64,000 nt of DNA, from NCBI GenBank assembly GCA_023151275.1, contig JAKLJI010000001.1, positions 210,409 through 274,408 on the forward strand, in the 5' to 3' direction. Position numbers and translations under genes: made by a program. The DNA is from Bacteroidia bacterium. Lineage in GTDB: Bacteria > Bacteroidota > Bacteroidia > UKL13-3. The notes beneath the pieces were generated by a model. It had not been told where the DNA came from. It saw only the letters and a program-made list of their open reading frames with translations, and did not search any database. Shown here piece after piece: positions 1-64,000 of the stretch; positions within the stretch are counted from its first letter, which is position 1, and every line of letters begins with the position of its first letter.

Positions 1-1140
1 ATTACCCAATTTGATGCATCCAAATTCAAAACCCAATTCGCCTGTGAAGTTAAAAACTTCGATCCAACCGAGTTTATTGACAAAAAAGAGGCAAGGCGGA
101 TGGACCGCTTTACTCAGTTTGCCATCGTTACCACTGATGAGGCCATTAAAGATGCCGGGCTAACCAAAGAAAACATTAACCCTGATCGGGTGGGTGTAAT
201 TTGGGGAACCGGAATCGGAGGTCTTCATACATTCCTTCATGAAGTTACTTCTTTTGCCAAAGGAGATGGAACCCCGCGTTTCAGCCCTTTCTTCATTCCA
301 ATGATGATTGGTGATATCTCTGCCGGCATGATTTCAATTCGCCACGGGTACCGTGGTCCCAATTTTGTAACTGTTTCTGCTTGCGCTTCCTCAACCAATG
401 CAATTGCCGACGCTTTCAACTATATCAGACTTGGAAAAGCTGATGTTATTGTAAGTGGCGGTTCTGAAGCTTGTGTGAATGAAGCTGCCATGGGTGGATT
501 CAATTCCATGAAAGCCCTGAGCGAACGCAACGATGACCCGGCAACGGCGTCACGTCCGTTCGACCTAAACCGTGATGGTTTTGTTTTGGGTGAGGGATCT
601 GGAGCCTTGATTTTGGAGGACTTAGACCATGCCCTCGCACGAGGTGCAAAAATCTATTGCGAAATTGTAGGTTGCGGACTTTCTGCAGATGCCTACCACA
701 TGACCGCTCCGCATCCGGAAGGTTTGGGTGCCAGCAATGTGATGCGCAATGCCCTTGAAGATGCAGAAATGAAACCGGAAGAAATTGATTATATCAATGT
801 TCACGGAACTTCCACTCCATTAGGCGACCCTCAGGAAGTGAAAGCAATTATGACAGTATTTGGCGATCACGCTTACAACCTGAACATCAGCTCAACCAAA
901 TCCATGACAGGGCACTTGTTGGGTGGAGCCGGTGCTATTGAAACCATTGCCTCCATTTTAGCGGTTAACAAAGGAATTATCCCTCCTACTATTAACCACT
1001 TCACAGATGATCCTGCTTTTGACCCACGCCTGAACCTTACTTTCAATAAAGCTCAGCACAAAGAAGTTAGAGCGGCACTTAGCAATACCTTCGGATTTGG
1101 GGGTCACAATGCTTCAGTGATTATTAAAAAGTACGAATAA
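1..1140 (+). CDS. fabF: 3-oxoacyl-[ACP] synthase II (FabF), 5' end cut by window edge
   Basis: Condensing enzyme of type II fatty acid synthesis; it extends acyl-ACP with malonyl-ACP in the cytoplasm. The frame is open from base 1, so the true start lies upstream; the first in-frame ATG at 100 is internal because the 33 codons before it (ending KKEARRMDRF) are typical FabF sequence. The catalytic Cys lies in VSACASSTNA, the first His in NVHGTSTPLGD and the second in KSMTGHLLGGAGA, so the triad is intact. The C-terminus (FGFGGHNASVIIKK) is the normal family end. rnc starts 10 nt downstream, the usual Bacteroidota fabF-rnc arrangement. Confidence 0.97.
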   Translation: MTQFDASKFKTQFACEVKNFDPTEFIDKKEARRMDRFTQFAIVTTDEAIKDAGLTKENINPDRVGVIWGTGIGGLHTFLHEVTSFAKGDGTPRFSPFFIPMMIGDISAGMISIRHGYRGPNFVTVSACASSTNAIADAFNYIRLGKADVIVSGGSEACVNEAAMGGFNSMKALSERNDDPATASRPFDLNRDGFVLGEGSGALILEDLDHALARGAKIYCEIVGCGLSADAYHMTAPHPEGLGASNVMRNALEDAEMKPEEIDYINVHGTSTPLGDPQEVKAIMTVFGDHAYNLNISSTKSMTGHLLGGAGAIETIASILAVNKGIIPPTINHFTDDPAFDPRLNLTFNKAQHKEVRAALSNTFGFGGHNASVIIKKYE

Positions 1141-1150
1141 GATTTTCCCG

Positions 1151-1942
1151 GTGCTTCGTAGAATCGTGACGTCGATATGGCCCCGAAATGCGAAGCATCG
1201 GGCCTTTTCAGCCCAAATTAAACACATAACCGGATTCAGACCCGGAAATTTGGTTTGCTACGAGCAAGCCCTGAGACACCACTCCGTCTCAAAAACCATT
1301 CATCAAAACGGCTCCAGAGATAGCAATGAACGCCTGGAATTTCTTGGCGATGCCATGCTAAATGCAGTAATTGCCGATTACCTCTTCAAAAAATATCCTT
1401 TTCAAGACGAAGGATTTCTTACTCAACTGCGTTCGAAAATTGTAAGCCGCGAAAGTTTAAATGAACTGGCCATCAAAATTCAACTCAACCACTTGGTTAC
1501 TTATGATCGGCGGAGTATGCAAAATCTCAATATTCGTAACAGCATATTTGGAAATGCTCTTGAGGCTTTTTTAGGTGCTATTTACCTAGATGGTGGGTTT
1601 GAAACCTGCCGGGATTTTATCCTCAATAAACTCATTCGCTACCACATTGACGTTGATCGTTTGCAGGTTACCGAAACTAATTTTAAAGGTCGCTTAATTG
1701 AACAAGGTCAGAAAAATGGGCAAAAAGTGGAATTTGATGTGGAGGAAAAACCAGATGGCAAACAAAAGCTTTTTGTAATTAAAGTGTTGATTAACGGCGA
1801 CCTAAAAGGAACCGCGGAACATACAAATAAGAAAAAAGCCGAACAAATGGCGGCTCAACGAGCAATGGAAAGTCTCCTTAACAATCCTCTTTCTGCTACT
1901 AATCAACACGAAGGAGAAATTACTGAATCACAGGATAACTAA
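1151..1942 (+). CDS. rnc: Ribonuclease III
   Basis: Double-strand-specific endoribonuclease that processes rRNA precursors and structured mRNAs. The family signature NERLEFLGDAM is at residues 59-69 and the second acidic helix NALEAFLGAIYLDGG at about 136-150; a double-stranded RNA-binding domain follows at about 175-245 (ending KKKAEQMAAQRAMESLL). Length 263 aa is normal. The start is GTG, 10 nt after fabF, so the two are probably co-transcribed. The last 23 nt overlap the 3' end of convergent truA. This enzyme is relevant to the IVP inverted-repeat element in the metH operon, because classical intervening sequences are removed by RNase III. Confidence 0.96.
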   Translation: MLRRIVTSIWPRNAKHRAFSAQIKHITGFRPGNLVCYEQALRHHSVSKTIHQNGSRDSNERLEFLGDAMLNAVIADYLFKKYPFQDEGFLTQLRSKIVSRESLNELAIKIQLNHLVTYDRRSMQNLNIRNSIFGNALEAFLGAIYLDGGFETCRDFILNKLIRYHIDVDRLQVTETNFKGRLIEQGQKNGQKVEFDVEEKPDGKQKLFVIKVLINGDLKGTAEHTNKKKAEQMAAQRAMESLLNNPLSATNQHEGEITESQDN

Positions 1943-2663
1943 TCCGTCTTAAATACAGCCCTCGAGCCGGCACCGATTGCCCGGCTGCAGAGCGATTCTT
2001 ACTTTCAAGCACTTTTTTAAAATCGGCCAAATCCATTTTACCTTGACCCACCTCCATCAGTGTTCCTACAATGGCACGCACCATATTGCGCAAAAACCGG
2101 TCGGCAGAAATGGTGAAGCTTAACAAACCCTCTTCTTTCCATTTCCATTCGGCTTTTCTAACCTCACATCTAAAAGTGTTAACCTGTGTGTGAACCTTGC
2201 TAAAACATTCAAAATCGGAATAATTCAGGAGCAAGGCAGCGGCGGCATTCATTTTATCGATATCCGGCACCCGAAACCAGGTCCAACTCAACTCATTCAA
2301 AAAAGGAGTTGGCCGGGTTGAAATCAAATACTCGTATTCCCGCTCAATTGCACTAAAACGAGCATGCAAATCAGGTTCTACTTCAAAAACTTTGTAAATG
2401 CTGATATCATCCGGCAACAAGGCATTAAGCTGATAAACAAACCTTTCCGTATTTGAGAGTTGTTGCTCGATATCAAAATGCGCAAAAAACTGGGAAGCGT
2501 GAACGCCTGTATCCGTGCGCCCGCATCCAACCAACTCATAGTCATCTTTGAGCAAAATTTTCATTCGGTTTTGAAGCTCCTCCTGCACCGAATGGGCATT
2601 GTCCTGAATCTGCCAGCCGTGGTAATTTTTGCCATTGTAGGCGAGTTCAATAAAATAGCGCAT
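1920..2663 (-). CDS. truA: tRNA pseudouridine(38-40) synthase TruA
   Basis: Isomerises uridines 38-40 in the anticodon arm of tRNAs. The catalytic Asp is residue 51 within GCGRTDTGVHA; the N-terminus MRYFIELAYNGKNYHGWQ and the C-terminal RFLRNMVRAIVGTLMEVG block are family hallmarks. Length 247 aa is normal. It lies 45 nt downstream of a glycosyltransferase gene on the same strand but has its own good promoter candidate (2671-2701). The 3' end overlaps convergent rnc by 23 nt. Confidence 0.96.
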   Translation of the reverse strand: MRYFIELAYNGKNYHGWQIQDNAHSVQEELQNRMKILLKDDYELVGCGRTDTGVHASQFFAHFDIEQQLSNTERFVYQLNALLPDDISIYKVFEVEPDLHARFSAIEREYEYLISTRPTPFLNELSWTWFRVPDIDKMNAAAALLLNYSDFECFSKVHTQVNTFRCEVRKAEWKWKEEGLLSFTISADRFLRNMVRAIVGTLMEVGQGKMDLADFKKVLESKNRSAAGQSVPARGLYLRRISYPVIQ

Positions 2664-2670
2664 GCAATTG

Positions 2671-2701
2671 CAAATTGAGGCCTTTAATTCAAAAATGTCA
2701 A
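2671..2701 (-). promoter_or_regulatory. Near-leaderless promoter of truA
   Basis: On the minus strand a TTG is followed after 20 nt by TCAATTTG, one mismatch from the Bacteroidota -7 consensus TAnnTTTG. The final G lies 8 nt before the truA ATG, so transcription would start only a few bases before the start codon. Confidence 0.5.
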
Positions 2702-2708
2702 CTCCTAT

Positions 2709-3953
2709 CTACATGCGCTTCAAAATAGCTTCATGAATCAATTCCCGAAACTCTTTACCCCTGTGGGCCCAGGTATTCTGTTGCCCTAAAGCAATTAAAC
2801 TTTTGGATTTTTGCTCGGTAAATTCATGAAGTTCACGGTCTATTGCACCAAGAAAGCCTTCGTGGGAATCGGCAACTGAAATATGGGGAATAAACGTTCG
2901 TATATCTTCCGAGAAGTTGGTAGAAACCACCGGCTTGCCGGCAGCCAAATATTCGTTTATCTTTAAGGGATAGATACTTTCTGTTAAGGTATTCTTTTTA
3001 AATGGGATTAATGTTAAATCTGAAAAGGCCAGAAATTCCCTGAGCGCCTTGACGGGTTTTAAACCAACGATTACAACATTAGTAAATGTACGCAAACCAT
3101 ATTTCACCAAATCCCATTCATCAAACAACCCAACCAGAACCAGCGTATCAAATGGTCTTGCTTTTGCAATTTTAACCAGCAGTTCATAGTCAATTCTCAA
3201 ATTACTTAGCCTTCCGGTATAAAGTAACATTTTCCCTCTAATGCTACGTATCTCTTTTGGTCTGATTAGATTTTGAGGAGATGGACAAGAAAAAATTTCA
3301 GGGTCTGCGGCATTGGCAACACGATGAACAATGCGATTGGAAACGAGTTCCAAATTTTTCTGAAGCATAAACGAACTTGCCAATACAAGATCTGCCTCCT
3401 TCGCAGCCTGTTTCTCCAACCTTACGCCATGCCTCGCGATGTACTTTTCCTGACTGATATTATCACAAGACCTATAAACTTTTACCAAGGGCTGAAGCAT
3501 ATTCGGTCTAAGCACATCGAAATAAGTTGGAAGAAAGGAATTGAAAAAAACATAGCTCCGAATGGAAAAGTCATGAATGAGCTTTTGAATAACTTCGGTA
3601 ACCAGTCTGCGGTTGTAAAGGGATACCCAGTCATACAGTCTCCCATCAGGTAAAAAATTGATGGGCAAACACATACGTGGAGTTACAACATAAAAACTTA
3701 CACCATCTGTCTCTAATTTTCTACAATAGTTTTTACCAGAGCGAATTGCATCCTTCCTGCTGTGAATTGGACTTAACTTTTTCTCCTGTAAATAGTCCTT
3801 ATAAGAAAAGGGTTTATCGATATAAAACACCCGGTGTGTTCGTGCAAATTCCTTCGCAATATTGAAGGTTGAACTGTTCAATGCATTATCCCATCTCGAC
3901 AATCCAAGAATTATTAAATCGTAGCCGTCCTGAATATGAGCCTCGCCTTGCAT
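2709..3953 (-). CDS. Glycosyltransferase, GT-B fold (GT4/group 1 like)
   Basis: Predicted cytoplasmic glycosyltransferase of 414 aa, probably acting on a cell-surface polysaccharide or glycolipid; substrate unknown. The N-terminal half starts with DLIILGLSRWDNALNSSTFNIAKEFA and carries the acceptor-side Rossmann fold. The C-terminal donor domain shows LLYTGRLSNLRIDYELL at about 240-257 and the nucleotide-sugar segment ESIYPLKINEYLAAGKPVVST at about 345-365, with Glu-rich spacing like group 1 transferases. There is no signal peptide or membrane helix. It is a single gene with no polysaccharide cluster around it. A perfect 9-bp inverted repeat lies just upstream (3966-3990). Confidence 0.8.
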   Translation of the reverse strand: MQGEAHIQDGYDLIILGLSRWDNALNSSTFNIAKEFARTHRVFYIDKPFSYKDYLQEKKLSPIHSRKDAIRSGKNYCRKLETDGVSFYVVTPRMCLPINFLPDGRLYDWVSLYNRRLVTEVIQKLIHDFSIRSYVFFNSFLPTYFDVLRPNMLQPLVKVYRSCDNISQEKYIARHGVRLEKQAAKEADLVLASSFMLQKNLELVSNRIVHRVANAADPEIFSCPSPQNLIRPKEIRSIRGKMLLYTGRLSNLRIDYELLVKIAKARPFDTLVLVGLFDEWDLVKYGLRTFTNVVIVGLKPVKALREFLAFSDLTLIPFKKNTLTESIYPLKINEYLAAGKPVVSTNFSEDIRTFIPHISVADSHEGFLGAIDRELHEFTEQKSKSLIALGQQNTWAHRGKEFRELIHEAILKRM

Positions 3954-3965
3954 TCAATGGCAAAA

Positions 3966-3990
3966 TACTTCTGAAAATTTATCAGAAGTA
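3966..3990. promoter_or_regulatory. Perfect 9-bp inverted repeat upstream of the glycosyltransferase gene
   Basis: TACTTCTGA (3966-3974) and TCAGAAGTA (3982-3990) are exact reverse complements separated by 7 A/T bases. The left arm ends 13 nt upstream of the glycosyltransferase start and overlaps a TATTTTG box on the minus strand. It could be an operator, or a hairpin in the mRNA leader. No T-tract follows, so a terminator is unlikely. Confidence 0.45.
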
Positions 3991-4054
3991 GGAATAACTC
4001 CTCAGCTAATAACACAGATTCGTTAGCACTTAGGCTTAAACGGCTCAAATTCCT

Positions 4055-4062
4055 TATTTTTG
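4055..4062 (+). promoter_or_regulatory. -7 box of asnS promoter (candidate)
   Basis: TATTTTTG fits the Bacteroidota -7 consensus TAnnTTTG and lies 33 nt before the asnS ATG. No clear -33 TTG is seen at the right spacing. Confidence 0.4.
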
Positions 4063-4094
4063 TAGCTATTCACTCGTAAAACAAACGAAAGTTC

Positions 4095-5618
4095 ATGCAG
4101 GAATACCTCATTAAAGACCTTCAGGCTCACGAAGGAAAAACGGTGACTCTTAAAGGTTGGGCCAGCAACAAACGCGAAGGCAAAGGCCTGGCATTCATAA
4201 TTCTGCGCGATGGCACAGGATGGTGCCAATGCGTAGTATCCCAAGAAACGGTAAGCGAATCTTGCTTCAATGAAGCGAAGAAAGTTAGTTTGGAAAGCTC
4301 ATTGGAACTAACGGGAATAGTGGTAAAAGATGAGCGCCAAATTGGAGGGTATGAAATTCAGGTTTCAGACTTAAAGCTGATTGGCGAATCGAATGATTAC
4401 CCCATTGCCAAAAAAGAACATGGTGTTGATTTCTTAACAGACAATAGACACCTCTGGCTGCGCTCTCAGCGTCAATGGGCCATTATGCGTGTGCGTAACC
4501 GGATAATTTTTGCCATTCATGAGTTCTTTCAAAAAGATGGCTTTGTGCAAATGGATGCTCCTATTTTCACGGGCAATGCCTGCGAAGGAACCTCGAATTT
4601 GTTTGAAACCGATTTTTATGGCGACCCGGCTTACTTAAGCCAAAGTGGACAGCTGTATGGGGAAGCCATGGCTTTCTCGCTCGGTAAAATCTACACATTT
4701 GGACCAACTTTCCGCGCTGAAAAGTCGAAAACACGTCGCCACCTGAGCGAGTTCTGGATGATTGAACCGGAAATGGTGTTTCATGATATTTTCGACAACA
4801 TGGACCTTATTGAACGGTTCTTAAGAGCCGTGGTTACTGCAGTTCTCGACGATTGCAGCAAGGAATTGGAGGTGATTGGCCGCGATACCAGTATTTTAAA
4901 GAACATCATCAAACCTTTTCCTCGTCTTACTTACGATGAAGCGGTTCGCATTATCAAAGGTGAACAGGATGTGAATGGCAAAAACGCCATCAGCTCCTTG
5001 GAAGAGGAAATGAAACAGGTTGAAGCCCGCATTGCTGAGGTGAAAACAGAAATTGCTCAGCGCGAAGAGAAAATCAAAACGCCTGGCATGAAGAAAGGCG
5101 AAATTGGCTTCAATCAGGCGCAAATTGATAAATTGAAACGGGAGCTATCCGACCTGGAAGAACAAGCCCGTAACATTCCGCAATGGTTAAACAGCGCACG
5201 CAATTTTGAATACGGCAACGATTTTGGTGGTTCTGATGAAACTGTACTGACCCGTCTGTTTGATGTGCCCATTATGGTTTACAACTGGCCACATGAGGTA
5301 AAGGCATTTTACCTCAAACGCGATCCTAATGATAGCCGTTTTGCCCGCGGAGTTGATACCTTAGCTCCGGAAGGTTATGGCGAGATTGTTGGAGGTGGCG
5401 AGCGTGAAACCGACGTTAACCAGCTTATTGAAAAAATCAACGAGCATCAATTGCCCATGGAAGCTTTTGAATGGTACCTCGACCTTCGTCGTTATGGCTC
5501 TGTTCCACATGCCGGATTTGGTTTGGGATTAGAGCGCTTGGTAACCTGGATTTGTAAATTACCGCATGTGCGTGAGAGTATCCCATTCCCGCGTATGTAT
5601 GGCCGTTTGCTTCCATAA
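4095..5618 (+). CDS. asnS: Asparaginyl-tRNA synthetase with coiled-coil insertion
   Basis: Class IIb synthetase that charges tRNA-Asn. The OB-fold anticodon-binding domain (VTLKGWASNKREGKGLAFIILRDGTG) spans about 1-110. Motif 2 (FRAEKSKTRRHLSEFWMIEPEM) is at about 205-230 and motif 3 (GFGLGLERLVTWI) at about 475-490. At 507 aa it is longer than the roughly 465 aa of most bacterial AsnRS. The extra length is a charged, heptad-like Glu/Lys segment at about 299-356 (from SSLEEEMKQVEARIAEV to DLEEQARNI), inserted between the EAVRIIKG strand and the FGGSDETVL region of the catalytic core. The rest of the core looks intact. Confidence 0.96.
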   Translation: MQEYLIKDLQAHEGKTVTLKGWASNKREGKGLAFIILRDGTGWCQCVVSQETVSESCFNEAKKVSLESSLELTGIVVKDERQIGGYEIQVSDLKLIGESNDYPIAKKEHGVDFLTDNRHLWLRSQRQWAIMRVRNRIIFAIHEFFQKDGFVQMDAPIFTGNACEGTSNLFETDFYGDPAYLSQSGQLYGEAMAFSLGKIYTFGPTFRAEKSKTRRHLSEFWMIEPEMVFHDIFDNMDLIERFLRAVVTAVLDDCSKELEVIGRDTSILKNIIKPFPRLTYDEAVRIIKGEQDVNGKNAISSLEEEMKQVEARIAEVKTEIAQREEKIKTPGMKKGEIGFNQAQIDKLKRELSDLEEQARNIPQWLNSARNFEYGNDFGGSDETVLTRLFDVPIMVYNWPHEVKAFYLKRDPNDSRFARGVDTLAPEGYGEIVGGGERETDVNQLIEKINEHQLPMEAFEWYLDLRRYGSVPHAGFGLGLERLVTWICKLPHVRESIPFPRMYGRLLP

Positions 5619-6783
5619 TTTGATATTCAATTTCCAAAACTTTCGAATACCTAAAACCACCAGTCTTTGGCTGGTGGTTTTTCTGGTTTTTGGCCAAATA
5701 AAAGCTCAGGCCCAGAAAAAAAATGCAGTAGAACGCCTGTTGGATTGGGGCTACAACATTCTGGAAGGAGATAGTACAAAACCTCGAAAATCCTTTTTAA
5801 TCATGCTTCCCATCTGGGGAGTAAGTCCAGAAACCGGCTGGCAGCTGGGGCTTTCAAGCGGCTACATGTTTAAACTGAAACAAGATAGTTTAACCCGCCC
5901 TTCCATACTTCGTCTAAATTGGCAATACACACAACTGGGCCAATTTTCGATTAGGCCTTTTGTTGATGTATTCCTCAAACAAAATACCTGGCATGTTAAA
6001 GGCCAGTTTGTGTACAATAACTTCAACGAGTATTACTGGGGAATAGGAAACGAGGTTCCTAACACCAACAAACAACTGTACTACTTTAAACAACAGCGCG
6101 TAAACCTTTCTGTTAGAAAACGAATCTGGCCGGCAGTTTATGCAGGCGTTCAGGTAAATTATGAACGCATGTACAATTTCCGCTTTCCTGAAAATAGCCC
6201 CTTGCCAAGCTCTACGGATAAAGGTATGAATGGTTTTGAATGTGGCGGAACCGGATTATCGCTGGTGTACGACAACCGAAACAAAATTTTCTTCACCAAC
6301 AAAGGCTACTACCTGGAAGGTTACTACTTGTTCAACCTTCCTTTTATGGGCGATGGATACACGCACCGACAATCTTTTTTGGATGCCCGATACTTCATTG
6401 ATTTGAAAAAGAGCAATGTGCTTGCCTTCCAACTCATCAATCAAACAACAACAGGAGTTGTGCCTTTTCGCCAATTGAGTGTTATTGGAAACGACATGTA
6501 CATGAGAGGCTATTACAACGGGCGTTACCGCGATAGAAACATGTGGGTTGTTCAGGCTGAATTGCGCAAAACCATTTGGGGACCCTTGGGTGCAGTTGCT
6601 TTTGCCGGCGCCGGAAATGTTTGTAAGAGCCTAAACGATGCATTTACATCGGTCAAACCGAATTACGGATTTGGTATTCGAGGTGTACTATTGAGAAAGG
6701 AACACCTAAATGCCCGCATTGATATGGGATTTGGTGAAAAAGGAAACAAAGGACTTTACCTTACCATAGGTGAAGCATTTTAA
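5599..6783 (+). CDS. BamA/Omp85-type outer-membrane barrel protein
   Basis: Predicted outer-membrane 16-stranded barrel of the bacterial surface antigen (Omp85) superfamily without obvious POTRA repeats. An N-terminal hydrophobic signal (SLWLVVFLVFGQIKAQA) precedes alternating aromatic beta-strands. The conserved loop and strand are seen as MYMRGYYNGRYRDRNMWVVQAELR, and the chain ends with Phe as outer-membrane barrels do. I place the start at ATG 5599, which overlaps asnS by 20 nt; TTG 5620, just after the asnS stop, is an equally plausible start. The stop codon directly abuts the stop of convergent ppx with no spacer. Substrate or role is unknown; family members assemble or export proteins or lipids. 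Confidence 0.8.
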   Translation: MAVCFHNLIFNFQNFRIPKTTSLWLVVFLVFGQIKAQAQKKNAVERLLDWGYNILEGDSTKPRKSFLIMLPIWGVSPETGWQLGLSSGYMFKLKQDSLTRPSILRLNWQYTQLGQFSIRPFVDVFLKQNTWHVKGQFVYNNFNEYYWGIGNEVPNTNKQLYYFKQQRVNLSVRKRIWPAVYAGVQVNYERMYNFRFPENSPLPSSTDKGMNGFECGGTGLSLVYDNRNKIFFTNKGYYLEGYYLFNLPFMGDGYTHRQSFLDARYFIDLKKSNVLAFQLINQTTTGVVPFRQLSVIGNDMYMRGYYNGRYRDRNMWVVQAELRKTIWGPLGAVAFAGAGNVCKSLNDAFTSVKPNYGFGIRGVLLRKEHLNARIDMGFGEKGNKGLYLTIGEAF

Positions 6784-7677
6784 TTAGCGCTTCTGAGCCA
6801 AATTGTGCTTATCGTACAAAAACTGAAGTATCCCGTCTTTCAGGCCTGAATTGGCAGGAGCTGTAACTTGCTCAATGCCTGCCCAACTTAAAATACGCAA
6901 GTAAATATCCGCAGAAACGTCAATAATATCTGCACGATCGGGATTGAGTTTCAATTGCTCGATACGCTCATTTACCGACATTTTTGAAACCTTTCTATGG
7001 AAGTTTTTCAGCTGCTCGCGACTAAAGCTGGGTTGCTCCAAGCCATCGTTTAACAAATGCGAAATTTTGTTGATGGTACCACTGGTTACTATGGCTTCCA
7101 GGTTATCAAGTCCGGCGGTTTTGTGTTTGACCCAACTTTCAATGGTCTGCCAAGTCTTTTCTTTCACGGCACCATCAAAAACCCGAACTGTTCCAATATC
7201 AAAAGAAACGGAGTTCACTACCTTACCATCACTAATCACTGTCATCTCGGTTGAACCACCACCTACATCAATGGTGAGGTAGTTTTTTCCGGCTTGAAAC
7301 AAATGGCTAATGGACTTCAGAATAATCTGACTTTCGGTCTTACCATCAATAATCTGAATGTTTAGGCCAATTTCTTCTTTCAGCTTTTTTACAATCTTCT
7401 TTCCATTTTCAGCCTCGCGCATGGCAGAAGTTGCGCAGGCTAGATAATGGTCAACCTCAAACACATCCAACATAAGTTGAAAGGCATGCATGGCTTTGTA
7501 AAAGACTTTTCGCTTTTCCTTGCTGATGTATTTGTCCTTAAACGCATCATCGCCTAAGCGAACAGGAATACGAACAAATTCAACTTTCTTAAACAGCTCA
7601 GCATTTCCTTCTTCGTTGGTTCGCACAATTTGCAAACGCACCGCATTGGAACCGATATCAATGGCCGCGAGTTTCAT
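6784..7677 (-). CDS. Ppx/GppA-family phosphatase (exopolyphosphatase-like)
   Basis: ASKHA-fold phosphohydrolase; relatives degrade polyphosphate or pppGpp. The phosphate-binding segments are AAIDIGSNAVRLQIV at residues 4-18 and LTIDVGGGSTEMTV at about 134-147. At 297 aa it contains only the two catalytic subdomains and lacks the C-terminal HD-like region of E. coli Ppx (about 510 aa), as is common in Bacteroidota. It is the last gene of the minus-strand run aspS-DUF3127-GNAT-ppx, starting 1 nt after the upstream stop. Whether the substrate is polyphosphate or pppGpp cannot be read from the sequence. Confidence 0.88.
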   Translation of the reverse strand: MKLAAIDIGSNAVRLQIVRTNEEGNAELFKKVEFVRIPVRLGDDAFKDKYISKEKRKVFYKAMHAFQLMLDVFEVDHYLACATSAMREAENGKKIVKKLKEEIGLNIQIIDGKTESQIILKSISHLFQAGKNYLTIDVGGGSTEMTVISDGKVVNSVSFDIGTVRVFDGAVKEKTWQTIESWVKHKTAGLDNLEAIVTSGTINKISHLLNDGLEQPSFSREQLKNFHRKVSKMSVNERIEQLKLNPDRADIIDVSADIYLRILSWAGIEQVTAPANSGLKDGILQFLYDKHNLAQKR

Positions 7678-7678
7678 T

Positions 7679-8590
7679 TCAACTTTTTAATAACCTAATA
7701 ATCCAAGGTAAACGATTAATTTTTAGTCGGTAATAATGCACCTTCTCCGCACCAAAACTCTTGTAAAACCGAGCTATTCCCGGATTTTCAGAGCCTTCAA
7801 AATCAAAGGTCATACCATGACCTGCAAATTGAAGAATGAGGTGATCAAACAAAAAATGCATAGCTCCGCTTTCCCGACCCGATTCGGAGGAAGTTCCCAA
7901 TAAGAACAAAATTCGGCTTCTGAAAACTAAAAAAACACCCGAAGCCACCAACTCGCCATTGCTATTGAAAACGCCCTTGGAGATTAACTTTTTCTTCTCC
8001 CAAGCTTGGGTTAATAAATGGAGCAAACGGGTATAGTCTTGCTCTCCAACCCCAGAAGTTACGCGACCTTTGTGCTGTCGGTAAAAACTCACCACATCCT
8101 GATAGCTGATGCTTTTGATTTCAAGCTCGTGTTTACGGGCTTTTTTTAAATTTCTTTTGGCTTGATCATTGAACCCTTTTTGTAATTTGGGATAGGGTTT
8201 GTTCAAGTTGAGCAGGAAATTTTTGCTTTTCTTAACCTTGAATGCAGGGTTCAGAATCTGATTGTGTTCGTTGAGCTGAATCTCAACATACCTAAAATGT
8301 GTGGGTATGGCCTGAATAAACTCCTCAAGCAATTCCTGTGTAATATCCAATTTGGAGAACACCCCCAATTGTTGGGTAAAGAAGGGTTGAAACAGGTAGG
8401 AAAAAACAAACTTCTTCCTACCTGTCAGTGGCATTATGGCCGTATAATCATCCATAACCAGGGCTTCCCAGCCGGGACAAACAGAATCCAAATACCAGGA
8501 ACAGGCATAAACTAGGGCATTGGGGGATTGCTCCAGGCAAAGATCCCAGCGGGTCTTATCAATTTCATTATGCCTCAGGTACCTGATCAT
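7679..8590 (-). CDS. GNAT/FemAB-like acyltransferase
   Basis: 303-aa protein of a Bacteroidota family with two GNAT-like halves resembling FemAB/FemX peptidyl transferases. Recognisable parts are the N-terminal NALVYACSWYLDSVCPGWEALVMDDYTAIMPL, a central Lys/Arg-rich helix (FNDQAKRNLKKARKHELEI), and a C-terminal GNAT segment (SGVFLVFRSRILFLLGTSSESGRESGAMHFLFDHLI ... GSENPGIARFYKSFGAEKVHY). The FEGSENPGIARFYKSFGA part matches the acceptor/CoA region of FemAB-type enzymes. The substrate is unknown; cell-wall or lipid acylation is only an inference. The gene sits 5 nt after DUF3127 and 1 nt before ppx. Confidence 0.65.
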   Translation of the reverse strand: MIRYLRHNEIDKTRWDLCLEQSPNALVYACSWYLDSVCPGWEALVMDDYTAIMPLTGRKKFVFSYLFQPFFTQQLGVFSKLDITQELLEEFIQAIPTHFRYVEIQLNEHNQILNPAFKVKKSKNFLLNLNKPYPKLQKGFNDQAKRNLKKARKHELEIKSISYQDVVSFYRQHKGRVTSGVGEQDYTRLLHLLTQAWEKKKLISKGVFNSNGELVASGVFLVFRSRILFLLGTSSESGRESGAMHFLFDHLILQFAGHGMTFDFEGSENPGIARFYKSFGAEKVHYYRLKINRLPWIIRLLKS

Positions 8591-8595
8591 TTCAA

Positions 8596-8973
8596 TTAAA
8601 AGGGCAGATCGTCTGTTGTAGAATCAGGAGTAAACTGCGGCTCAGGATCTGCATGGAAGGTTGTTTCGGGAGCTTGGTTTGAATAGCTTGGTGCGTTTCC
8701 AAGGGCTTCAATTTTCCAGCCATTAACATTGGTATACCATTTTCCATTGTACTCTCTCGACTCAATATTAAGGGAAACCTTAACTTCCATTCCAACACCG
8801 TATTTCTTCAATTCCTGAACCTTATCGCCCATTAAACCAATACAAATTTTGCGGGGATATTGCTCCTGTGTTTCTAGCACAAACTCCTGTTTCACCCAAG
8901 GTTTACCGGCCTTACTCTGACCACTTGTTTCCGGTAATAAAAGAATAATCTTTCCTGTTACATCTAAAGCCAT
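8596..8973 (-). CDS. DUF3127 domain protein (OB-fold, SSB-like)
   Basis: Small 125-aa Bacteroidota protein. The core MALDVTGKIILLLPETSGQSKAGKPWVKQEFVLETQEQYPRKICIGLMGDKV followed by VGMEVKVSLNIESREYNGKWYTNVNGWKIE is the DUF3127 pattern, which looks like an OB-fold. The acidic tail ending DDLPF resembles the protein-docking tail of single-stranded DNA-binding proteins. Nucleic acid binding is inferred from that resemblance; no function is established. It lies 61 nt after aspS on the same strand. Confidence 0.85.
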   Translation of the reverse strand: MALDVTGKIILLLPETSGQSKAGKPWVKQEFVLETQEQYPRKICIGLMGDKVQELKKYGVGMEVKVSLNIESREYNGKWYTNVNGWKIEALGNAPSYSNQAPETTFHADPEPQFTPDSTTDDLPF

Positions 8974-9034
8974 TTTCTCTATTTTTTTAATTTTCTATCT
9001 TACAAGTTATACCAATTTCTAACATTTCAAGCGC

Positions 9035-10816
9035 TCAATTTTTTAATGCAATACTGAGCTCATCCAATTGCTTATCTGCAATGGAAGAAGGTGCATCAAT
9101 CATCACATCCCTTCCTGAATTGTTCTTAGGGAATGCGATAAAATCACGGATGGAATCAGCTCCGCCAAAAAGCGAACACAAGCGGTCGAAACCAAAGGCC
9201 ACACCTGCATGCGGTGGAGCTCCATATTCAAAGGCATTCAGCAAAAAGCCAAATTGCTTTTGGGCTTCTTCATCGCTAAACCCTAAAAGGGTAAACATTT
9301 TTTTCTGAAGGTCTTTGTTGAAAATTCGAACTGAACCGCCACCAACTTCAACCCCATTGATTACCATGTCGTAGGCATTGGCTCTTGGAACTGTCGCGGA
9401 TTCATCCAGCTTTCCGGCCTTCATGGCTTCCAACATATCATCAATTAATGGAAGGTCTTCCGGCTTGGGTGAAGTAAATGGATGGTGCATAGCAAAGAAG
9501 CGTCCCTCTTCTTCAATAAACTCAAGCAATGGGAAATCAAGCACCCAAAGGCAACTGAATGTATTTTTATCGCGTAGGCCCAATCGGGTTCCCATTTCAA
9601 GACGAAGCTCATTCATGGCTTTGCGAGTTTTGTGCAGGGGACCAGCCAAAATCAGCATCAAATCGCCAGGCTCAGCCTGCATGGCAGCAGCCCATTCTTT
9701 CAAAGCGGCTTCATCGTAAAATTTATCTACGCTTGATTTTAAGCTCCCATCGGAATTGTATCGTGCATAAACCAAGCCGGTGGCACCAACTTGTGGTTTC
9801 TTAACAAAGTCGGTCAACTCATCCACTTGTTTGCGAGTATAATCGGCGCAGCCTTTTGCACAAATTCCGATTACCAATTCTGCATCATCAAACACCTTGA
9901 AGTTTTTTCCTTTTACCAAGGTATTCAACTCCGTGAAGCGCATATCAAAACGCGTATCAGGTTTGTCTGAACCGTAATACTTCATGGCATCGGCGTAGGT
10001 CATGCGAGGCAATGTTCCGATATCAATTCCTTTTACCTCTTTGAATAAATGCTGAACCATTCCTTCAAACATATTCAACACATCTTCTTGCTCCACAAAA
10101 CTCATTTCGCAGTCGATTTGCGTAAACTCGGGTTGACGGTCGGCACGCAAATCCTCATCGCGGAAACATTTTACAATCTGGTAATAGCGGTCAAATCCGC
10201 TTACCATCAATAATTGTTTAAAGGTTTGAGGTGATTGCGGAAGGGCATAAAACTCGCCTGGATTCATGCGGCTTGGAACCACAAAATCGCGGGCACCCTC
10301 AGGAGTTGATTTGATGAGGACAGGAGTTTCAACTTCAATAAAGTCTTTTTGATCGAGATAAGCGCGGGTATGTCTGGCAACTTGGTGCCTCAATTGAAGG
10401 TTTGAACGAACACTGGCTCTGCGTAAATCCAGGTAGCGGTACTTCATGCGAAGTTCGTCGCCACCATCAGTATTTTCTTCAATGGTGAAAGGAGGTGTAA
10501 TGGCCTCATTCAAAACTTCAATGGAATTGACTTCAATTTCAATAGCTCCGGTTGGAATATTGGCATTTTTATTTTCACGCTCTTTCACCACACCGGCAAC
10601 TTTCAACACGTATTCACGCCCCAATTTCCGGGCAAAGCTGCAAAGCTCTGCATTGGAATCCATGTTGAGAGCCAATTGTGTAATGCCATATCGGTCGCGT
10701 AAATCAATAAATGTCATTCCACCTAAATCACGGCTTTTTTGAATCCAGCCACACAAGGTCACAGCCGTTCCGGCATGTTCCAATCGCAATTCGCCACAGG
10801 TATGAGTTCTAAGCAT
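9035..10816 (-). CDS. aspS: Aspartyl-tRNA synthetase
   Basis: Class IIb enzyme charging tRNA-Asp. The start ATG at 10816 gives the family N-terminus [44 protein letters not shown]; an upstream in-frame ATG at 10885 would add 23 residues with no family similarity and overlap tadA. The product is 593 aa, normal for bacterial-type AspRS with the GAD insertion. Motif 2 is seen around [24 protein letters not shown] and motif 3 in [15 protein letters not shown]. It is divergent from tadA and heads the operon with DUF3127, the GNAT gene and ppx. Confidence 0.96.
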
Positions 10817-10870
10817 AATGGTTGTTAAAAAACAGAAGCGCGAAAATAGGGCTTTATGGCGAAGGCAGCC

Positions 10871-10878
10871 TAACTTTG
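10871..10878 (+). promoter_or_regulatory. Near-leaderless -7 box of tadA
   Basis: TAACTTTG matches TAnnTTTG exactly. Its last G is 8 nt before ATG 10886, supporting 10886 rather than the ATG at 10880 as the translation start. No TTG at 19-20 nt upstream. Confidence 0.45.
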
Positions 10879-10885
10879 AATGCAA

Positions 10886-11329
10886 ATGGCAGAATTATTC
10901 AGCGACGCATATTTTATGGAACTGGCTCTCAGGGAGGCAGAAAAGGCCGCAGCAGAGGGCGAGGTTCCGGTTGGGGCAATTGTGGTATGCAACAACAAAA
11001 TTATTGGCAAAGGCCACAACCTTACCGAGCGCTTAAACGATGTTACTGCGCATGCCGAAATGCAGGCCATCACCGCAGCTGCCAATTACCTGGGAGCAAA
11101 ATACCTCACCGATTGTACCTTGTATGTTAGCCTTGAACCCTGCATTATGTGTGCGGGAGCCATTTATTGGTCGCAGGTAAGCAGGTTGGTTTACGGGGCA
11201 AGCGATGCCAAACGTGGTTTCATGCGCGAAGGAAGCCATCTGCTTCACCCGAAAACCGAAGTAAGCAGCGGAATTTTGGCCGATAAAGCCAGCCAGCTGG
11301 TGAAGGATTTTTTCAAAAATCTTAGGTAG
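10886..11329 (+). CDS. tadA: tRNA adenosine deaminase / nucleoside deaminase (TadA family)
   Basis: Zinc-dependent deaminase converting A34 to inosine in tRNA-Arg(ACG). The zinc and catalytic motifs are HAEMQAI (His and Glu) and PCIMCAG (two Cys); EVPVGAIVV is the usual nucleoside-binding strand. The chain is 147 aa from ATG 10886; the alternative ATG 10880 adds two residues. Bacteroidota often carry TadA-like proteins of this size. A guanine or cytosine deaminase of the same fold is possible but the sequence is closest to TadA. It is divergent from aspS. Confidence 0.9.
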
Positions 11330-11346
11330 CAAAATGGCTGAAAACA

Positions 11347-11376
11347 ATTGAAAGCGGCAACCTGTTAGTATATTTG
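11347..11376 (+). promoter_or_regulatory. Promoter of sod
   Basis: TTG at 11347-11349, a 19-nt spacer and TATATTTG at 11369-11376 match both Bacteroidota promoter elements at consensus spacing. The expected leader before the sod ATG is about 30 nt. Confidence 0.65.
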
Positions 11377-11410
11377 AAGGCTTTAACATTTAAACCCAAT
11401 TACAAAAATT

Positions 11411-12019
11411 ATGGCATTTGAACTTCCTAAACTCGGATACGAGTACACCGCTTTGGAGCCGCATATTGATGCCCGCACCATGGAAATCCACCACAGCAAA
11501 CACCACAATGCATACGTTACCAACCTAAATGCTGCACTTGCCGGCACTGAAGGTGAAAGCCACAGCATTGAAGACATTTGCAAAAACATCAGCAAATTTC
11601 CGGTAGCAGTTCGCAACAACGGTGGTGGACACTACAACCACAGCTTGTTCTGGACTATCCTTGGCGCAGGAACATCTGCTCCATCTGCCGAACTTGCTGT
11701 TGCTATTGAAACTCAACTAGGCGGAATGGACAAGTTGAAAGAAGAATTCAACAAAGCCGCTGCAACTCGTTTTGGTTCAGGTTGGGCATGGTTGAGCGTT
11801 GGTGCCGACAAAAAATTACAGATTTCTTCTACTCCAAACCAGGACAATCCTTTGATGGACATTGCTGATGTAAAAGGCACACCAATCCTCGGACTTGACG
11901 TTTGGGAGCATGCCTATTACCTGCACTACCAAAACCGTCGTCCGGATTATATCAGCGCATTCTGGAATGTAATCAACTGGAACGAAGTTAACCGTCGTTA
12001 CGCAGAAGCCATCAAATAA
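11411..12019 (+). CDS. sodA: Superoxide dismutase, Fe/Mn family (Mn-like)
   Basis: Converts superoxide to oxygen and hydrogen peroxide; cytoplasmic, since no signal peptide is visible. Metal ligands are His27 in [13 protein letters not shown], the His of [13 protein letters not shown], and Asp and His of [12 protein letters not shown]. The second-sphere glutamine in TPNQDNPLM is the arrangement typical of Mn-using enzymes, but cambialistic enzymes exist in Bacteroidota, so the metal is an inference. Length 202 aa is normal. The gene is monocistronic, with a consensus promoter and a terminator (12041-12078). Confidence 0.95.
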
Positions 12020-12040
12020 AGAAAAGCTGGCTCTCATTCA

Positions 12041-12078
12041 AAAATCCCTTTCAACGGCAAGTTGGAAGGGATTTTTTT
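12041..12078 (+). terminator. Intrinsic terminator after sod
   Basis: AAATCCCTTTCAAC pairs with GTTGGAAGGGATTT (one G-U) around a short loop and is followed by a run of seven T. Confidence 0.8.
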
Positions 12079-12211
12079 GGAGTATGGGTTTTGATTGGAG
12101 GTACACTAAGCGGCCTATGCTATTATCTATAAAAAACCAGTAATCCTTTCTTAAATCAAAAGATAAAATCGCAAAAATTAAGAGGAATTAATAATTAGGA
12201 CTTGGGGCGAT

Positions 12212-13906
12212 TTAGCTAGAAAAATAGTTATGAAATTCATTAATCGTTTCGACCATTTCCTTATCGATCAAACTAGGATTAACAAAATCCACCAATTGAT
12301 AGAACTTTGATTTATCCATAATTCCTCTATGAACACCAACTTCATCCAAAAATGTTTCAAATAGTGGGGTCAGGAAATCATCACTAATTTTTGTAGTAAT
12401 CCAAAAAGAATTTAAAGGATCCTTAAATGCTAAGGGTGGAATACTTCCAATAACAACTTCTCTAAACCTATTCTCCCAAATTGGGCCAAACTCTGATTTT
12501 TCAATAAAACCGAATAAAGAATCTGGAATGGGTAGATAATTCTCTATTTCATTTCTATTCCACTGTTTAATTATTAACCCTGGCTGGTTATTTTCTATTC
12601 TTCTTCTTAAATTATCAAAGATTGCATACCCTTTTAGATTAGGAATAAACTTTCTTAAGGAATCAAAATGATTCCTTACCCTATTTACATCATTTCCAAC
12701 CGGATATGGAAAAACATTATCTTCAATGAATTGGTGGACTGCATTCAATCCAAGTTTTCTGCAGAATGCTTTAATAAAATCTAAATCTGTTGTTCCTTCA
12801 AAATATAGAATATTAGGCCTTTGTCTTGCAATCAAAAATTCTTCATACCCAATATCCCTTAAGACTGACTTAATATACTTATCCTGATTAACTCGTTCAA
12901 ACTCCCCAAATATTCCAGATATTACTAAATCTTTTCCAAAGGCCCTGCTCATAACACTCTCTGAATGACTAGCGATTATTAACTGACTATTATTTTTTTT
13001 AGTTAAATCGCTTATTTTATCATAGATATTTGATTGTCTAATAACCTCTAAATGAGCATCAGGCTCATCTAAAAGATTAACGGTATTTGGAAAAGCTAGT
13101 AAATAAGCAAACAGTAAAATTGCCTGTTTTGTCCCACTTCCTAATGAAGACAAATCTACATTTTTCTTTTGCCCTTCATTGTAACTCATTTTAAGTAAGC
13201 CAGTCGCTGGAATATACTTTGGCGGATTAAGTTGAACCCTAAACAAGCCTTCTATTTCGGCAACAAATTGCTTCCAAGATGTTCTATCTTCCCTGTCATA
13301 CAAAAGATAACATACATTCCTCAATACATCAGAGGTATTTCCATTTCCAATATATCTTAAAATAGATCCTATTTCTAATTTATCCTCTGATGGTTTCAAA
13401 CCAGCCACAGAAGGCAAAAATCCTATTCTTTCGTTCAAAAGAATCTCTGGAAACTCAAACAGGTTATTATGCTCATCTTGAGTAAGCCTTGCGTAAATAA
13501 GGCTATCTCGCCCATAATCAAATTCAAAACCAGTTTTCCAATATTCCTTATTAGTAAAACCCTCAGCGACTATCTCAATTCTTATGTTCTTTGCAGTTGG
13601 CTTACCCTCAATATTTGTAACACCCTCTCTTACCACCAGGTCTGTCCACAACTCTTTAAAATCGCTTACTGAAATATTAAGCAACTCCTCCAAATTTATT
13701 GCCACCCCTGTTCTTTTCTGGGCTTTACTTTTCTTATTTACCCTTTCAACGCCCCAAGATCTAACAGCAATAGCAAATAATGAAATAGCTTGAAGCAAAG
13801 TACTTTTACCACCATTATTTGGTCCTATTATTACAACTGACTGATCCAAATCAATGGTTTGATCTTTAATCTGTCTGAAATTCTTTATTCGAATTTTTGT
13901 AATCAT
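12212..13906 (-). CDS. OLD/AriA-like ABC ATPase with C-terminal TOPRIM-like (DUF4435-type) domain
   Basis: 564-aa ATPase-nuclease-like protein. ATPase parts in order: Walker A GPNNGGKST at 28-36, ABC-type signature LSSLGSGTKQ at about 250-260, Walker B NLLDEPDAHLE at about 270-280, H-loop IIASHSESV just after. A TOPRIM-like domain follows: YFEGTTDLDF at about 364-373 carries the first Glu and Asp; the later acidic site reads GYAIFDNLRRR (about 425-435), where the usual D-x-D is D-N-L; WNRNEIENYLP at about 446 is typical of OLD/DUF4435 proteins. Relatives include OLD nucleases, GajA and fused PARIS AriA-AriB. Base composition is clearly more AT-rich than flanking genes, suggesting transfer. 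It overlaps the 63-aa ORF upstream by 4 nt (ATGA), implying coupled translation. Defence is inferred. Confidence 0.8.
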   Translation of the reverse strand: MITKIRIKNFRQIKDQTIDLDQSVVIIGPNNGGKSTLLQAISLFAIAVRSWGVERVNKKSKAQKRTGVAINLEELLNISVSDFKELWTDLVVREGVTNIEGKPTAKNIRIEIVAEGFTNKEYWKTGFEFDYGRDSLIYARLTQDEHNNLFEFPEILLNERIGFLPSVAGLKPSEDKLEIGSILRYIGNGNTSDVLRNVCYLLYDREDRTSWKQFVAEIEGLFRVQLNPPKYIPATGLLKMSYNEGQKKNVDLSSLGSGTKQAILLFAYLLAFPNTVNLLDEPDAHLEVIRQSNIYDKISDLTKKNNSQLIIASHSESVMSRAFGKDLVISGIFGEFERVNQDKYIKSVLRDIGYEEFLIARQRPNILYFEGTTDLDFIKAFCRKLGLNAVHQFIEDNVFPYPVGNDVNRVRNHFDSLRKFIPNLKGYAIFDNLRRRIENNQPGLIIKQWNRNEIENYLPIPDSLFGFIEKSEFGPIWENRFREVVIGSIPPLAFKDPLNSFWITTKISDDFLTPLFETFLDEVGVHRGIMDKSKFYQLVDFVNPSLIDKEMVETINEFHNYFSS

Positions 13907-14094
13907 AACCTATTCATTTTTAAACTCCCAATTTCACATCCATTAATTGCATTCAAAGTTTCTTCAACCAAACATTTTAACTGGTAACTAACAAATTGCA
14001 AGCCGAAATCTTCATCACAATGTTCAAGGGGTTTTGCCGCCACTTTTTTGGAGGCTCTATTTCCCAGTGGCATCATTTCAGTTCGATTTTTCAT
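13903..14094 (-). CDS. Small 63-aa ORF coupled to the ATPase-TOPRIM gene
   Basis: I do not recognise this protein. It reads MKNRTEMMPLGNRASKKVAA at the start, a basic segment, followed by LQFVSYQLKCLVEETLNAING, which would form one amphipathic helix, with Cys residues at positions 26, 41 and 53. An in-frame stop 16-18 nt before the ATG shows it is not the tail of a longer frame. Its stop overlaps the start of the downstream ATPase gene as ATGA, which is the main argument that it is translated. The leader may hold a promoter: on the minus strand a TTTTG near 14148-14152 precedes TACTGTTT by 21 nt, a weak match. It could be an antitoxin-like or sensor partner, or a decayed fragment. Confidence 0.5.
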   Translation of the reverse strand: MKNRTEMMPLGNRASKKVAAKPLEHCDEDFGLQFVSYQLKCLVEETLNAINGCEIGSLKMNRL

Positions 14095-14271
14095 TGAAAT
14101 TGGAGTCAGCTAATTTAGGACTAAAACAGTAATGTTTTCGTCTTCGCTCTGGCAAAACCAATTCAATGTGCTCATAATTGGTTATTGCATCCCATTATTC
14201 AAACGCAATGATGAATGTTTCCTCAGCTTAGCTGGATCTTTTCTTTGGGAGTCAAAAATCCTTTCCACTTG

Positions 14272-17200
14272 CTACCTCAACAAAGTCACATTGCCTTCAA
14301 GTTTTACCGATTTGCCTTTCCTTCCCCACCCTTCAGCAACGAAGAAATAGGTGTCCGAAGCAGCAGGCAAGCCATCAATTCTTCCATCCCAGGCTTCATC
14401 CAATTTGCTGCTTTCAAAAACCAATTTCCCCCAGCGATCGTAAACCTTTAGATAATACTTTTTAATGAATACGCCATTCAAGCGAAAGCCTTCATTCAAC
14501 CCATCTGCATTGGCGGTAAATGCATTGGGAGCATACAAGCGCGGACTTGTGGGCAGGCAAGCACGGTTTGATTTACTAAATACCCAATTGCTATCCTGCT
14601 GATAGGCCACAACCTCGTAACAATAATCATCTTGCTCGTAGTTGAGGTAATTGTGTTTTACACGCAATGAATCTGTCCCTTTCAAAACAGCAATTTTTTC
14701 CTTTCCGCCCAAACTATCGTTGAAAAAAAACAGCTCGTATTGCTCAACTCCCGAAGCCCAATCCCTATAAGGATTCCAATATACAATTGGATCCTCGGTT
14801 AGCTTGTCGTTTCGCTCAACATCCAAGCGAAGTACCATGCTTTTAGCTTCATTGGAAATGGGACTTTCACCTCCGCAAGAATCAATCAAACTTACAACAT
14901 AGGTGTAACTGTATTGTTGAACATCTACATCCGCATCAACCAAGAAGGTATCGGATGAAGAAAGCAAAAAACTTTTCTCCATGCGATCCGGATCATCCGA
15001 AAAACGGTTCACCTTAAACCGATACGGAAATTTATGTTGTCTTTTCCACCACTGAAGCAACAATTTATCAGCTTCCACTGTAACGCGTATCGTCCGGGTA
15101 GCAGGGCTTTCAGATTGAAACAAAGGAATTGCAGCAGCGGTATCACTATGAGCCCTTTCTTTGGCAAACTCAGCCCGAATGCGGTAAACAGCCAAGGCAT
15201 GGCAACGCATACTACTATCCGTGTACTCATGTTCAGTTCCCCGAAGTCGGGCAATGGGTTTAAAAGCTCCGTGTTCCAATCGCTGAACCTCATACACCTC
15301 AACCGAATCCCAACCCAGGTAGGGTGTCCAGTTAAGGAAAACAGCATTTAACCTGCCAGCGGCTTGCAATTCAATTGTGGTATGCTTTGGGCTGAACTCC
15401 GAGATATTGGCGCATGCATCTATGGCTTGAATACGATACTGGTAATTGAAAAACCGCGTATCCAAATTGTCAAAAATCTGAAGGGTATCTGCCGTTTGAT
15501 TTACATTTCGGACAGAAACAAGAGGATCTGATGTGCTCCCATATTCTATATGATAAGCGCTTACATCCGGCTCTGCATTTCGGAAAAGCAACAATTCAAC
15601 CCGGGTATCTGACTCCTTACTTGCACTTGCTATTCTTGGTGCCAAAGGTGCAATGCTGTCTTTAAATACCTGAAATGCTGCCGAGTCGATTTTTGCACCC
15701 ATACATCCCTGAATATCTATGACCTCAAACAAAACCGGAAAAAGGCCGGTTCGTTTGCTGGTATAGGTATGAGGACCAATACCATTCAATTCCTCTCCAT
15801 CCACCAGCCAACGGTAACTTGCAATGGTTGAATCTGAAACCACACTGCCACTCAATTCAAGCGCTGAACCCAAACAACTAAGGCGCTTATCAACAGTAAA
15901 ATCAACCTGTGGATTTGGGAACACATACAAGGTATCTTTGGGAGGCAGGCCTACTTTGCAACCGCTTGAATCGGTTAAACTAAGATTGGGAATGTATTGT
16001 CCTTTTCGCCCATAAACATGCTTGGTATTACCTATGGTATCTACTTTCCCATCGCCAAAATCCCATTCCAATTTCACAGCATTTTCAATGGAGGCTTTAA
16101 AGTCAACCTCCAAGGGGGCACAACCTAAGGTTGGGGAAATGGAGTAAAATCCGCGTGGACCGCCGATTACAAGCAAATCCGGAATGCTTCTGGTGTCTTT
16201 ACAACCAAGCGAATCGGTTACTGTTAATGAAACCGAATACGAACCGGGAAGCAGGTAAATTCGAGCAGGCTCTTTCAATTCGCTAATTCCACCGTCGCCA
16301 AATTCCCATTTGTATGAAACAATTGGACTCGAACCCGGCTTGCTGAAATCGGAGAAGGAAATTGGTGGGCCTGGACAATTTATGAGCTTGGGAAACGCAT
16401 CAAAATTCACCTTGGGCGGACCGGTTAAAACGCGAATTTGCTTGGTAATGCTATCCCGACAACCCATTACATCACTGGCAATTAAACGCACCGGCAGTGT
16501 AGTATCGCCGCCCCAAACTTTCTTCAAAACCTTGTTCATTTCATACTGACTATCGCTAAACCAATACAAATTCAAAGGTTTCAATCCAATCATGGATTCG
16601 CTAATCGGTACAAACCTAAAGGTATCTTTATCGCAGGTTTTGGTTTGATAAACAAAAAAGTCGGGAGTTGGCCTGCTCAAAAAGATTTTCTTACTTCCCG
16701 AATACACACAACCAAAGCTATCAATCAAGGTAAGTTTTAGGCTTATTCCATCGCTTTGATTTACCGGAGGCTGTACAAACCTAAATCTCGATTCCAACGA
16801 ATCCGGATGCACATAAACCGAGCTATCCGAAAAGTTCCAGGTCCAAACCCGTTTCACGATGGGTAAATCCGAATGACTGGTATCTCTGGTTTGAACCAAA
16901 ATAGGCATACAGCCCAAATTGGGTGTGGAATGAAAAGCAGGCTCAGCCCCAAAAACACGAATGGAATCGGTTTTTTCTACCACATGGAGGCAGTTTTTAT
17001 CATCCATCAATTCCATCCGAACAGTATAAACACCGGAATTGTAAAACAAATACGAACCATTTGGACCCGGGAAAGAATCAGCCAAAACCTTGTACCAAAT
17101 TTTCTTGACCTGACTGAGCGGTGCACTTGTATTGACAAAACTGCTTAGCAAGGGTGCACATCCAAGTGGATTAATTATTCGGAAATCTGCTTTTAGCGAG

Positions 17201-19254
17201 CTCTGCACATTAATCCATTTAGCGGTATCGTGTACGCAACCGGTAAGTGTGTCTCGGGCAATCAATCTTACAAAATACGAACCAGCAGAATCGTAATCAT
17301 GAATTGGATTCTTTTGGGTTGATGAATCCCCATCTCCAAAAATCCAGAGGAAATTTGTACCACCAATGGTTCTGTTCTGAAAGCTGATGCGTGAATTTTG
17401 ACAGGTATTGAGTCGGGTTGAAAAAGAGGCAATGGGCCCCTTTACATATACTGAAGCTGCTGAGGTATTTCCCGATACACAGCCCCTATCATCAACAAGC
17501 AATCCAACTGATTGGTAGCCCGTATCCATAAATATCAGGGTTTGCCCCGAACCAATTGGAATGGTATCGCCCGAAACCAACCAGGAAAGTTTTTTACCAG
17601 AGGTATCGGTTGGTGAAAGGATATTGAAACGAACCGGTTGCTCACTAAAACACAACTCTTGCTTTTGGGCCGCCACTGAAATCACTTGTGGATCTCCCCA
17701 TTCAAAAGAGTCGAGGTAATTGATTGCGCATCCATCCGGATGGATGCCGCTTAATTGCACATAGTACTTGCCCGAAGCATTGATGTAATGCGTTACCATG
17801 TTTCCGGTTTTTACCACACCTGGACCAATATTCCAACTCCAGGATGAAAACGCGGGTTTGTTGGTATCTTGAACAATACAGGTCAGATTATTGGGAGCAC
17901 AACCCTTTTTAGGTGAAATGGCAGGGTAAACAAAAAGTGGTTGAACCCGGATATAGTTCGAGCGGGTAAATGTATCTACACAGCCATTGGCATGGGTGGC
18001 AACCAACTTCACCGTATAAGTTCCATAATTGGAATAAGTTGCTACCGGATTTAGCGCGGCACTTTGTTGCCCATTGCCAAAAAGCCAAAGTCTGGAAACC
18101 GTTGATGCGCTACTATCAAAAAATTGAACACTTGCCGGCTTGTTGCAATACTGTTGCTTAAGTGTACCGAATCTAGGTTTTGGACCGGGAAGAATGGTAA
18201 AGAAATTCTGCTTCACCTTACTGGCCATGCAATCGCCAAGCATCAACCGAAGCTCAACCTTATAAGTTCCGGCTTTGAGTCCCTTTGCAGTTAAATGGTT
18301 GCTGCTTGAAACCAGCGAATCATTCAACAACCATTCAAACCGCATACCTAGCGTATCGAAACCCGAGGTATTCAACAAAACAACTTCTCCCGGCTCACAC
18401 AAACGGGGTGGACTATTGAATTGAAAATCGGGATTAAAATCACGCACCCGAATAAAATTGGGTCTATTCACTTGTACCGTACATTGGGCAGCATTGCTCA
18501 CCCGGAGTTGAACAGAATACAAGCCATTGTTGGTGTAATTGGCTTGAGGATTGGCAAGTGTGCTTGTTTGTCCATTCCCAAACTGCCAGTAATACGAATA
18601 AGTTCCTGATGGCTGAATGCTTGCTGAAAAATTGAGTTGAGCGGGTAGGCTGCACCCTGTTCCGGGATTGCTTTGAAAACTAACCTGGGGAGCTGCATTT
18701 ACTTGAATGTAGTTTGGTTTGATTAGGGTTCCGGAACACCCGTTTGTATCCGTTACCATCAAACTAATTCCATACGAACCTGCCAAAGAAAAAGAAGAAA
18801 ATGGATTCTGGAGCGTTGAAACGTTTCCATTTCCAAAATCCCAGGAAAAGCTTCTCAAAGGTGCTCCGGGGGTGGAACTTGAATCAAAAAATTGAGTTGT
18901 TAGGGTTGCGCATCCGGATTGACGGGCAGTACCAAACTTAACCGTTGGCAGAGGAAATACGCGGATATAACTCAGCTCTGTTTTGGTATCGTTACCACTG
19001 GCATTACTAACCCTGAGGCTAACAGTATAAACTCCCGGCACTACAAAATTGGCCTGTGGATTTTGAAGAGTTGAGGTATTGCCGTTTCCAAACTGCCAAA
19101 AATACGTAAGCGCATTCCCAGTTGAAGTGCTGGTAAATTGCACCTGCAAAGGAACACAGCCACTTCTGGGATTGGCAGAAAAACTGGCCACAGGTTGCGC
19201 CTTTGCCCAAAAGGACAAAAAACAGGAAAACAAAAGAATGAGGCGCAACATCAT
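14272..19254 (-). CDS. Giant secreted PKD-repeat protein with type IX (type B) sorting domain
   Basis: 1660-aa exported protein. A signal peptide (MMLRLILLFSCFLSFWAKAQ) is followed by about 14 PKD-like repeats of roughly 80-85 aa from about residue 22 to 1180, e.g. PVASFSANPRSGCVPLQVQF then FWQFGNGNTSTLQNPQ and Y-V-L-V strands. Almost every repeat has one Cys near its start and one at its end (GC), suggesting a conserved disulfide per domain. Residues about 1190-1570 look like fibronectin III-type domains. The last 85 residues (LYAPNAFTANADGLNEGFRL to GNVTLLR) are the gliding-motility-associated C-terminal domain used for type IX export and surface attachment. Adhesion or a surface-filament role is inferred. 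It starts 67 nt downstream of the SDR stop. Confidence 0.9.
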   Translation of the reverse strand: MMLRLILLFSCFLSFWAKAQPVASFSANPRSGCVPLQVQFTSTSTGNALTYFWQFGNGNTSTLQNPQANFVVPGVYTVSLRVSNASGNDTKTELSYIRVFPLPTVKFGTARQSGCATLTTQFFDSSSTPGAPLRSFSWDFGNGNVSTLQNPFSSFSLAGSYGISLMVTDTNGCSGTLIKPNYIQVNAAPQVSFQSNPGTGCSLPAQLNFSASIQPSGTYSYYWQFGNGQTSTLANPQANYTNNGLYSVQLRVSNAAQCTVQVNRPNFIRVRDFNPDFQFNSPPRLCEPGEVVLLNTSGFDTLGMRFEWLLNDSLVSSSNHLTAKGLKAGTYKVELRLMLGDCMASKVKQNFFTILPGPKPRFGTLKQQYCNKPASVQFFDSSASTVSRLWLFGNGQQSAALNPVATYSNYGTYTVKLVATHANGCVDTFTRSNYIRVQPLFVYPAISPKKGCAPNNLTCIVQDTNKPAFSSWSWNIGPGVVKTGNMVTHYINASGKYYVQLSGIHPDGCAINYLDSFEWGDPQVISVAAQKQELCFSEQPVRFNILSPTDTSGKKLSWLVSGDTIPIGSGQTLIFMDTGYQSVGLLVDDRGCVSGNTSAASVYVKGPIASFSTRLNTCQNSRISFQNRTIGGTNFLWIFGDGDSSTQKNPIHDYDSAGSYFVRLIARDTLTGCVHDTAKWINVQSSLKADFRIINPLGCAPLLSSFVNTSAPLSQVKKIWYKVLADSFPGPNGSYLFYNSGVYTVRMELMDDKNCLHVVEKTDSIRVFGAEPAFHSTPNLGCMPILVQTRDTSHSDLPIVKRVWTWNFSDSSVYVHPDSLESRFRFVQPPVNQSDGISLKLTLIDSFGCVYSGSKKIFLSRPTPDFFVYQTKTCDKDTFRFVPISESMIGLKPLNLYWFSDSQYEMNKVLKKVWGGDTTLPVRLIASDVMGCRDSITKQIRVLTGPPKVNFDAFPKLINCPGPPISFSDFSKPGSSPIVSYKWEFGDGGISELKEPARIYLLPGSYSVSLTVTDSLGCKDTRSIPDLLVIGGPRGFYSISPTLGCAPLEVDFKASIENAVKLEWDFGDGKVDTIGNTKHVYGRKGQYIPNLSLTDSSGCKVGLPPKDTLYVFPNPQVDFTVDKRLSCLGSALELSGSVVSDSTIASYRWLVDGEELNGIGPHTYTSKRTGLFPVLFEVIDIQGCMGAKIDSAAFQVFKDSIAPLAPRIASASKESDTRVELLLFRNAEPDVSAYHIEYGSTSDPLVSVRNVNQTADTLQIFDNLDTRFFNYQYRIQAIDACANISEFSPKHTTIELQAAGRLNAVFLNWTPYLGWDSVEVYEVQRLEHGAFKPIARLRGTEHEYTDSSMRCHALAVYRIRAEFAKERAHSDTAAAIPLFQSESPATRTIRVTVEADKLLLQWWKRQHKFPYRFKVNRFSDDPDRMEKSFLLSSSDTFLVDADVDVQQYSYTYVVSLIDSCGGESPISNEAKSMVLRLDVERNDKLTEDPIVYWNPYRDWASGVEQYELFFFNDSLGGKEKIAVLKGTDSLRVKHNYLNYEQDDYCYEVVAYQQDSNWVFSKSNRACLPTSPRLYAPNAFTANADGLNEGFRLNGVFIKKYYLKVYDRWGKLVFESSKLDEAWDGRIDGLPAASDTYFFVAEGWGRKGKSVKLEGNVTLLR

Positions 19255-19321
19255 GGATAAGCTACAAAGTAACTATACCAGTTGCAATTATTCGCTTCTT
19301 GTGTGTTAACTTTTTCCTTAT

Positions 19322-20050
19322 TCACCAAGGGTGAATTTCACCGTCGTAATTCAGAAACTTTCCGCTGTCTTCTGGTTTTAGTATCGACACCAAAGAAAGC
19401 ATATTGCTTACAGCCTCCTGAATGGTAAAATTGGCTTTGCTGCCTCCCATATCGGTTTGTACCCAACCCGGATTTACACATACCGAAATGATTCCATCTT
19501 GCTTAAGCTCATTGGCCATAAGTTTATTCAGCATATTCAACAGGTTCTTACTTCCTGCATAACCATAGTGGCCGCCAAACTGCACCTGACTTACCGAACC
19601 CAACCAACTTGAAATCTGCAAAACTTTAGGCTCAGGGCTATTCTTTAACAAAGGCAACATATGCTTCACTACCAGCAAGGGTCCTAAACTATTTACTTTC
19701 ATCACCTCAAGCACCGCATCCGCATTCAGCGATTCGAGTTTAAAACAACTTGCCATCTTTTCTTTATCCGGGTAATCTTTTGGGTTGATGCCAGCATTGT
19801 TTACAAGTAAATCGAGAGCCATGCAATGCTCCTGAATGATTTCCGCTGCCAGAAGAATACTCTCTTCATTGCCGCTATCCAGCACTATTCCAATGCAATC
19901 TATCCCCTCCTGACGCAACCGTGCAGCTGCAGTTTCGGCTTGATCTTGAGAACGCGCCGAAAGAAAAACAAGATATCCGTTTTGACCAAGTTGCCTGCAC
20001 CATTCCAAGCCCATTCCTTTTGAGGCTCCGGTTACTAAAGCAGTTTTCAT
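19322..20050 (-). CDS. Short-chain dehydrogenase/reductase
   Basis: NAD(P)-dependent SDR of 242 aa. The cofactor loop is TGASKGMGLEWCRQ at residues 7-20, the NNAG strand is at about 86, and the catalytic Tyr and Lys lie in YGYAGSKNLLN. Family relatives reduce carbonyl compounds or act like sniffer/carbonyl reductases; substrate unknown. It is the last of eight tightly packed genes, overlapping the upstream reductase by 4 nt (ATGA). Confidence 0.9.
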   Translation of the reverse strand: MKTALVTGASKGMGLEWCRQLGQNGYLVFLSARSQDQAETAAARLRQEGIDCIGIVLDSGNEESILLAAEIIQEHCMALDLLVNNAGINPKDYPDKEKMASCFKLESLNADAVLEVMKVNSLGPLLVVKHMLPLLKNSPEPKVLQISSWLGSVSQVQFGGHYGYAGSKNLLNMLNKLMANELKQDGIISVCVNPGWVQTDMGGSKANFTIQEAVSNMLSLVSILKPEDSGKFLNYDGEIHPW

Positions 20051-20664
20051 CGCTTCAGCAATTTAAAGCCTATTTCCCGCCCTTGGCCTTGGAACATGGC
20101 CAGATTAATCCAAAACCAAGCAAATTGCTCCATAAGCGCAAATTTATCGTTGCCACCAATGGAGTAGCATTCAGCAAATCCTGCATCTTTGGCCAATTGA
20201 ATAGCTGCAACTGTTCCGGGTTTACTATCACCGGCTACAAACATATCCAAGGCTAACTTGCCATAGTTTGGATTCTTCATATTGTTGAATCCTGTAGTAT
20301 TGAAACATTTTACAACATCCCGACTTTGGGTATTGGCAAGAATAGCATCGGTTGTTGTTGAAAATCCGGCAGGCCCTTTACCCATCACAATGTTCATGGA
20401 ATCAATAATTACTTTGCCACTGGTATCACCAAGGCTTTGAGCAACCTCAGCAGCAACCGGAGCAGGAGTACTCAGCAAAATCAGCTCCGATTCCTGGACG
20501 GCATCAGCAATCATCCTGGCCTGAATACCGGGTTGAGCAAGAAGTTCCATGCCTTTAAAGTTACTTGTATCACGCACTCCCAAACAAATTTGATGGCCAA
20601 CAGCGGCCCATTTCTGAGCCAAAGTTCCACCTACGTTTCCTGTTCCAATGATTGCAATTTTCAT
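20047..20664 (-). CDS. F420/NADP-type oxidoreductase (NAD-binding, NADP reductase-like)
   Basis: 205-aa Rossmann protein related to the NADP-dependent F420 reductase and NADPH-cofactor proteins. The N-terminus MKIAIIGTGNVGGTLAQKWAAVGHQICLGVRD is a clear dinucleotide-binding site whose Arg after the second strand suggests NADPH. DKFALMEQFAWFWINLAM near the C-terminus is typical of the family. Bacteroidota do not generally make F420, so the electron partner is unknown. It lies 8 nt after the carbonic anhydrase stop. Confidence 0.82.
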   Translation of the reverse strand: MKIAIIGTGNVGGTLAQKWAAVGHQICLGVRDTSNFKGMELLAQPGIQARMIADAVQESELILLSTPAPVAAEVAQSLGDTSGKVIIDSMNIVMGKGPAGFSTTTDAILANTQSRDVVKCFNTTGFNNMKNPNYGKLALDMFVAGDSKPGTVAAIQLAKDAGFAECYSIGGNDKFALMEQFAWFWINLAMFQGQGREIGFKLLKR

Positions 20665-20672
20665 AAGATAAT

Positions 20673-21311
20673 TTAATGAATTGGTTTTAAATCATAAATG
20701 CTCCGAATAGCTAAAAATTCTTTTTCCATATTCAAGCCTAAATCAAGTAGGCGCCCGGTATGCACATCAAACACCCAGCCATGTACCTTGGGATAACCCG
20801 TTTTGTACCAGGATTTCTGAACATGGTCAAGTTTAAGAAGGTTCATACATTGTTCTCGCACATTTAACTCAACCAATTTATCAAAACGTTTATGTGCATC
20901 CTCAATGCAATCCAACTCCTCCCGGTGCAAACGATAAACATCTCTTAAGGTTTGCAGCCAATTGTTCAACTGACCCATATCTGAAGGATTCAAAGCGGCC
21001 TTTACCCCTCCGCATTCATAGTGTCCACATACAATGACATGCTTAACTTTAAGGTGTTCAACTGCATATTGCACCACCGCATTCACATTGGTATCGGTAG
21101 GAATTATTTGATTGGCAATGTTGCGATGAATAAACACCTCACCGGGTTGAGCTCCCATCAAATCTTCAGCAGTTACCCGGCTATCCGAGCAACCGATGTA
21201 GAGGTATTCGGGTTGCTGGCCAGAAGCCAATTGCTTGAAGTAATCGGGATTGAGGTTCAGCTTCTCCTGAATCCAAGCTTCGTTGTTTTCAAAAATATGT
21301 TTATAATCCAT
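20673..21311 (-). CDS. Beta-class carbonic anhydrase
   Basis: Interconverts CO2 and bicarbonate in the cytoplasm. Zinc ligands are Cys41, His97 and Cys100, with the catalytic Asp43-Arg45 dyad in GCSDSRV; HYECGGV carries the second zinc site. Length 212 aa is typical. It overlaps the TMEM175 gene by 11 nt and is two genes downstream of a bestrophin anion channel, which suggests a link between bicarbonate chemistry and ion flux. Confidence 0.95.
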   Translation of the reverse strand: MDYKHIFENNEAWIQEKLNLNPDYFKQLASGQQPEYLYIGCSDSRVTAEDLMGAQPGEVFIHRNIANQIIPTDTNVNAVVQYAVEHLKVKHVIVCGHYECGGVKAALNPSDMGQLNNWLQTLRDVYRLHREELDCIEDAHKRFDKLVELNVREQCMNLLKLDHVQKSWYKTGYPKVHGWVFDVHTGRLLDLGLNMEKEFLAIRSIYDLKPIH

Positions 21312-21918
21312 TTTGGTTTTGATTGTGTTCTATGCGTTCAGGTATAAAATACATGGCCGGAACTAGAATAAATCCGACAAACGAGAGCCATACCGACAGT
21401 GGGCTAACCAAGGCCGCAAGAAAATAAATGGCAAATGCAAAACGGTTCTTGTTGCGAATGCGCAAATGCTTTTTCGGGTTGATATGGATATGCAAAAGGT
21501 CATTTTTTAGCACATAACCCCTCAAGAAGGTGAAGGATAAAGCACACATGCCAAATACAAATCCATATACAAAAGAGGAGGCCCAAAACAGCGGAGCAGA
21601 GCCAAGCATGCCCGTTGAAAACGGGATCAAACTCATCCAAAACAACAAGTGAATGGAATGCCAAAGCAAGCCCCGGCTGCTGTGTTTGATTTGATGAAAC
21701 AATTGGTGATGATTCACCCACATGATGGCTATCACCAAAAAGCTAAGCACATAGCAAATGAGCCTCGGAAGCAAATCAGGCAAGGCTGCCAATAGCGTAT
21801 CCGTATCCGATAAACCCGAAGGCTTCAAATCAAAAACCATTAGGGTTAAAAGGATGGCAATTACACCATCGCTAAAAGCCTCTATCCGGGTTGAGGGAAC
21901 TTCTAAAGTGTTTTTCAT
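21301..21918 (-). CDS. TMEM175/DUF1211-family potassium channel-like protein
   Basis: Integral membrane protein of 205 aa. The N-terminus RIEAFSDGVIAILLTLMVFDLK is the family signature of TMEM175 channels, where the FSD motif caps the pore helix. About six membrane segments can be seen. Bacterial family members studied elsewhere conduct potassium. Its ATG overlaps the bestrophin stop by one base (TGATG), and its end overlaps the carbonic anhydrase start by 11 nt. Confidence 0.9.
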   Translation of the reverse strand: MKNTLEVPSTRIEAFSDGVIAILLTLMVFDLKPSGLSDTDTLLAALPDLLPRLICYVLSFLVIAIMWVNHHQLFHQIKHSSRGLLWHSIHLLFWMSLIPFSTGMLGSAPLFWASSFVYGFVFGMCALSFTFLRGYVLKNDLLHIHINPKKHLRIRNKNRFAFAIYFLAALVSPLSVWLSFVGFILVPAMYFIPERIEHNQNQNGL

Positions 21919-22853
21919 CAGTACAAATAACCTTGTTTAGGTTCCGGTTTTGCTGGCAAATTTGTTTCGCCCAAAAGTGCACGCAAATCACGCTCAATGG
22001 TTGTGCAGATTGCTGTTACAGGAACATCGGTAATCCGATTTTCAAAGGGGTCTTCATTCACTTCGCCAACCTTGGCAATTATTGAAAATACAAATGAAAT
22101 GAGGATGCTCACAGGTGAAAGCAAATGTAATTGCTCCATACGAACAAAATCAGAAAGCAGGGAAAAAGGAAGAAGGAACAAAAAGCTATACAAAAAAAGT
22201 CGCGTAAAATAATCGTACTGCCTCAGCAATGGTGTATTCTTGATGCGCTCGCATGCACCTTGGTAATTTGCCAAACTCAACAACTGTCCCTCCAATTGAA
22301 AACTATCAAATCCGGCTAAAGTTCCGTTGGCCATAGCAGCATAAATCATACGACCTTGAAGCAGTTGAATTTGGTTAACTTTATGAGGTGAATTCAATAC
22401 ACACTGATAGGCCTCATCGGAGAGAAAAGCTTTGATTTCTTCCCAACTTTGTTGCCCACGAAGTTGAATACGCAAAGCATTTACCCAAGCCAATTGCAGG
22501 TAAATCATTTCCCGCTTAAATTTTTCACTGCGCTCTTGGCTGTAGTTGGCTTGATGGGCGTGACTATCGGTGAAAGTAATTATCAATCTGGCAAGAACCC
22601 GACTTGAATTTACAATTCCGCCCCATTGTGTTCGGGCTTCCCACCATCTGCTATAGGCTGAATTGTTTCTAAACGCAATGAATATGGCCAATGCGCTTCC
22701 CAGAATGGCTGCAACAGAAAAAGGAATGGAGGGAACAGATGCCCCATTCCCATGAAGCAAATACACAGCTAAAGATACAAAACATGCAAATGCAAGTTCG
22801 TACTTTACATAGCCCATAACCCGCAAAGGGTTGAAGTTTCTTTTGATAATCAT
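21918..22853 (-). CDS. Bestrophin-family anion channel (UPF0187)
   Basis: 311-aa membrane protein. The N-terminal helix region with VSLAVYLLHGNG, then SIPFSVAAILGSALAIFIAFRNNSAYSRWWEARTQWGGIVNSSR, is the bestrophin signature; RNNSAYSRWWEAR is the conserved loop. Further hydrophobic segments near 215-245 complete the four-helix channel. Relatives conduct chloride or bicarbonate, although the Klebsiella homologue is cation-permeable, so ion selectivity is open. It lies 2 nt after the outer-membrane-like gene. Confidence 0.9.
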   Translation of the reverse strand: MIIKRNFNPLRVMGYVKYELAFACFVSLAVYLLHGNGASVPSIPFSVAAILGSALAIFIAFRNNSAYSRWWEARTQWGGIVNSSRVLARLIITFTDSHAHQANYSQERSEKFKREMIYLQLAWVNALRIQLRGQQSWEEIKAFLSDEAYQCVLNSPHKVNQIQLLQGRMIYAAMANGTLAGFDSFQLEGQLLSLANYQGACERIKNTPLLRQYDYFTRLFLYSFLFLLPFSLLSDFVRMEQLHLLSPVSILISFVFSIIAKVGEVNEDPFENRITDVPVTAICTTIERDLRALLGETNLPAKPEPKQGYLY

Positions 22854-22855
22854 AA

Positions 22856-23515
22856 CTAAAATTCGTGTCTGATAAATATTCCGGGAACTTGGGTTTGCCT
22901 ATAGTTTTCCCTTCCGGCTTGATTCAGTTCATAGGCCAATCCTGCCTGCCATTTGCTTCGCTGTAACCCCAAACGAAAGCGTTGAACAAAGTTCCTTTCA
23001 AGCCGATTGGTTAAAGGCAATACACTAAAAAACTCTGCCTGCAAAAACATGCGGAAATTAGCCGCGATATCAGGCGTATATCTGAGTAATAGAAAATGGT
23101 CGGCAGAGGCTTCATTCAAGGTGGCAACGGCCCAGCTAAATAGCGTAAAGTCTTTTGCTTGATGCGCAAATTGCAAGCCTACTTTGGGTTGAAGCGCGCG
23201 ATTGGTAACCTGCAAAACAGCTACCGGAGCAAATCCATGCAAATAGGATGGATTATACGAAATGGCTTGTGTGGCTCCAAACTGGGGCAAATTGGATTTT
23301 GAATCCATATCCGGATAAAGACTCATGCGCACCCGATTAAAATACAAAAGCGCTCCTGTTCCCTCTGGTTTGCCTTGAAACTTTCGGAAGAACATGAGGT
23401 CGTAGGTGCTTCGCTTTTCACTTACAAACCACTCAACAGGAAGTTGAGCTTTGGCTATGCTTGAGCAAACAAGCATAGCCAAAAGCAAAATAATAGAAAA
23501 AAGCTTATGCCTCAT
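22856..23515 (-). CDS. Small outer-membrane-like protein, unknown
   Basis: 219 aa with a clear signal peptide (MRHKLFSIILLLAMLVCSSIAKAQ) and alternating short amphipathic strands rich in aromatic residues, ending in Phe, as in small beta-barrels. I recognise no named family. It overlaps the VOC gene by 11 nt and is followed 2 nt later by the bestrophin gene, so it is probably expressed with them. An envelope pore serving the inner-membrane channels is possible but speculative. Confidence 0.65.
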   Translation of the reverse strand: MRHKLFSIILLLAMLVCSSIAKAQLPVEWFVSEKRSTYDLMFFRKFQGKPEGTGALLYFNRVRMSLYPDMDSKSNLPQFGATQAISYNPSYLHGFAPVAVLQVTNRALQPKVGLQFAHQAKDFTLFSWAVATLNEASADHFLLLRYTPDIAANFRMFLQAEFFSVLPLTNRLERNFVQRFRLGLQRSKWQAGLAYELNQAGRENYRQTQVPGIFIRHEF

Positions 23516-23879
23516 GTGAAATTAAACCCAGTCGGTTGCCCTCAGAATCCATAAAAATTGCTGCATAGCCAAACTTGCCCAAATTTATTTCGGGTACTAG
23601 CACCTGGCCGCCTGCAGGAGCGATCCGCTTTACCGCCTCTGCCAAGGGTCCAAAGGCGTTTAGGTAAATCAGCGGACCTTGGTTTGATGGCAAAAAATCA
23701 GGCCTACATACTACCGAACCACCAACAGCTTCTCCAGTTGAAAAGGGCACATCAAACAGAATCAAATCACCTTGTCCAAAAGTTCCCATTCTCACTTTTG
23801 CAGGAAGCACCGCACTGTAGAAAGCAAATGCACGAGATAAGTCAAGTGCAGGTATTTCAAACCAATTTAAAGCATGCAT
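23505..23879 (-). CDS. VOC-superfamily (glyoxalase/bleomycin-resistance fold) protein
   Basis: 124-aa single VOC module pair: MHALNWFEIPALDLSRAFAFYSAVL opens the first beta-alpha-beta unit and GKFGYAAIFMDSEGNRLGLIS closes the second. The Asp-Ser-Glu-Gly-Asn-x-Leu end is typical of family enzymes that use a metal. The substrate is unknown; next to a DJ-1/PfpI protein, 2-oxoaldehyde metabolism is a reasonable guess. It starts 2 nt after the DJ-1 stop. Confidence 0.82.
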   Translation of the reverse strand: MHALNWFEIPALDLSRAFAFYSAVLPAKVRMGTFGQGDLILFDVPFSTGEAVGGSVVCRPDFLPSNQGPLIYLNAFGPLAEAVKRIAPAGGQVLVPEINLGKFGYAAIFMDSEGNRLGLISHEA

Positions 23880-23881
23880 GA

Positions 23882-24637
23882 TTATGCGTTTAAAAGGTCA
23901 ACCACCATTTCAGCTGCTGCTGCACCCGAGTTCTGTTGCTGTCCGGTGATTAAAAAACCATCTTGAATGGCATACGAGGAGAAAGGAGCAGCAACTTTAA
24001 ACTGTGTATCCGCCAATTTGCGCGCTTCTTCTTCAATGCGGTAAGGCTGAATCTTCATGCCCACTGCTTGGTCGGCAAAGTCTTCTTCAGCATCAGCAAA
24101 ACCTGTCCAAGTTTTGCCCTTCACTAACAATTCTCCTGAAGAAAGGCGGGTTTCAAGAAGAAGTGTGGTTGAATGGCATACCGCAGCGGCTGGCTTACCC
24201 GCTTCATAAAAAGAAGCAAATAGCTTTTGCAAGGTTTCATTGCCTTTAAACGTGTACATCGGACCTTGACCTCCTACCAAAAAAATGGCATCGTACTGGT
24301 TCATGTTCACAGTTGAAAGGGCAGGCGTATTTTCGAGCATAGCAAGGAAAGAGGGCTGTTGCAAATAACCAAGGGTGATAATATCATGAGCCGAATAACC
24401 ACTTGGATCTAGCGGGTTGGAATAGCCATCCATTTCAAGCTTACCGCCTTGGGTTGAAACCAATTCAACCTCATAACCTGCTTCCTGAAAAACGCGAAGG
24501 GGATGCGTAAGTTCAGCGGCCCAGAAACCAATGGGCCAGCCTGTTTGAGCAGATACTGAAGGAGAACTGGCAACCATTAAAATTTTTCCTTTGGATGGAG
24601 CACCATGAAAATGCACATAACGCAATTGTTCTTTCAT
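23882..24637 (-). CDS. DJ-1/PfpI-family protein (class I glutamine amidotransferase-like)
   Basis: 251 aa with the flavodoxin-like DJ-1/PfpI fold. The nucleophile elbow is AAAVCHSTTLLL with Cys154-His155, and VGGQGPMYTF is the family loop. It resembles Hsp31/YhbO-type glyoxalase III and stress proteins (TGWPIGFWAAELTHPLRVF). An in-frame ATG at 24715 would add 26 residues without similarity; ATG 24637 gives the conserved start, so I prefer it. It is the first of eight genes reading on the minus strand and is divergent from an HxlR regulator, which suggests control by that regulator. Confidence 0.85.
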   Translation of the reverse strand: MKEQLRYVHFHGAPSKGKILMVASSPSVSAQTGWPIGFWAAELTHPLRVFQEAGYEVELVSTQGGKLEMDGYSNPLDPSGYSAHDIITLGYLQQPSFLAMLENTPALSTVNMNQYDAIFLVGGQGPMYTFKGNETLQKLFASFYEAGKPAAAVCHSTTLLLETRLSSGELLVKGKTWTGFADAEEDFADQAVGMKIQPYRIEEEARKLADTQFKVAAPFSSYAIQDGFLITGQQQNSGAAAAEMVVDLLNA

Positions 24638-24706
24638 AATTGGATGTTTTTGGTTTTGGTTTGATAGAACAAAGTTGGATGAGAAGCTATTCAATACTGA
24701 TATACT

Positions 24707-24741
24707 TACTTTCAAATGTGATACACACTTTTAGGAAAGTA
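24707..24741. promoter_or_regulatory. Candidate HxlR operator (nested inverted repeat)
   Basis: Outer arms TACTTTC (24707-24713) and GAAAGTA (24735-24741) are perfect complements, with an inner TGTG-ATA-CACA dyad at 24717-24727; both dyads are centred within 2 nt. On the minus strand the inner dyad overlaps CACATTTG, one mismatch from the -7 consensus, so binding would block transcription of the eight-gene operon. HxlR proteins bind as dimers to such dyads. Confidence 0.55.
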
Positions 24742-24766
24742 TCAATAAAATCAATAAGTTGCAGGC

Positions 24767-25129
24767 ATGCCTGAATTCATTTACAACAACAAACTGTATT
24801 ACAATCCGGTTGAATTTGCCATGGACCGCATTGGAGGAACCTGGAAAATGCCCATTCTTTGGCGCTTGAAAGACAAGGTTATGCGCTACAGTGAGCTCAA
24901 AAAGGCCATACCCCGAATCACCCATAAAATGCTTACCAGTCAGTTAAGAGAATTGGAAGAAGAAGGATTTATCACAAGAAAAGTATATGCCGTTGTGCCT
25001 CCCAAAGTAGAATATGCAATCAGCCCAAGGGGAGAAAAAGCCATTGGCATTATTGAAGCCATCAGGCAATACGGCATTGAGCTGATGAAAGATTTTGGGG
25101 TTGATTCGGCAGATACGAAAGCGAAATAA
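24767..25129 (+). CDS. HxlR-family transcriptional regulator, cysteine-free
   Basis: 120-aa MarR-like winged helix. MDRIGGTWKMPILWRLKDKVMRYSELKKAIPRITHKMLTSQLRELEEEGFI is the HxlR DNA-binding core. Many family members (HypR, YodB type) sense electrophiles through a Cys just before the first helix (C-P-V-E); here that position reads N-P-V-E-F and the whole protein has no cysteine, so thiol sensing by this route is excluded. It is divergent from the DJ-1-led operon and probably regulates it and itself. Possible ligands are unknown. Confidence 0.92.
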   Translation: MPEFIYNNKLYYNPVEFAMDRIGGTWKMPILWRLKDKVMRYSELKKAIPRITHKMLTSQLRELEEEGFITRKVYAVVPPKVEYAISPRGEKAIGIIEAIRQYGIELMKDFGVDSADTKAK

Positions 25130-25228
25130 ATGGATATCCGATTTGAGATATAGCAATTTGGGAATGATGACTTGCTTCAGGACTCAAGCCTAATCAAATA
25201 AAAACAGGATGCATTTTGATAAACGGAA

Positions 25229-25258
25229 TTGGCCCCACTTATTTGATTCTTACTTTTG
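25229..25258 (+). promoter_or_regulatory. Promoter of the prolyl oligopeptidase gene
   Basis: TTG at 25229-25231, a 19-nt spacer and TACTTTTG at 25251-25258 match the Bacteroidota consensus. The -7 box overlaps a possible upstream start, which supports ATG 25280 as the real start. Confidence 0.65.
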
Positions 25259-25279
25259 ATTCAAACAAAAATCAATCCC

Positions 25280-27418
25280 ATGAACAAAACCCTATTCCTA
25301 TTGGGCTGTCTAACTATTATTGCCTGCGGAGAGAAAAAAATGGAACGAACACAAATCAAGCTTGATGCTTATCCCGAAACACGAAAGGATAGCACAAGCA
25401 ACACCTATTTTGGTACACCAGTGGCCGACCCTTACCGTTGGCTTGAAAACGATACTGCCGCCGAGGTGGTTGAATGGGTAAAAGCAGAAAATACAGTAAC
25501 TCAGAATTACCTCAACCAAATTCCCTTTCGCAATAAAATCAAGGAAAGACTTACCAAAATCTGGAATTTCCCCAAGTATGGCTCGCCTTTTAAAGAAGGC
25601 GATTACTACTTCTTCTACAAAAACGATGGCTTGCAAAACCAGGCTGTTTTATACTACCAAAAAGGCTTAAATGGAACACCTGAAGTGTTTCTCGACCCAA
25701 ATACCCTTTCGGCAGATGGAACCGTTTCATTGGCCAGCGTAAGCTTTAGCAAAGACCATAAATATTGCGCAGTTGGCGTTGCCAGTAGCGGCTCGGATTG
25801 GAATGAAATTTTTGTGATGGATGTTGCCACCAAACAAAAGCTTTCCGATAAAATCAATTGGGTAAAATTTAGTGGCGCAACATGGAGTGAAAATGGATTC
25901 TACTACAGTCGCTACGATGAGCCCAAGAAGGGCAAGGAGTTTAGCAACCAAAACGAGTACATGAAAATTTATTTTCACACCTTGGGAAAAACCCAAGCCG
26001 AAGACCAATTGGTGTACGAAGACAAAGCCCATCCTTTGCGCTATTTCAATGCCGGCATTACAGAAGACAATCGCTTTTTGATTATCAATGTTTCTGAAGG
26101 AACCAGCGGCTCCGAAATTTTGGTTAAAGATTTAAGTAAAAAAGAAACCGGATTCAAAACCCTATTCAAAGGCTTTGCCAACAACTATACTGTAGTTGAC
26201 AATATAGGCGATAAAATTCTTGCGCTTACCGATTACGAAGCACCGCGCTACCGCCTGGTATTGGTTGATCCGGCAAAGCCGGAAGCTGCCAATTGGCAAA
26301 ACATCATACCCGAAGGAAAAGATCTCTTAGAATCGGTATCCACTTGTGGGAACAAACTCTTTAGCACTTACCTACACGATGCAAGTTCAAAGCTTTATCA
26401 ACACGATATGAGTGGTAAAGTAGAACTGGAAATTCCATTACCTGGTATTGGAACTGCTAGTGGAATTAGTGGCAAAAAAGACGACAAGGAAGCCTTCTTC
26501 AGCTTTACTTCGTTCACCAATCCCGGAGAAATTTATAGATACGACCTCAGCACCAACAAAGCTGAATTATTCCGTAAAACTGAAGTTCAGTTCAACACCG
26601 CAGACTTTGAAACCAAGCAGGTATTTTATCCTTCAAAAGATGGGGTGAAAGTGCCGATGTTTATCATTCATAAAAAAGGGATTGAATTGAATGGCAAAAA
26701 TCCAACCCTGCTTTATGGCTATGGTGGCTTTAATATCAGCTTAACACCCTCATTCTCGGTTTCACGTATGGCCTTTTTGGAACAAGGTGGCATTTATGCC
26801 ATTGCCAATTTGCGCGGTGGTGGCGAATATGGTGAAGACTGGCACAAGGCAGGCATGTTAGAAAAGAAACAAACTGTATTCAATGATTTTATTGCAGCTG
26901 CAGAATACCTGATCAACGAAAAATATACCTCAAGTGAGAAGCTTGCTATCAATGGAGGTTCAAACGGAGGCTTACTTGTTGGTGCTTGTATGACACAAAG
27001 ACCCGACCTATTTAAGGTAGCAATCCCTGCAGTGGGTGTGCTCGACATGTTGCGTTACCACAAGTTTACCATTGGATGGGGTTGGGCTGTTGAATACGGA
27101 AGCAGCGAAAGCAAAGAGCAATTTGACTACCTCATAAAATACTCGCCCTTACACAATCTAAAACCCGGAACCAGGTATCCGGCAACTTTAGTAATGACAG
27201 CCGACCACGACGACCGTGTGGTTCCTGCACATTCATTCAAGTTTGCCGCAGCCCTGCAAGCAGCCCAAGCCAAAGATGGAGAACCGGTATTGATTCGGAT
27301 TGATAGCAAAGCCGGCCATGGAGCAGGTAAGCCAACAGCCAAATTAATTGAAGATGCTACCGATTTCTGGAGTTTTGTGCTCTGGAATTTGGGAGAAGAT
27401 TTTAAAGAAGTTCAATAA
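25280..27418 (+). CDS. Prolyl oligopeptidase family S9A lipoprotein
   Basis: Serine peptidase cleaving after proline in short peptides. From ATG 25280 it has a lipoprotein signal (MNKTLFLLGCLTIIACGEKK, lipobox IIAC), so it is probably anchored in the envelope; an in-frame ATG at 25256 lies in the promoter and is rejected. A seven-blade propeller occupies about 70-440 (DPYRWLENDTAAEVVEWVKAEN at its entry). The catalytic Ser is in GGSNGGLLVG (about residue 559), Asp in DHDDRVVP (about 643) and His in KAGHGAG (about 679). Length 712 aa is normal. Monocistronic, with a terminator at 27427-27452. Confidence 0.95.
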   Translation: MNKTLFLLGCLTIIACGEKKMERTQIKLDAYPETRKDSTSNTYFGTPVADPYRWLENDTAAEVVEWVKAENTVTQNYLNQIPFRNKIKERLTKIWNFPKYGSPFKEGDYYFFYKNDGLQNQAVLYYQKGLNGTPEVFLDPNTLSADGTVSLASVSFSKDHKYCAVGVASSGSDWNEIFVMDVATKQKLSDKINWVKFSGATWSENGFYYSRYDEPKKGKEFSNQNEYMKIYFHTLGKTQAEDQLVYEDKAHPLRYFNAGITEDNRFLIINVSEGTSGSEILVKDLSKKETGFKTLFKGFANNYTVVDNIGDKILALTDYEAPRYRLVLVDPAKPEAANWQNIIPEGKDLLESVSTCGNKLFSTYLHDASSKLYQHDMSGKVELEIPLPGIGTASGISGKKDDKEAFFSFTSFTNPGEIYRYDLSTNKAELFRKTEVQFNTADFETKQVFYPSKDGVKVPMFIIHKKGIELNGKNPTLLYGYGGFNISLTPSFSVSRMAFLEQGGIYAIANLRGGGEYGEDWHKAGMLEKKQTVFNDFIAAAEYLINEKYTSSEKLAINGGSNGGLLVGACMTQRPDLFKVAIPAVGVLDMLRYHKFTIGWGWAVEYGSSESKEQFDYLIKYSPLHNLKPGTRYPATLVMTADHDDRVVPAHSFKFAAALQAAQAKDGEPVLIRIDSKAGHGAGKPTAKLIEDATDFWSFVLWNLGEDFKEVQ

Positions 27419-27426
27419 ACACCAAC

Positions 27427-27452
27427 AAAAAAGCCGGCTAAGCCGGCTTTTT
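27427..27452 (+). terminator. Intrinsic terminator after the S9 peptidase
   Basis: A run of A, then GCCGGC, loop TAA, GCCGGC and a run of T. The A and T runs make it function in both orientations. Confidence 0.85.
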
Positions 27453-27473
27453 TTTATTTAGGGTCTGTTGTTT

Positions 27474-27570
27474 AATTCAGATCTGCATTAGATTCGAGGA
27501 TAAGCCTGGTGGATAGTGCTCCTGTACAGCCATCCAGGCTTATCCGAAGAAGATGATGCGGAGCTGAATT
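27474..27570. other. 97-nt imperfect hairpin element in a convergent intergenic region
   Basis: This is the main content of the 301-nt gap between the peptidase and metH 3' ends. Outer arms 27474-27488 and 27556-27570 pair over 13 of 15 positions (ends AATTCAG and CTGAATT); inner arms GGATAAGCCTGG (27498-27509) and CCAGGCTTATCC (27534-27545) pair perfectly over 12 bp, around a 24-nt loop that itself can fold. No T-tract follows. The remainder of the gap, 27571-27719, shows no further feature to me. It could be a structured RNA, a REP/MITE-like remnant, or a decayed terminator. Confidence 0.55.
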
Positions 27571-27719
27571 AGCGAATCAGCAAGAATGCTGCAAAGCAAA
27601 AGACTGTAAAATTCACAAAAACCGTTTCAAAGCCTTGCAGAAGAATATTCCATCCACGATTAAATTCTTTTCAATCAGCAAATTGAGCGTTAATCAGCAA
27701 GCCCTATTCAGGGTTAAGA

Positions 27720-30380
27720 CTATTCATAACCCAAAGCCGGAGCAAGCCATTTTTCAATGTATTCCACCGATTCGCCTTTGCGGCGGGCATAATCTTCTAC
27801 TTGGTCTTTCTGAATTTTTCCTACGCCAAAATACTTGGATTCCGGATGGGCAAAGTAGAAACCACTTACCGATGCGGCAGGATACATCGCATAGCTTTCG
27901 GTTAGGCTGATGCCTGTTGCCTTTTCCGCATCCAGCAACCTAAACAAGGTAGCCTTTTCAGTATGATCAGGACATGCCGGATATCCGGGTGCAGGACGAA
28001 TACCTTGATAAGCTTCCTTAATCAACTCTTCATTGCTCAAAGCTTCTTCTGAAGCATAGCCCCAAAACTCCTTTCGCACCCGCTCATGCATGCGTTCCGC
28101 AAGTGCTTCTGCAAGCCTGTCGGCAATGGCTTTAATCATGATGCTGTGGTAATCATCGTGGTCTTTTTCGTAAGCCTCAACCAGCTTTTCAATCCCAATA
28201 CCTGCAGTAACTGCAAACCCGCCCATGTAATCGTTGGTAGCATCCGATTCAGCCACAAAATCAGCCAGGCAATAGTAATGCTGACCTTCGGCTTTTTCCG
28301 ATTGCTGACGTAGGAAATGGAAGCTCTCTTCAGTTCCATTTACATCCAATTTTACATCATCACCAGCGCGTTTGGCAGGCCAAAATCCTAAAACGGCACG
28401 AGCTTGAAGCAATTTATTCGAAATAACCAGATCGAGCATCTTATTGGCATCTTCAAAAAGCTTCGTTGCCTCTGTACCAATTATTTCATCGGTTAATATT
28501 TGAGGATACCTTCCGGTTAATTCCCAGGTGGCAAAGAAAGGAGTCCAGTCGATGTAATTCCGAAGCTCGTCCAAGGGATAATCTTCAAACACACGAGTGC
28601 CTGTAAAACTTGGTTTAACCGCATTGCTCAGACTAACCTTTACATCTTTTTGGCGAGCCTGTTCAATTGGAACAAAGTTCTTTTCGCGCTTGCGGTTTTT
28701 ATACTCTTCTCTGAATTTTTCGTATTCTTCTTTGATGCGTTTGTGGTAAACCGGACCATGTTCTTTACTAATCAAGCTTTGCACCACCGGAACACTCTTA
28801 CTTGCATCAATCACGTGTACCACCGAACCGCTGTAATGCGGATCTATTTTAACCGCAGTGTGCACGCGGGAAGTAGTTGCTCCACCTATCAACAAAGGAA
28901 TTTTGAGTCCCATGCGTTCCATTTCCTTGGCAACTCCCACCATTTCATCCAGAGAAGGAGTAATCAAGCCACTCAAACCAATGGCATCCACCTTTTCTTC
29001 AACAGCTTTAGCAAGAATTTTTTCGGTTGGCACCATCACACCCATATCAATTATATCAAAATTGTTACAGGCCAGCACAACGCCTACAATGTTCTTTCCA
29101 ATATCGTGAACATCGCCCTTAACGGTAGCCATCAGAACCTTACCTTGTCCGCTACCGGTAGTGCCGTTCAGTCGCTTCTCTTCTTCCAGGTATGGAAGGA
29201 GGTAAGCAACCGCTTTCTTCATAACACGTGCACTTTTAACAACCTGAGGAAGGAACATTTTTCCGGAACCAAACAAATCACCCACCTGATTCATGCCGGC
29301 CATCAATGGGCCTTCAATTACCTGCAAAGGCCTTTCAAAAAGTTTGCGAGCTTCTTCGGTATCTTCATCAATAAAATCAACAATTCCTTTTATGAGGGCA
29401 TGGCTAAGACGCTGTTCTACACTTGCATTTCTCCACTCCAAATCAAACACTTTCTCTTTGCCTTTTCCTTTTACCTTCTCGGCATATTCAAGCAAGCGTT
29501 CGGTAGCATCATCGCGACGATCCAACAATACATCTTCAACGTATTCCAAAAGCTCTTTGTCGATTTCATCGTACACCTCAAGCTGACTTGGATTGACGAT
29601 ACCCATGTCCATGCCATGCTGAATGCCGTGGTATAAGAACGCAGAATGCATAGCCTCGCGCACTTTATCGTTTCCACGGAAAGAGAACGACACATTGGAA
29701 ACGCCACCACTAATCTTAGCACCCGGCAAATTCTCCTTGATCCATTTGGTGGCATTGAAGAAGTCGAGCGCATTTCTGCGGTGCTCCTCCATTCCTGTTG
29801 CCACAGGAAAAATATTCGGGTCGAAAATGATATCACTTGCAGGGAAATGAACCTTTTCAGTTAAAATGCGGTAAGCTCTCGAGGCAATTTCGATTCGGCG
29901 CTCGTAATTATCAGCCTGACCTACTTCATCAAACAGCATAACAATAACGGCAGCACCAAAACGCTTAACTGTTTTGGCTTGATGAATAAATTCGGCTTCA
30001 CCCCCTTTTAAAGAGATTGAATTCACGATGCATTTTCCTTGCACGCATTTCAAGCCGGCCTCAATAATTTCCCATTTGGAAGAATCAATCATCACCGGAA
30101 CACGGGCAATATCAGGTTCTGCAGCAACCAGGTTCAGGAATTTCACCATGGCTTCTACCCCATCAATCATTCCTTCATCCATGTTAATATCAATAACTTG
30201 AGCGCCGCCTTCTACCTGTTCGCGGGCAACATCAAGCGCAGCCTCATACAAGCCCTCCTTGATAAGGCGAAGGAACTTCTTGGAACCGGTAACATTGGTA
30301 CGTTCACCAACATTAACAAAATTGGTTTCCCTAGTAATGATTAAAGGTTCAAGACCGCTGAGTTTGAGAATATATGTCAT
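27720..30380 (-). CDS. metH: Methionine synthase (MetH), folate/B12/activation part
   Basis: Second half of a split cobalamin-dependent methionine synthase (886 aa), transferring methyl from methyltetrahydrofolate via B12. Order of domains: pterin-binding barrel at about 15-280 ([36 protein letters not shown]), cap helices at about 320-400, B12-binding Rossmann domain with [14 protein letters not shown] at about 417-430, and the SAM-binding reactivation domain at about 560-886 (ending [21 protein letters not shown]). The substrate-homocysteine domain is encoded by the separate upstream gene at 30851-31864. Split MetH is usual in Bacteroidota, so this is not a frameshift. It is the last gene of a SAM-I-controlled operon. 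Confidence 0.95.
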
Positions 30381-30385
30381 TTCTT

Positions 30386-30408
30386 GCTATGGCTTTAGGC
30401 TATGGCTA
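30386..30408. repeat. Left arm of inverted repeat around the IVP gene
   Basis: A 23-bp arm containing two copies of GCTATGGCT; it pairs with 30812-30834 at 21 of 23 positions. It lies between the IVP stop and the metH (folate half) start. A third GCTATGGC copy follows in tandem. Confidence 0.75.
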
Positions 30409-30417
30409 TGGCCTAAC

Positions 30418-30801
30418 CTATTTTGTTTTAATCGAATTTTCAATTTTATGAATCAATTGGAGAATTTGTTTTTGAATTATCTGCAAATCTCCAATTAACT
30501 CGTTTAACCTGTCTTTTTCTAGAAGTCCAATTTCAGAAGATATTACCAATTGGGTTTCTACTTCATAAGCTGAGCCTAATGCTATCTCAAGGTACCTTTT
30601 AAAATCACTTTCACTCGACCTTGAACAACCTTCAGCAATATTGGAAGGAATGGAAGTTGCTGCCCTAATGAGTTGAGAACTTAATCCAAATCGCTCCTCT
30701 TTAGGAAAGCTCGCAACTAACAAATAGATGGACTTGGTTAGTTGAATGCTATCCTTCCAAATGGCGTATTTCCTAAAGTCCCTTGTTCCCATTGTTTCCA
30801 A
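30418..30801 (-). CDS. Four-helix-bundle protein of the S23 / rRNA intervening-sequence protein (IVP, Avd-like) family
   Basis: 127-aa all-helical protein. FRKYAIWKDSIQLTKSIYLLVASFPKEERFGLSSQLIRAATSIPSNIAEGCSR is the family signature: W-K-x-(S/A)-x-x-L, E-x-x-G-L-x-x-Q-(L/I)-x-R-A, S-I-x-x-N-I-A-E-G. The C-terminal half (YLEIALGSAYEVETQLVISSEIGLL) gives the other two helices. Relatives are encoded in intervening sequences of spirochaete and Coxiella 23S rRNA, and the fold is shared with Avd of diversity-generating retroelements; they form pentamers, and their function is unsettled. Here it lies inside the metH operon and is bounded by a 23-bp inverted repeat. A second possible start is ATG 30792. 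Confidence 0.9.
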   Translation of the reverse strand: METMGTRDFRKYAIWKDSIQLTKSIYLLVASFPKEERFGLSSQLIRAATSIPSNIAEGCSRSSESDFKRYLEIALGSAYEVETQLVISSEIGLLEKDRLNELIGDLQIIQKQILQLIHKIENSIKTK

Positions 30802-30811
30802 ATTTTTCCTC

Positions 30812-30834
30812 TAGCCATAGCTAAAAGCCATAGC
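30812..30834. repeat. Right arm of inverted repeat around the IVP gene
   Basis: Reverse complement of 30386-30408 at 21 of 23 positions. It lies between the end of the homocysteine-domain gene and the IVP start. Similar, decayed GCTAATGGCC-type sequence continues to about 30873 and encodes the last residues of the homocysteine-domain protein. Confidence 0.75.
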
Positions 30835-30850
30835 CATCGTTTTCCAATTG

Positions 30851-31864
30851 CTAATGGCCAATAGCTAATGGCACGGCAACCTTCCTCGGTGGATACTTCG
30901 CAGCAACCTCAGCAATGGCTTTGATATGATCTGGAGTTGTCCCGCAGCAACCGCCAAGAATATTCACCAGTCCTTCTTTGCAAAACTCTTCCACTTGTTG
31001 GGCCATATAAGCAGGCGATTCATCGTACTGACCCATTTCGTTGGGAAGTCCTGCATTGGGATAAGCACTCACAAACAGATTGGATTTAGAAGCCAATACC
31101 TGCAAGTAAGGACGAAGTGCGCTTGCGCCCAGTGCGCAATTCAAACCAATACTCATCAACGGTGCATGTTCAACACTCACCAAAAACGCCTCGGTAGTTT
31201 GTCCACTTAAGGTTCTTCCGCTGGCATCTGTAATGGTTCCGCTAACCATGATGGGGTAGTTTTTTCCACGCTCTTCAAAAACTTCCTGAGCTGCAAACAA
31301 GGCTGCTTTTACGTTTAAGGTATCGGTAACAGTTTCCATCAAAAGCAAATCTGCGCCACCATCCAACAAAGCTCCAATTTGCGTTTTGAAAGCCTCACAC
31401 AATTCATCAAAAGAAACCGCCCTAAAACCTGGATCGTTTACGTCTGGTGACATGGAAGCCAATTTGGTGGTTGGACCCATAGAGCCGGCAACAAAACGAG
31501 GTTTAGACGGCGTAAGCGCAGTAACTTCATCGGCAACCTCACGAGCTATTTTAGCAGATTGGTAATTGATTTGATACACCCAATCCTCCCCCAAATAATA
31601 ATCAGCTTGAGCAATTACAGTTCCACTGAAGGTATTGGTTTCAAGAATATCTGCACCGGCATCCAGGTATTGGCGATGAATGGCTTTAATTACATCGGGT
31701 CTGGTAATGGAAAGCAAATCATTATTGCCCTTGAGGGAATGCGGATAATCCTTTAAAGCCTCGTTTCTAAAATCTTTTTCCTCCAGCTTGTAGCGCTGAA
31801 TCATAGTACCCATAGCGCCATCAAGAATTAGGATGCGCTCTTTTAGTAAGTCGTAAATATTCAT
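30851..31864 (-). CDS. metH: Methionine synthase, homocysteine S-methyltransferase part
   Basis: N-terminal module (337 aa) of split MetH: a zinc-dependent barrel that binds homocysteine. [11 protein letters not shown] at residues 15-25 opens the barrel. The zinc Cys are in [10 protein letters not shown] (about residue 240) and [11 protein letters not shown] (about 303). The last residues (VAVPLAIGH) are encoded by sequence resembling the repeats around the IVP gene, so the true ancestral C-terminus may have been altered there. It is the first gene after the SAM-I riboswitch; the IVP gene and the folate/B12 half follow. Confidence 0.95.
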
Positions 31865-31895
31865 TTCTTTTCAGCTTAAATTGCCTCAAAAGGGC

Positions 31896-31921
31896 AAAAA
31901 AAGACCTTTTAAAGCAGGTAC
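31896..31921 (-). terminator. Attenuator terminator of the SAM-I riboswitch
   Basis: On the minus strand AG(T)ACCT pairs with AGGTCT with one bulge and an 8-nt loop, followed by seven T. It lies between the aptamer and the metH start, where a SAM-dependent OFF switch is expected. Confidence 0.55.
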
Positions 31922-31973
31922 TTTTCCAAGAAAATGCAAGCTGGGCTGGTGTTTGCGCCCGAGAGCGCTTTAC

Positions 31974-32074
31974 ACTTATCAGCTCTTCCTGCCGGAAGAT
32001 AGGTGTTGGCACTACGGAAAATCCGACTTGCCAAGACATCATTGGGCCTATTCCCTCCGTCTTTCTGGATAAGT
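31974..32074 (-). promoter_or_regulatory. SAM-I (S-box) riboswitch upstream of split metH
   Basis: On the minus strand the P1 arms ACTTATC and GATAAGT (32068-32074 and 31974-31980) enclose the conserved S-box landmarks in order: AGAAAGACGGAGGGA, GGCCCAATGATG, TTGGCA, GTGCCAA and GGAAGAGCTGATAAG. These are the kink-turn, SAM-binding core and P1 closing sequences of the SAM-I family. With the terminator at 31896-31921 it should switch off the metH operon when S-adenosylmethionine is abundant. It fills most of the 401-nt gap between metH and the helicase; the rest is promoters. Confidence 0.92.
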
Positions 32075-32078
32075 CTGA

Positions 32079-32109
32079 CAAAGATGCTTAATCTTTTGTG
32101 CATATCCAA
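32079..32109 (-). promoter_or_regulatory. Promoter of the metH operon
   Basis: Minus-strand TTG (32107-32109), 20-nt spacer, CATCTTTG (32079-32086), one mismatch from TAnnTTTG. Transcription would begin right at the riboswitch 5' end, which supports the assignment. Confidence 0.6.
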
Positions 32110-32235
32110 CGAAAACAGGGAATTAGCAAAATTTTACTTCCAGCTAAAGCCGCATTAACCGTGCTTCTTCAGGTACAAATCAAAATCAAGGAACAACTTA
32201 TTTTTTCATTTTCAAGGGATTACGAAAAATTAGCC

Positions 32236-32243
32236 TATATTTG
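32236..32243 (+). promoter_or_regulatory. -7 box of the DEAD-box helicase promoter
   Basis: TATATTTG matches TAnnTTTG, 23 nt before the TTG start. No clear TTG at -33. Confidence 0.45.
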
Positions 32244-32265
32244 CGGCTCATTTTAATAGAGTACT

Positions 32266-34092
32266 TTGAAAAAATTTAGTGAATTGGGCGTAGACACGCT
32301 CATCCTGAATGCGATTCAGGAAATGGGGTATGAGTCTCCAACCCCTATCCAAGAACAAACCATCCCGGTTTACTTGGAAACCCAGAGAGACATTTTGGGA
32401 TTAGCCCAGACGGGCACCGGAAAAACAGCCGCTTTTGGCATTCCGCTAATTCAACTTGTTGAACCTCAAAGCAGGGCAGTACAAGCCTTGGTTATTTGTC
32501 CAACCCGCGAACTTTGCCTTCAAATTTCTAAAGACTTGTATGCGTACAGCAAGTACAAGCCGGGAATGAACATTGTTTCCGTTTATGGAGGAAGCAGCAT
32601 TGAAAAACAGATTAGTGAAATCAAACGCGGAGCGCAAATTGTTGTTGCAACTCCAGGCCGTTTAATGGACTTGATGGGACGCAATGCCGTTCGAATCAAC
32701 GAGGTGTCTTATGTGGTTTTAGACGAAGCCGATGAAATGCTTAACATGGGTTTTGAAGAAGATGTTGAATACATCCTCTCTCATACGCCCGAGCAAAAAA
32801 GGGTTTGTCTATTCTCGGCTACCATGCCTCGCGAAATCAGAAACATTGCAAACAGGTACATGAATAGTCCTGTTGAAATTTCTGTAGGTAAAAGCAATTC
32901 CGGAAATGCCAACATCACTCACCAGTATGCTACTGTTCATGCAAAAGACAAGTATGCTGCGCTAAAACGCTATATCGACTTTAACAGCGATAGCATTTAT
33001 GCAATCATTTTCTGCAAAACCAAGAATGAAACGCAGGAAATTAGCGACAAACTAATCAAAGACGGTTACAATGCAGATTGCTTACACGGCGATTTAAGTC
33101 AAGGCCAGCGCGAAAAGGTAATGAACCGTTTCCGCCACCATGCCATTAAAATCTTATTGGCAACAGACGTTGCCGCTCGTGGTATCGACGTAACTGCACT
33201 TACCCATGTTATCCACTTCCAGCTACCTGATGAAATTGAAAACTACACACACAGAAGCGGAAGAACTGGTCGCGCCGGCAAAACAGGTGTTTCTTTTACC
33301 CTGTTAAACATGCGCGAAGGTGGTCGTTTGAAGGATATTGAACGTTTGAGCAATATCAAATTCGAGCGCATCATGATTCCATCTGCCCAGCAGGTGCGCG
33401 ATAAAAAATTATTGGCCTTTACCGATACCATCATCAATACCGAAATTGAAGAAACCATTTTCGATAAAGAGGTTGAACGTGCGATTGAAGCCTTGATGAT
33501 GTTAGACCACAAAGAATTGGTTCAAAAAATTCTTTCATTGGAATTGCGTCGCTTCTCTGTTGACTTCGTAAACGACCCTGATTTGAATGCCAGCGGCAAT
33601 GATCGCAGCAGCGGTAAAGAAGGTTCTTCAAGCCGCGGATACAAAGGAAATCGCGTATTCGTAAGCTTGGGTAAAAAAGACGGATTTGATATTCGTAGCT
33701 TCAAAGATTGGGTTGCTGAATTAAGCGGTATTAGCTGGAAAAACCTGCATGTTGATGTAAGCGGCGTTTACAGTTTTGTAGATGCAGCTCCCGAACATGC
33801 CGATAAAATCATTACTTCCCTAAACGGTGGTGAATTCAATGGCCGTCCGGTTCGTGCCGAGCTTAGTGGTGATAAACCAAGAGGCGGCGGAGGCGGTCGC
33901 GGTGGATACCGTGGCGGTGAAGACCGTGGTGGTTTCGGAGGTGATCGTGGTGGTGATCGCGGCGAACGCTCTTCGGATCGTGGCAATAGCCGCGGGTTCC
34001 GCAGTGGTGGTAGCTCTGAGCGCTCTTCCGGCGGAAAACGTCCTTACGGAAAAAGAGAAATGGAAGGCAGTGGAAGCCGTCGTCGTCGCTAG
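32266..34092 (+). CDS. DEAD-box RNA helicase with DbpA-type RNA-binding domain and RGG tail
   Basis: ATP-dependent RNA helicase of 608 aa, likely in ribosome assembly or cold adaptation. Q motif FSELGVDTLILNAIQEMGYESPTPIQEQ, motif I AQTGTGKT at about 47-54, DEAD at about 155, SAT after it, and HRSGRTGR at about 328. A DbpA/CsdA-like RNA-binding domain occupies about 465-540 (RVFVSLGKKDGFDIRSFKDWVAELSG). The last 60 residues are a Gly/Arg/Asp-rich tail (RGGGGGRGGYRGGEDRGG) typical of RNA-condensing tails. Start is TTG at 32266; the next in-frame ATG is far inside motif regions, so TTG is accepted. Terminator at 34126-34158. Confidence 0.95.
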   Translation: MKKFSELGVDTLILNAIQEMGYESPTPIQEQTIPVYLETQRDILGLAQTGTGKTAAFGIPLIQLVEPQSRAVQALVICPTRELCLQISKDLYAYSKYKPGMNIVSVYGGSSIEKQISEIKRGAQIVVATPGRLMDLMGRNAVRINEVSYVVLDEADEMLNMGFEEDVEYILSHTPEQKRVCLFSATMPREIRNIANRYMNSPVEISVGKSNSGNANITHQYATVHAKDKYAALKRYIDFNSDSIYAIIFCKTKNETQEISDKLIKDGYNADCLHGDLSQGQREKVMNRFRHHAIKILLATDVAARGIDVTALTHVIHFQLPDEIENYTHRSGRTGRAGKTGVSFTLLNMREGGRLKDIERLSNIKFERIMIPSAQQVRDKKLLAFTDTIINTEIEETIFDKEVERAIEALMMLDHKELVQKILSLELRRFSVDFVNDPDLNASGNDRSSGKEGSSSRGYKGNRVFVSLGKKDGFDIRSFKDWVAELSGISWKNLHVDVSGVYSFVDAAPEHADKIITSLNGGEFNGRPVRAELSGDKPRGGGGGRGGYRGGEDRGGFGGDRGGDRGERSSDRGNSRGFRSGGSSERSSGGKRPYGKREMEGSGSRRRR

Positions 34093-34125
34093 ACTGACAA
34101 CTATCACAGAATTTCACTAGTAAAG

Positions 34126-34158
34126 TAGCCGGAGAGTTAAACCTTTCCGGCTATTTTT
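34126..34158 (+). terminator. Terminator after the helicase, overlapping the next promoter
   Basis: TAGCCGGA (34126-34133) pairs with TCCGGCTA (34146-34153), then five T. The T-tract is at the same time the TATTTTTG -7 box (34152-34159) for the paaD-like gene. Confidence 0.75.
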
Positions 34159-34159
34159 G
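34152..34159 (+). promoter_or_regulatory. -7 box for the paaD-like gene
   Basis: TATTTTTG fits TAnnTTTG, 17 nt before the ATG; it shares bases with the upstream terminator. Confidence 0.35.
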
Positions 34160-34175
34160 TTTTATTGATACTAAT

Positions 34176-34661
34176 ATGCGTAGCGAAAAAGAAATCTGGG
34201 AAGCTCTCGAAGTGGTGAAAGACCCTGAAATTCCAACCTTATCCATGGTTGATATGGGAATTATTACCAAGGTAGAGGTTCGCGATGAGGATACCGTTTT
34301 TGTAGAAATGACCCCAACATTCACCGGCTGTCCCGCGCTGAAAATGATGGAACAAATGGTTCGCGACAGGCTGCTGGAGATTGGCATCAACAATCCTTTG
34401 GTTCAAACCACATTCGATAAACCCTGGGATAGCAATAAAATTACTGAAAGGGGTTTGCTTTGTTTGAAAAAGCATGGATTGGCTCCTCCTCCCAAGCATG
34501 AAGGAGAAATTACAGACGCATTGCTGGAGAACGTACACTGTCCTTTTTGTGGAAGCAATAATGTAGAATTGAAATCACCCTTTGGTCCAACCTTATGCCG
34601 GAGTTTACATTACTGCAACAACTGCCTTCAGGCATTTGAGCAATTTAAACCGGTGGTTTAG
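34176..34661 (+). CDS. paaD: PaaD-like MIP18-family protein with C-terminal zinc ribbon
   Basis: 161 aa. The N-terminal MIP18/DUF59 domain (EIWEALEVVKDPEIPTLSMVDMGIITKVEV, then TPTFTGCPALKMM) is followed by a zinc-ribbon (CPFCGSNNVELKSPFGPTLCRSLHYCNNC), the arrangement of PaaD, the accessory protein of the phenylacetyl-CoA epoxygenase. PaaD is thought to help deliver iron-sulfur clusters. No paaA, B, C or E is adjacent, so either the rest of the pathway is elsewhere or this copy serves another iron-sulfur client. Convergent with recJ. Confidence 0.85.
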   Translation: MRSEKEIWEALEVVKDPEIPTLSMVDMGIITKVEVRDEDTVFVEMTPTFTGCPALKMMEQMVRDRLLEIGINNPLVQTTFDKPWDSNKITERGLLCLKKHGLAPPPKHEGEITDALLENVHCPFCGSNNVELKSPFGPTLCRSLHYCNNCLQAFEQFKPVV

Positions 34662-34669
34662 TTTGGGGC

Positions 34670-36376
34670 TTAACCCCTAAACATAATATCTTTAATGTTC
34701 AATTGAAGATTCACGTGGCCATTGAAATGATTCTCTTCAATGGTATAACAGATATCAAACGAGATACCCTGAGCAACTTTATCGTAATGCTCTCCAAGGC
34801 CGAAACCAATGGCTTTGAATATCCGTCCGCCGTTTTCTTGGGTTAAACTCAACTTCAGGTGATTGTTGCCAACTATAGTTGCATCTCCCACATCCCACAC
34901 ATTCTTACTCATAAACACCGGATTGAAATTTCCGGGACCAAATGGAGAAAACTGTTTAAGGATACTGAAAAACTTAGGGGTAATTGTACGGAGATCAATC
35001 TCCATGTCGTACTCAATTTCCGGAGTAAGGCTTCTATTTTCAATCGTCTTTGCAACAACTTGTTCAAAACGCTCAATAAATTGAGGTAGGTTTTCAAGCT
35101 TCAAAGTCAACCCCGCAGCGTGTGTATGCCCACCATACTGATCCAACAAATCGCTGCACGATTCAATGGCGCTGTACAAATCAAAACCTTCCACCGAGCG
35201 CGCAGAACCAGTAGCCATACCATTGCTTTCGGTTAGAATTATGGTTGGTCTGTAGTATTTTTCAATGAGTCGTGATGCCACAATCCCAATCACACCTTTA
35301 TGCCACTCGTTGTGAAAAAGAACGGTGCTCTTGCGATTGATGAAATCGGGATCCTTCTCAATCAAATCAAAAGCATGTTCGGTAATGGTTTGATCAAAGC
35401 TTCTTCGTTCGTTGTTGTGCTGATTAACCTGAGTTGCAATTTTGCGGGCCTCTTCATCCGAATTGGATGTCATTAAACGAACAGAGTCTTTTGCATCCGC
35501 GATCCTTCCGGCAGCATTAATTCTCGGCCCAATAAAGAACACAATATCATTTACACTGTACTCAGGTCTATCGGGATAGGTTTCAAGCAAGGCTTTCAAG
35601 CCGTTGTTGGGTTGATCTTTCAATCGCTTTAACCCGTAATGCGCAAGCACTCTGTTTTCGTCGAAAATGGGAACCAAATCAGACGCAACACTAACTGCTG
35701 CCAAATCCAAAAAGCGCTCTACCTCTTTGGAAGGAATTTCATGGCGCATGGCGTAAGCCTGTAGAAGCTTATAACCAATTCCGCATCCGGAAAGCTCTTT
35801 GAACGGATAAGGACAATCTTTCTGTTTTGGATTTAAAACAGCCACCGCATCCGGAATTTCATCTCCAGGTAAGTGGTGATCGCAAATAATAAAATCTATA
35901 CCCTGACTCTTGGCATAATTCACCTTATCGGTTGATTTTATACCACAATCCAAAGCGATAATGAGGGAAAATCCATTGTTTCGAGCCCAGTCAATCGACA
36001 TAAAGCTGATTCCATATCCCTCGGTATACCTATCTGGAATGTAAAAATCAACATGCGGATAGCGCTCAATCAAAAAACCATAAACGGTAGATACCGCAGT
36101 GGTACCATCAACATCGTAATCGCCGTAAACTAAAATTTTCTGATTTCCTGCAATGGCATCATCAATACGATTGATGGCCTTGTCCATACCCTTCATCAGG
36201 TAAGGGTCATGTAAATCGCTGAGCTGGGGTCTGAAAAATTTCTTTGCCTTCTCAAAACTATCCATACCTCGCTGCACCAAAATGCTGCTGAGAACTTTAT
36301 TCAGGTTTATGGCCTTTGAAAGTTCCTCAACCAGATTCTTATCGGGAGCTATTTTGGATATCCAGCGTTTTGACAT
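34670..36376 (-). CDS. recJ: Single-strand DNA exonuclease RecJ
   Basis: 5'-3' exonuclease of recombination and mismatch repair, DHH family. DYDVDGTTAVS at about 85-95, ALDCGIKS and DHHLPGDEIPDA at about 168-180 are the metal-binding DHH motifs, and the C-terminal DHHA1/OB region includes GGHTHAAGLTL. Length 568 aa is normal. It is convergent with paaD (8 nt apart) and divergent from tsaB. Confidence 0.96.
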   Translation of the reverse strand: MSKRWISKIAPDKNLVEELSKAINLNKVLSSILVQRGMDSFEKAKKFFRPQLSDLHDPYLMKGMDKAINRIDDAIAGNQKILVYGDYDVDGTTAVSTVYGFLIERYPHVDFYIPDRYTEGYGISFMSIDWARNNGFSLIIALDCGIKSTDKVNYAKSQGIDFIICDHHLPGDEIPDAVAVLNPKQKDCPYPFKELSGCGIGYKLLQAYAMRHEIPSKEVERFLDLAAVSVASDLVPIFDENRVLAHYGLKRLKDQPNNGLKALLETYPDRPEYSVNDIVFFIGPRINAAGRIADAKDSVRLMTSNSDEEARKIATQVNQHNNERRSFDQTITEHAFDLIEKDPDFINRKSTVLFHNEWHKGVIGIVASRLIEKYYRPTIILTESNGMATGSARSVEGFDLYSAIESCSDLLDQYGGHTHAAGLTLKLENLPQFIERFEQVVAKTIENRSLTPEIEYDMEIDLRTITPKFFSILKQFSPFGPGNFNPVFMSKNVWDVGDATIVGNNHLKLSLTQENGGRIFKAIGFGLGEHYDKVAQGISFDICYTIEENHFNGHVNLQLNIKDIMFRG

Positions 36377-36484
36377 TTAAGCTTGCAAGATAGGGATTTT
36401 TTCAGGCTTAGCCTTGGACCTTCTTGAGATTGAGCAAGATTAAAACTGATAATCAGCGGGTTTTTATGAATAAGCACATACACT

Positions 36485-36492
36485 TACCTTTG
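36485..36492 (+). promoter_or_regulatory. Near-leaderless -7 box of tsaB
   Basis: TACCTTTG matches TAnnTTTG exactly; its G lies 9 nt before the tsaB ATG. A TTTTT stretch occupies the -33 position. Confidence 0.45.
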
Positions 36493-36500
36493 AATTTAAG

Positions 36501-37178
36501 ATGGCCTTAATTTTATTACTTGAAACCTCAGGCGAGAAATGCTCGGTTGGAATTGCAAAAGACGGAATAACAATTGGTCTGAAAGAAATCACTCAACCCA
36601 ATCAGCATGCCTCTCAGTTGCAAATTCTAGTGGAGGAACTGCTTCAGCAGCTAAGGCTTGAACTGAAAGACTTAAACGCCGTGGCCGTTTCAAAAGGACC
36701 AGGCTCATATACCGGATTGCGTGTTGGCGTGTCGGCTGCAAAAGGCTATTGCTTTGGTCTTGATATACCCCTCATTGGTATTTCAACTCTTGAAGCGCTG
36801 AGCTGTTCGGCAATTGCGTCCAATTATCAAGCCGATGCCTTGTACTTACCCATGATAGATGCCCGAAGAATGGAAGTGTTCTGCCAGTTAAGAAACGCAA
36901 ACAACGATGCCATCAATGAGGCTGAGCCTATTATACTTGAAGAATCAAGCTTTTCAGGAATCGAACAGCCCATTCTTTGTTTTGGCTCGGGAGCCGAGAA
37001 ATTCGTGACGAAGTTCCCAAAATCAGGAATCAAGCTACTTCCCCATATCGAATTATCAGCTGGCAATTTGGCCGGACCTGCTGAAGAACGCTATCAAGCA
37101 GCCGCATTTGAAAACTTAGCTTATTTTGAACCGTTTTATCTGAAAGAATTCTATTCAACCCAAAAAATAAAAGAATGA
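36501..37178 (+). CDS. tsaB: tRNA threonylcarbamoyladenosine biosynthesis protein TsaB
   Basis: ASKHA-fold partner of TsaD needed for t6A37 of tRNAs decoding ANN codons. ILLLETSGEKCSVGIAKDG at the N-terminus, the dimerisation region SYTGLRVGVSAAKGYCFGLDIPLIGISTLEAL and DARRMEVFCQL are family landmarks. 225 aa is normal. The stop overlaps the downstream MBL-rhodanese start by 4 nt (ATGA). Confidence 0.93.
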   Translation: MALILLLETSGEKCSVGIAKDGITIGLKEITQPNQHASQLQILVEELLQQLRLELKDLNAVAVSKGPGSYTGLRVGVSAAKGYCFGLDIPLIGISTLEALSCSAIASNYQADALYLPMIDARRMEVFCQLRNANNDAINEAEPIILEESSFSGIEQPILCFGSGAEKFVTKFPKSGIKLLPHIELSAGNLAGPAEERYQAAAFENLAYFEPFYLKEFYSTQKIKE

Positions 37179-38551
37179 TAGTAGAACAACTTTATACAAG
37201 CTGCCTGGCACAGGCGGCGTATTACATTGAAAGCAATGGAGAAGCTGCCATTATTGACCCAATAAGGGATATTGAACCTTACATGGAAAAGCTGAATGAG
37301 CGAAAAGCAAAATTGAAGTACATTTTTGAAACCCATTTCCACGCAGATTTTGTAAGTGGCCATCAGGATTTAGCCAAGAAAACCGGTGCTGAAATTGTGT
37401 ACGGACCTGAAACTGTTTCCAACCTGCCCATTCGCATTGCAACGGATGGAGAACTTTTCAATGTTGGAGATCTAAACATTCAAGCCATTCACACACCTGG
37501 CCATACCCCTGAAAGCACTTGCTTCCTGCTTATTCAAGCTGATGGAAAACACCATTGCTTGTTCACAGGTGATACTCTTTTTGTAGGAGACGTGGGCAGA
37601 CCTGATCTGTTGGATGGGAAAATTACCAAAGAAGAACTTGCTTCAAGAATGTTTGATTCCGTTCAAAAACTGAAAAGCTATTCAAATGAGATTCTGGTTT
37701 ACCCAGGACACGGAGCAGGTTCAGCCTGCGGAAAAAACATAGGTAAAGAAACCTTCAGTACATTAGGCGAACAAAAAGCATCCAATTATGCTTTAAAAAT
37801 TGAATCGAGAGAGGAGTTCATTGCAAGCATTACCGCAGGAATAGCTCCTGCTCCAGCCTACTTTTCTAAAGATGTTGAGTTGAACCGCAACGGATACAAA
37901 AGCTACGAGGAAATTTTAAAAACCGGCTTAACACCTCTTGATGTCGAAACCCTAAAAACCAAAATCAAAAATGGGGCAACACTTATCGACAGCAGACTAC
38001 CCGATTTCTTTGAACATGGCTTCGTTCCAGGTTCCATCAATATTGGCCTGAATGGACAATTCGCAATATGGGCAGCCACTTTGCTCGATTTACAAAGCGA
38101 GATTGTTTTGGTATGTAAACCGGGCACGGAAAAGGAAACCGTTTCCCGCTTGGCACGAGTAGGTTTTGATTCGATTTCAGGCTATTTAGATAACGGATTT
38201 GATGCCTGGAAAGATGCAGGCTTACGTTATGATATGGTGATTTCCATTTCGGCGGAAGAGTTGGCCTTGGATGCAAAACACAATCCTAAAGCCACAATTT
38301 TGGACGTAAGGAAACCTGAAGAATTCAAATCCGGTCATGTGTTCAATGCAAAAAACCTTCCCTTGAATGGGTTGATTTCAGGTTCTGAGAATCTTGATAA
38401 AAACCAAGAACACTTGATTCATTGTGCTGGTGGATACAGAAGCATGATTGCAGCCAGCATGCTAAAGAAGAATGGCTTTTCAAACATTAAAAACGTTTGG
38501 GGCGGCTTTGAAAAAATCAAAGAAGAAAAGGTAGAAATTCTTTCAAACTAA
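37175..38551 (+). CDS. MBL-fold hydrolase fused to two rhodanese domains (persulfide-dioxygenase-like)
   Basis: 458 aa. The metallo-beta-lactamase domain (about 1-240) shows the iron-binding ETHFHADFVSGHQDL, HTPGHTPESTCF, GDTLFVGDVGRPDL and the later YPGHGAGSACG, the glyoxalase II/ETHE1 persulfide dioxygenase pattern. The first rhodanese domain (about 265-355) has VCKPGTEKE at its active loop, an atypical site; the second (about 365-455) has the regular CAGGYRS loop with an apparent catalytic Cys. Expected role: oxidation or relay of persulfide sulfur. It is translationally coupled to tsaB, an unexpected partner. A terminator follows at 38734-38772. Confidence 0.92.
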   Translation: MIVEQLYTSCLAQAAYYIESNGEAAIIDPIRDIEPYMEKLNERKAKLKYIFETHFHADFVSGHQDLAKKTGAEIVYGPETVSNLPIRIATDGELFNVGDLNIQAIHTPGHTPESTCFLLIQADGKHHCLFTGDTLFVGDVGRPDLLDGKITKEELASRMFDSVQKLKSYSNEILVYPGHGAGSACGKNIGKETFSTLGEQKASNYALKIESREEFIASITAGIAPAPAYFSKDVELNRNGYKSYEEILKTGLTPLDVETLKTKIKNGATLIDSRLPDFFEHGFVPGSINIGLNGQFAIWAATLLDLQSEIVLVCKPGTEKETVSRLARVGFDSISGYLDNGFDAWKDAGLRYDMVISISAEELALDAKHNPKATILDVRKPEEFKSGHVFNAKNLPLNGLISGSENLDKNQEHLIHCAGGYRSMIAASMLKKNGFSNIKNVWGGFEKIKEEKVEILSN

Positions 38552-38733
38552 GCCCGGATTATGCATTTGAACTTCGTCATGAGGGCCAAAAGGCCAAAGA
38601 AATTGGCAGTTTCCCGAGCAAGTCATAATGCATCTTTATGGCGAGTGAGGAAAACTGAGTTTACGCCCAATTTCACAGGCATTTTGGCCAGTAATAGATG
38701 GTCAAATGCGTATTCCTGGCTAAGTTAATCCAC

Positions 38734-38772
38734 AAAAAAAGGGGCCTGGCAGATGCCAGGCCCCTTTTTTTT
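38734..38772. terminator. Bidirectional terminator
   Basis: GGGGCCTGGC (38741-38750), loop AGAT, GCCAGGCCCC (38755-38764), with an A-run before and a T-run after, so it serves both the MBL-rhodanese gene and the convergent giant gene. The stretch 38552-38733 between has no other feature I can see. Confidence 0.9.
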
Positions 38773-38785
38773 GCGTTCAATTCAT

Positions 38786-41700
38786 TTATCTGAACAAGGT
38801 TACCGAACCTGAATAGCTGTACTTCTTACCACTGAAGCTTGTTGCATTCACCTGATAAACATAGGCGTCTTGCTGACAATCTTCCTTGGTTCGCATATCG
38901 GTTCCATCCCAACCAATTTGAATATCATTGGTTCTGAACACCATTTGGCCCCAACGATTAAATACCATGATGTCAATGGATTCAAATCCGGTTGCTGCTA
39001 CTTTGAAGGTTCTGTTACAATCCAATGGACAAGGAACAGAAGAGTTTCTATAGATAGCCGATGGGATAAACACTGTGATATCTGGCTCTACACGAATCAT
39101 CTTAGTAATGGAATCAAAGCATCCATACTGATTGACTACTGTAAGTTTAACTGGAATACGTGCAGTATCGGCAGGGAACTTCACATCTTGTGGACTTTCA
39201 TCATAAAGGATACGATCTGGTCCATTGATATCAGCAGGACCCATGTACCAAATGTATTTCAATGGTGAGTTATCGCCATTGGTCGACTCATTGAAGAAAT
39301 CGAAATACGGCTTAGCAATGGTAGTGCTAATTGGGTCTGTGCTGAAATTCGCAACAGGTGTTGGCCATGCAAAAACCTGAGCAGTTGAAGTATCTGTACA
39401 ACCACTTGACTCCACAACTAAATAGATGGTTCTAGTTCCGGCTGTTGTATAGGTTCTACTGTACACTTTGTCGTTAGCCGGATCGCTGTTCAAACGAGCT
39501 GAGCTAAGTGAACCTTCATACCAATTGAAGTTTGGTGTTGGAACACCAGGATCACCTGCAGTAAATACAGAATTCAGTGTAACATTATACCTAGGGTCAA
39601 CACAACCACGGTCTGGTGCAATTACAAAATTCGCATCTGGTTTTGGAAGTATTGTAAAGGTAGCCTGATCTGTGGCAGGAGCACAACGGTCATTGTTGGT
39701 TGTTGTAGCAACGAAAGTGATAGTACCCCGAGTGATATCAGAAGGCAATGCATTGTAAGTAATACCTGAAGTACCATTGTTTACGATATTGGCATTGTTT
39801 CCATCAGGAGTAGTCCAATTTACTCCATACGGAGAAGAAGGAACAGTATCAAATCCAACAGTAAACGAAGCATCGTAGGCACAAACTACCGAACCCGACT
39901 GAATGGCCAAACGAGGAGGCAATTGAACACGAATATCAATTGAGTCTCTATTGCTACATCCAGTACCCGGATCTGTGAAATAATACTTCACGTTATAAAC
40001 TCCATTTTGAATTCCTGGTGTATTCAAATTGAATGTACCTGCAGCAACATTAAATGCGCCTGGCAAATCAGGACTGCTAAACATGGTACCACCATCAGCA
40101 GCTCCGGCAGGGTCCATAAAGAAGGTTACCATTCCGTTGGTTGTACAAACTGCCGAATCGGAAGGATTATTGTAATCGATGTCAACGTTCGGATTTGCAT
40201 TTACCTGAATGGAAGCAGGCACTTCAACCACGCAACCTGATGCAGTATCACGGTATACCAATTTGTACTCCTTAGTCATGTTTGGAATAACCGGATGGCT
40301 AGGTAGGAATTTGCGACCTTGAGTTAGTGCAGCTGAATAAGACTCATCAACAAAATCCATTTTCCAATAGCTGGTTTGTGGATTTGTTGCATTGGTAGAA
40401 CGTCCCATCATCCAAGTATCCAGATTGATGGTATCACCCGATTTACAAACCGAAGCTCCAACACCCGAAACCAATATTGGCGATTTGATTACACGGAAGA
40501 CTGTGGTATCTGTACCTACGCAACCACCTGTTGGAGATGCAATTGAAACACCTGCAATTGGAGGAGCAAACAACACGCTATTGGAAGGCGGGAAGTTTGT
40601 GGTAAACTGATAGGTAAGTACGTTTGTATCCGGTAAGTTTTTAACATCCGCACCCTTAGGGTCAAATGCATAGTAGTTCTGACCAGGTGTAGTCTTGATT
40701 ACACCACGACCAAACCATTCTTCATTGATTGCAAGGGCACCACCATTTGGTGAATAACCTTGGTTAGCTGGCCTTAAATCAAATATAGCTCCGCTGTTAT
40801 CACACAAGGTGCGGTTTGGACCTGCATTAATTGTTGGAACAGGGAATACTGCAACCAATAAAGAATCACGAATTGAACAACCTTGGTCGTCTACAACCTG
40901 AATGTAAATGTAATTGCCATAAGGCTGATTTCCATTTGATGGTGGAAGGAAAGCCAAATTATCCACGAGCAATTGGTTTCCACTTATCGCCAACGGGTTT
41001 CTAGGATAAGTCCAGGTGCGGTTTACCAATGTTTTATTGGTAGAATTCACAACTGGTAAAGAAATGATATTGTTGGTACGACAAAGCGGAATTGAAGTTG
41101 GACGATTAATAACTGGCAGCTCATTTACCTTCAACTCCATTGTATCCACATTGGAACAAGTAACTCCACCATAAGTAATATAGCCTGTTACCTGGTATTG
41201 GGTGGTTGTAGGTGGTGAGATAACATAGGTTGGCTGATTAGATAAAACTGGGCTTGAGCCTGTAACCGGAACAGCGCGCCATTGGAAAGAATCAATCGCA
41301 GCAGTAGTTCCAATAGCAGTTAATGTTATAGGTGCATCATTGAAACAAATGGTTCTATCTGGGCCAGCACTTACAGGAACTGGAAGATTAAAGTAGATGT
41401 TTGAGCTTTCTACACGCACACAACCAAAATTATCGGTTTTGGTTACGGTGTAAACTCCGCTATCTCTTGGTATGATTTTCTGTGAAACTGAGTCATCAAG
41501 AACAGGTGCTACAGGAGATTTTCTCCAGCGCCAAGTTCCAACCGAACCGAAACTATTTCCTGCATCAAGTGTATCAAGCGTACCAGGACATAAACGCATA
41601 GCCGGAACTAATTCAGGAACGGGGAGATTTCTGGTGAACACATTGAAAGTAGCAGAGTCACGGCAATTGTTCAAATCGCGAATCAACACCTTATACTGAG

Positions 41701-43552
41701 TGTTGTTACCAGCATTTACAGGATTCAGTGTAACGTTTGAATCCAAGCTTTCTGCACGAACAATATTGGTTGAGTTCAAACCACCTAAATAATAGGTATA
41801 ACGGTAAGCAGCACCAAGTGGAGTACCACCTTTACCAAATGATTTCAGGGAAACCGGAGAACCAAGACAGTTGAATGTATCACGAATGCTCACATCCAAA
41901 GGCTCACCAATATAAACCGAGTCGATGATGTTATCATTAGGACAACCATTTGGCGCAGGAGGAGCAATGGTTGTTAAGCGCAACTTAACTCTATGCCAAC
42001 CCGCTTGGGTAAACCTGTGGTTTGAAACAGTTGGTCCGGTGTAGGTAACATAAGAGTTTGATCTTGGGCCATTCTCAACCTGGAACTGGGTATATGAGTT
42101 ATTTAACTGCACATTATTAGTAAGCGTGTAGCCAAAATCATAGAAACCACAATTCTTATTTGTTTTAATAATTGTAGCTAATGGAATCCTTCGGACTGTA
42201 ACCGCGAATGATCTTGTAACGCGCGAAGGCAATGGACAAGCCCTATCTTTTGCTGTTACAATAAAATAATACGGCAGATTGTTCGCCATACTCGCCGGTG
42301 GTGTCCAACAGAACCTGAAACTATCCAAACGAGGGCCTAATACTTTTCTTTGGCTTACATTATACAAAGGCTGGAATGTGGCACCATTTGCAGTAAGGTT
42401 AGCAGGAGCATTCCAGGTAATATCGGTAGTATCCCAACCTGCAGTATTGTCCCAAGCAGAAATAATCACACAAAGTTGCTGGCCTGCACAAATAGCATAG
42501 CTGTAATTGGGCTGAGGCGAGGTTAAGGTTCCGTCATTATTATATGTTCTTAGAACCGGAGGGTTGTTTTCATCGCAAAGTTTTGCGTAGAACTGAATAT
42601 CACGGGTAGTTTTTCCCACAATGGTTGGCACTCCATTAATGGTTTTCCATTGAGTAACCTCAATTACGATATTACTCGTAAATATCATGGTTGGCCTAAA
42701 TCGGACGTCACCCGTTACAGGGTCAATAAAAATACCCAAAGGCGGCAATGCCGGTGGAGACGTCATTGGAGCTCCCAAATAAGGGAATGGAACTGTTGGA
42801 GAATAAGGCGATTGATAAGGAGCTGGAGAGTTTGGTCCAGTCATTACTGGTCCATAAGCATAACTCAAAGAGTCACCGTCTGGGTCAATAGCACCCAAGT
42901 TGTAAGTAAAATCCTGTCCAACGCAAGTTACAGCAACCGGGTCATTGGTAAATGTTGGTGCTGAGTTACATGGGGTAATGCATTTGTTGATTGTACAACC
43001 TGAGTAATAAGACAAACTACTTGGATTTACCAAAGTAGTAATAGCTGCGTTACGGCAGCAGTCGTTAAAACCAATGTTTACCAAACAACAGTTTGGTGGA
43101 ACACCACTCAAGTTAACAATACCGGTAAAGGTATAAATTTCAATTCCGGGAGTAAATGAACCGGGAGTACGGGTTCCGCAATTGGTACAAATACTTTTTG
43201 CAGCTGCACAAAGCTGGATAATGTCAAAACCACTACCCGCCGCAACGGCCTGAATTGAAGTATTTCCAAAATTTGTACCAAGACATGGAGCCTGAGCACC
43301 GGTAATTGACAAGTTTACCGAACAGTTGGTATTCAATGGGCCCGGAGGACATCCGCAAAGAGGAATACCGCCGCAGTCCCTATACCATTTCATGGTAAGC
43401 TGGTACTGACCTGGTGTGGAACCCAGACAATTGTACGTAATGTCTGATCCCACAAGGTGAGATGCCTTCAGGCTTTTTCCTGCTGCAAGCGCCATCGCCA
43501 GCAGGATAAGCAGGGGCAAAACCCTTTTGAAAAAGTGTAAAACATTTTTCAT
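38786..43552 (-). CDS. Giant secreted protein with Cys-rich N-terminus and type IX (type B) sorting domain
   Basis: 1588 aa. Signal peptide MKNVLHFFKRVLPLLILLAMALAAGKSLKA. Residues about 30-210 are a Cys-rich domain (SHLVGSDITYNCLGSTPGQYQLTMKWYRDC), a known N-terminus among Bacteroidota gliding-motility-associated proteins. Cadherin/dystroglycan-like parts follow (IDPDGDSLSYAYG at about 223), then many Ig/PKD-like segments to about 1500 (e.g. PVPVSAGPDRTICFNDAPITL and similar). The last 90 residues (FIPSAIYRNSS to YSGSVTLFR) are the gliding-motility C-terminal domain. It probably is exported and anchored on the surface; ligand unknown. A -7 box candidate is at 43579-43586. Confidence 0.88.
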   Translation of the reverse strand: MKNVLHFFKRVLPLLILLAMALAAGKSLKASHLVGSDITYNCLGSTPGQYQLTMKWYRDCGGIPLCGCPPGPLNTNCSVNLSITGAQAPCLGTNFGNTSIQAVAAGSGFDIIQLCAAAKSICTNCGTRTPGSFTPGIEIYTFTGIVNLSGVPPNCCLVNIGFNDCCRNAAITTLVNPSSLSYYSGCTINKCITPCNSAPTFTNDPVAVTCVGQDFTYNLGAIDPDGDSLSYAYGPVMTGPNSPAPYQSPYSPTVPFPYLGAPMTSPPALPPLGIFIDPVTGDVRFRPTMIFTSNIVIEVTQWKTINGVPTIVGKTTRDIQFYAKLCDENNPPVLRTYNNDGTLTSPQPNYSYAICAGQQLCVIISAWDNTAGWDTTDITWNAPANLTANGATFQPLYNVSQRKVLGPRLDSFRFCWTPPASMANNLPYYFIVTAKDRACPLPSRVTRSFAVTVRRIPLATIIKTNKNCGFYDFGYTLTNNVQLNNSYTQFQVENGPRSNSYVTYTGPTVSNHRFTQAGWHRVKLRLTTIAPPAPNGCPNDNIIDSVYIGEPLDVSIRDTFNCLGSPVSLKSFGKGGTPLGAAYRYTYYLGGLNSTNIVRAESLDSNVTLNPVNAGNNTQYKVLIRDLNNCRDSATFNVFTRNLPVPELVPAMRLCPGTLDTLDAGNSFGSVGTWRWRKSPVAPVLDDSVSQKIIPRDSGVYTVTKTDNFGCVRVESSNIYFNLPVPVSAGPDRTICFNDAPITLTAIGTTAAIDSFQWRAVPVTGSSPVLSNQPTYVISPPTTTQYQVTGYITYGGVTCSNVDTMELKVNELPVINRPTSIPLCRTNNIISLPVVNSTNKTLVNRTWTYPRNPLAISGNQLLVDNLAFLPPSNGNQPYGNYIYIQVVDDQGCSIRDSLLVAVFPVPTINAGPNRTLCDNSGAIFDLRPANQGYSPNGGALAINEEWFGRGVIKTTPGQNYYAFDPKGADVKNLPDTNVLTYQFTTNFPPSNSVLFAPPIAGVSIASPTGGCVGTDTTVFRVIKSPILVSGVGASVCKSGDTINLDTWMMGRSTNATNPQTSYWKMDFVDESYSAALTQGRKFLPSHPVIPNMTKEYKLVYRDTASGCVVEVPASIQVNANPNVDIDYNNPSDSAVCTTNGMVTFFMDPAGAADGGTMFSSPDLPGAFNVAAGTFNLNTPGIQNGVYNVKYYFTDPGTGCSNRDSIDIRVQLPPRLAIQSGSVVCAYDASFTVGFDTVPSSPYGVNWTTPDGNNANIVNNGTSGITYNALPSDITRGTITFVATTTNNDRCAPATDQATFTILPKPDANFVIAPDRGCVDPRYNVTLNSVFTAGDPGVPTPNFNWYEGSLSSARLNSDPANDKVYSRTYTTAGTRTIYLVVESSGCTDTSTAQVFAWPTPVANFSTDPISTTIAKPYFDFFNESTNGDNSPLKYIWYMGPADINGPDRILYDESPQDVKFPADTARIPVKLTVVNQYGCFDSITKMIRVEPDITVFIPSAIYRNSSVPCPLDCNRTFKVAATGFESIDIMVFNRWGQMVFRTNDIQIGWDGTDMRTKEDCQQDAYVYQVNATSFSGKKYSYSGSVTLFR

Positions 43553-43578
43553 ATCGCTGTTATTTGTTGTTTCCGAAT

Positions 43579-43586
43579 CAAAAGTA
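43579..43586 (-). promoter_or_regulatory. -7 box of the giant-protein promoter
   Basis: Minus-strand TACTTTTG, exact consensus, 26 nt before the ATG. No TTG at the expected distance. Confidence 0.35.
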
Positions 43587-43693
43587 ATTTAGGTTCTCCT
43601 TAATATCTTGTTAAGACTCCCAATTTTATCGAATTTTCCACGAATTATAATTTTCTTAAGGTATTCATTCAGAAAGTTTTAACTAATTAAGCA

Positions 43694-44815
43694 ATGTTTA
43701 CAGGAAAAAAAACTTTACAAAATTACCCTGAAATTCCTGCTGTTTGGAAGGGAAAAGAGGATGAGCTGCTGGATTTTGCCTCTCTCTTTCCGTTCAATCC
43801 CCATTTTTACCTGTCATCCGAGAATGGTCTCTGGAAATGTAAAAATTTTCTCCCTTCAACCCTAGCTGATACCAAAATTTTCTTAGGTGAGGGAAACACT
43901 CCTGAAATGGAATTAACCTGGAACAAAAAATTTCAGGTTCGCGTAAAACTTGAACATCTTAATCCGACAGGATCCTACAAAGACAGAGGTGCTGCTGTTC
44001 TTATGTCCTACCTCAAAAATCTTGGTATTAAGGAAGTTGTGCAAGACAGCAGTGGGAATGCAGGCGTTTCAATTGCTGCCTATTCCAGAGCAAATCAAAT
44101 CAAATGCACAGTTTTTGTTCCGGAAAATACGAGCACAGCGAAAATGGCACAAATCAAAGCCTATGGTGCTTATCTAAAAACTATTCCAGGGACCAGAGCG
44201 GACTGTGCACATGCAGCATTGCAAGCAGCGGAAAAAACTTTTTATGCTTCTCATTGCTATCACCCTGTTTTTTTTCAGGGAACAAAAACAATGTTACTGG
44301 AAATGGCCTTGAATTCAAACTTCAAACTGCCTCATTATTTGATACTTCCGGCAGGAAACGGAACGTTAATTACTGGTTGCAGCATTGCACTAAAAGAACT
44401 TGAAGCCGCAGGATTTGATACCTCATCAACCCAAATAATTGCGGTTCAAACAAATTCCTGCAACCCGCTTTTCCAAAAGTTCAATGGATCAAATGAGCAG
44501 TTCTCACCAGAACCTAATCCCGGTTTGGCAGAAGGAATTGCTATACCAAACCCGGTGCGTGGAGAAGAAATGTTACAGCGAGTAGCTGAAACGAATGGAT
44601 TTTGGGTTTCGGTTTCAGAATATGAAATCTTGGAAGCCTGGAAAAAGTTGGCAGCCTTAGGTCATCTGGTTGAATCTACCAGCGCAGCTGTTTTTGCTGC
44701 AATTACCCAATTGGAAGAAAAACTTCCTGAAAATTCTCGCATTTGGACCCTTTTCAGTGGGCATGGATTAAAATCTTCCGACAAATTGAATTATTTATGT
44801 GCTCAAGATTCCTAA
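43694..44815 (+). CDS. PLP-dependent threonine synthase-like enzyme
   Basis: Fold type II PLP enzyme of 373 aa. The Schiff-base lysine is Lys96 in NPTGSYKDRGA, the usual threonine synthase context; SSGNAGVSIAAYSRA binds the substrate carboxylate, and AGNGTL (about 225) binds the PLP phosphate. Shorter than Bacteroidota ThrC (about 430 aa), so it could be a threonine synthase or a related beta-replacing enzyme. It starts a four-gene run with the lipoprotein, SurA-like and MoxR genes; the link to them is unclear. Confidence 0.82.
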   Translation: MFTGKKTLQNYPEIPAVWKGKEDELLDFASLFPFNPHFYLSSENGLWKCKNFLPSTLADTKIFLGEGNTPEMELTWNKKFQVRVKLEHLNPTGSYKDRGAAVLMSYLKNLGIKEVVQDSSGNAGVSIAAYSRANQIKCTVFVPENTSTAKMAQIKAYGAYLKTIPGTRADCAHAALQAAEKTFYASHCYHPVFFQGTKTMLLEMALNSNFKLPHYLILPAGNGTLITGCSIALKELEAAGFDTSSTQIIAVQTNSCNPLFQKFNGSNEQFSPEPNPGLAEGIAIPNPVRGEEMLQRVAETNGFWVSVSEYEILEAWKKLAALGHLVESTSAAVFAAITQLEEKLPENSRIWTLFSGHGLKSSDKLNYLCAQDS

Positions 44816-44824
44816 TTTGAATCC

Positions 44825-45667
44825 ATGAAACTAATTTTCTTAGTCTTCACTTTTCCAGTTTTCTGGTCGTGTAATTCAAACGACCATTCTTTTGCTGAGG
44901 TAAATGAAGCCAAACTTACCTGGGAAATGGTGCAACCACATGTTAGCGGAATTTACAAGGGAAAAGACAGTATTCAAGAACTAAAACAAATTACAAACAA
45001 CTGGATAACAGAGGAATTACTAGTTCAAGAAGCAGCAGAAAAAGGATTCGACAATTCGCCCGAAATTGAACATTTGGTTAATGATTATAAAAGGCAATTA
45101 ATGGTTCATTTATTGGAGGAAGATTACTTGCAAAAAAACCTCGATACCAACATCACCGAGCAGGAAATGAGATCCTATTTCAACTCGAATAAGGAAAATT
45201 TCATGCTAGGAAAAAACATTGTGAAATTGGTTTTTATAAAATGCCCTAAATCAAGTCCCCAACTGAGTGAATTAAAAAAACTCATTTATCCTTGGAAGGA
45301 ACAAAATCTTGAAAAACTCCGGGAACTTGCACTTACAAGCTGCGAAAATCATTACCTAAATTCAGAAATCTGGCTTGAATTTGAAGAATTGCTCAAAGAA
45401 ATTCCAATAAAAACTTACGATGGTGCCCAATTTCTTCAAAACAACAAATTTCTGGAAATCAGCGAGGGTGAATCTGTTTATTTGGTGAATATTATCGACT
45501 ACAGAGTAAGAAATCAGGTTTCGGAATTTGAATTTGAAAAATTAAATATTCGGAAAATCATCTTGTTCAACCGCAAGAAAGACCTGCTGAACAAGTATAA
45601 GAATCAGTTAGTTCAGGATGCCTTTCTTCAAAAAAAGGCAATAATCAATGCCCAAAAAATGGACTAA
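44825..45667 (+). CDS. PPIase-like lipoprotein (SurA/PrsA-type)
   Basis: 280 aa. A short lipoprotein signal (MKLIFLVFTFPVFWSC) is followed by a helical region resembling the SurA/PrsA N-terminus (ITNNWITEELLVQEAAEKGFDNSPEIEHLVNDYKRQLMVHLLEEDYLQKN, then ITEQEMRSYFNSNKENF). No complete parvulin domain is apparent, so it may be a chaperone without isomerase activity. It lies upstream of surA-like gene and 9 nt after the PLP enzyme stop. Confidence 0.7.
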   Translation: MKLIFLVFTFPVFWSCNSNDHSFAEVNEAKLTWEMVQPHVSGIYKGKDSIQELKQITNNWITEELLVQEAAEKGFDNSPEIEHLVNDYKRQLMVHLLEEDYLQKNLDTNITEQEMRSYFNSNKENFMLGKNIVKLVFIKCPKSSPQLSELKKLIYPWKEQNLEKLRELALTSCENHYLNSEIWLEFEELLKEIPIKTYDGAQFLQNNKFLEISEGESVYLVNIIDYRVRNQVSEFEFEKLNIRKIILFNRKKDLLNKYKNQLVQDAFLQKKAIINAQKMD

Positions 45668-45763
45668 AATGCAAAAAATCCTCGTTTGGAAAGACCAACT
45701 TATCATCTTTTATCAAAAAAGAATCGCAACTCCGCTCCGATTTTCACAGATTTGCATTAACGA

Positions 45764-47116
45764 ATGAAAAAACTAATAGTCCTCTTTTTGGCGTGTATTT
45801 CTATTTCCGTGGGGGCGGTCAAAGCTCAGGTTCTAGATGAAATTGTAGCAGTGGTTGCAGATCGTATCATTTTGCGTTCAGACATCGAATTGGCCTACGA
45901 GCAATTCTCAAAACAAACAGGCATTACGCATGACAGCATTCGCTGTGAAATCGTAAAACAAAAACTAGTTGAAAACCTGATGATTGTAAAGGCACAGGTT
46001 GATAGTTTACCCGTTAATGAAGACCGAATTGACGCCGAAATTGAAGACCGAATCCGGTATTTTGCCAAGCAATACGGGGGCGAAAAAGCCCTTGAAGAAA
46101 TTTCAGGAAAAAGCATTCAGGAACTCAAGGCTACACAACGAGAAAGTATAAAAAATAGCCAGCTCATTCAGGAAATGCAACGGAAAATAGTAAAAGACAT
46201 CAAGGTAAGTCCAACCGATATCAAAAACTATTTTAACTCTTTGCCCAAAGACAGCCTCCCCTATTATAGCGCAGAGATAGAACTAGCTCAGTTAATCATA
46301 GAACCCAAAATCAGTAAAGAATCCCGGCAAGCTGCTTTTGAAAAAATAAGTGACCTCAGAAAACGGATTGTGGAAGGTGGCGAACGATTTAGTACTCTTG
46401 CTTTAATTTACAGCGACGACAAGGTCTCAGCAGCAAATGGAGGAGAACTCGGTTATTTTGGAAGAGGAACTATGGTTCCCGAATTTGAAGCAGCCGCTTT
46501 TAAATTAAAACCAGACAGCGTTTCTAAAATTATCGAAACCACCTACGGTTTCCACATCATTCAGGCCATCCAACGAAGAGGGGAAGAAATGAATGCAAGG
46601 CATATCCTTATCATGCCTAAGATTTATTCCTCCGATATGGAGAAAGCTAAAAACCGCATGGATAGCATTGTTCAACTGATTAAAATGGACTCTATTAGCT
46701 TTGAAAAGGCTGTCCAAAAGTTCTCAGACGATAATGAAACCAAAGGAAATGGCGGATTCATTGGCTCGGGAGGTTTAGGAAACACACGAGTTCCCGTGGA
46801 TGAACTCGACAAAAACGTTTACCTCTCTGTTTCAAATTTGGAACCCGGAGAAATTTCTGAACCAGAACTTATGGTTCTACCTGGTCCAGACCAGAAAAAA
46901 GCATGGCGAGTGTATTACCTCAAGAGCGAAATGCCTCCACATGTGGCGAATTTAAAAGACGATTACCAGAAATTTAACGGACTGGCCTTCAACAAAAAAC
47001 AATCCGATGCCATGCAAAAATGGATTGAGAAAAACAGAAAAGAGTTTTATATCCAAGTCAATGGACCTTATGCAAAATGTGCAAGCATCAAAGACTGGAT
47101 TCAACCCCGTAAATAA
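45764..47116 (+). CDS. SurA-like periplasmic peptidyl-prolyl isomerase
   Basis: 450 aa with signal peptide MKKLIVLFLACISISVGAVKA. The SurA N-terminal chaperone helices (VLDEIVAVVADRIILRSDIELAYEQF) are followed by two parvulin rotamase domains at about 165-270 (IELAQLIIEPKIS; LGYFGRGTMVPEFEAAAF) and about 275-385 (MNARHILIMPKIYSSD; GGFIGSGG). Expected role: folding of outer-membrane proteins in the periplasm. MoxR starts 5 nt after its stop. Confidence 0.92.
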   Translation: MKKLIVLFLACISISVGAVKAQVLDEIVAVVADRIILRSDIELAYEQFSKQTGITHDSIRCEIVKQKLVENLMIVKAQVDSLPVNEDRIDAEIEDRIRYFAKQYGGEKALEEISGKSIQELKATQRESIKNSQLIQEMQRKIVKDIKVSPTDIKNYFNSLPKDSLPYYSAEIELAQLIIEPKISKESRQAAFEKISDLRKRIVEGGERFSTLALIYSDDKVSAANGGELGYFGRGTMVPEFEAAAFKLKPDSVSKIIETTYGFHIIQAIQRRGEEMNARHILIMPKIYSSDMEKAKNRMDSIVQLIKMDSISFEKAVQKFSDDNETKGNGGFIGSGGLGNTRVPVDELDKNVYLSVSNLEPGEISEPELMVLPGPDQKKAWRVYYLKSEMPPHVANLKDDYQKFNGLAFNKKQSDAMQKWIEKNRKEFYIQVNGPYAKCASIKDWIQPRK

Positions 47117-47121
47117 TTAGA

Positions 47122-48090
47122 ATGACACGCGTTTTTGATAACGATACCGAAGCTGCCAAGGCATTACATGCCGATTTTAATTCACTAAAAAGTGAAATAG
47201 GAAAAGTAATTATTGGACAAGAAGAAGTTGTTGAACAACTGCTTATCTCCATCTTTGCCAATGGACACTCATTGCTAATTGGACTCCCGGGTTTAGCAAA
47301 AACACTACTGGTGAAAACCATTTCGGAGGTGCTTGATTTGAAATTTAATCGCATTCAGTTCACACCCGATTTGATGCCCGGCGACATTACCGGCTCAGAA
47401 ATTCTTGATGAAAACAGGCATTTCCGATTCATCAGGGGGCCCTTATTTGCCAATATTATTCTTGCCGACGAGATTAACCGTACTCCACCTAAAACCCAGG
47501 CAGCTTTGCTTGAGGCCATGCAGGAAAAATCGGTAACTGTTGGCGGTCAATTGCATAAATTGGAATCCCCATTTTTTGTATTAGCAACGCAAAATCCAAT
47601 TGAACAAGAAGGAACATATCCTTTGCCGGAAGCACAACTCGACCGCTTCATGTTCAACATCAATTTGGATTACCCGGCCTTTCAAGAAGAATTACAGGTG
47701 ATAAAAAACACCACTGGAAATAAAGTTGTGCAACTCAGGAAAATCATGCATGGCAGCGACATTCTTCAGTTTCAGGAATTGGTTAGGCGAGTTCCCGTTC
47801 CGGATAATGTGTTGGAATACGCTGTAAAATTAGTGGTAAAAACCCGCAGAGATTCGGAATTTGCCACACCGGAAGTGAAGCAATACATTGAATTTGGTGC
47901 GGGCCCAAGAGCAGGTCAGTTTTTAATTCTTGGAGCAAAATGCAGAGCCTTGGTGTTGGGTAAATTTTCACCCGATATTGAAGATGTAAAAGCCATAGCA
48001 AAACCCATTTTAAGGCATCGTTTGTTGCTCAATTACAAGGCAGAATCTGAGCGCATCAAACCCGATCAGCTAATTGAAAAACTACTTTAA
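47122..48090 (+). CDS. MoxR-family AAA ATPase
   Basis: 322 aa AAA+ ATPase. Walker A GLPGLAKTLL at about 54-63, Walker B ILADEINRTPP at about 114-124, sensor ATQNPIEQEGTYPLPEAQLDRFM at about 153-175 with the arginine finger after it. MoxR ATPases usually act with VWA proteins on surface or cofactor targets; no VWA or DUF58 gene follows here, which is odd because such genes usually sit directly downstream. Convergent with the LUD protein. Confidence 0.95.
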   Translation: MTRVFDNDTEAAKALHADFNSLKSEIGKVIIGQEEVVEQLLISIFANGHSLLIGLPGLAKTLLVKTISEVLDLKFNRIQFTPDLMPGDITGSEILDENRHFRFIRGPLFANIILADEINRTPPKTQAALLEAMQEKSVTVGGQLHKLESPFFVLATQNPIEQEGTYPLPEAQLDRFMFNINLDYPAFQEELQVIKNTTGNKVVQLRKIMHGSDILQFQELVRRVPVPDNVLEYAVKLVVKTRRDSEFATPEVKQYIEFGAGPRAGQFLILGAKCRALVLGKFSPDIEDVKAIAKPILRHRLLLNYKAESERIKPDQLIEKLL

Positions 48091-48109
48091 CTGCTCCTGC
48101 ATTAATCCG

Positions 48110-48142
48110 GGGAGAAAACCTATTTGATTCCGTTTTTCTCCC
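48110..48142. other. 9-bp hairpin across the convergent ends of moxR and the LUD gene
   Basis: GGGAGAAAA (48110-48118) pairs with TTTTCTCCC (48134-48142) around a 15-nt loop. No T-tract follows on either strand, so termination is only a possibility; the right arm lies inside the last codons of the LUD gene. Confidence 0.35.
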
Positions 48143-49499
48143 TCCACCATTCATTGAAGGTTTTATCTGCAATTTTGGGCAACTCCCTTCTTTCACCAAA
48201 ATCTTTTTTGAACAAAGCCCGAAATGAAAAATTACGAACGGTTGTTTGTCGGTTCATGTTTTTTCGGTTCATCATCAATTTTACCCAGCTGAACCAGGCA
48301 AGCTTATCTCCTGCTCCAATCAAACCCTGGCTAACTTGGTCTCTGCGGTTACGAATGATTTGATTATGAATATCAATATTTACCGGACAAACGCTTGAAC
48401 ACCTTCCGCAAAAAGTTGAATGGTCACTCAGAAACCCTTGCTTTTCAAAACCTGCTTTTAAAGGTTGAACTACTAATCCAATAGGACCTGCCTGATTACC
48501 TAAAAATCCATCATCACTACCTGCAAGACGATAAACCGGGCAAACCGAATTACATGCACCACAATCAATACAAGCCAAAGCCTGTCTTTGGTCGCTTGCA
48601 GCAAGTACATTCGATCGGCCATTATCAACGAGTACCACATAAAACTCAGCAGGACCATCCAAATCATCGCGCTCACCGGGACCAGTAATTGTGGTAAACC
48701 GATAAGCAGATTGGCCCTTTGAATGTGTTGCATGAAGGGATAAGAACAATTCCAATTCATTTATTGATGGAATCAACTGATCAATTCCTGCAACTACAAT
48801 ATGTGACTTAACAAAAGCAAGATTCAACAAACCCCCACCCGAATTGTCAACCAAAGTAACCTGGCCCGAGTCTGCAATTAAAAACTGAGCTCCTGTAATG
48901 GCCAATTCCGATTTAAGCAGTTGCGGTCTGATTTCGTTTCGTATATCACTAACCATTTCGGCGCTATCAGCATCCAGGGTATGGCGGATTGAGTGATTGA
49001 GGCGTTTCTTGGTATCTGAAAAAGTAGCGTTGGCAGAAGGAATTTGCGTTGAAAAATGCGGGAGGTTTTGCTCCTGCAAGATGTAATCGGAAATGGAAGA
49101 AAGTACAGGATTGCTATTTTTTGATTTGAGAAAAGCATGCAAGCCTATCTCAGCCAGAATTGGAGAAGAGTAAAGCGATGGCGCTGACTTATATCCTGCA
49201 CGTTGAACAAGTTGATATATTTCTGAGCAAGCCAGATTAGCGTCTGATGCCCAAATAACCTTTCCACCTTTCCGAATAACAGAAGCTTCAAAATCGATTA
49301 GAAATTTATCCAGGTTTTCATTCACCTTCCACTTTGCATATGCTGCACGTTGGCGGGCTAATTCCAAGTTCTGATAAAGCCGAACAGCTCGTTTCCTGCG
49401 CAGGTCAAGCGAATCATACGAATCAGAAAGCCGCATCCTGAAACTTAAATCAGCGATTCGTTTTGAAACCGAGTTTGAAAAAATTTCTTCCTGCCGCAT
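48120..49499 (-). CDS. LutB/LUD-domain iron-sulfur protein
   Basis: 459 aa. An N-terminal LUD domain (about 60-300) is followed by two [4Fe-4S] motifs: CIDCGACNSVCP at about 310 and CGRCSSVCPVNIDIHNQI at about 360. This is the LutB architecture, part of the lactate-utilisation LutABC complex, but lutA and lutC are not adjacent. I take ATG 49499 rather than TTG 49508. It is close to panC (31 nt) on the same strand. Confidence 0.85.
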   Translation of the reverse strand: MRQEEIFSNSVSKRIADLSFRMRLSDSYDSLDLRRKRAVRLYQNLELARQRAAYAKWKVNENLDKFLIDFEASVIRKGGKVIWASDANLACSEIYQLVQRAGYKSAPSLYSSPILAEIGLHAFLKSKNSNPVLSSISDYILQEQNLPHFSTQIPSANATFSDTKKRLNHSIRHTLDADSAEMVSDIRNEIRPQLLKSELAITGAQFLIADSGQVTLVDNSGGGLLNLAFVKSHIVVAGIDQLIPSINELELFLSLHATHSKGQSAYRFTTITGPGERDDLDGPAEFYVVLVDNGRSNVLAASDQRQALACIDCGACNSVCPVYRLAGSDDGFLGNQAGPIGLVVQPLKAGFEKQGFLSDHSTFCGRCSSVCPVNIDIHNQIIRNRRDQVSQGLIGAGDKLAWFSWVKLMMNRKNMNRQTTVRNFSFRALFKKDFGERRELPKIADKTFNEWWREKNGIK

Positions 49500-49530
49500 G
49501 CTTTGCAATCAAAAATAGTAATTTTTCTAC

Positions 49531-50373
49531 CTAGCTCATAATTACGTTATCAATAAGTCGCGTTGAGCCGCAAAGTGCAGCAACCAGCGCAATGGCATTG
49601 GGTTGAAAGGAATCCAATTCCTTGAGTGAATTCGGGTCACAAACCACTAAATAATCGAGTTTTACTAGTGGATTATTCTGAATTAAATCCCTTGAGGCCT
49701 GCAAAGCATCAACCCAACTATTCTCTTCCCAGGAATTACTAAGCTGAAAAAGCGCTTGAGACAACACCAAAGAGGCTTTTCTTTCGGCCTCACTCAATCG
49801 AACGTTTCTACTACTCATGGCTAAACCATCTTCCTCTCGCACCACAGGGCACATCACAAAGCTTAGGTTTGCGTTCATTCGATTAATTAGCTCCCTAACC
49901 ACCAAACATTGCTGATAATCTTTTTGTCCGAAATAAACCTTATTGGGATTTACCAATTCAAACAATCGCCGCACTATGGTAACTACACCATCAAAATGAC
50001 CGGGTCTATGTGCGCCTTCTAAAACATGGATAAAGTAGCCGTAATCATCGGCTGACTCCTTTTTAAGTCCATCCGGATACATTTCATCTGCTTCAGGGGC
50101 AAACAAAATATCGCAATTCTCGGCAGCCAAAAGCATAGCATCCTTATCAAGCGTTCTGGGATACAGCTTTAAATCCTCCGGATTATTGAACTGGGTTGGA
50201 TTGACGAAAATGCTGCAAACCACAAAGTCATTTTCTGCCTTTGCTTTACGAATTAAAGAAAGGTGACCTTGGTGCAAAGCGCCCATGGTTGGAACGAATC
50301 CGAGCGACTTATTCCTGAACTCTTTGGAGTTTAAAACTGTATTTAGGGAAGAAATCCCCTTGCAAAAAATCAC
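49531..50373 (-). CDS. panC: Pantothenate synthetase
   Basis: Condenses pantoate with beta-alanine using ATP, the last step of vitamin B5 synthesis. PTMGALHQGHLSLIRKAK near residues 28-46 is the ATP-binding HIGH-like motif; FGQKDYQQ and SSRNVRLS complete the family pattern. 280 aa. The start is GTG at 50373; no ATG is found before the PTMG motif. It is divergent from the glycogen-synthase-like gene. Confidence 0.96.
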   Translation of the reverse strand: MIFCKGISSLNTVLNSKEFRNKSLGFVPTMGALHQGHLSLIRKAKAENDFVVCSIFVNPTQFNNPEDLKLYPRTLDKDAMLLAAENCDILFAPEADEMYPDGLKKESADDYGYFIHVLEGAHRPGHFDGVVTIVRRLFELVNPNKVYFGQKDYQQCLVVRELINRMNANLSFVMCPVVREEDGLAMSSRNVRLSEAERKASLVLSQALFQLSNSWEENSWVDALQASRDLIQNNPLVKLDYLVVCDPNSLKELDSFQPNAIALVAALCGSTRLIDNVIMS

Positions 50374-50455
50374 TTTAATACCTGGTTTTCAAAAAGGTAA
50401 GAAAAATAATACTCCTATTTCGGTCGGAATATTAAGAAAATTATTAACATTATCG

Positions 50456-50463
50456 TAATTTTG
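50456..50463 (+). promoter_or_regulatory. -7 box of the glycogen-synthase-like gene
   Basis: TAATTTTG, exact consensus, 25 nt before ATG 50488. It overlaps the alternative TTG start at 50461, arguing against that start. Confidence 0.4.
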
Positions 50464-50487
50464 CATACTATTTTTTGTAAAGTCTGT

Positions 50488-51306
50488 ATGGCTAAAAAGA
50501 GAGTTCTTTACATCTCTTCGGAGATGACCCCTTTCCTGAAAGTGAGCAGTGTTGGAGAATTGGCAAGAGTTTTACCTCAAGCTACGCAGGAGAAAGACAA
50601 TGAAATCAGGGTTTTAATGCCAAGATTTGGTTGTATCAATGAAAGACGGAACCGTTTACACGAGGTGGTAAGATTGAGTGGAATCAATATTACTATCGAC
50701 GACAACGACAACCCTCTGACCATTAAGGTAGCCTCATTGCCAGAAGCAAAAATGCAGGTTTATTTTCTCGATAATGAAGACTACTTCCACCGGAAGCATG
50801 TTTATACCGACGAAAACAACACCTTTTTTGGCGACAATGACGAGCGGACTATCTTCTTTTGCAAAGGTGCATTGGAAACGGTAAAAAAACTGGGCTGGCA
50901 GCCTGATATTATTCACTGCCAAGGCTGGATGACAAGCTTAATTCCACTTTACCTAAAAACACTTTACAAAGGTGAGCCGGTATTTCGTTTGGCTAAAGTG
51001 GTTTATTCCGTGTTTGAAAATCAATTCGACGAGAAATTAGGCAAAGAATTTGCGCGCAAAGCCAGCCTGAATTCAATCGACAACAAACAGGTTTCAACAC
51101 TTGCAAACGCCGGCTGTTCAGACTTGTATATGTCGGGAATTGAACATGCAGACGCAGTAGTTAAAGCAAGCACGGAAATTGATCCTGCTGTTACCAAATT
51201 TATCAAAAAAATCAAGGACAAACCAGTTATTGATCATCCGGAAGCGGATGACAATGTGGATGTTTACATTGACTTGTATGACTCATTGCTTCAGCGCCAG
51301 AACTAA
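50488..51306 (+). CDS. Half-length glycogen/starch synthase-like protein (GT5 N-terminal domain only)
   Basis: 272 aa that correspond to the N-terminal Rossmann domain of GT5 glycogen synthase: MAKKRVLYISSEMTPFLKVSSVGELARVLPQA matches the start where active enzymes have K-x-G-G-L-(G/A)-D-V; here the two glycines are Ser-Ser. DIIHCQGWMTSLIPLYLKT is the H-x-W-x-(T/S)-x-L-(I/V)-P-L-(Y/L) region. The C-terminal donor-binding domain is absent, so it is unlikely to be a normal glycogen synthase. It sits between panC and a DUF4270 gene, which starts inside its last codons. A regulatory or adaptor role is inference. Confidence 0.8.
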   Translation: MAKKRVLYISSEMTPFLKVSSVGELARVLPQATQEKDNEIRVLMPRFGCINERRNRLHEVVRLSGINITIDDNDNPLTIKVASLPEAKMQVYFLDNEDYFHRKHVYTDENNTFFGDNDERTIFFCKGALETVKKLGWQPDIIHCQGWMTSLIPLYLKTLYKGEPVFRLAKVVYSVFENQFDEKLGKEFARKASLNSIDNKQVSTLANAGCSDLYMSGIEHADAVVKASTEIDPAVTKFIKKIKDKPVIDHPEADDNVDVYIDLYDSLLQRQN

Positions 51307-52609
51307 ATTTTTACTGGCAGCGCTGATAAGTCTGCAATTTATCTCATCCTGTAAGAAGGATTTAAACTCGGTTGGTGCTGAAATCATTGGCGTACGGAAT
51401 GGTTTCGCAACTGTTTTCGATACCACTATGAGTTTAAACACCTACACAGTGGAGATGGATACGGTAAACACCGGAAGTTTTTTGAGCTATGCCATTGGAA
51501 AGCTCAACGACCCAGAAACAGGAATATCCGAAGCCTCGCTCAATTTCCAATACAACCTCCCCGCCAATAATTTCAGTTGGGAAGGTGCCACAAAATTGGA
51601 TTCAGTTGTTTTGCAGTTAAGGTATCGTGATTTAACCGCTTTGTATGGTGATAAAGATCAAGTGCATACCTTAAAAGTTTATGCGCTAGATGAAGACCTC
51701 AACGTTGATTCAAGCTACTATAGCAATCGGGAATTCAAGGTTAAACCAACTGAATACGGAAGTTGGACAGGAAAATTCAACCTAAATGACACGTTGGAGT
51801 TAAAACTCGGCAGCTCAACATTCAGACTTCCACCGCATATCCGCATCAAAATGAATGCTAACTTTGAGAGCCTACTTTTTGGTGCTGAATCTAGAGGTGA
51901 ATTCAGTAGTTCGAGCAATTTTAAAACCGCATTCAAAGGATTTAAGGTGGTTGATGAAACCAACCTCAGTGGAAGTGAAGCCGGAGCAATTGCCTATATC
52001 CGTTTCAATACAGATGTAACTGCTCTAACGGCATATTATAAAGACACATTGGCTGCTGACTTTAATGTTGTTTCGCTCAGCGAAGTAACTACCAATACTT
52101 ACAAATTCAATAGAAAACCGGGATTGATTCAAAAGAGCTTCCAAGGCACCCATAGAGACACCTGTTATGTTCAGGGAATTGGGGGAACAAAAGTTAGAAT
52201 CGAACTTCCTGAATTGGCAAAAATTGCTAAGCCTAACTTGGCCATCAATGGTGCAGAATTGGTTTTGAATGTTCTTGCTGGATCAAATTCAACTACTTGG
52301 GGACTGCCAGGCAAGCTTCAATTGGTAGGTTCAGATTCGCTGGGAAGAAATATTTTCATAAAAGATTTAGCTATTGAAGGAGCCGCTTACTACGGTGGAC
52401 TCTTGAATACCAGCTACAACCAATACCGTTTCAATATTGCGCGTCACATGCAATACCTAATAAACGAGTACAAACAAAACCGGAATGTAAACTATGGGTT
52501 ATACTTGTTTGTTCCATTTAGTGAAACTTCAGCCTCGCGGGTTTTGCTAGATACGCGAAAAAATTCGGGGGCGCTAAAATTGAAACTCACCTATACGGTA
52601 ATAAACTAA
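51278..52609 (+). CDS. DUF4270 lipoprotein
   Basis: 443-aa Bacteroidota lipoprotein. From ATG 51278 it reads MTHCFSARTKFLLAALISLQFISSCKKDLNSVGAEIIG, with the lipidation Cys after ISS and the DUF4270 start. The body is beta-rich (LDSVVLQLRYRDLTALYGD; AIAYIRFNTDVTALTAYYKD) and has no catalytic motif I recognise. The start overlaps the preceding gene by 29 nt. Function unknown; family genes regularly follow a glycogen-synthase-like gene in this phylum. Confidence 0.85.
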   Translation: MTHCFSARTKFLLAALISLQFISSCKKDLNSVGAEIIGVRNGFATVFDTTMSLNTYTVEMDTVNTGSFLSYAIGKLNDPETGISEASLNFQYNLPANNFSWEGATKLDSVVLQLRYRDLTALYGDKDQVHTLKVYALDEDLNVDSSYYSNREFKVKPTEYGSWTGKFNLNDTLELKLGSSTFRLPPHIRIKMNANFESLLFGAESRGEFSSSSNFKTAFKGFKVVDETNLSGSEAGAIAYIRFNTDVTALTAYYKDTLAADFNVVSLSEVTTNTYKFNRKPGLIQKSFQGTHRDTCYVQGIGGTKVRIELPELAKIAKPNLAINGAELVLNVLAGSNSTTWGLPGKLQLVGSDSLGRNIFIKDLAIEGAAYYGGLLNTSYNQYRFNIARHMQYLINEYKQNRNVNYGLYLFVPFSETSASRVLLDTRKNSGALKLKLTYTVIN

Positions 52610-52616
52610 TTCATTC

Positions 52617-53636
52617 GTGGTAATTACACTTCAACAGCATATTCAACCGGAAACTCTCCACCAGTTAAAGGCATTATTAACCCTAAAGCAGGTTAATTTC
52701 TCTTACCTGGAAAATCGGAATCTGATTGTTATTGAGAAATCTGTAGACCCTTCTGTTTTAGAAGGTCTTGATGGCATTGAACGCATTGATTTAATTGCTA
52801 GTCCCTACCAATTATCATCTATCAAATTCAAAAAAGAAACTCATTTTCTAGTGAATGGTATTTCCATTGGTAGCCGTTTTGCCAATTTGATTGCCGGACC
52901 CTGTTCAGTAGAAAGCGAAAAACAAATTTTTGAAACTGCCGAATTCTTGGCAAAGAATGGAATCCGTTTTATTCGTGGAGGAGCATACAAACCAAGAACA
53001 TCCCCCTACGCATTTCGTGGTTTGGGAGTAGATGGACTTAAAATTTTAAAAGAAGCTGCTACCAAATACAACCTGAGTGTTGTAACTGAATTAATGGATT
53101 TAAGCCTGCTTGATCAGCTGATGGAATACAGCGACATCATTCAAATTGGCAGCAGGAACATGAGCAATTTTTATTTACTGGCAGAGCTTGGCAAAATTGA
53201 CAAGCCCGTTATGTTGAAAAGGGGAATGTCGGCTCGCATTTCTGAATGGCTGCTTGCAGCAGATTATATTTTGAGCGGTGGGAATGAAAAGGTTATTCTT
53301 TGTGAAAGAGGTGTGAGAAGTTTCGACCCTGAGGTGCGCAACTTGATGGACGTGGCTGCAATTCCCATGATTCAATCTTTAAGTCATTTGCCCATCATTG
53401 CAGACCCAAGTCATGGCACAGGTTCGGCAAAATTTGTTGCACCACTTGCATTGGCAAGTATGGTGGCAGGAGCAAATGGCTTAATGGTTGAAATACACCC
53501 TGATCCATCAAAAGCACTTTCTGATTCTCAGCAAGCTATGAGCTTTGAAGCCTTTGAAAATTTGCTGCAGGATATCCGAAAACTGGAATCTGCCATCCAG
53601 AAACCCATTGACGCCACTTACGAGGCAGCGCAATAA
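52617..53636 (+). CDS. aroF: DAHP synthase, type I-beta (first step of shikimate pathway)
   Basis: Condenses phosphoenolpyruvate with erythrose 4-phosphate. The N-terminal ferredoxin-like domain (about 1-85) is followed by the barrel with LIAGPCSVES (about 95), RGGAYKPRTSPYAFRG, ELMDLSLLDQ, IIQIGSRNMSN, LKRGMSA, LCERGVRSF and ADPSHGTG, all family landmarks. 339 aa. The GTG start at 52617 is 7 nt after DUF4270. KDPG-type relatives are unlikely given these motifs. Confidence 0.95.
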   Translation: MVITLQQHIQPETLHQLKALLTLKQVNFSYLENRNLIVIEKSVDPSVLEGLDGIERIDLIASPYQLSSIKFKKETHFLVNGISIGSRFANLIAGPCSVESEKQIFETAEFLAKNGIRFIRGGAYKPRTSPYAFRGLGVDGLKILKEAATKYNLSVVTELMDLSLLDQLMEYSDIIQIGSRNMSNFYLLAELGKIDKPVMLKRGMSARISEWLLAADYILSGGNEKVILCERGVRSFDPEVRNLMDVAAIPMIQSLSHLPIIADPSHGTGSAKFVAPLALASMVAGANGLMVEIHPDPSKALSDSQQAMSFEAFENLLQDIRKLESAIQKPIDATYEAAQ

Positions 53637-53652
53637 ATTAATATTTTCCCTT

Positions 53653-53660
53653 TATTTTTG
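53653..53660 (+). promoter_or_regulatory. Near-leaderless -7 box of glmS
   Basis: TATTTTTG matches TAnnTTTG exactly, with its G 8 nt before the ATG. No TTG at -33, so it may be secondary to read-through from aroF. Confidence 0.35.
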
Positions 53661-53667
53661 TTAGACT

Positions 53668-55509
53668 ATGTGTGGAATTGTAGCTTATATCGGGCACAGA
53701 GATGCCTGTCCAATTGTTCTTAAAGGCCTAAAGCGCCTTGAATATCGCGGTTATGATAGCGCCGGAGTTGCCTTGCTTGATGGAAACAAGGAGATGAAGG
53801 TTTACAAAAAAACCGGAAAGGTGGTTGACCTTGAAAATGAAATTGGTAATCGCGACACTTCTGCATTCACAGGAATGGGTCATACTCGCTGGGCCACACA
53901 CGGTGCACCAAACGACGTAAATGCACATCCTCACCTTTCAGGTGATGGTGAATTTGCCATCATTCACAACGGAATTATTGAAAACTACGCTGCCCTCAAA
54001 GCCATGCTAAGCAGCCGCGGTCATATTTTCAAATCGGAAACAGATACTGAAGTTTTGATTCACCTCATTGAAGAAGTGTTTAAAAACAATCCGGTTTCAT
54101 TTGAAGAAGCCGTTAGAATGTCATTGACCCAGGTTGTTGGAGCTTATGCCATCGTAATTCTTTCCAAAAAGGACCCGAATTACCTGATTGGTGCTAAAAA
54201 AGGTAGTCCAATGGTTATTGGCGTTGGTGAAAACGAATATTTTATTGCTTCAGATGCTACTCCAATTGTTGAATACACCCGCAATGTTGTGTATTTGAAC
54301 GATGGGGAAATAGCCATTGTCGATAACAAAGAACTTACTATCAAAACCATCGACAATACTGTAAAGCCTGCTTATATCACCGAAATTGAGTTCAATCTTG
54401 AAAACATTGAAAAAGGCGGATACGAGCACTTCATGCTTAAAGAGATTTACGAACAGCCCCGCAGCATCATGGATTCATTCCGTGGAAGAATCCACCTTCC
54501 TGATGCGCGCATTACCATGGCTGGTATTGATAAGTTTGAAGATAAAATCAAAAACATCAACCGGATTGTTATTATCGGTTGTGGAACCAGCTGGCATGCC
54601 GGTTTGGTAGGTGAATACCTTTTTGAAGATTTGGCACGTATTCCGGTTGAAGTTGAATATGCTTCTGAATTCAGATACAGAAATCCGGTTATCAATGAAA
54701 ACGATTTCGTAATCGCTATTTCACAATCCGGTGAAACAGCAGATACACTTGCGGCCATTGAAATGGCAAAGCAACGTGGTGCAACAATATTTGGCGTTTG
54801 TAATGTAGTTGGTTCAAGTATCCCTCGTGCAACAGATGCAGGCGCCTATACCCACGCCGGACCAGAAATTGGTGTGGCATCAACAAAAGCCTTTACTGCT
54901 CAAGTTACAGCTTTGGCATTGATGGCATTGTCGATGGCTCAAAAACGCGGAACAATTACCTCTCAGCGTATGCGCGAATTGCTTATTGATTTGGAAACTG
55001 TTCCTGAGAAAATTGAGCGCGTTCTAAAAACCAATGAGCAAATTAAAGAGTTGGCTGATACCTATAAAGATGCGAAAAACTTCCTGTATTTGGGTCGCGG
55101 ATATGGTTTCCCTGTTGCCTTGGAAGGTGCATTGAAATTAAAAGAAATCTCCTATATTCATGCTGAAGGATATCCTGCCGCAGAAATGAAGCACGGACCT
55201 ATTGCATTGATTGACGAAGAAATGCCGGTTGTAGTAATTGCTACTCAGCACAGCAATTATGAGAAAGTGGTAAGCAATATTCAGGAAGTTAAAGCACGTA
55301 AAGGAAAGATTATTGCCATTGCAACAGAAGGCGATACGCACCTGAAAGACATGGCCGACCACGTAATTTACATTCCGCATAGCGAAGAAATTATGTTGCC
55401 GCTAATTGCTACTGTTCCATTGCAACTGCTTTCTTACCACATTGCAGTAATGAGAGGTTGCAACGTAGACCAGCCTCGTAACCTGGCAAAATCTGTAACT
55501 GTAGAATAA
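53668..55509 (+). CDS. glmS: Glucosamine-6-phosphate synthase (glutamine-hydrolysing)
   Basis: Makes glucosamine-6-phosphate for cell wall and outer-membrane sugars. Cys2 of MCGIVAYIGHRDA is the N-terminal glutaminase nucleophile; HTRWATHGAPNDVNAHPH and the two SIS domains (GCGTSWHAGLVG at about 310; LGRGYGFPVALEGALKLKEISYIHAEGYPAAEMKHGP near 480) follow. 613 aa is normal. Terminator at 55528-55565. Confidence 0.97.
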   Translation: MCGIVAYIGHRDACPIVLKGLKRLEYRGYDSAGVALLDGNKEMKVYKKTGKVVDLENEIGNRDTSAFTGMGHTRWATHGAPNDVNAHPHLSGDGEFAIIHNGIIENYAALKAMLSSRGHIFKSETDTEVLIHLIEEVFKNNPVSFEEAVRMSLTQVVGAYAIVILSKKDPNYLIGAKKGSPMVIGVGENEYFIASDATPIVEYTRNVVYLNDGEIAIVDNKELTIKTIDNTVKPAYITEIEFNLENIEKGGYEHFMLKEIYEQPRSIMDSFRGRIHLPDARITMAGIDKFEDKIKNINRIVIIGCGTSWHAGLVGEYLFEDLARIPVEVEYASEFRYRNPVINENDFVIAISQSGETADTLAAIEMAKQRGATIFGVCNVVGSSIPRATDAGAYTHAGPEIGVASTKAFTAQVTALALMALSMAQKRGTITSQRMRELLIDLETVPEKIERVLKTNEQIKELADTYKDAKNFLYLGRGYGFPVALEGALKLKEISYIHAEGYPAAEMKHGPIALIDEEMPVVVIATQHSNYEKVVSNIQEVKARKGKIIAIATEGDTHLKDMADHVIYIPHSEEIMLPLIATVPLQLLSYHIAVMRGCNVDQPRNLAKSVTVE

Positions 55510-55527
55510 TCCTATTCGGTATAATTG

Positions 55528-55565
55528 AAAAAAATAGGGTTCGAAATTCGAACCCTATTTTTTTT
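55528..55565 (+). terminator. Intrinsic terminator after glmS
   Basis: TAGGGTTCGAA and TTCGAACCCTA pair, flanked by A and T runs, so it is active in either direction. From 55566 to 55749 I see no feature. Confidence 0.88.
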
Positions 55566-55749
55566 GCTCGCTTACCAAGAATTGAACAAGCTGAACACGG
55601 ATTATCCAATTAACACTCTTTAATAATGCAATTGCTCAGATTTCCTACACCAGCATGAAATACCACTTGAAAAGCCAGTTTCTTAAGGCCTTTTTCCCCT
55701 ACGACGAAGTTCAAATGCAAAATCCGGGTTGAACCAAAGTTTATTCCAT

Positions 55750-55776
55750 AAAAAAGCCCGGCTCAACCGGGCTTTT
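55750..55776 (-). terminator. Intrinsic terminator after the LruC gene
   Basis: On the minus strand AAAAGCCCGG and CCGGGCTTTT pair with a 5-nt loop, ending in T. It lies 11 nt past the LruC stop. Confidence 0.8.
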
Positions 55777-55786
55777 GATAAAAAAT

Positions 55787-57982
55787 CTATTTGTTATAAA
55801 GGTATTCAGAACTTCTGTATCCGGGTAAATCCCTGTACCAATCGGTATAGAATTTACCTCCACTTTGCGCCCATTGTGCAAACTTTAAATACACTTGGGT
55901 AATGTCTGGAACAGCTTTCAAATCGTTTGGAAGCATACGCAACTCAATGCAATAAGCATATTCTTCAGGAACCAGAACAGCCCATGGCAAGTTATTTTTG
56001 GTTACGTAGGTTGTACCTTCCTCTACATTGGTATTGTCGTCTGCATAACCAAACAATTTGGTGTCGGCTAGTGCGGTTGGCTGTTTGCCAGGTAAATGAA
56101 TCTCATACCCTCTGCCTTTTCCAGCCTGATTCACCCAGATGAATGGATCAAATTCACTGATAGAACCAAACTCAGCCATTGGAACTGGTTTAGCGAGAGT
56201 AATATTCACTTGATACTCTTTAAATGGAACTTTAGATTGACTCATTACAGTATTCCATCCACCCAACTCAGTTTTGCTGTTATCGAAAACCATCACAACC
56301 AAATTTTTATGACCTTCTTCCGATTTTGCACCCTCAATCTTTTCAATATTTGAAGGATCAACAGGGTAACCCAAATTGAAAGCAATAGCTTGAGTTCCAC
56401 CTGAAGCTCTTAGACGAACAGAAGAAATAATTTCCACCACTTCATTGGATGCATTGGTAATAAGTTGGTGTCTGAAATCTACTACTAAATCATTCAAATC
56501 GTAATCGCCCTTACTTGGCCAAAGGTCTTCAAAAGCAACACTTGCAAATCCAACCTGTGAAGGATAGTAAATGGAATAACTCTTAGATGGGTCGGCAGGG
56601 AACTGATCTTCTTTATTGGCTACACCATCTTTATCATCATCGTCAACCTTAACAGGTTCACCATTGCCCAAATTGTTGCAATCAGAAACAGGAATGTACA
56701 AATCGCAATTTTCAGTTACTGTATTTGCGATAGTTCCCCATTTGGTTTCAATTCCGTTTTTATCGCAATACGTTAGATTACCCTTCAAATTGCCACCGCC
56801 ATTAATAACGGTCACTTTCTCTACACGAATTAATGAAGGGGTACCAAATCCTTCGGCAATGTGATTGAAGGTTGCATTATCACAAGTTACCATTGAACCA
56901 TCACGAAGGTTTAAGTTTCCATTGCCATTCACAACCAGGTTTTTCTTTACGTTGAATAAACCACCATTAACAGCAAATGGATTGTTCAAGGTTAAATTGC
57001 CATCAACAAGTATTTGGCAATTATTCACAGAAACAGCGCCTCCATTGTTATTCAAATCACCACCGATTTCAACCAAACCAGAATTTGTAAACCCTTTATT
57101 GATATTTAGTGTGTTTTCAATATCCAAAAAGCCATTGTTAATGAAGTTTGCATTTCCGTTGATGTTCATCGAACCACCAATTTTTAATTCGCCATTGTTG
57201 GTTACTACACCATTAGGACTAAAAGTATTCTTCAATTCTACATCATCGCTCCAATTGGTAAAGCTAGTAGTAGCAGTATTCAAATTGATGTTGCCAATTT
57301 TCACCTTAGCATCTTTTGAAATCAGGAGTGTGGAGCTGTTGTTCAGATTGATTGTTCCAATTTCAGCTTCACCACAAATGCGAAGTGTACCATTATTCAA
57401 ATCAATATTTCCTGAAAAGCTACGTGTGATACATACCACTGACGAGGCATTGTTGATGAACAAATTCTGATTTGAGCCAGAAGCTGTGCTTGTGCAACCC
57501 GTATTGCAGCTTACCGATGGAGCCAATGTTTTGCCTAATGACTTTTTGAGCAATGAACCTAAATTAATGGATGCACTTCCGGATACACTGGAAATTCTTT
57601 GGCCAACAGATGTTCCATTTGCGGAAACTACAACGATATATAGTTTCTCCAAAGCTGTTGGGATGGTAAAATTTTGAACCAAAGGAACTCCCGACCTCAA
57701 GGAATATTTGCCTAAAAACACACCATTGCTTCTTGGATTGTCGGTATAAACTTCAACAACACGAATTTCAGAAGCCGGCTGCAAAGGATCTGGAGTAACA
57801 GTTAGCGAAAACAGTTTTGTTGCTTTGTATTCAAATCCCTTAGGGACGAGCATATCGCCAATTTGGTTTACATTGTTCTCAAGATCTGGATTAGCTTGAT
57901 TGCCCTCGGAAGGTACAAGCGATTTTTTACAAGAACTCAAAACAATAAAAAGTGCAAAGGATGCAAGAAGTAGTTTTTTCAT
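55787..57982 (-). CDS. LruC-domain lipoprotein with a beta-solenoid-like repeat region
   Basis: 731 aa from ATG 57982. Lipoprotein signal MKKLLLASFALFIVLSSC; an upstream ATG at 58045 would add 21 residues without purpose. Residues about 190-400 are a series of repeats of the form N-I-N-x-N-x-x-F-x-N-N-G-x-L-x-I-G-G, resembling a right-handed beta-solenoid. A calcium-type stretch DDDDKDGVANKEDQFPADP follows, then the LruC domain, recognised by FEDLWPSKGDYDLNDLVVDFRHQ. Expected location is the cell surface or the inner face of the outer membrane. Role unknown. Confidence 0.82.
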   Translation of the reverse strand: MKKLLLASFALFIVLSSCKKSLVPSEGNQANPDLENNVNQIGDMLVPKGFEYKATKLFSLTVTPDPLQPASEIRVVEVYTDNPRSNGVFLGKYSLRSGVPLVQNFTIPTALEKLYIVVVSANGTSVGQRISSVSGSASINLGSLLKKSLGKTLAPSVSCNTGCTSTASGSNQNLFINNASSVVCITRSFSGNIDLNNGTLRICGEAEIGTINLNNSSTLLISKDAKVKIGNINLNTATTSFTNWSDDVELKNTFSPNGVVTNNGELKIGGSMNINGNANFINNGFLDIENTLNINKGFTNSGLVEIGGDLNNNGGAVSVNNCQILVDGNLTLNNPFAVNGGLFNVKKNLVVNGNGNLNLRDGSMVTCDNATFNHIAEGFGTPSLIRVEKVTVINGGGNLKGNLTYCDKNGIETKWGTIANTVTENCDLYIPVSDCNNLGNGEPVKVDDDDKDGVANKEDQFPADPSKSYSIYYPSQVGFASVAFEDLWPSKGDYDLNDLVVDFRHQLITNASNEVVEIISSVRLRASGGTQAIAFNLGYPVDPSNIEKIEGAKSEEGHKNLVVMVFDNSKTELGGWNTVMSQSKVPFKEYQVNITLAKPVPMAEFGSISEFDPFIWVNQAGKGRGYEIHLPGKQPTALADTKLFGYADDNTNVEEGTTYVTKNNLPWAVLVPEEYAYCIELRMLPNDLKAVPDITQVYLKFAQWAQSGGKFYTDWYRDLPGYRSSEYLYNK

Positions 57983-58329
57983 AAACTTGATTTGGTTCAA
58001 AATTAACCAAGTTTGGTGCCAAGAGATTAAAAATCTAAAACACAACGGACTTTAAAACGCTCAGAACACTAAACAAAATCCGCTAACAAGCAGTAAAATC
58101 AGTATCAAGTGCCAAAAACAGCACATGTGTAGCGGTTTGATTTTTAAGAAAACAACAAATTCGAAATGCTATCCACACCAGTGGCTTACTCCCAAAATGA
58201 GAGGAAACACGCAATTCCTTCCTAAAATGGGAGTGACCAAAAATACACTTATCAACAAAAACCCTTGTTTTACTGGGCTTTAAATTATTGGTATAATCGT
58301 TGAGATTTGTCACAACTCAATTCAAGCGA
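57983..58329. other. Intergenic region between LruC and the histidine kinase
   Basis: The 347-nt divergent region holds an imperfect inverted repeat at 58189-58234, ACTCCCA / TGGGAGT with inner GAGGAA / TTCCTT, which could be a shared operator or a leader hairpin. I found no full promoter match. A minus-strand 76-codon frame at 58083-58313 looks like chance. Confidence 0.4.
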
Positions 58330-60015
58330 ATGCTTCAGGGTTTATTCAACAGATTATACCGGTTCAATATCGGCACACGGACTGCGATGAGCTTCATGGC
58401 GGTGGTGCTTGCATCGCTTGTATTTTCTGTTGCGGCCCTTGTATTACTTGAATACAGTAAAAAGATAGACACCAAAATTTCTGACAAATACAGGCCGGTT
58501 ATCTCTGCATTAAAGGACTATCAAACCCAAATTGAAACAACAATTCTTTTAACTTCTGATATTTCATCCCAATACAACGAGAAAAAACGAAGAACCTTAA
58601 AGAAGCAACTCGATAGGACCTATAACGAGAAAAAGCTAACTGTAATTGGCATGAGCCAAGAAACGAGTTTAGAGGACATTCGGAAAAATGTAGTTGAAAT
58701 TGACAAGGAGTTTCAGAAAATAGCAGCGCTTCAAAGGCAAATTCTCAATCTGATGCAGGTTTCAGCCGACTATTCAGATCAACAAAAACTTCAACAAGCC
58801 CGAGAAATAAACGAGAACATTGAAGAAAAATTCAATCACTTGAGTGCTCGCCTTGAAGAAACCAGCATGGAGGCCATTTATGTTTTTAGGCAATTAGAAA
58901 CCCAGAAATACGCCAGCTACAGGACCCTCTCTTATTTGCTGGTAATAATGATTGTACTGATTATTGCCGTAAGCATATTCTCCATTTATGTAACCAATGT
59001 AACTGTTATCAGGCCAATCAAGGAAATGAGTGCTATTTTGGACGAACTATCTGAGGGTAAGATAATCACCTTCAGGTCTGAGATAAAGCGAAATGACGAA
59101 GTTGGAACCATGATAGCCTCGGCTAAAAAAGTGGTTGATGGATTCAAAGCAAAATCGGAAGTGGCCAATGCAATTGGAAAGGGAAACTACAATGTCAGCG
59201 TTCCCCTGTTGAGCCGTCATGACAAATTAGGCAAGGCTCTTCAGGAGATGAAAACAAACCTGAACACGGCCAAAGAAAATGAAGAAAAAAGTCGTAAAAA
59301 CTTAGAAGCATATACCATTAACCTCGAAAAGAAAAACAGGGAACTTGACCAGTTTGCTTATATCGCTTCGCATGACTTAAAAAGTCCACTCCGAGGAATT
59401 AATAACCTAACCGAATGGATTAAAGAAGAGCTGGGTGATCAACTCAGCGGAGATTCTTTAAAGTACTTCCATTTGTTAAGAGGCCGGGTTCATCGCATGG
59501 AGGCCCTGATAAACTCGCTATCAAAATATGCCAGAGCAGGACGGTCGCAACTGGATCAGGAGCGCATTCAATCGAAAGACATTGTATTAACAGTGTTACG
59601 CAAACTGAATCCAGGTCCTCAAGTGGCAGTGTATTTTGATGAAACCCTACCCGAAATTGATGGGAACCGGAAAGATTTGGAAGAAGTGTTTCTCACTTTT
59701 GTATCGAATGCCATTCACCACAATACGTCTAAAGAAAAACTGGTTAATATTACTTATCACACGCATCCAAAGGAATTTGAATTTTGCATAGCCGATAATG
59801 GACCCGGAATTGCAGCAGAATTCCACGATCGGATATTCACAATCTTTCAAACCCTTGACCGACGGGACGAGGTTGAAAATGTTGGAGCTGGTTTGGCCAT
59901 TGTAAAAAAGATTGTTGAAGAATATGGAGGAAGAATTTGGCTTGAATCTGAACCGGGAAAAGGCTCGAAGTTTTATTTTAGCTGGCCCAGGTACCAATTA
60001 CTCGACCTGGATTAA
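58330..60015 (+). CDS. Sensor histidine kinase with periplasmic four-helix sensor and HAMP
   Basis: 561 aa from ATG 58330; TTG 58300 would add 10 residues. Two membrane segments (about 20-45 and 205-230) enclose a helical periplasmic sensor; a HAMP linker and a coiled coil follow. The phospho-acceptor His is in LDQFAYIASHDLKSPLRGINNL at about 350. ATPase boxes are VFLTFVSNAIHHN (N), DNGPGI (G1) and GAGLAIVKKIV (G2, with GAG for the usual GTG). This type often acts with a stand-alone Rcp1-like regulator, which is the next gene. Confidence 0.92.
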   Translation: MLQGLFNRLYRFNIGTRTAMSFMAVVLASLVFSVAALVLLEYSKKIDTKISDKYRPVISALKDYQTQIETTILLTSDISSQYNEKKRRTLKKQLDRTYNEKKLTVIGMSQETSLEDIRKNVVEIDKEFQKIAALQRQILNLMQVSADYSDQQKLQQAREINENIEEKFNHLSARLEETSMEAIYVFRQLETQKYASYRTLSYLLVIMIVLIIAVSIFSIYVTNVTVIRPIKEMSAILDELSEGKIITFRSEIKRNDEVGTMIASAKKVVDGFKAKSEVANAIGKGNYNVSVPLLSRHDKLGKALQEMKTNLNTAKENEEKSRKNLEAYTINLEKKNRELDQFAYIASHDLKSPLRGINNLTEWIKEELGDQLSGDSLKYFHLLRGRVHRMEALINSLSKYARAGRSQLDQERIQSKDIVLTVLRKLNPGPQVAVYFDETLPEIDGNRKDLEEVFLTFVSNAIHHNTSKEKLVNITYHTHPKEFEFCIADNGPGIAAEFHDRIFTIFQTLDRRDEVENVGAGLAIVKKIVEEYGGRIWLESEPGKGSKFYFSWPRYQLLDLD

Positions 60016-60134
60016 ACAGACCAAAGGTCATTAACTGCAAACTATCCTGAATTACATACTTGTTAATCATTTAACTACTGCTTGTAAATTTTTTTATAAA
60101 AATTTGCGGCAGTTTCATATTTTTATAAACTAAG

Positions 60135-60563
60135 ATGGGAGAGCAAATAGTGAATATCCTTTTGGTAGAAGATGACGAAGTTGACGTGATGAATGTCAAG
60201 CGTGCTTTTAAAAAGAACAATGTTACAAATCCGTTATTTGTTTGCAACAATGGACTGGAAGCCATTGAATTTCTGACGCAACGATTAGCAAGTAATCCGG
60301 CAGAAGTACCGCGAATTATTTTGCTGGATTTGAATATGCCCAAAATGGGGGGAATTGAGTTTTTGCGCGAACTCAGGAAAAACAACGAATTGAAAAACAT
60401 AAGTGTATTCGTTATGACCACATCAAACGAAGACCGAGATAAAGTGGATGCTTACAACCTGAATGTTGCCGGATATATTCTTAAGCCACTTAGCATGGAA
60501 CGGTTTATAGAGGCCGTTTCTACCCTCAACAATTATTGGAAACTTTGTGAATTTCCAGAGTAA
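60135..60563 (+). CDS. Stand-alone response regulator (Rcp1-like REC)
   Basis: 142-aa receiver without output domain. Acidic pocket LLVEDDEVDVM, phosphoryl Asp in IILLDLNMPKMGGIEF, Thr/Ser in VMTTSNEDRD, Lys in GYILKPLS. The long alpha1-loop region with KNNVTNPLFVCNNGLEAIEFL is the Rcp1 type that takes phosphate from phytochrome-like kinases. It is 120 nt after the kinase and 18 nt before the hybrid kinase. Confidence 0.93.
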   Translation: MGEQIVNILLVEDDEVDVMNVKRAFKKNNVTNPLFVCNNGLEAIEFLTQRLASNPAEVPRIILLDLNMPKMGGIEFLRELRKNNELKNISVFVMTTSNEDRDKVDAYNLNVAGYILKPLSMERFIEAVSTLNNYWKLCEFPE

Positions 60564-60581
60564 TCTCCATTAAAACAATTC

Positions 60582-62582
60582 ATGTCAACCGAACCTGGTG
60601 CATCCTTAAAATTGCTACTCATTGAAGACGATGATGTAGATATTATGACCTTTCAACGAGCCATGAGAAAGGCAGATATGCAGCATACCCTCGAAGTATG
60701 TAAGAATGCAGATGAAGCTCTAAACTCGCTCGCGCAGGATTCATTTGATTGCATTTTTCTGGATTATCAGCTACCGGGAGTAGATGGCTTGCAACTTCTC
60801 ATGAAGATGAGAGAAATGAGTGTGCAAACTCCGGTTGCCGTTATGACATCACAAGGGGATGAGAAAATCGCCGTTCAAATGATTAAGAACGGTGCATTTG
60901 ATTATTTCACAAAGGCAGAAATCAACACGGATAAAATTTCCAAAGTTGTAATTACTGCCATCCGATTAAGCGATTCGGAAAGACAAAGAAAGAAAGCAGA
61001 ACGGGAGATTATAGAAAACAACAACCGTTTAAATGCCATTCTTGAAAGCACACGAAATCTCATTTATGCTGTTGATGTAAATCTCAATTTAATCTCTTTC
61101 AATTCATCGTTTAAGGAAAACATTGAGCACCTTATCAAGCAACATGGCATTGTAAAAAGTGACATCAACCTGAATGATTTCCCCCTTTCGGATGAACGAA
61201 AAGAAAAGATGATTGGAAACATTCACCGCTGCTTAAAGGGTGAACAATTTCAGGTACTTGAACAAGTAAGTTTCAGTAATTCAAGGTCAGATGTACCTTG
61301 GTATGAAACTACCTATAATCCCATTATTAATTCGGATGGAGAAGTAACCGGTGCTGCCATTTACTCTCAGGATGTAACCGAAAACAAGAAGTTTGAACAA
61401 GAACTCCTGCAGGCAAAAAACGATGCAATTGCAGCTGCAAATGCAAAATCGGAATTCTTGTCGAACATGAGTCATGAAATTCGCACTCCCATGAATGCCA
61501 TCATTGGATTAAGCGAATTGCTCTTGGAAGAAGGCTTTACCGGCACCACACTTGAGAATCTTAAATCCATCAAATATTCGGCAGATAACTTATTAGTAAT
61601 CATTAATGACATTCTTGATTTCTCGAAGATTGAAGCCGGAAAAATCACCTTTGAATCAATTGATTTCGATTTAAGGCATCGCATGAATGAACTCAAGCGG
61701 ACCTTTGATCACCGTGCCCATGAAAAAGGACTTGAGTTTATTGTGGATGTGAATGAGGATGTTCCAGTTGCTTTGAAAGGAGATCCATACCGACTAAATC
61801 AAATTCTATTCAACCTAGTAGGAAATGCCTTGAAGTTTACATCAGATGGAAAGGTTGGCGTTCATGTCAAAATAGAATCAGAAGAGCCGGAAATGCTAAA
61901 GCTTCGGTTTGATATAAGTGACACCGGAATTGGTATTCCCAAAGACAAGCAGGATAAAATTTTTGAAAGTTTTACTCAAGCCAATACAGATACCACTCGT
62001 AAATATGGAGGAACAGGTTTAGGATTGGCAATTACTAAAAACCTAACCCAGTTGCAAGGTGGGGATATTTCCATTTCAAGCGAAGTAGGAAAAGGTACCA
62101 CGTTCTCAGTAGTCATCCCATATCATCGCGGAGAAAAATCTGTGGTGCAGGAACGCGAAAAGAAATCAGCCGAGGAAACCTACGATTTGTCGAAACTGAA
62201 AATTCTATTGGTTGAAGATAACCTTATGAACCAGTTTGTAGCTAAGCAGTTCTTTAAAAAATGGAACAACGAAGTATTGGTTGCAAACAATGGTGCTGAG
62301 GCCATAAAGGTACTTAGTGAAAGAGCCGATATTGATTTGGTTTTGATGGACTTACAGATGCCTGAAATGAGTGGATTTCAAGCGGCAGAAATCATCCGAG
62401 CAGAAAAATCAATGGTAAAAAACGCAGCAGTTCCAATCATCGCTTTATCGGCAGATGCATTTCTTGAAACCCGTCGCAAAGTGCTTGAAGCTGGAATGGA
62501 TGATTTTGTAACTAAACCATTCAAACCGGAGGAGCTATTCCAGAAAATAGTTAAATATACAAGTAGGGAAGCAGAAGTATGA
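60582..62582 (+). CDS. Hybrid histidine kinase, REC-PAS-HisKA-HATPase-REC
   Basis: 666 aa, soluble. N-terminal receiver (about 9-125) with Asp in DCIFLDYQLPGVDGL; coiled coil; PAS (about 150-275) ending ATIYSQDVTENKKFEQELLQAK; HisKA with NMSHEIRTPMNAIIGLSELL at about 295; HATPase with NALKFTSDGK, DTGIGI and GGTGLGLAI; C-terminal receiver with Asp in LVLMDLQMPEMSGFQ. It can therefore receive phosphate at both ends. It joins the preceding kinase and regulator in one phosphorelay cluster. The downstream menI-like gene overlaps it by 4 nt. Confidence 0.93.
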   Translation: MSTEPGASLKLLLIEDDDVDIMTFQRAMRKADMQHTLEVCKNADEALNSLAQDSFDCIFLDYQLPGVDGLQLLMKMREMSVQTPVAVMTSQGDEKIAVQMIKNGAFDYFTKAEINTDKISKVVITAIRLSDSERQRKKAEREIIENNNRLNAILESTRNLIYAVDVNLNLISFNSSFKENIEHLIKQHGIVKSDINLNDFPLSDERKEKMIGNIHRCLKGEQFQVLEQVSFSNSRSDVPWYETTYNPIINSDGEVTGAAIYSQDVTENKKFEQELLQAKNDAIAAANAKSEFLSNMSHEIRTPMNAIIGLSELLLEEGFTGTTLENLKSIKYSADNLLVIINDILDFSKIEAGKITFESIDFDLRHRMNELKRTFDHRAHEKGLEFIVDVNEDVPVALKGDPYRLNQILFNLVGNALKFTSDGKVGVHVKIESEEPEMLKLRFDISDTGIGIPKDKQDKIFESFTQANTDTTRKYGGTGLGLAITKNLTQLQGGDISISSEVGKGTTFSVVIPYHRGEKSVVQEREKKSAEETYDLSKLKILLVEDNLMNQFVAKQFFKKWNNEVLVANNGAEAIKVLSERADIDLVLMDLQMPEMSGFQAAEIIRAEKSMVKNAAVPIIALSADAFLETRRKVLEAGMDDFVTKPFKPEELFQKIVKYTSREAEV

Positions 62583-63016
62583 GTTTGTTTTTCAAACCCG
62601 AAGAAATTAGTATCGACCAGCTAAACAAACGATGTGAAAACACACTAAGTCACTGGATTGGCATTGAATTCACCGAAATGGGTGAAGATTATTTAATGGC
62701 AAAAATGCCTGTAGACCACAGGACAGTTCAGCCATTGGGTGTGGTGAATGGCGGAGCATATTGCACACTCGCAGAAACGCTTGGTAGTATGGCTGCAAAC
62801 CTCTGTATAGATCGTTCTAAATATGTGGCATTGGGCTTAGATATAAATGCAAACCATGTACGCTCTGCCGGAAAAGGCTGGGTAACTGCCATCGCAAAAC
62901 CCTTTCATGTTGGAAAAACTACGCAGGTTTGGGAAATAAAAATGATGGATGATGATGGTAAACTGTGCTCCATATCCAGGTTAACCATGGCGGTTATAGC
63001 CATCGATAAAAACTAA
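62579..63016 (+). CDS. menI: Hotdog thioesterase (probable 1,4-dihydroxy-2-naphthoyl-CoA thioesterase)
   Basis: 145-aa PaaI-like hotdog enzyme. RTVQPLGVVNGGAYCTLAETLGSMAA is the family's core; the Glu of the AETLGS helix is the expected catalytic residue, but the usual His-Gly-Gly is Asn-Gly-Gly here. Placement between the hybrid kinase and menF argues for MenI in menaquinone synthesis. The start overlaps the kinase stop (ATGA), and menF begins right after its stop. Confidence 0.85.
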   Translation: MSLFFKPEEISIDQLNKRCENTLSHWIGIEFTEMGEDYLMAKMPVDHRTVQPLGVVNGGAYCTLAETLGSMAANLCIDRSKYVALGLDINANHVRSAGKGWVTAIAKPFHVGKTTQVWEIKMMDDDGKLCSISRLTMAVIAIDKN

Positions 63017-64000
63017 ATGGACCAGGTATTTTTTAAACTACCTGGAGAAGATAACATTAAGCATTGGACCGGACATTTTAGCCTCCAAGCTGAAGAAATT
63101 CCAAGCCATTCAAAGGAACAGGTTTTTATTTTTGGGAAGTTCAATGAAGGAACCAAAGCATTTTTGCTTTATCCAGAAGAAAGTAAGCAGAATTCTTTTG
63201 AGCAATTCACAGAAATTCAACTACAAATATCCACTTCAAAACACCTAAGGAGCGAAGCCGAAAAGAATGAAGCGGATTATATTAAGCTAATTGCAAAGGC
63301 AGTAAACTGGCAATCCAAAAAATCGGGAAACTCCAAAGTAGTTTTAGCAAGATCCGAAACACAAAGCATAAGCATCAATGCAATTGAAAGCTTTAGGCGG
63401 TTTTGTGAGTCCTTTCCCAAAGCATTAGTTAGCTTAGTGGTATCAAAAGACCACGGTTGCTGGTTAGGAGCAAGCCCTGAAATATTTTTGAAAGCAGATT
63501 CAACAGGAATATCAACCTTCTCGCTAGCAGGAACTAGAAAGGCAAACGAAAACCAACAGCCCTGGGGAACAAAGGAAATTCGTGAACAGCAACTGGTAAC
63601 CCAATTTATTGAGGATAACTTAAACCGATTGATGGTTGATTTTAAAGCAAAAGAAACTGAAACCCTTCGCATTGGCGAATTAGAACATATTCTCACACGG
63701 ATTGAGATTGAAACCCATCAAAAAAACAAACTGAGTGAGATAATAGAGGCCTTGAATCCAACACCGGCAGTTTGTGGATTGCCAAAACAGGAAGCTATTC
63801 AATTCATTGAAGAGGAAGAAGGATTAAAACGCGAGTTTTATGCAGGATTAATAGGCCCAATCCTCACCAACAACGAAATTCACCTTTATGTTAACCTCCG
63901 TTGTCTAAGTTTTGATGAAAAACAGATCAGGCAGTTTGCGGGCGGAGGAATAACCTCCGAATCAGACCCGGAGAAAGAATGGGAAGAAACCAAAAATAAA
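63017..64000 (+). CDS. menF: Isochorismate synthase (MenF), 3' end cut by window edge
   Basis: Converts chorismate to isochorismate at the start of menaquinone synthesis. The frame stays open for 328 codons from ATG 63017 to the window end, so the gene is not finished. Landmarks are GCWLGASPEIF, FSLAGTRK, LNPTPAVCGLP, FYAGLIGP, YVNLRC and GGGITSESDPEKEWEET. Salicylate or anthranilate synthase relatives are less likely given these. It directly abuts menI. Confidence 0.93.
   Translation, partial: MDQVFFKLPGEDNIKHWTGHFSLQAEEIPSHSKEQVFIFGKFNEGTKAFLLYPEESKQNSFEQFTEIQLQISTSKHLRSEAEKNEADYIKLIAKAVNWQSKKSGNSKVVLARSETQSISINAIESFRRFCESFPKALVSLVVSKDHGCWLGASPEIFLKADSTGISTFSLAGTRKANENQQPWGTKEIREQQLVTQFIEDNLNRLMVDFKAKETETLRIGELEHILTRIEIETHQKNKLSEIIEALNPTPAVCGLPKQEAIQFIEEEEGLKREFYAGLIGPILTNNEIHLYVNLRCLSFDEKQIRQFAGGGITSESDPEKEWEETKNK

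Follow-up and report, generated by a model that had tools for sequence, protein, structure and literature searches.

The IVP gene of the metH operon

In a 64,000-nucleotide stretch of a Bacteroidia bacterium genome, analysed as a whole and called here the window, a gene of the IVP family lies between the two genes of a metH operon and is bounded by inverted repeats. The locus thus raises the question of what this element is and how it came to occupy the spacer. The original prediction left two readings standing, an intervening element that acts at the mRNA level and a mobile IVP cassette with terminal repeats; a resident operon gene and chance have to be weighed beside them. The relevant features of the window, with arms named in the sense of the IVP gene, are as follows.

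About 1259-1639, plus strand: RNase III gene (rnc)
27720-30380, minus strand: second metH gene, the downstream neighbour, with folate/B12/activation domains (TIGR02082 positions 328-1182)
30386-30408, plus strand: 3' arm, the reverse complement of the 5' arm (21 of 23 positions paired)
30418-30801, minus strand: IVP / four-helix-bundle protein gene (PF05635, E=5e-36; TIGR02436 'four helix bundle protein', E=2e-36)
30812-30834, minus strand: 5' arm, GCTATGGCTTTTAGCTATGGCTA, with heptads TATGGCT TTTAGCT ATGGCTA
30843-30873, minus strand: second heptad array, GCCATTA GCTATTG GCCATTA GCAATTG (read from the sequence; direct repeat D1)
30851-31864, minus strand: first metH gene, the upstream neighbour, with the homocysteine domain (TIGR02082 positions 1-320)
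31973-32075, minus strand: SAM riboswitch of the metH operon (RF00162, 70.2 bits)

The layout that had been predicted, with an IVP gene between the metH halves of a SAM-controlled operon, a 23-bp inverted repeat just outside the ORF and rnc elsewhere in the window, was confirmed in each part. The two neighbours also match PRK09490, at positions 12-338 and 343-1232. The IVP gene can start at a TTG (30801) or, more likely, at an ATG (30792), and its closest solved structure is XCC0516 (2gsc, E=3e-22). It is the sole ORF of the element, which holds no gene for a DDE, HUH or serine/tyrosine recombinase.

The arms are 23 nt long and 91% complementary, and the 3' array continues to about 30413; the ATG of the second metH gene lies 5 nt from the arm. 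On the other side, the second array is built of the same heptad unit as the arms and covers the final codons and the stop of the first metH gene. When the window was searched for the arm with 3 mismatches allowed, both matches were the arms themselves, with 0 expected by chance from shuffles. Among all ORFs scanned in the window, strong inverted flanks are unique to the IVP gene (score 36 vs 26 for the next best).

Inverted arms are the rule around IVP genes

To ask how general these flanks are, we aligned the 200 nt upstream of each gene with the reverse complement of the 200 nt downstream and applied a cut-off score of at least 28. The relatives' sample comprised IVP and GxxExxY genes, mainly from Bacteroidota, with other genes of the same loci as controls. 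Inverted arms were found around 64% of 91 IVP genes, a sample that includes some orthologues at one locus, vs 2.0% of 636 controls (Mann-Whitney p=9e-35), and around 59% of 54 GxxExxY genes. In a wide sample across organisms, gathered with a narrow IVP profile and hence biased towards canonical IVPs, arms flanked 71% of 31 genes from Bacteroidota and 66% of 47 genes outside that phylum, the latter spanning Planctomycetes, Patescibacteria, Clostridia, Proteobacteria and a Heimdall archaeon. On cyanobacterial plasmids 9 of 11 IVP genes had inverted arms, with an identity of 0.81 at a lag of 7 nt. The Heimdall assembly was noted separately for an IVP gene with heptad arms at L234:2501-2836.

PF05635 genes number 4 in the window's genome and up to 12 in relatives. 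The expectation that the same arms would surround the other IVP genes of this genome held in part: two of the three, both intact, lie between inverted repeats, but the repeat sequences differ, being (CGTAATT)n and ATGAATTATGA arrays, and the third, a fragment (L004), is without flanking repeats. Much the same applies to relatives, where IVP genes with unrelated flanks were to have counted against the original prediction. The flanking sequences are indeed unrelated, but the flanks are again inverted repeats.

These comparisons bear on the reading of the arms as a product of chance, AT-rich composition or ordinary intergenic repeats that flank many genes of the genome. Although this genome has about 80 occurrences of GCTATGGC-type repeats, such flanks are found at 2% of control genes in the same loci and at no other ORF of the window, and the pattern recurs across phyla with other heptads. 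The control comparison refutes this reading, as does the window-wide ORF scan, and we give it next to no weight. The flanked IVP gene at metH is one instance of a general rule across IVP genes. A full-text search of the open-licence literature returned no paper that joins a four-helix-bundle protein with an inverted repeat; the rule may have been described before in other literature.

The arms vary in sequence and keep a seven-nucleotide anatomy

The arms of IVP genes are degenerate heptanucleotide arrays. Their self-identity is 0.64 at lags 7 and 14 and 0.19-0.30 at other lags, and lag 7 was best in 48 of 58 IVP arms. GxxExxY arms, chosen identically, had no lag-7 peak and a weak peak at lag 9. 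Phase alignment of 172 arms gave the consensus NNTAGYN, with G at 92%. In the 5' arm it is the sense strand that carries this near-invariant G, so that the arrays have a single polarity towards the gene. Arm sequence varies from element to element, while the 7-nt period, the near-invariant G and the polarity are kept. In the window the heptads follow each other at alternating 6- and 7-nt steps, and the 5' arm agrees with the consensus.

Related IVPs carry similar heptads even at different gene contexts. For IVP pairs with at least 55% protein identity and differing contexts, heptad similarity was 0.63-0.74 vs a background of 0.36 (permutation p=0.0015); in one test the link between clade and heptad was lost below about 50% protein identity. 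We infer that IVP may bind its cognate heptads, either as duplex or as a single-stranded hairpin. Such binding would let the protein keep or spread its element via host or other trans-acting functions, which have to be invoked because the cassette encodes no recombinase. As a separate observation, arm mismatches show a strand bias, with A more often in the 5' arm and G at the mirrored position of the 3' arm (50 vs 25 for IVP, 39 vs 10 for GxxExxY).

Within the window's genome the arm family has spread far beyond the gene. A 21-nt arm pattern occurs 80 times here vs 0-2 times in each of 39 relatives, mostly as convergent pairs in intergenic gaps whose copies are 65-78% alike over longer stretches. 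A search of the genome with the cassette gave 64 matches, nearly all to the arms, and the whole ORF was matched by the window copy alone. The arm family thus occupies about 60-80 sites and the ORF has one copy, which is the relation of non-autonomous derivatives to a parent gene; the arms-only hairpins would be such derivatives of the cassette. Elsewhere in this genome, on contig C26 (L291, L292), two stretches about 17 kb apart share genes and repeats, reflecting either a duplication or an assembly fault.

Cassettes are gained, lost and exchanged at gene junctions

An empty metH site in close relatives had been proposed as a check. Three same-genus relatives, at about 75% protein identity, have metH spacers of 12-16 nt without arms, although the exact junction is unreadable. 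The split of metH is present in these relatives, so there is no need to suppose that the cassette caused it. Elsewhere the metH spacer is occupied by an IVP cassette from one of two clades, by a GxxExxY cassette or by a hairpin that has no ORF. Within one genus, G045 and G078 have metH flanks that are 96% and 98% identical and carry unrelated cassettes, and G079 and G080, which carry GxxExxY, match the flanks of G045 at 88-89% and 98-99% identity. Different cassettes, of two IVP clades or of GxxExxY with CACAGAG-type arms, therefore swap in the metH spacer of close relatives. The GxxExxY product in these cassettes is predicted to be nuclease-like.

Several spacer contents were recorded in their own right. 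GxxExxY (PDDEXK_3) genes lie between inverted CACAGAG-type arrays and occupy the same operon junctions as IVP cassettes; cases include the metH spacers L028, L034, L043, L176 and L190-L192, and also L079-L108. The ORF-less hairpin in the L186 metH spacer is made of another repeat, ACAAAGAAACAAAG / CTTTGTTTCTTTGT. Two loci of one genus (L046, L047) have a 187-aa ORF without an NCBIfam match in the metH spacer. In L023 a response-regulator-like ORF replaces the IVP gene between the metH genes, and the metH spacers of L169 and L180 are similar in length to it (406-443 nt) and hold neither IVP nor GxxExxY.

Cyanobacterial plasmids show the insertion at single-base resolution, and their empty sites lack both the gene and the two arms. 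Nostoc pNsp_c has a 506-bp insert relative to pC052_A, placed in the stop/start overlap GGTAATG of two genes (flank identity 98% left, 90% right). Picosynechococcus 7003 differs from 7002 by 424 bp between cas10 and cmr3 (flanks 90%/94%), and pC052_D differs from pC052_A by 417 bp (flanks 89%/99%). The terminal inverted repeats thus move together with the gene. In these plasmids one cassette family also occupies three unrelated loci, its copies agreeing at 78-82% across some 420 bp; one further copy has lost its interior and retains the ends only. There was no clear target-site duplication at the empty sites that could be read; ATG was repeated in one case only.

Taken together, the gene and its two arms come and go as a unit at gene junctions, here or in relatives. 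Empty sites, seen directly on cyanobacterial plasmids and for the window locus itself as the short same-genus spacers, copies at unrelated loci and exchange of cassettes in the metH spacer support the mobile cassette with terminal repeats that the original prediction had offered. We conclude that the roughly 450 bp at 30386-30834, probably extending to 30873, are likely to be an IVP cassette, a mobile element with a single four-helix-bundle gene between inverted arrays of degenerate heptanucleotides.

No near-identical IVP cassettes were found at different loci in the relatives' sample, where the best reached about 76%. Movement must therefore be rare or slow, and a bursty transposon was rejected on this sample. 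A phage origin was also rejected, IVP having no match in 50,697 phage records.

Position relative to host genes

In the relatives' sample the gene upstream of the IVP cassette was codirectional in 58 of 58 cases, and both neighbours were codirectional for 53 of 58 cassettes vs 331 of 531 controls; three cassettes on cyanobacterial plasmids lie antisense between genes. A position at stop/start junctions would allow transcription with the host operon while no gene is broken. The IVP genes themselves are under purifying selection (dN/dS 0.03-0.18).

These properties could also be expected if IVP were a resident gene, that is, a host regulator of its operon with the arms as RNA or DNA control sites. 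Besides the purifying selection and the invariably codirectional upstream gene in Bacteroidota, that reading can appeal to related IVPs that have long stayed at the same junction in Bacteroidota, for example at metH, sufB-sufC and moxR-DUF58. It is at odds with the patchy presence of the gene, with the exchange of unrelated cassettes in near-identical backgrounds and with the same cassette beside unrelated genes, the neighbours being very diverse (metH, suf, cas, conjugation, nrd). We regard a resident regulator as improbable. On cyanobacterial plasmids (L306, L310, L314), IVP genes were recorded in the cas6-cas4 and cas10-cmr3 intervals.

The arms as a predicted stem in RNA

The arms may also act in the transcript. 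According to this reading, they pair in the metH operon mRNA, RNase III cuts, the IVP RNA is released and the stem is under selection. A stem with the IVP ORF in its loop is indeed predicted (fold z=-5.2), 53 of 58 cassettes are in sense orientation in an operon interior, RNase III cuts the same arrangement in the 23S rRNA of Coxiella (PMC4990558), and rnc is present in the window. However, arm mismatches that are G-U-compatible in the sense transcript were not favoured, with 34 compatible vs 74 incompatible for IVP, 15 vs 43 for GxxExxY and 60 vs 75 for the wide set, counts which we read only as absence of support because related sequences make them non-independent. With the G-U bias in the sense strand reversed or absent, nothing indicates selection for mRNA pairing, and the test gave a selected mRNA stem no support. 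The three antisense cyanobacterial cassettes also speak against the reading, and re-joining of the RNA is unneeded because the cassette sits between separate genes. An mRNA-level intervening sequence is thus unlikely, and we return to the mobile cassette for comparison with known systems.

Comparison with known systems

The closest likeness is to the intervening sequences of 23S rRNA in Coxiella and Leptospira, which share the PF05635 ORF, a length of about 430-500 nt, complementary ends of 23-28 bp and a patchy distribution. In Coxiella the ORF is of this family, the complementary end spans 28 bp and GACAGAT heptamers lie beside the ORF (PMC4990558), and the window cassette likewise has complementary ends that form a predicted stem around its ORF. 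In contrast, the window cassette lies between protein genes, and its protein is conserved in relatives and not decaying. Insertion in a 23S rRNA helix does not describe the window element, which is in the metH spacer, nor did any of 20 wide-sample loci place IVP in 23S rRNA.

Seven-base repeats are known from other bacteria: GGGAATC in Xanthomonas, with 70-75 convergent inverted pairs (PMC4692102), TAACTGA in Beggiatoaceae (PMC4692102, PMC4679880) and GGGGAYT in Nostoc. Like the arms, they have seven-base units, are intergenic and have a genome-specific sequence, but their origin is given as unknown. In a term search, neither of these two papers (PMC4692102, PMC4679880) mentioned IVP, S23 or four-helix-bundle genes.

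REP/RAYT (TnpA-REP) systems also have one gene between inverted repeats that spread far beyond it in the genome, but the IVP cassette is without a Y1 (HUH) transposase and the IVP family without a known nuclease fold. As in insertion sequences, terminal inverted repeats travel together with the gene, but the cassette has no transposase or recombinase ORF. Avd of diversity-generating retroelements belongs to a homologous four-helix-bundle family, PF05635 (PMC10053308), but no reverse transcriptase lies near the cassette; both RT matches in the genome fall on other contigs, C76 and C50.

GxxExxY (TIGR04256) and DUF559 genes resemble IVP as small single ORFs between inverted arms in operon spacers, GxxExxY being present in the metH spacer too. 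They differ in family, GxxExxY being PDDEXK_3 and DUF559 separate, and the repeat period in the arms of GxxExxY is about 8-9 and not 7. At L154:12290-12620 a DUF559 (PF04480) gene was seen between inverted CCCCTTTAAAGGGG repeats, possibly a third class of one-gene cassette.

Implications for the IVP family

Our judgement is evenly balanced on a wider proposal, that IVP cassettes form a separate class of mobile element in bacteria and archaea whose non-enzymatic protein recognises a family-specific heptad array. IVP cassettes would then be the source of the heptameric repeats of Bacteroidota, cyanobacteria and Xanthomonas, the 23S rRNA intervening sequences would be members that landed in rRNA, and GxxExxY and DUF559 would be parallel classes with other periods.

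PF05635 genes are common, yet the family is named for a rare location, the 23S rRNA. The present results show what these genes have in common: in structure, the ORF is framed by two mirrored heptad arrays that keep one polarity, and in behaviour, the whole element is acquired or lost together at operon junctions. The over-abundance of heptameric repeats in bacteria has no agreed explanation (PMC4692102), and the cassettes offer a testable origin for them, tying an orphan protein family to the seven-base repeats of many bacterial genomes. Avd-like proteins outside retroelements are likewise tied to a specific nucleic-acid pattern. 'Operon' or 'CRISPR-linked' associations of IVP, such as cas10-IVP-cmr3 and cas6-IVP-cas4, may reflect hitchhiking of the cassette.
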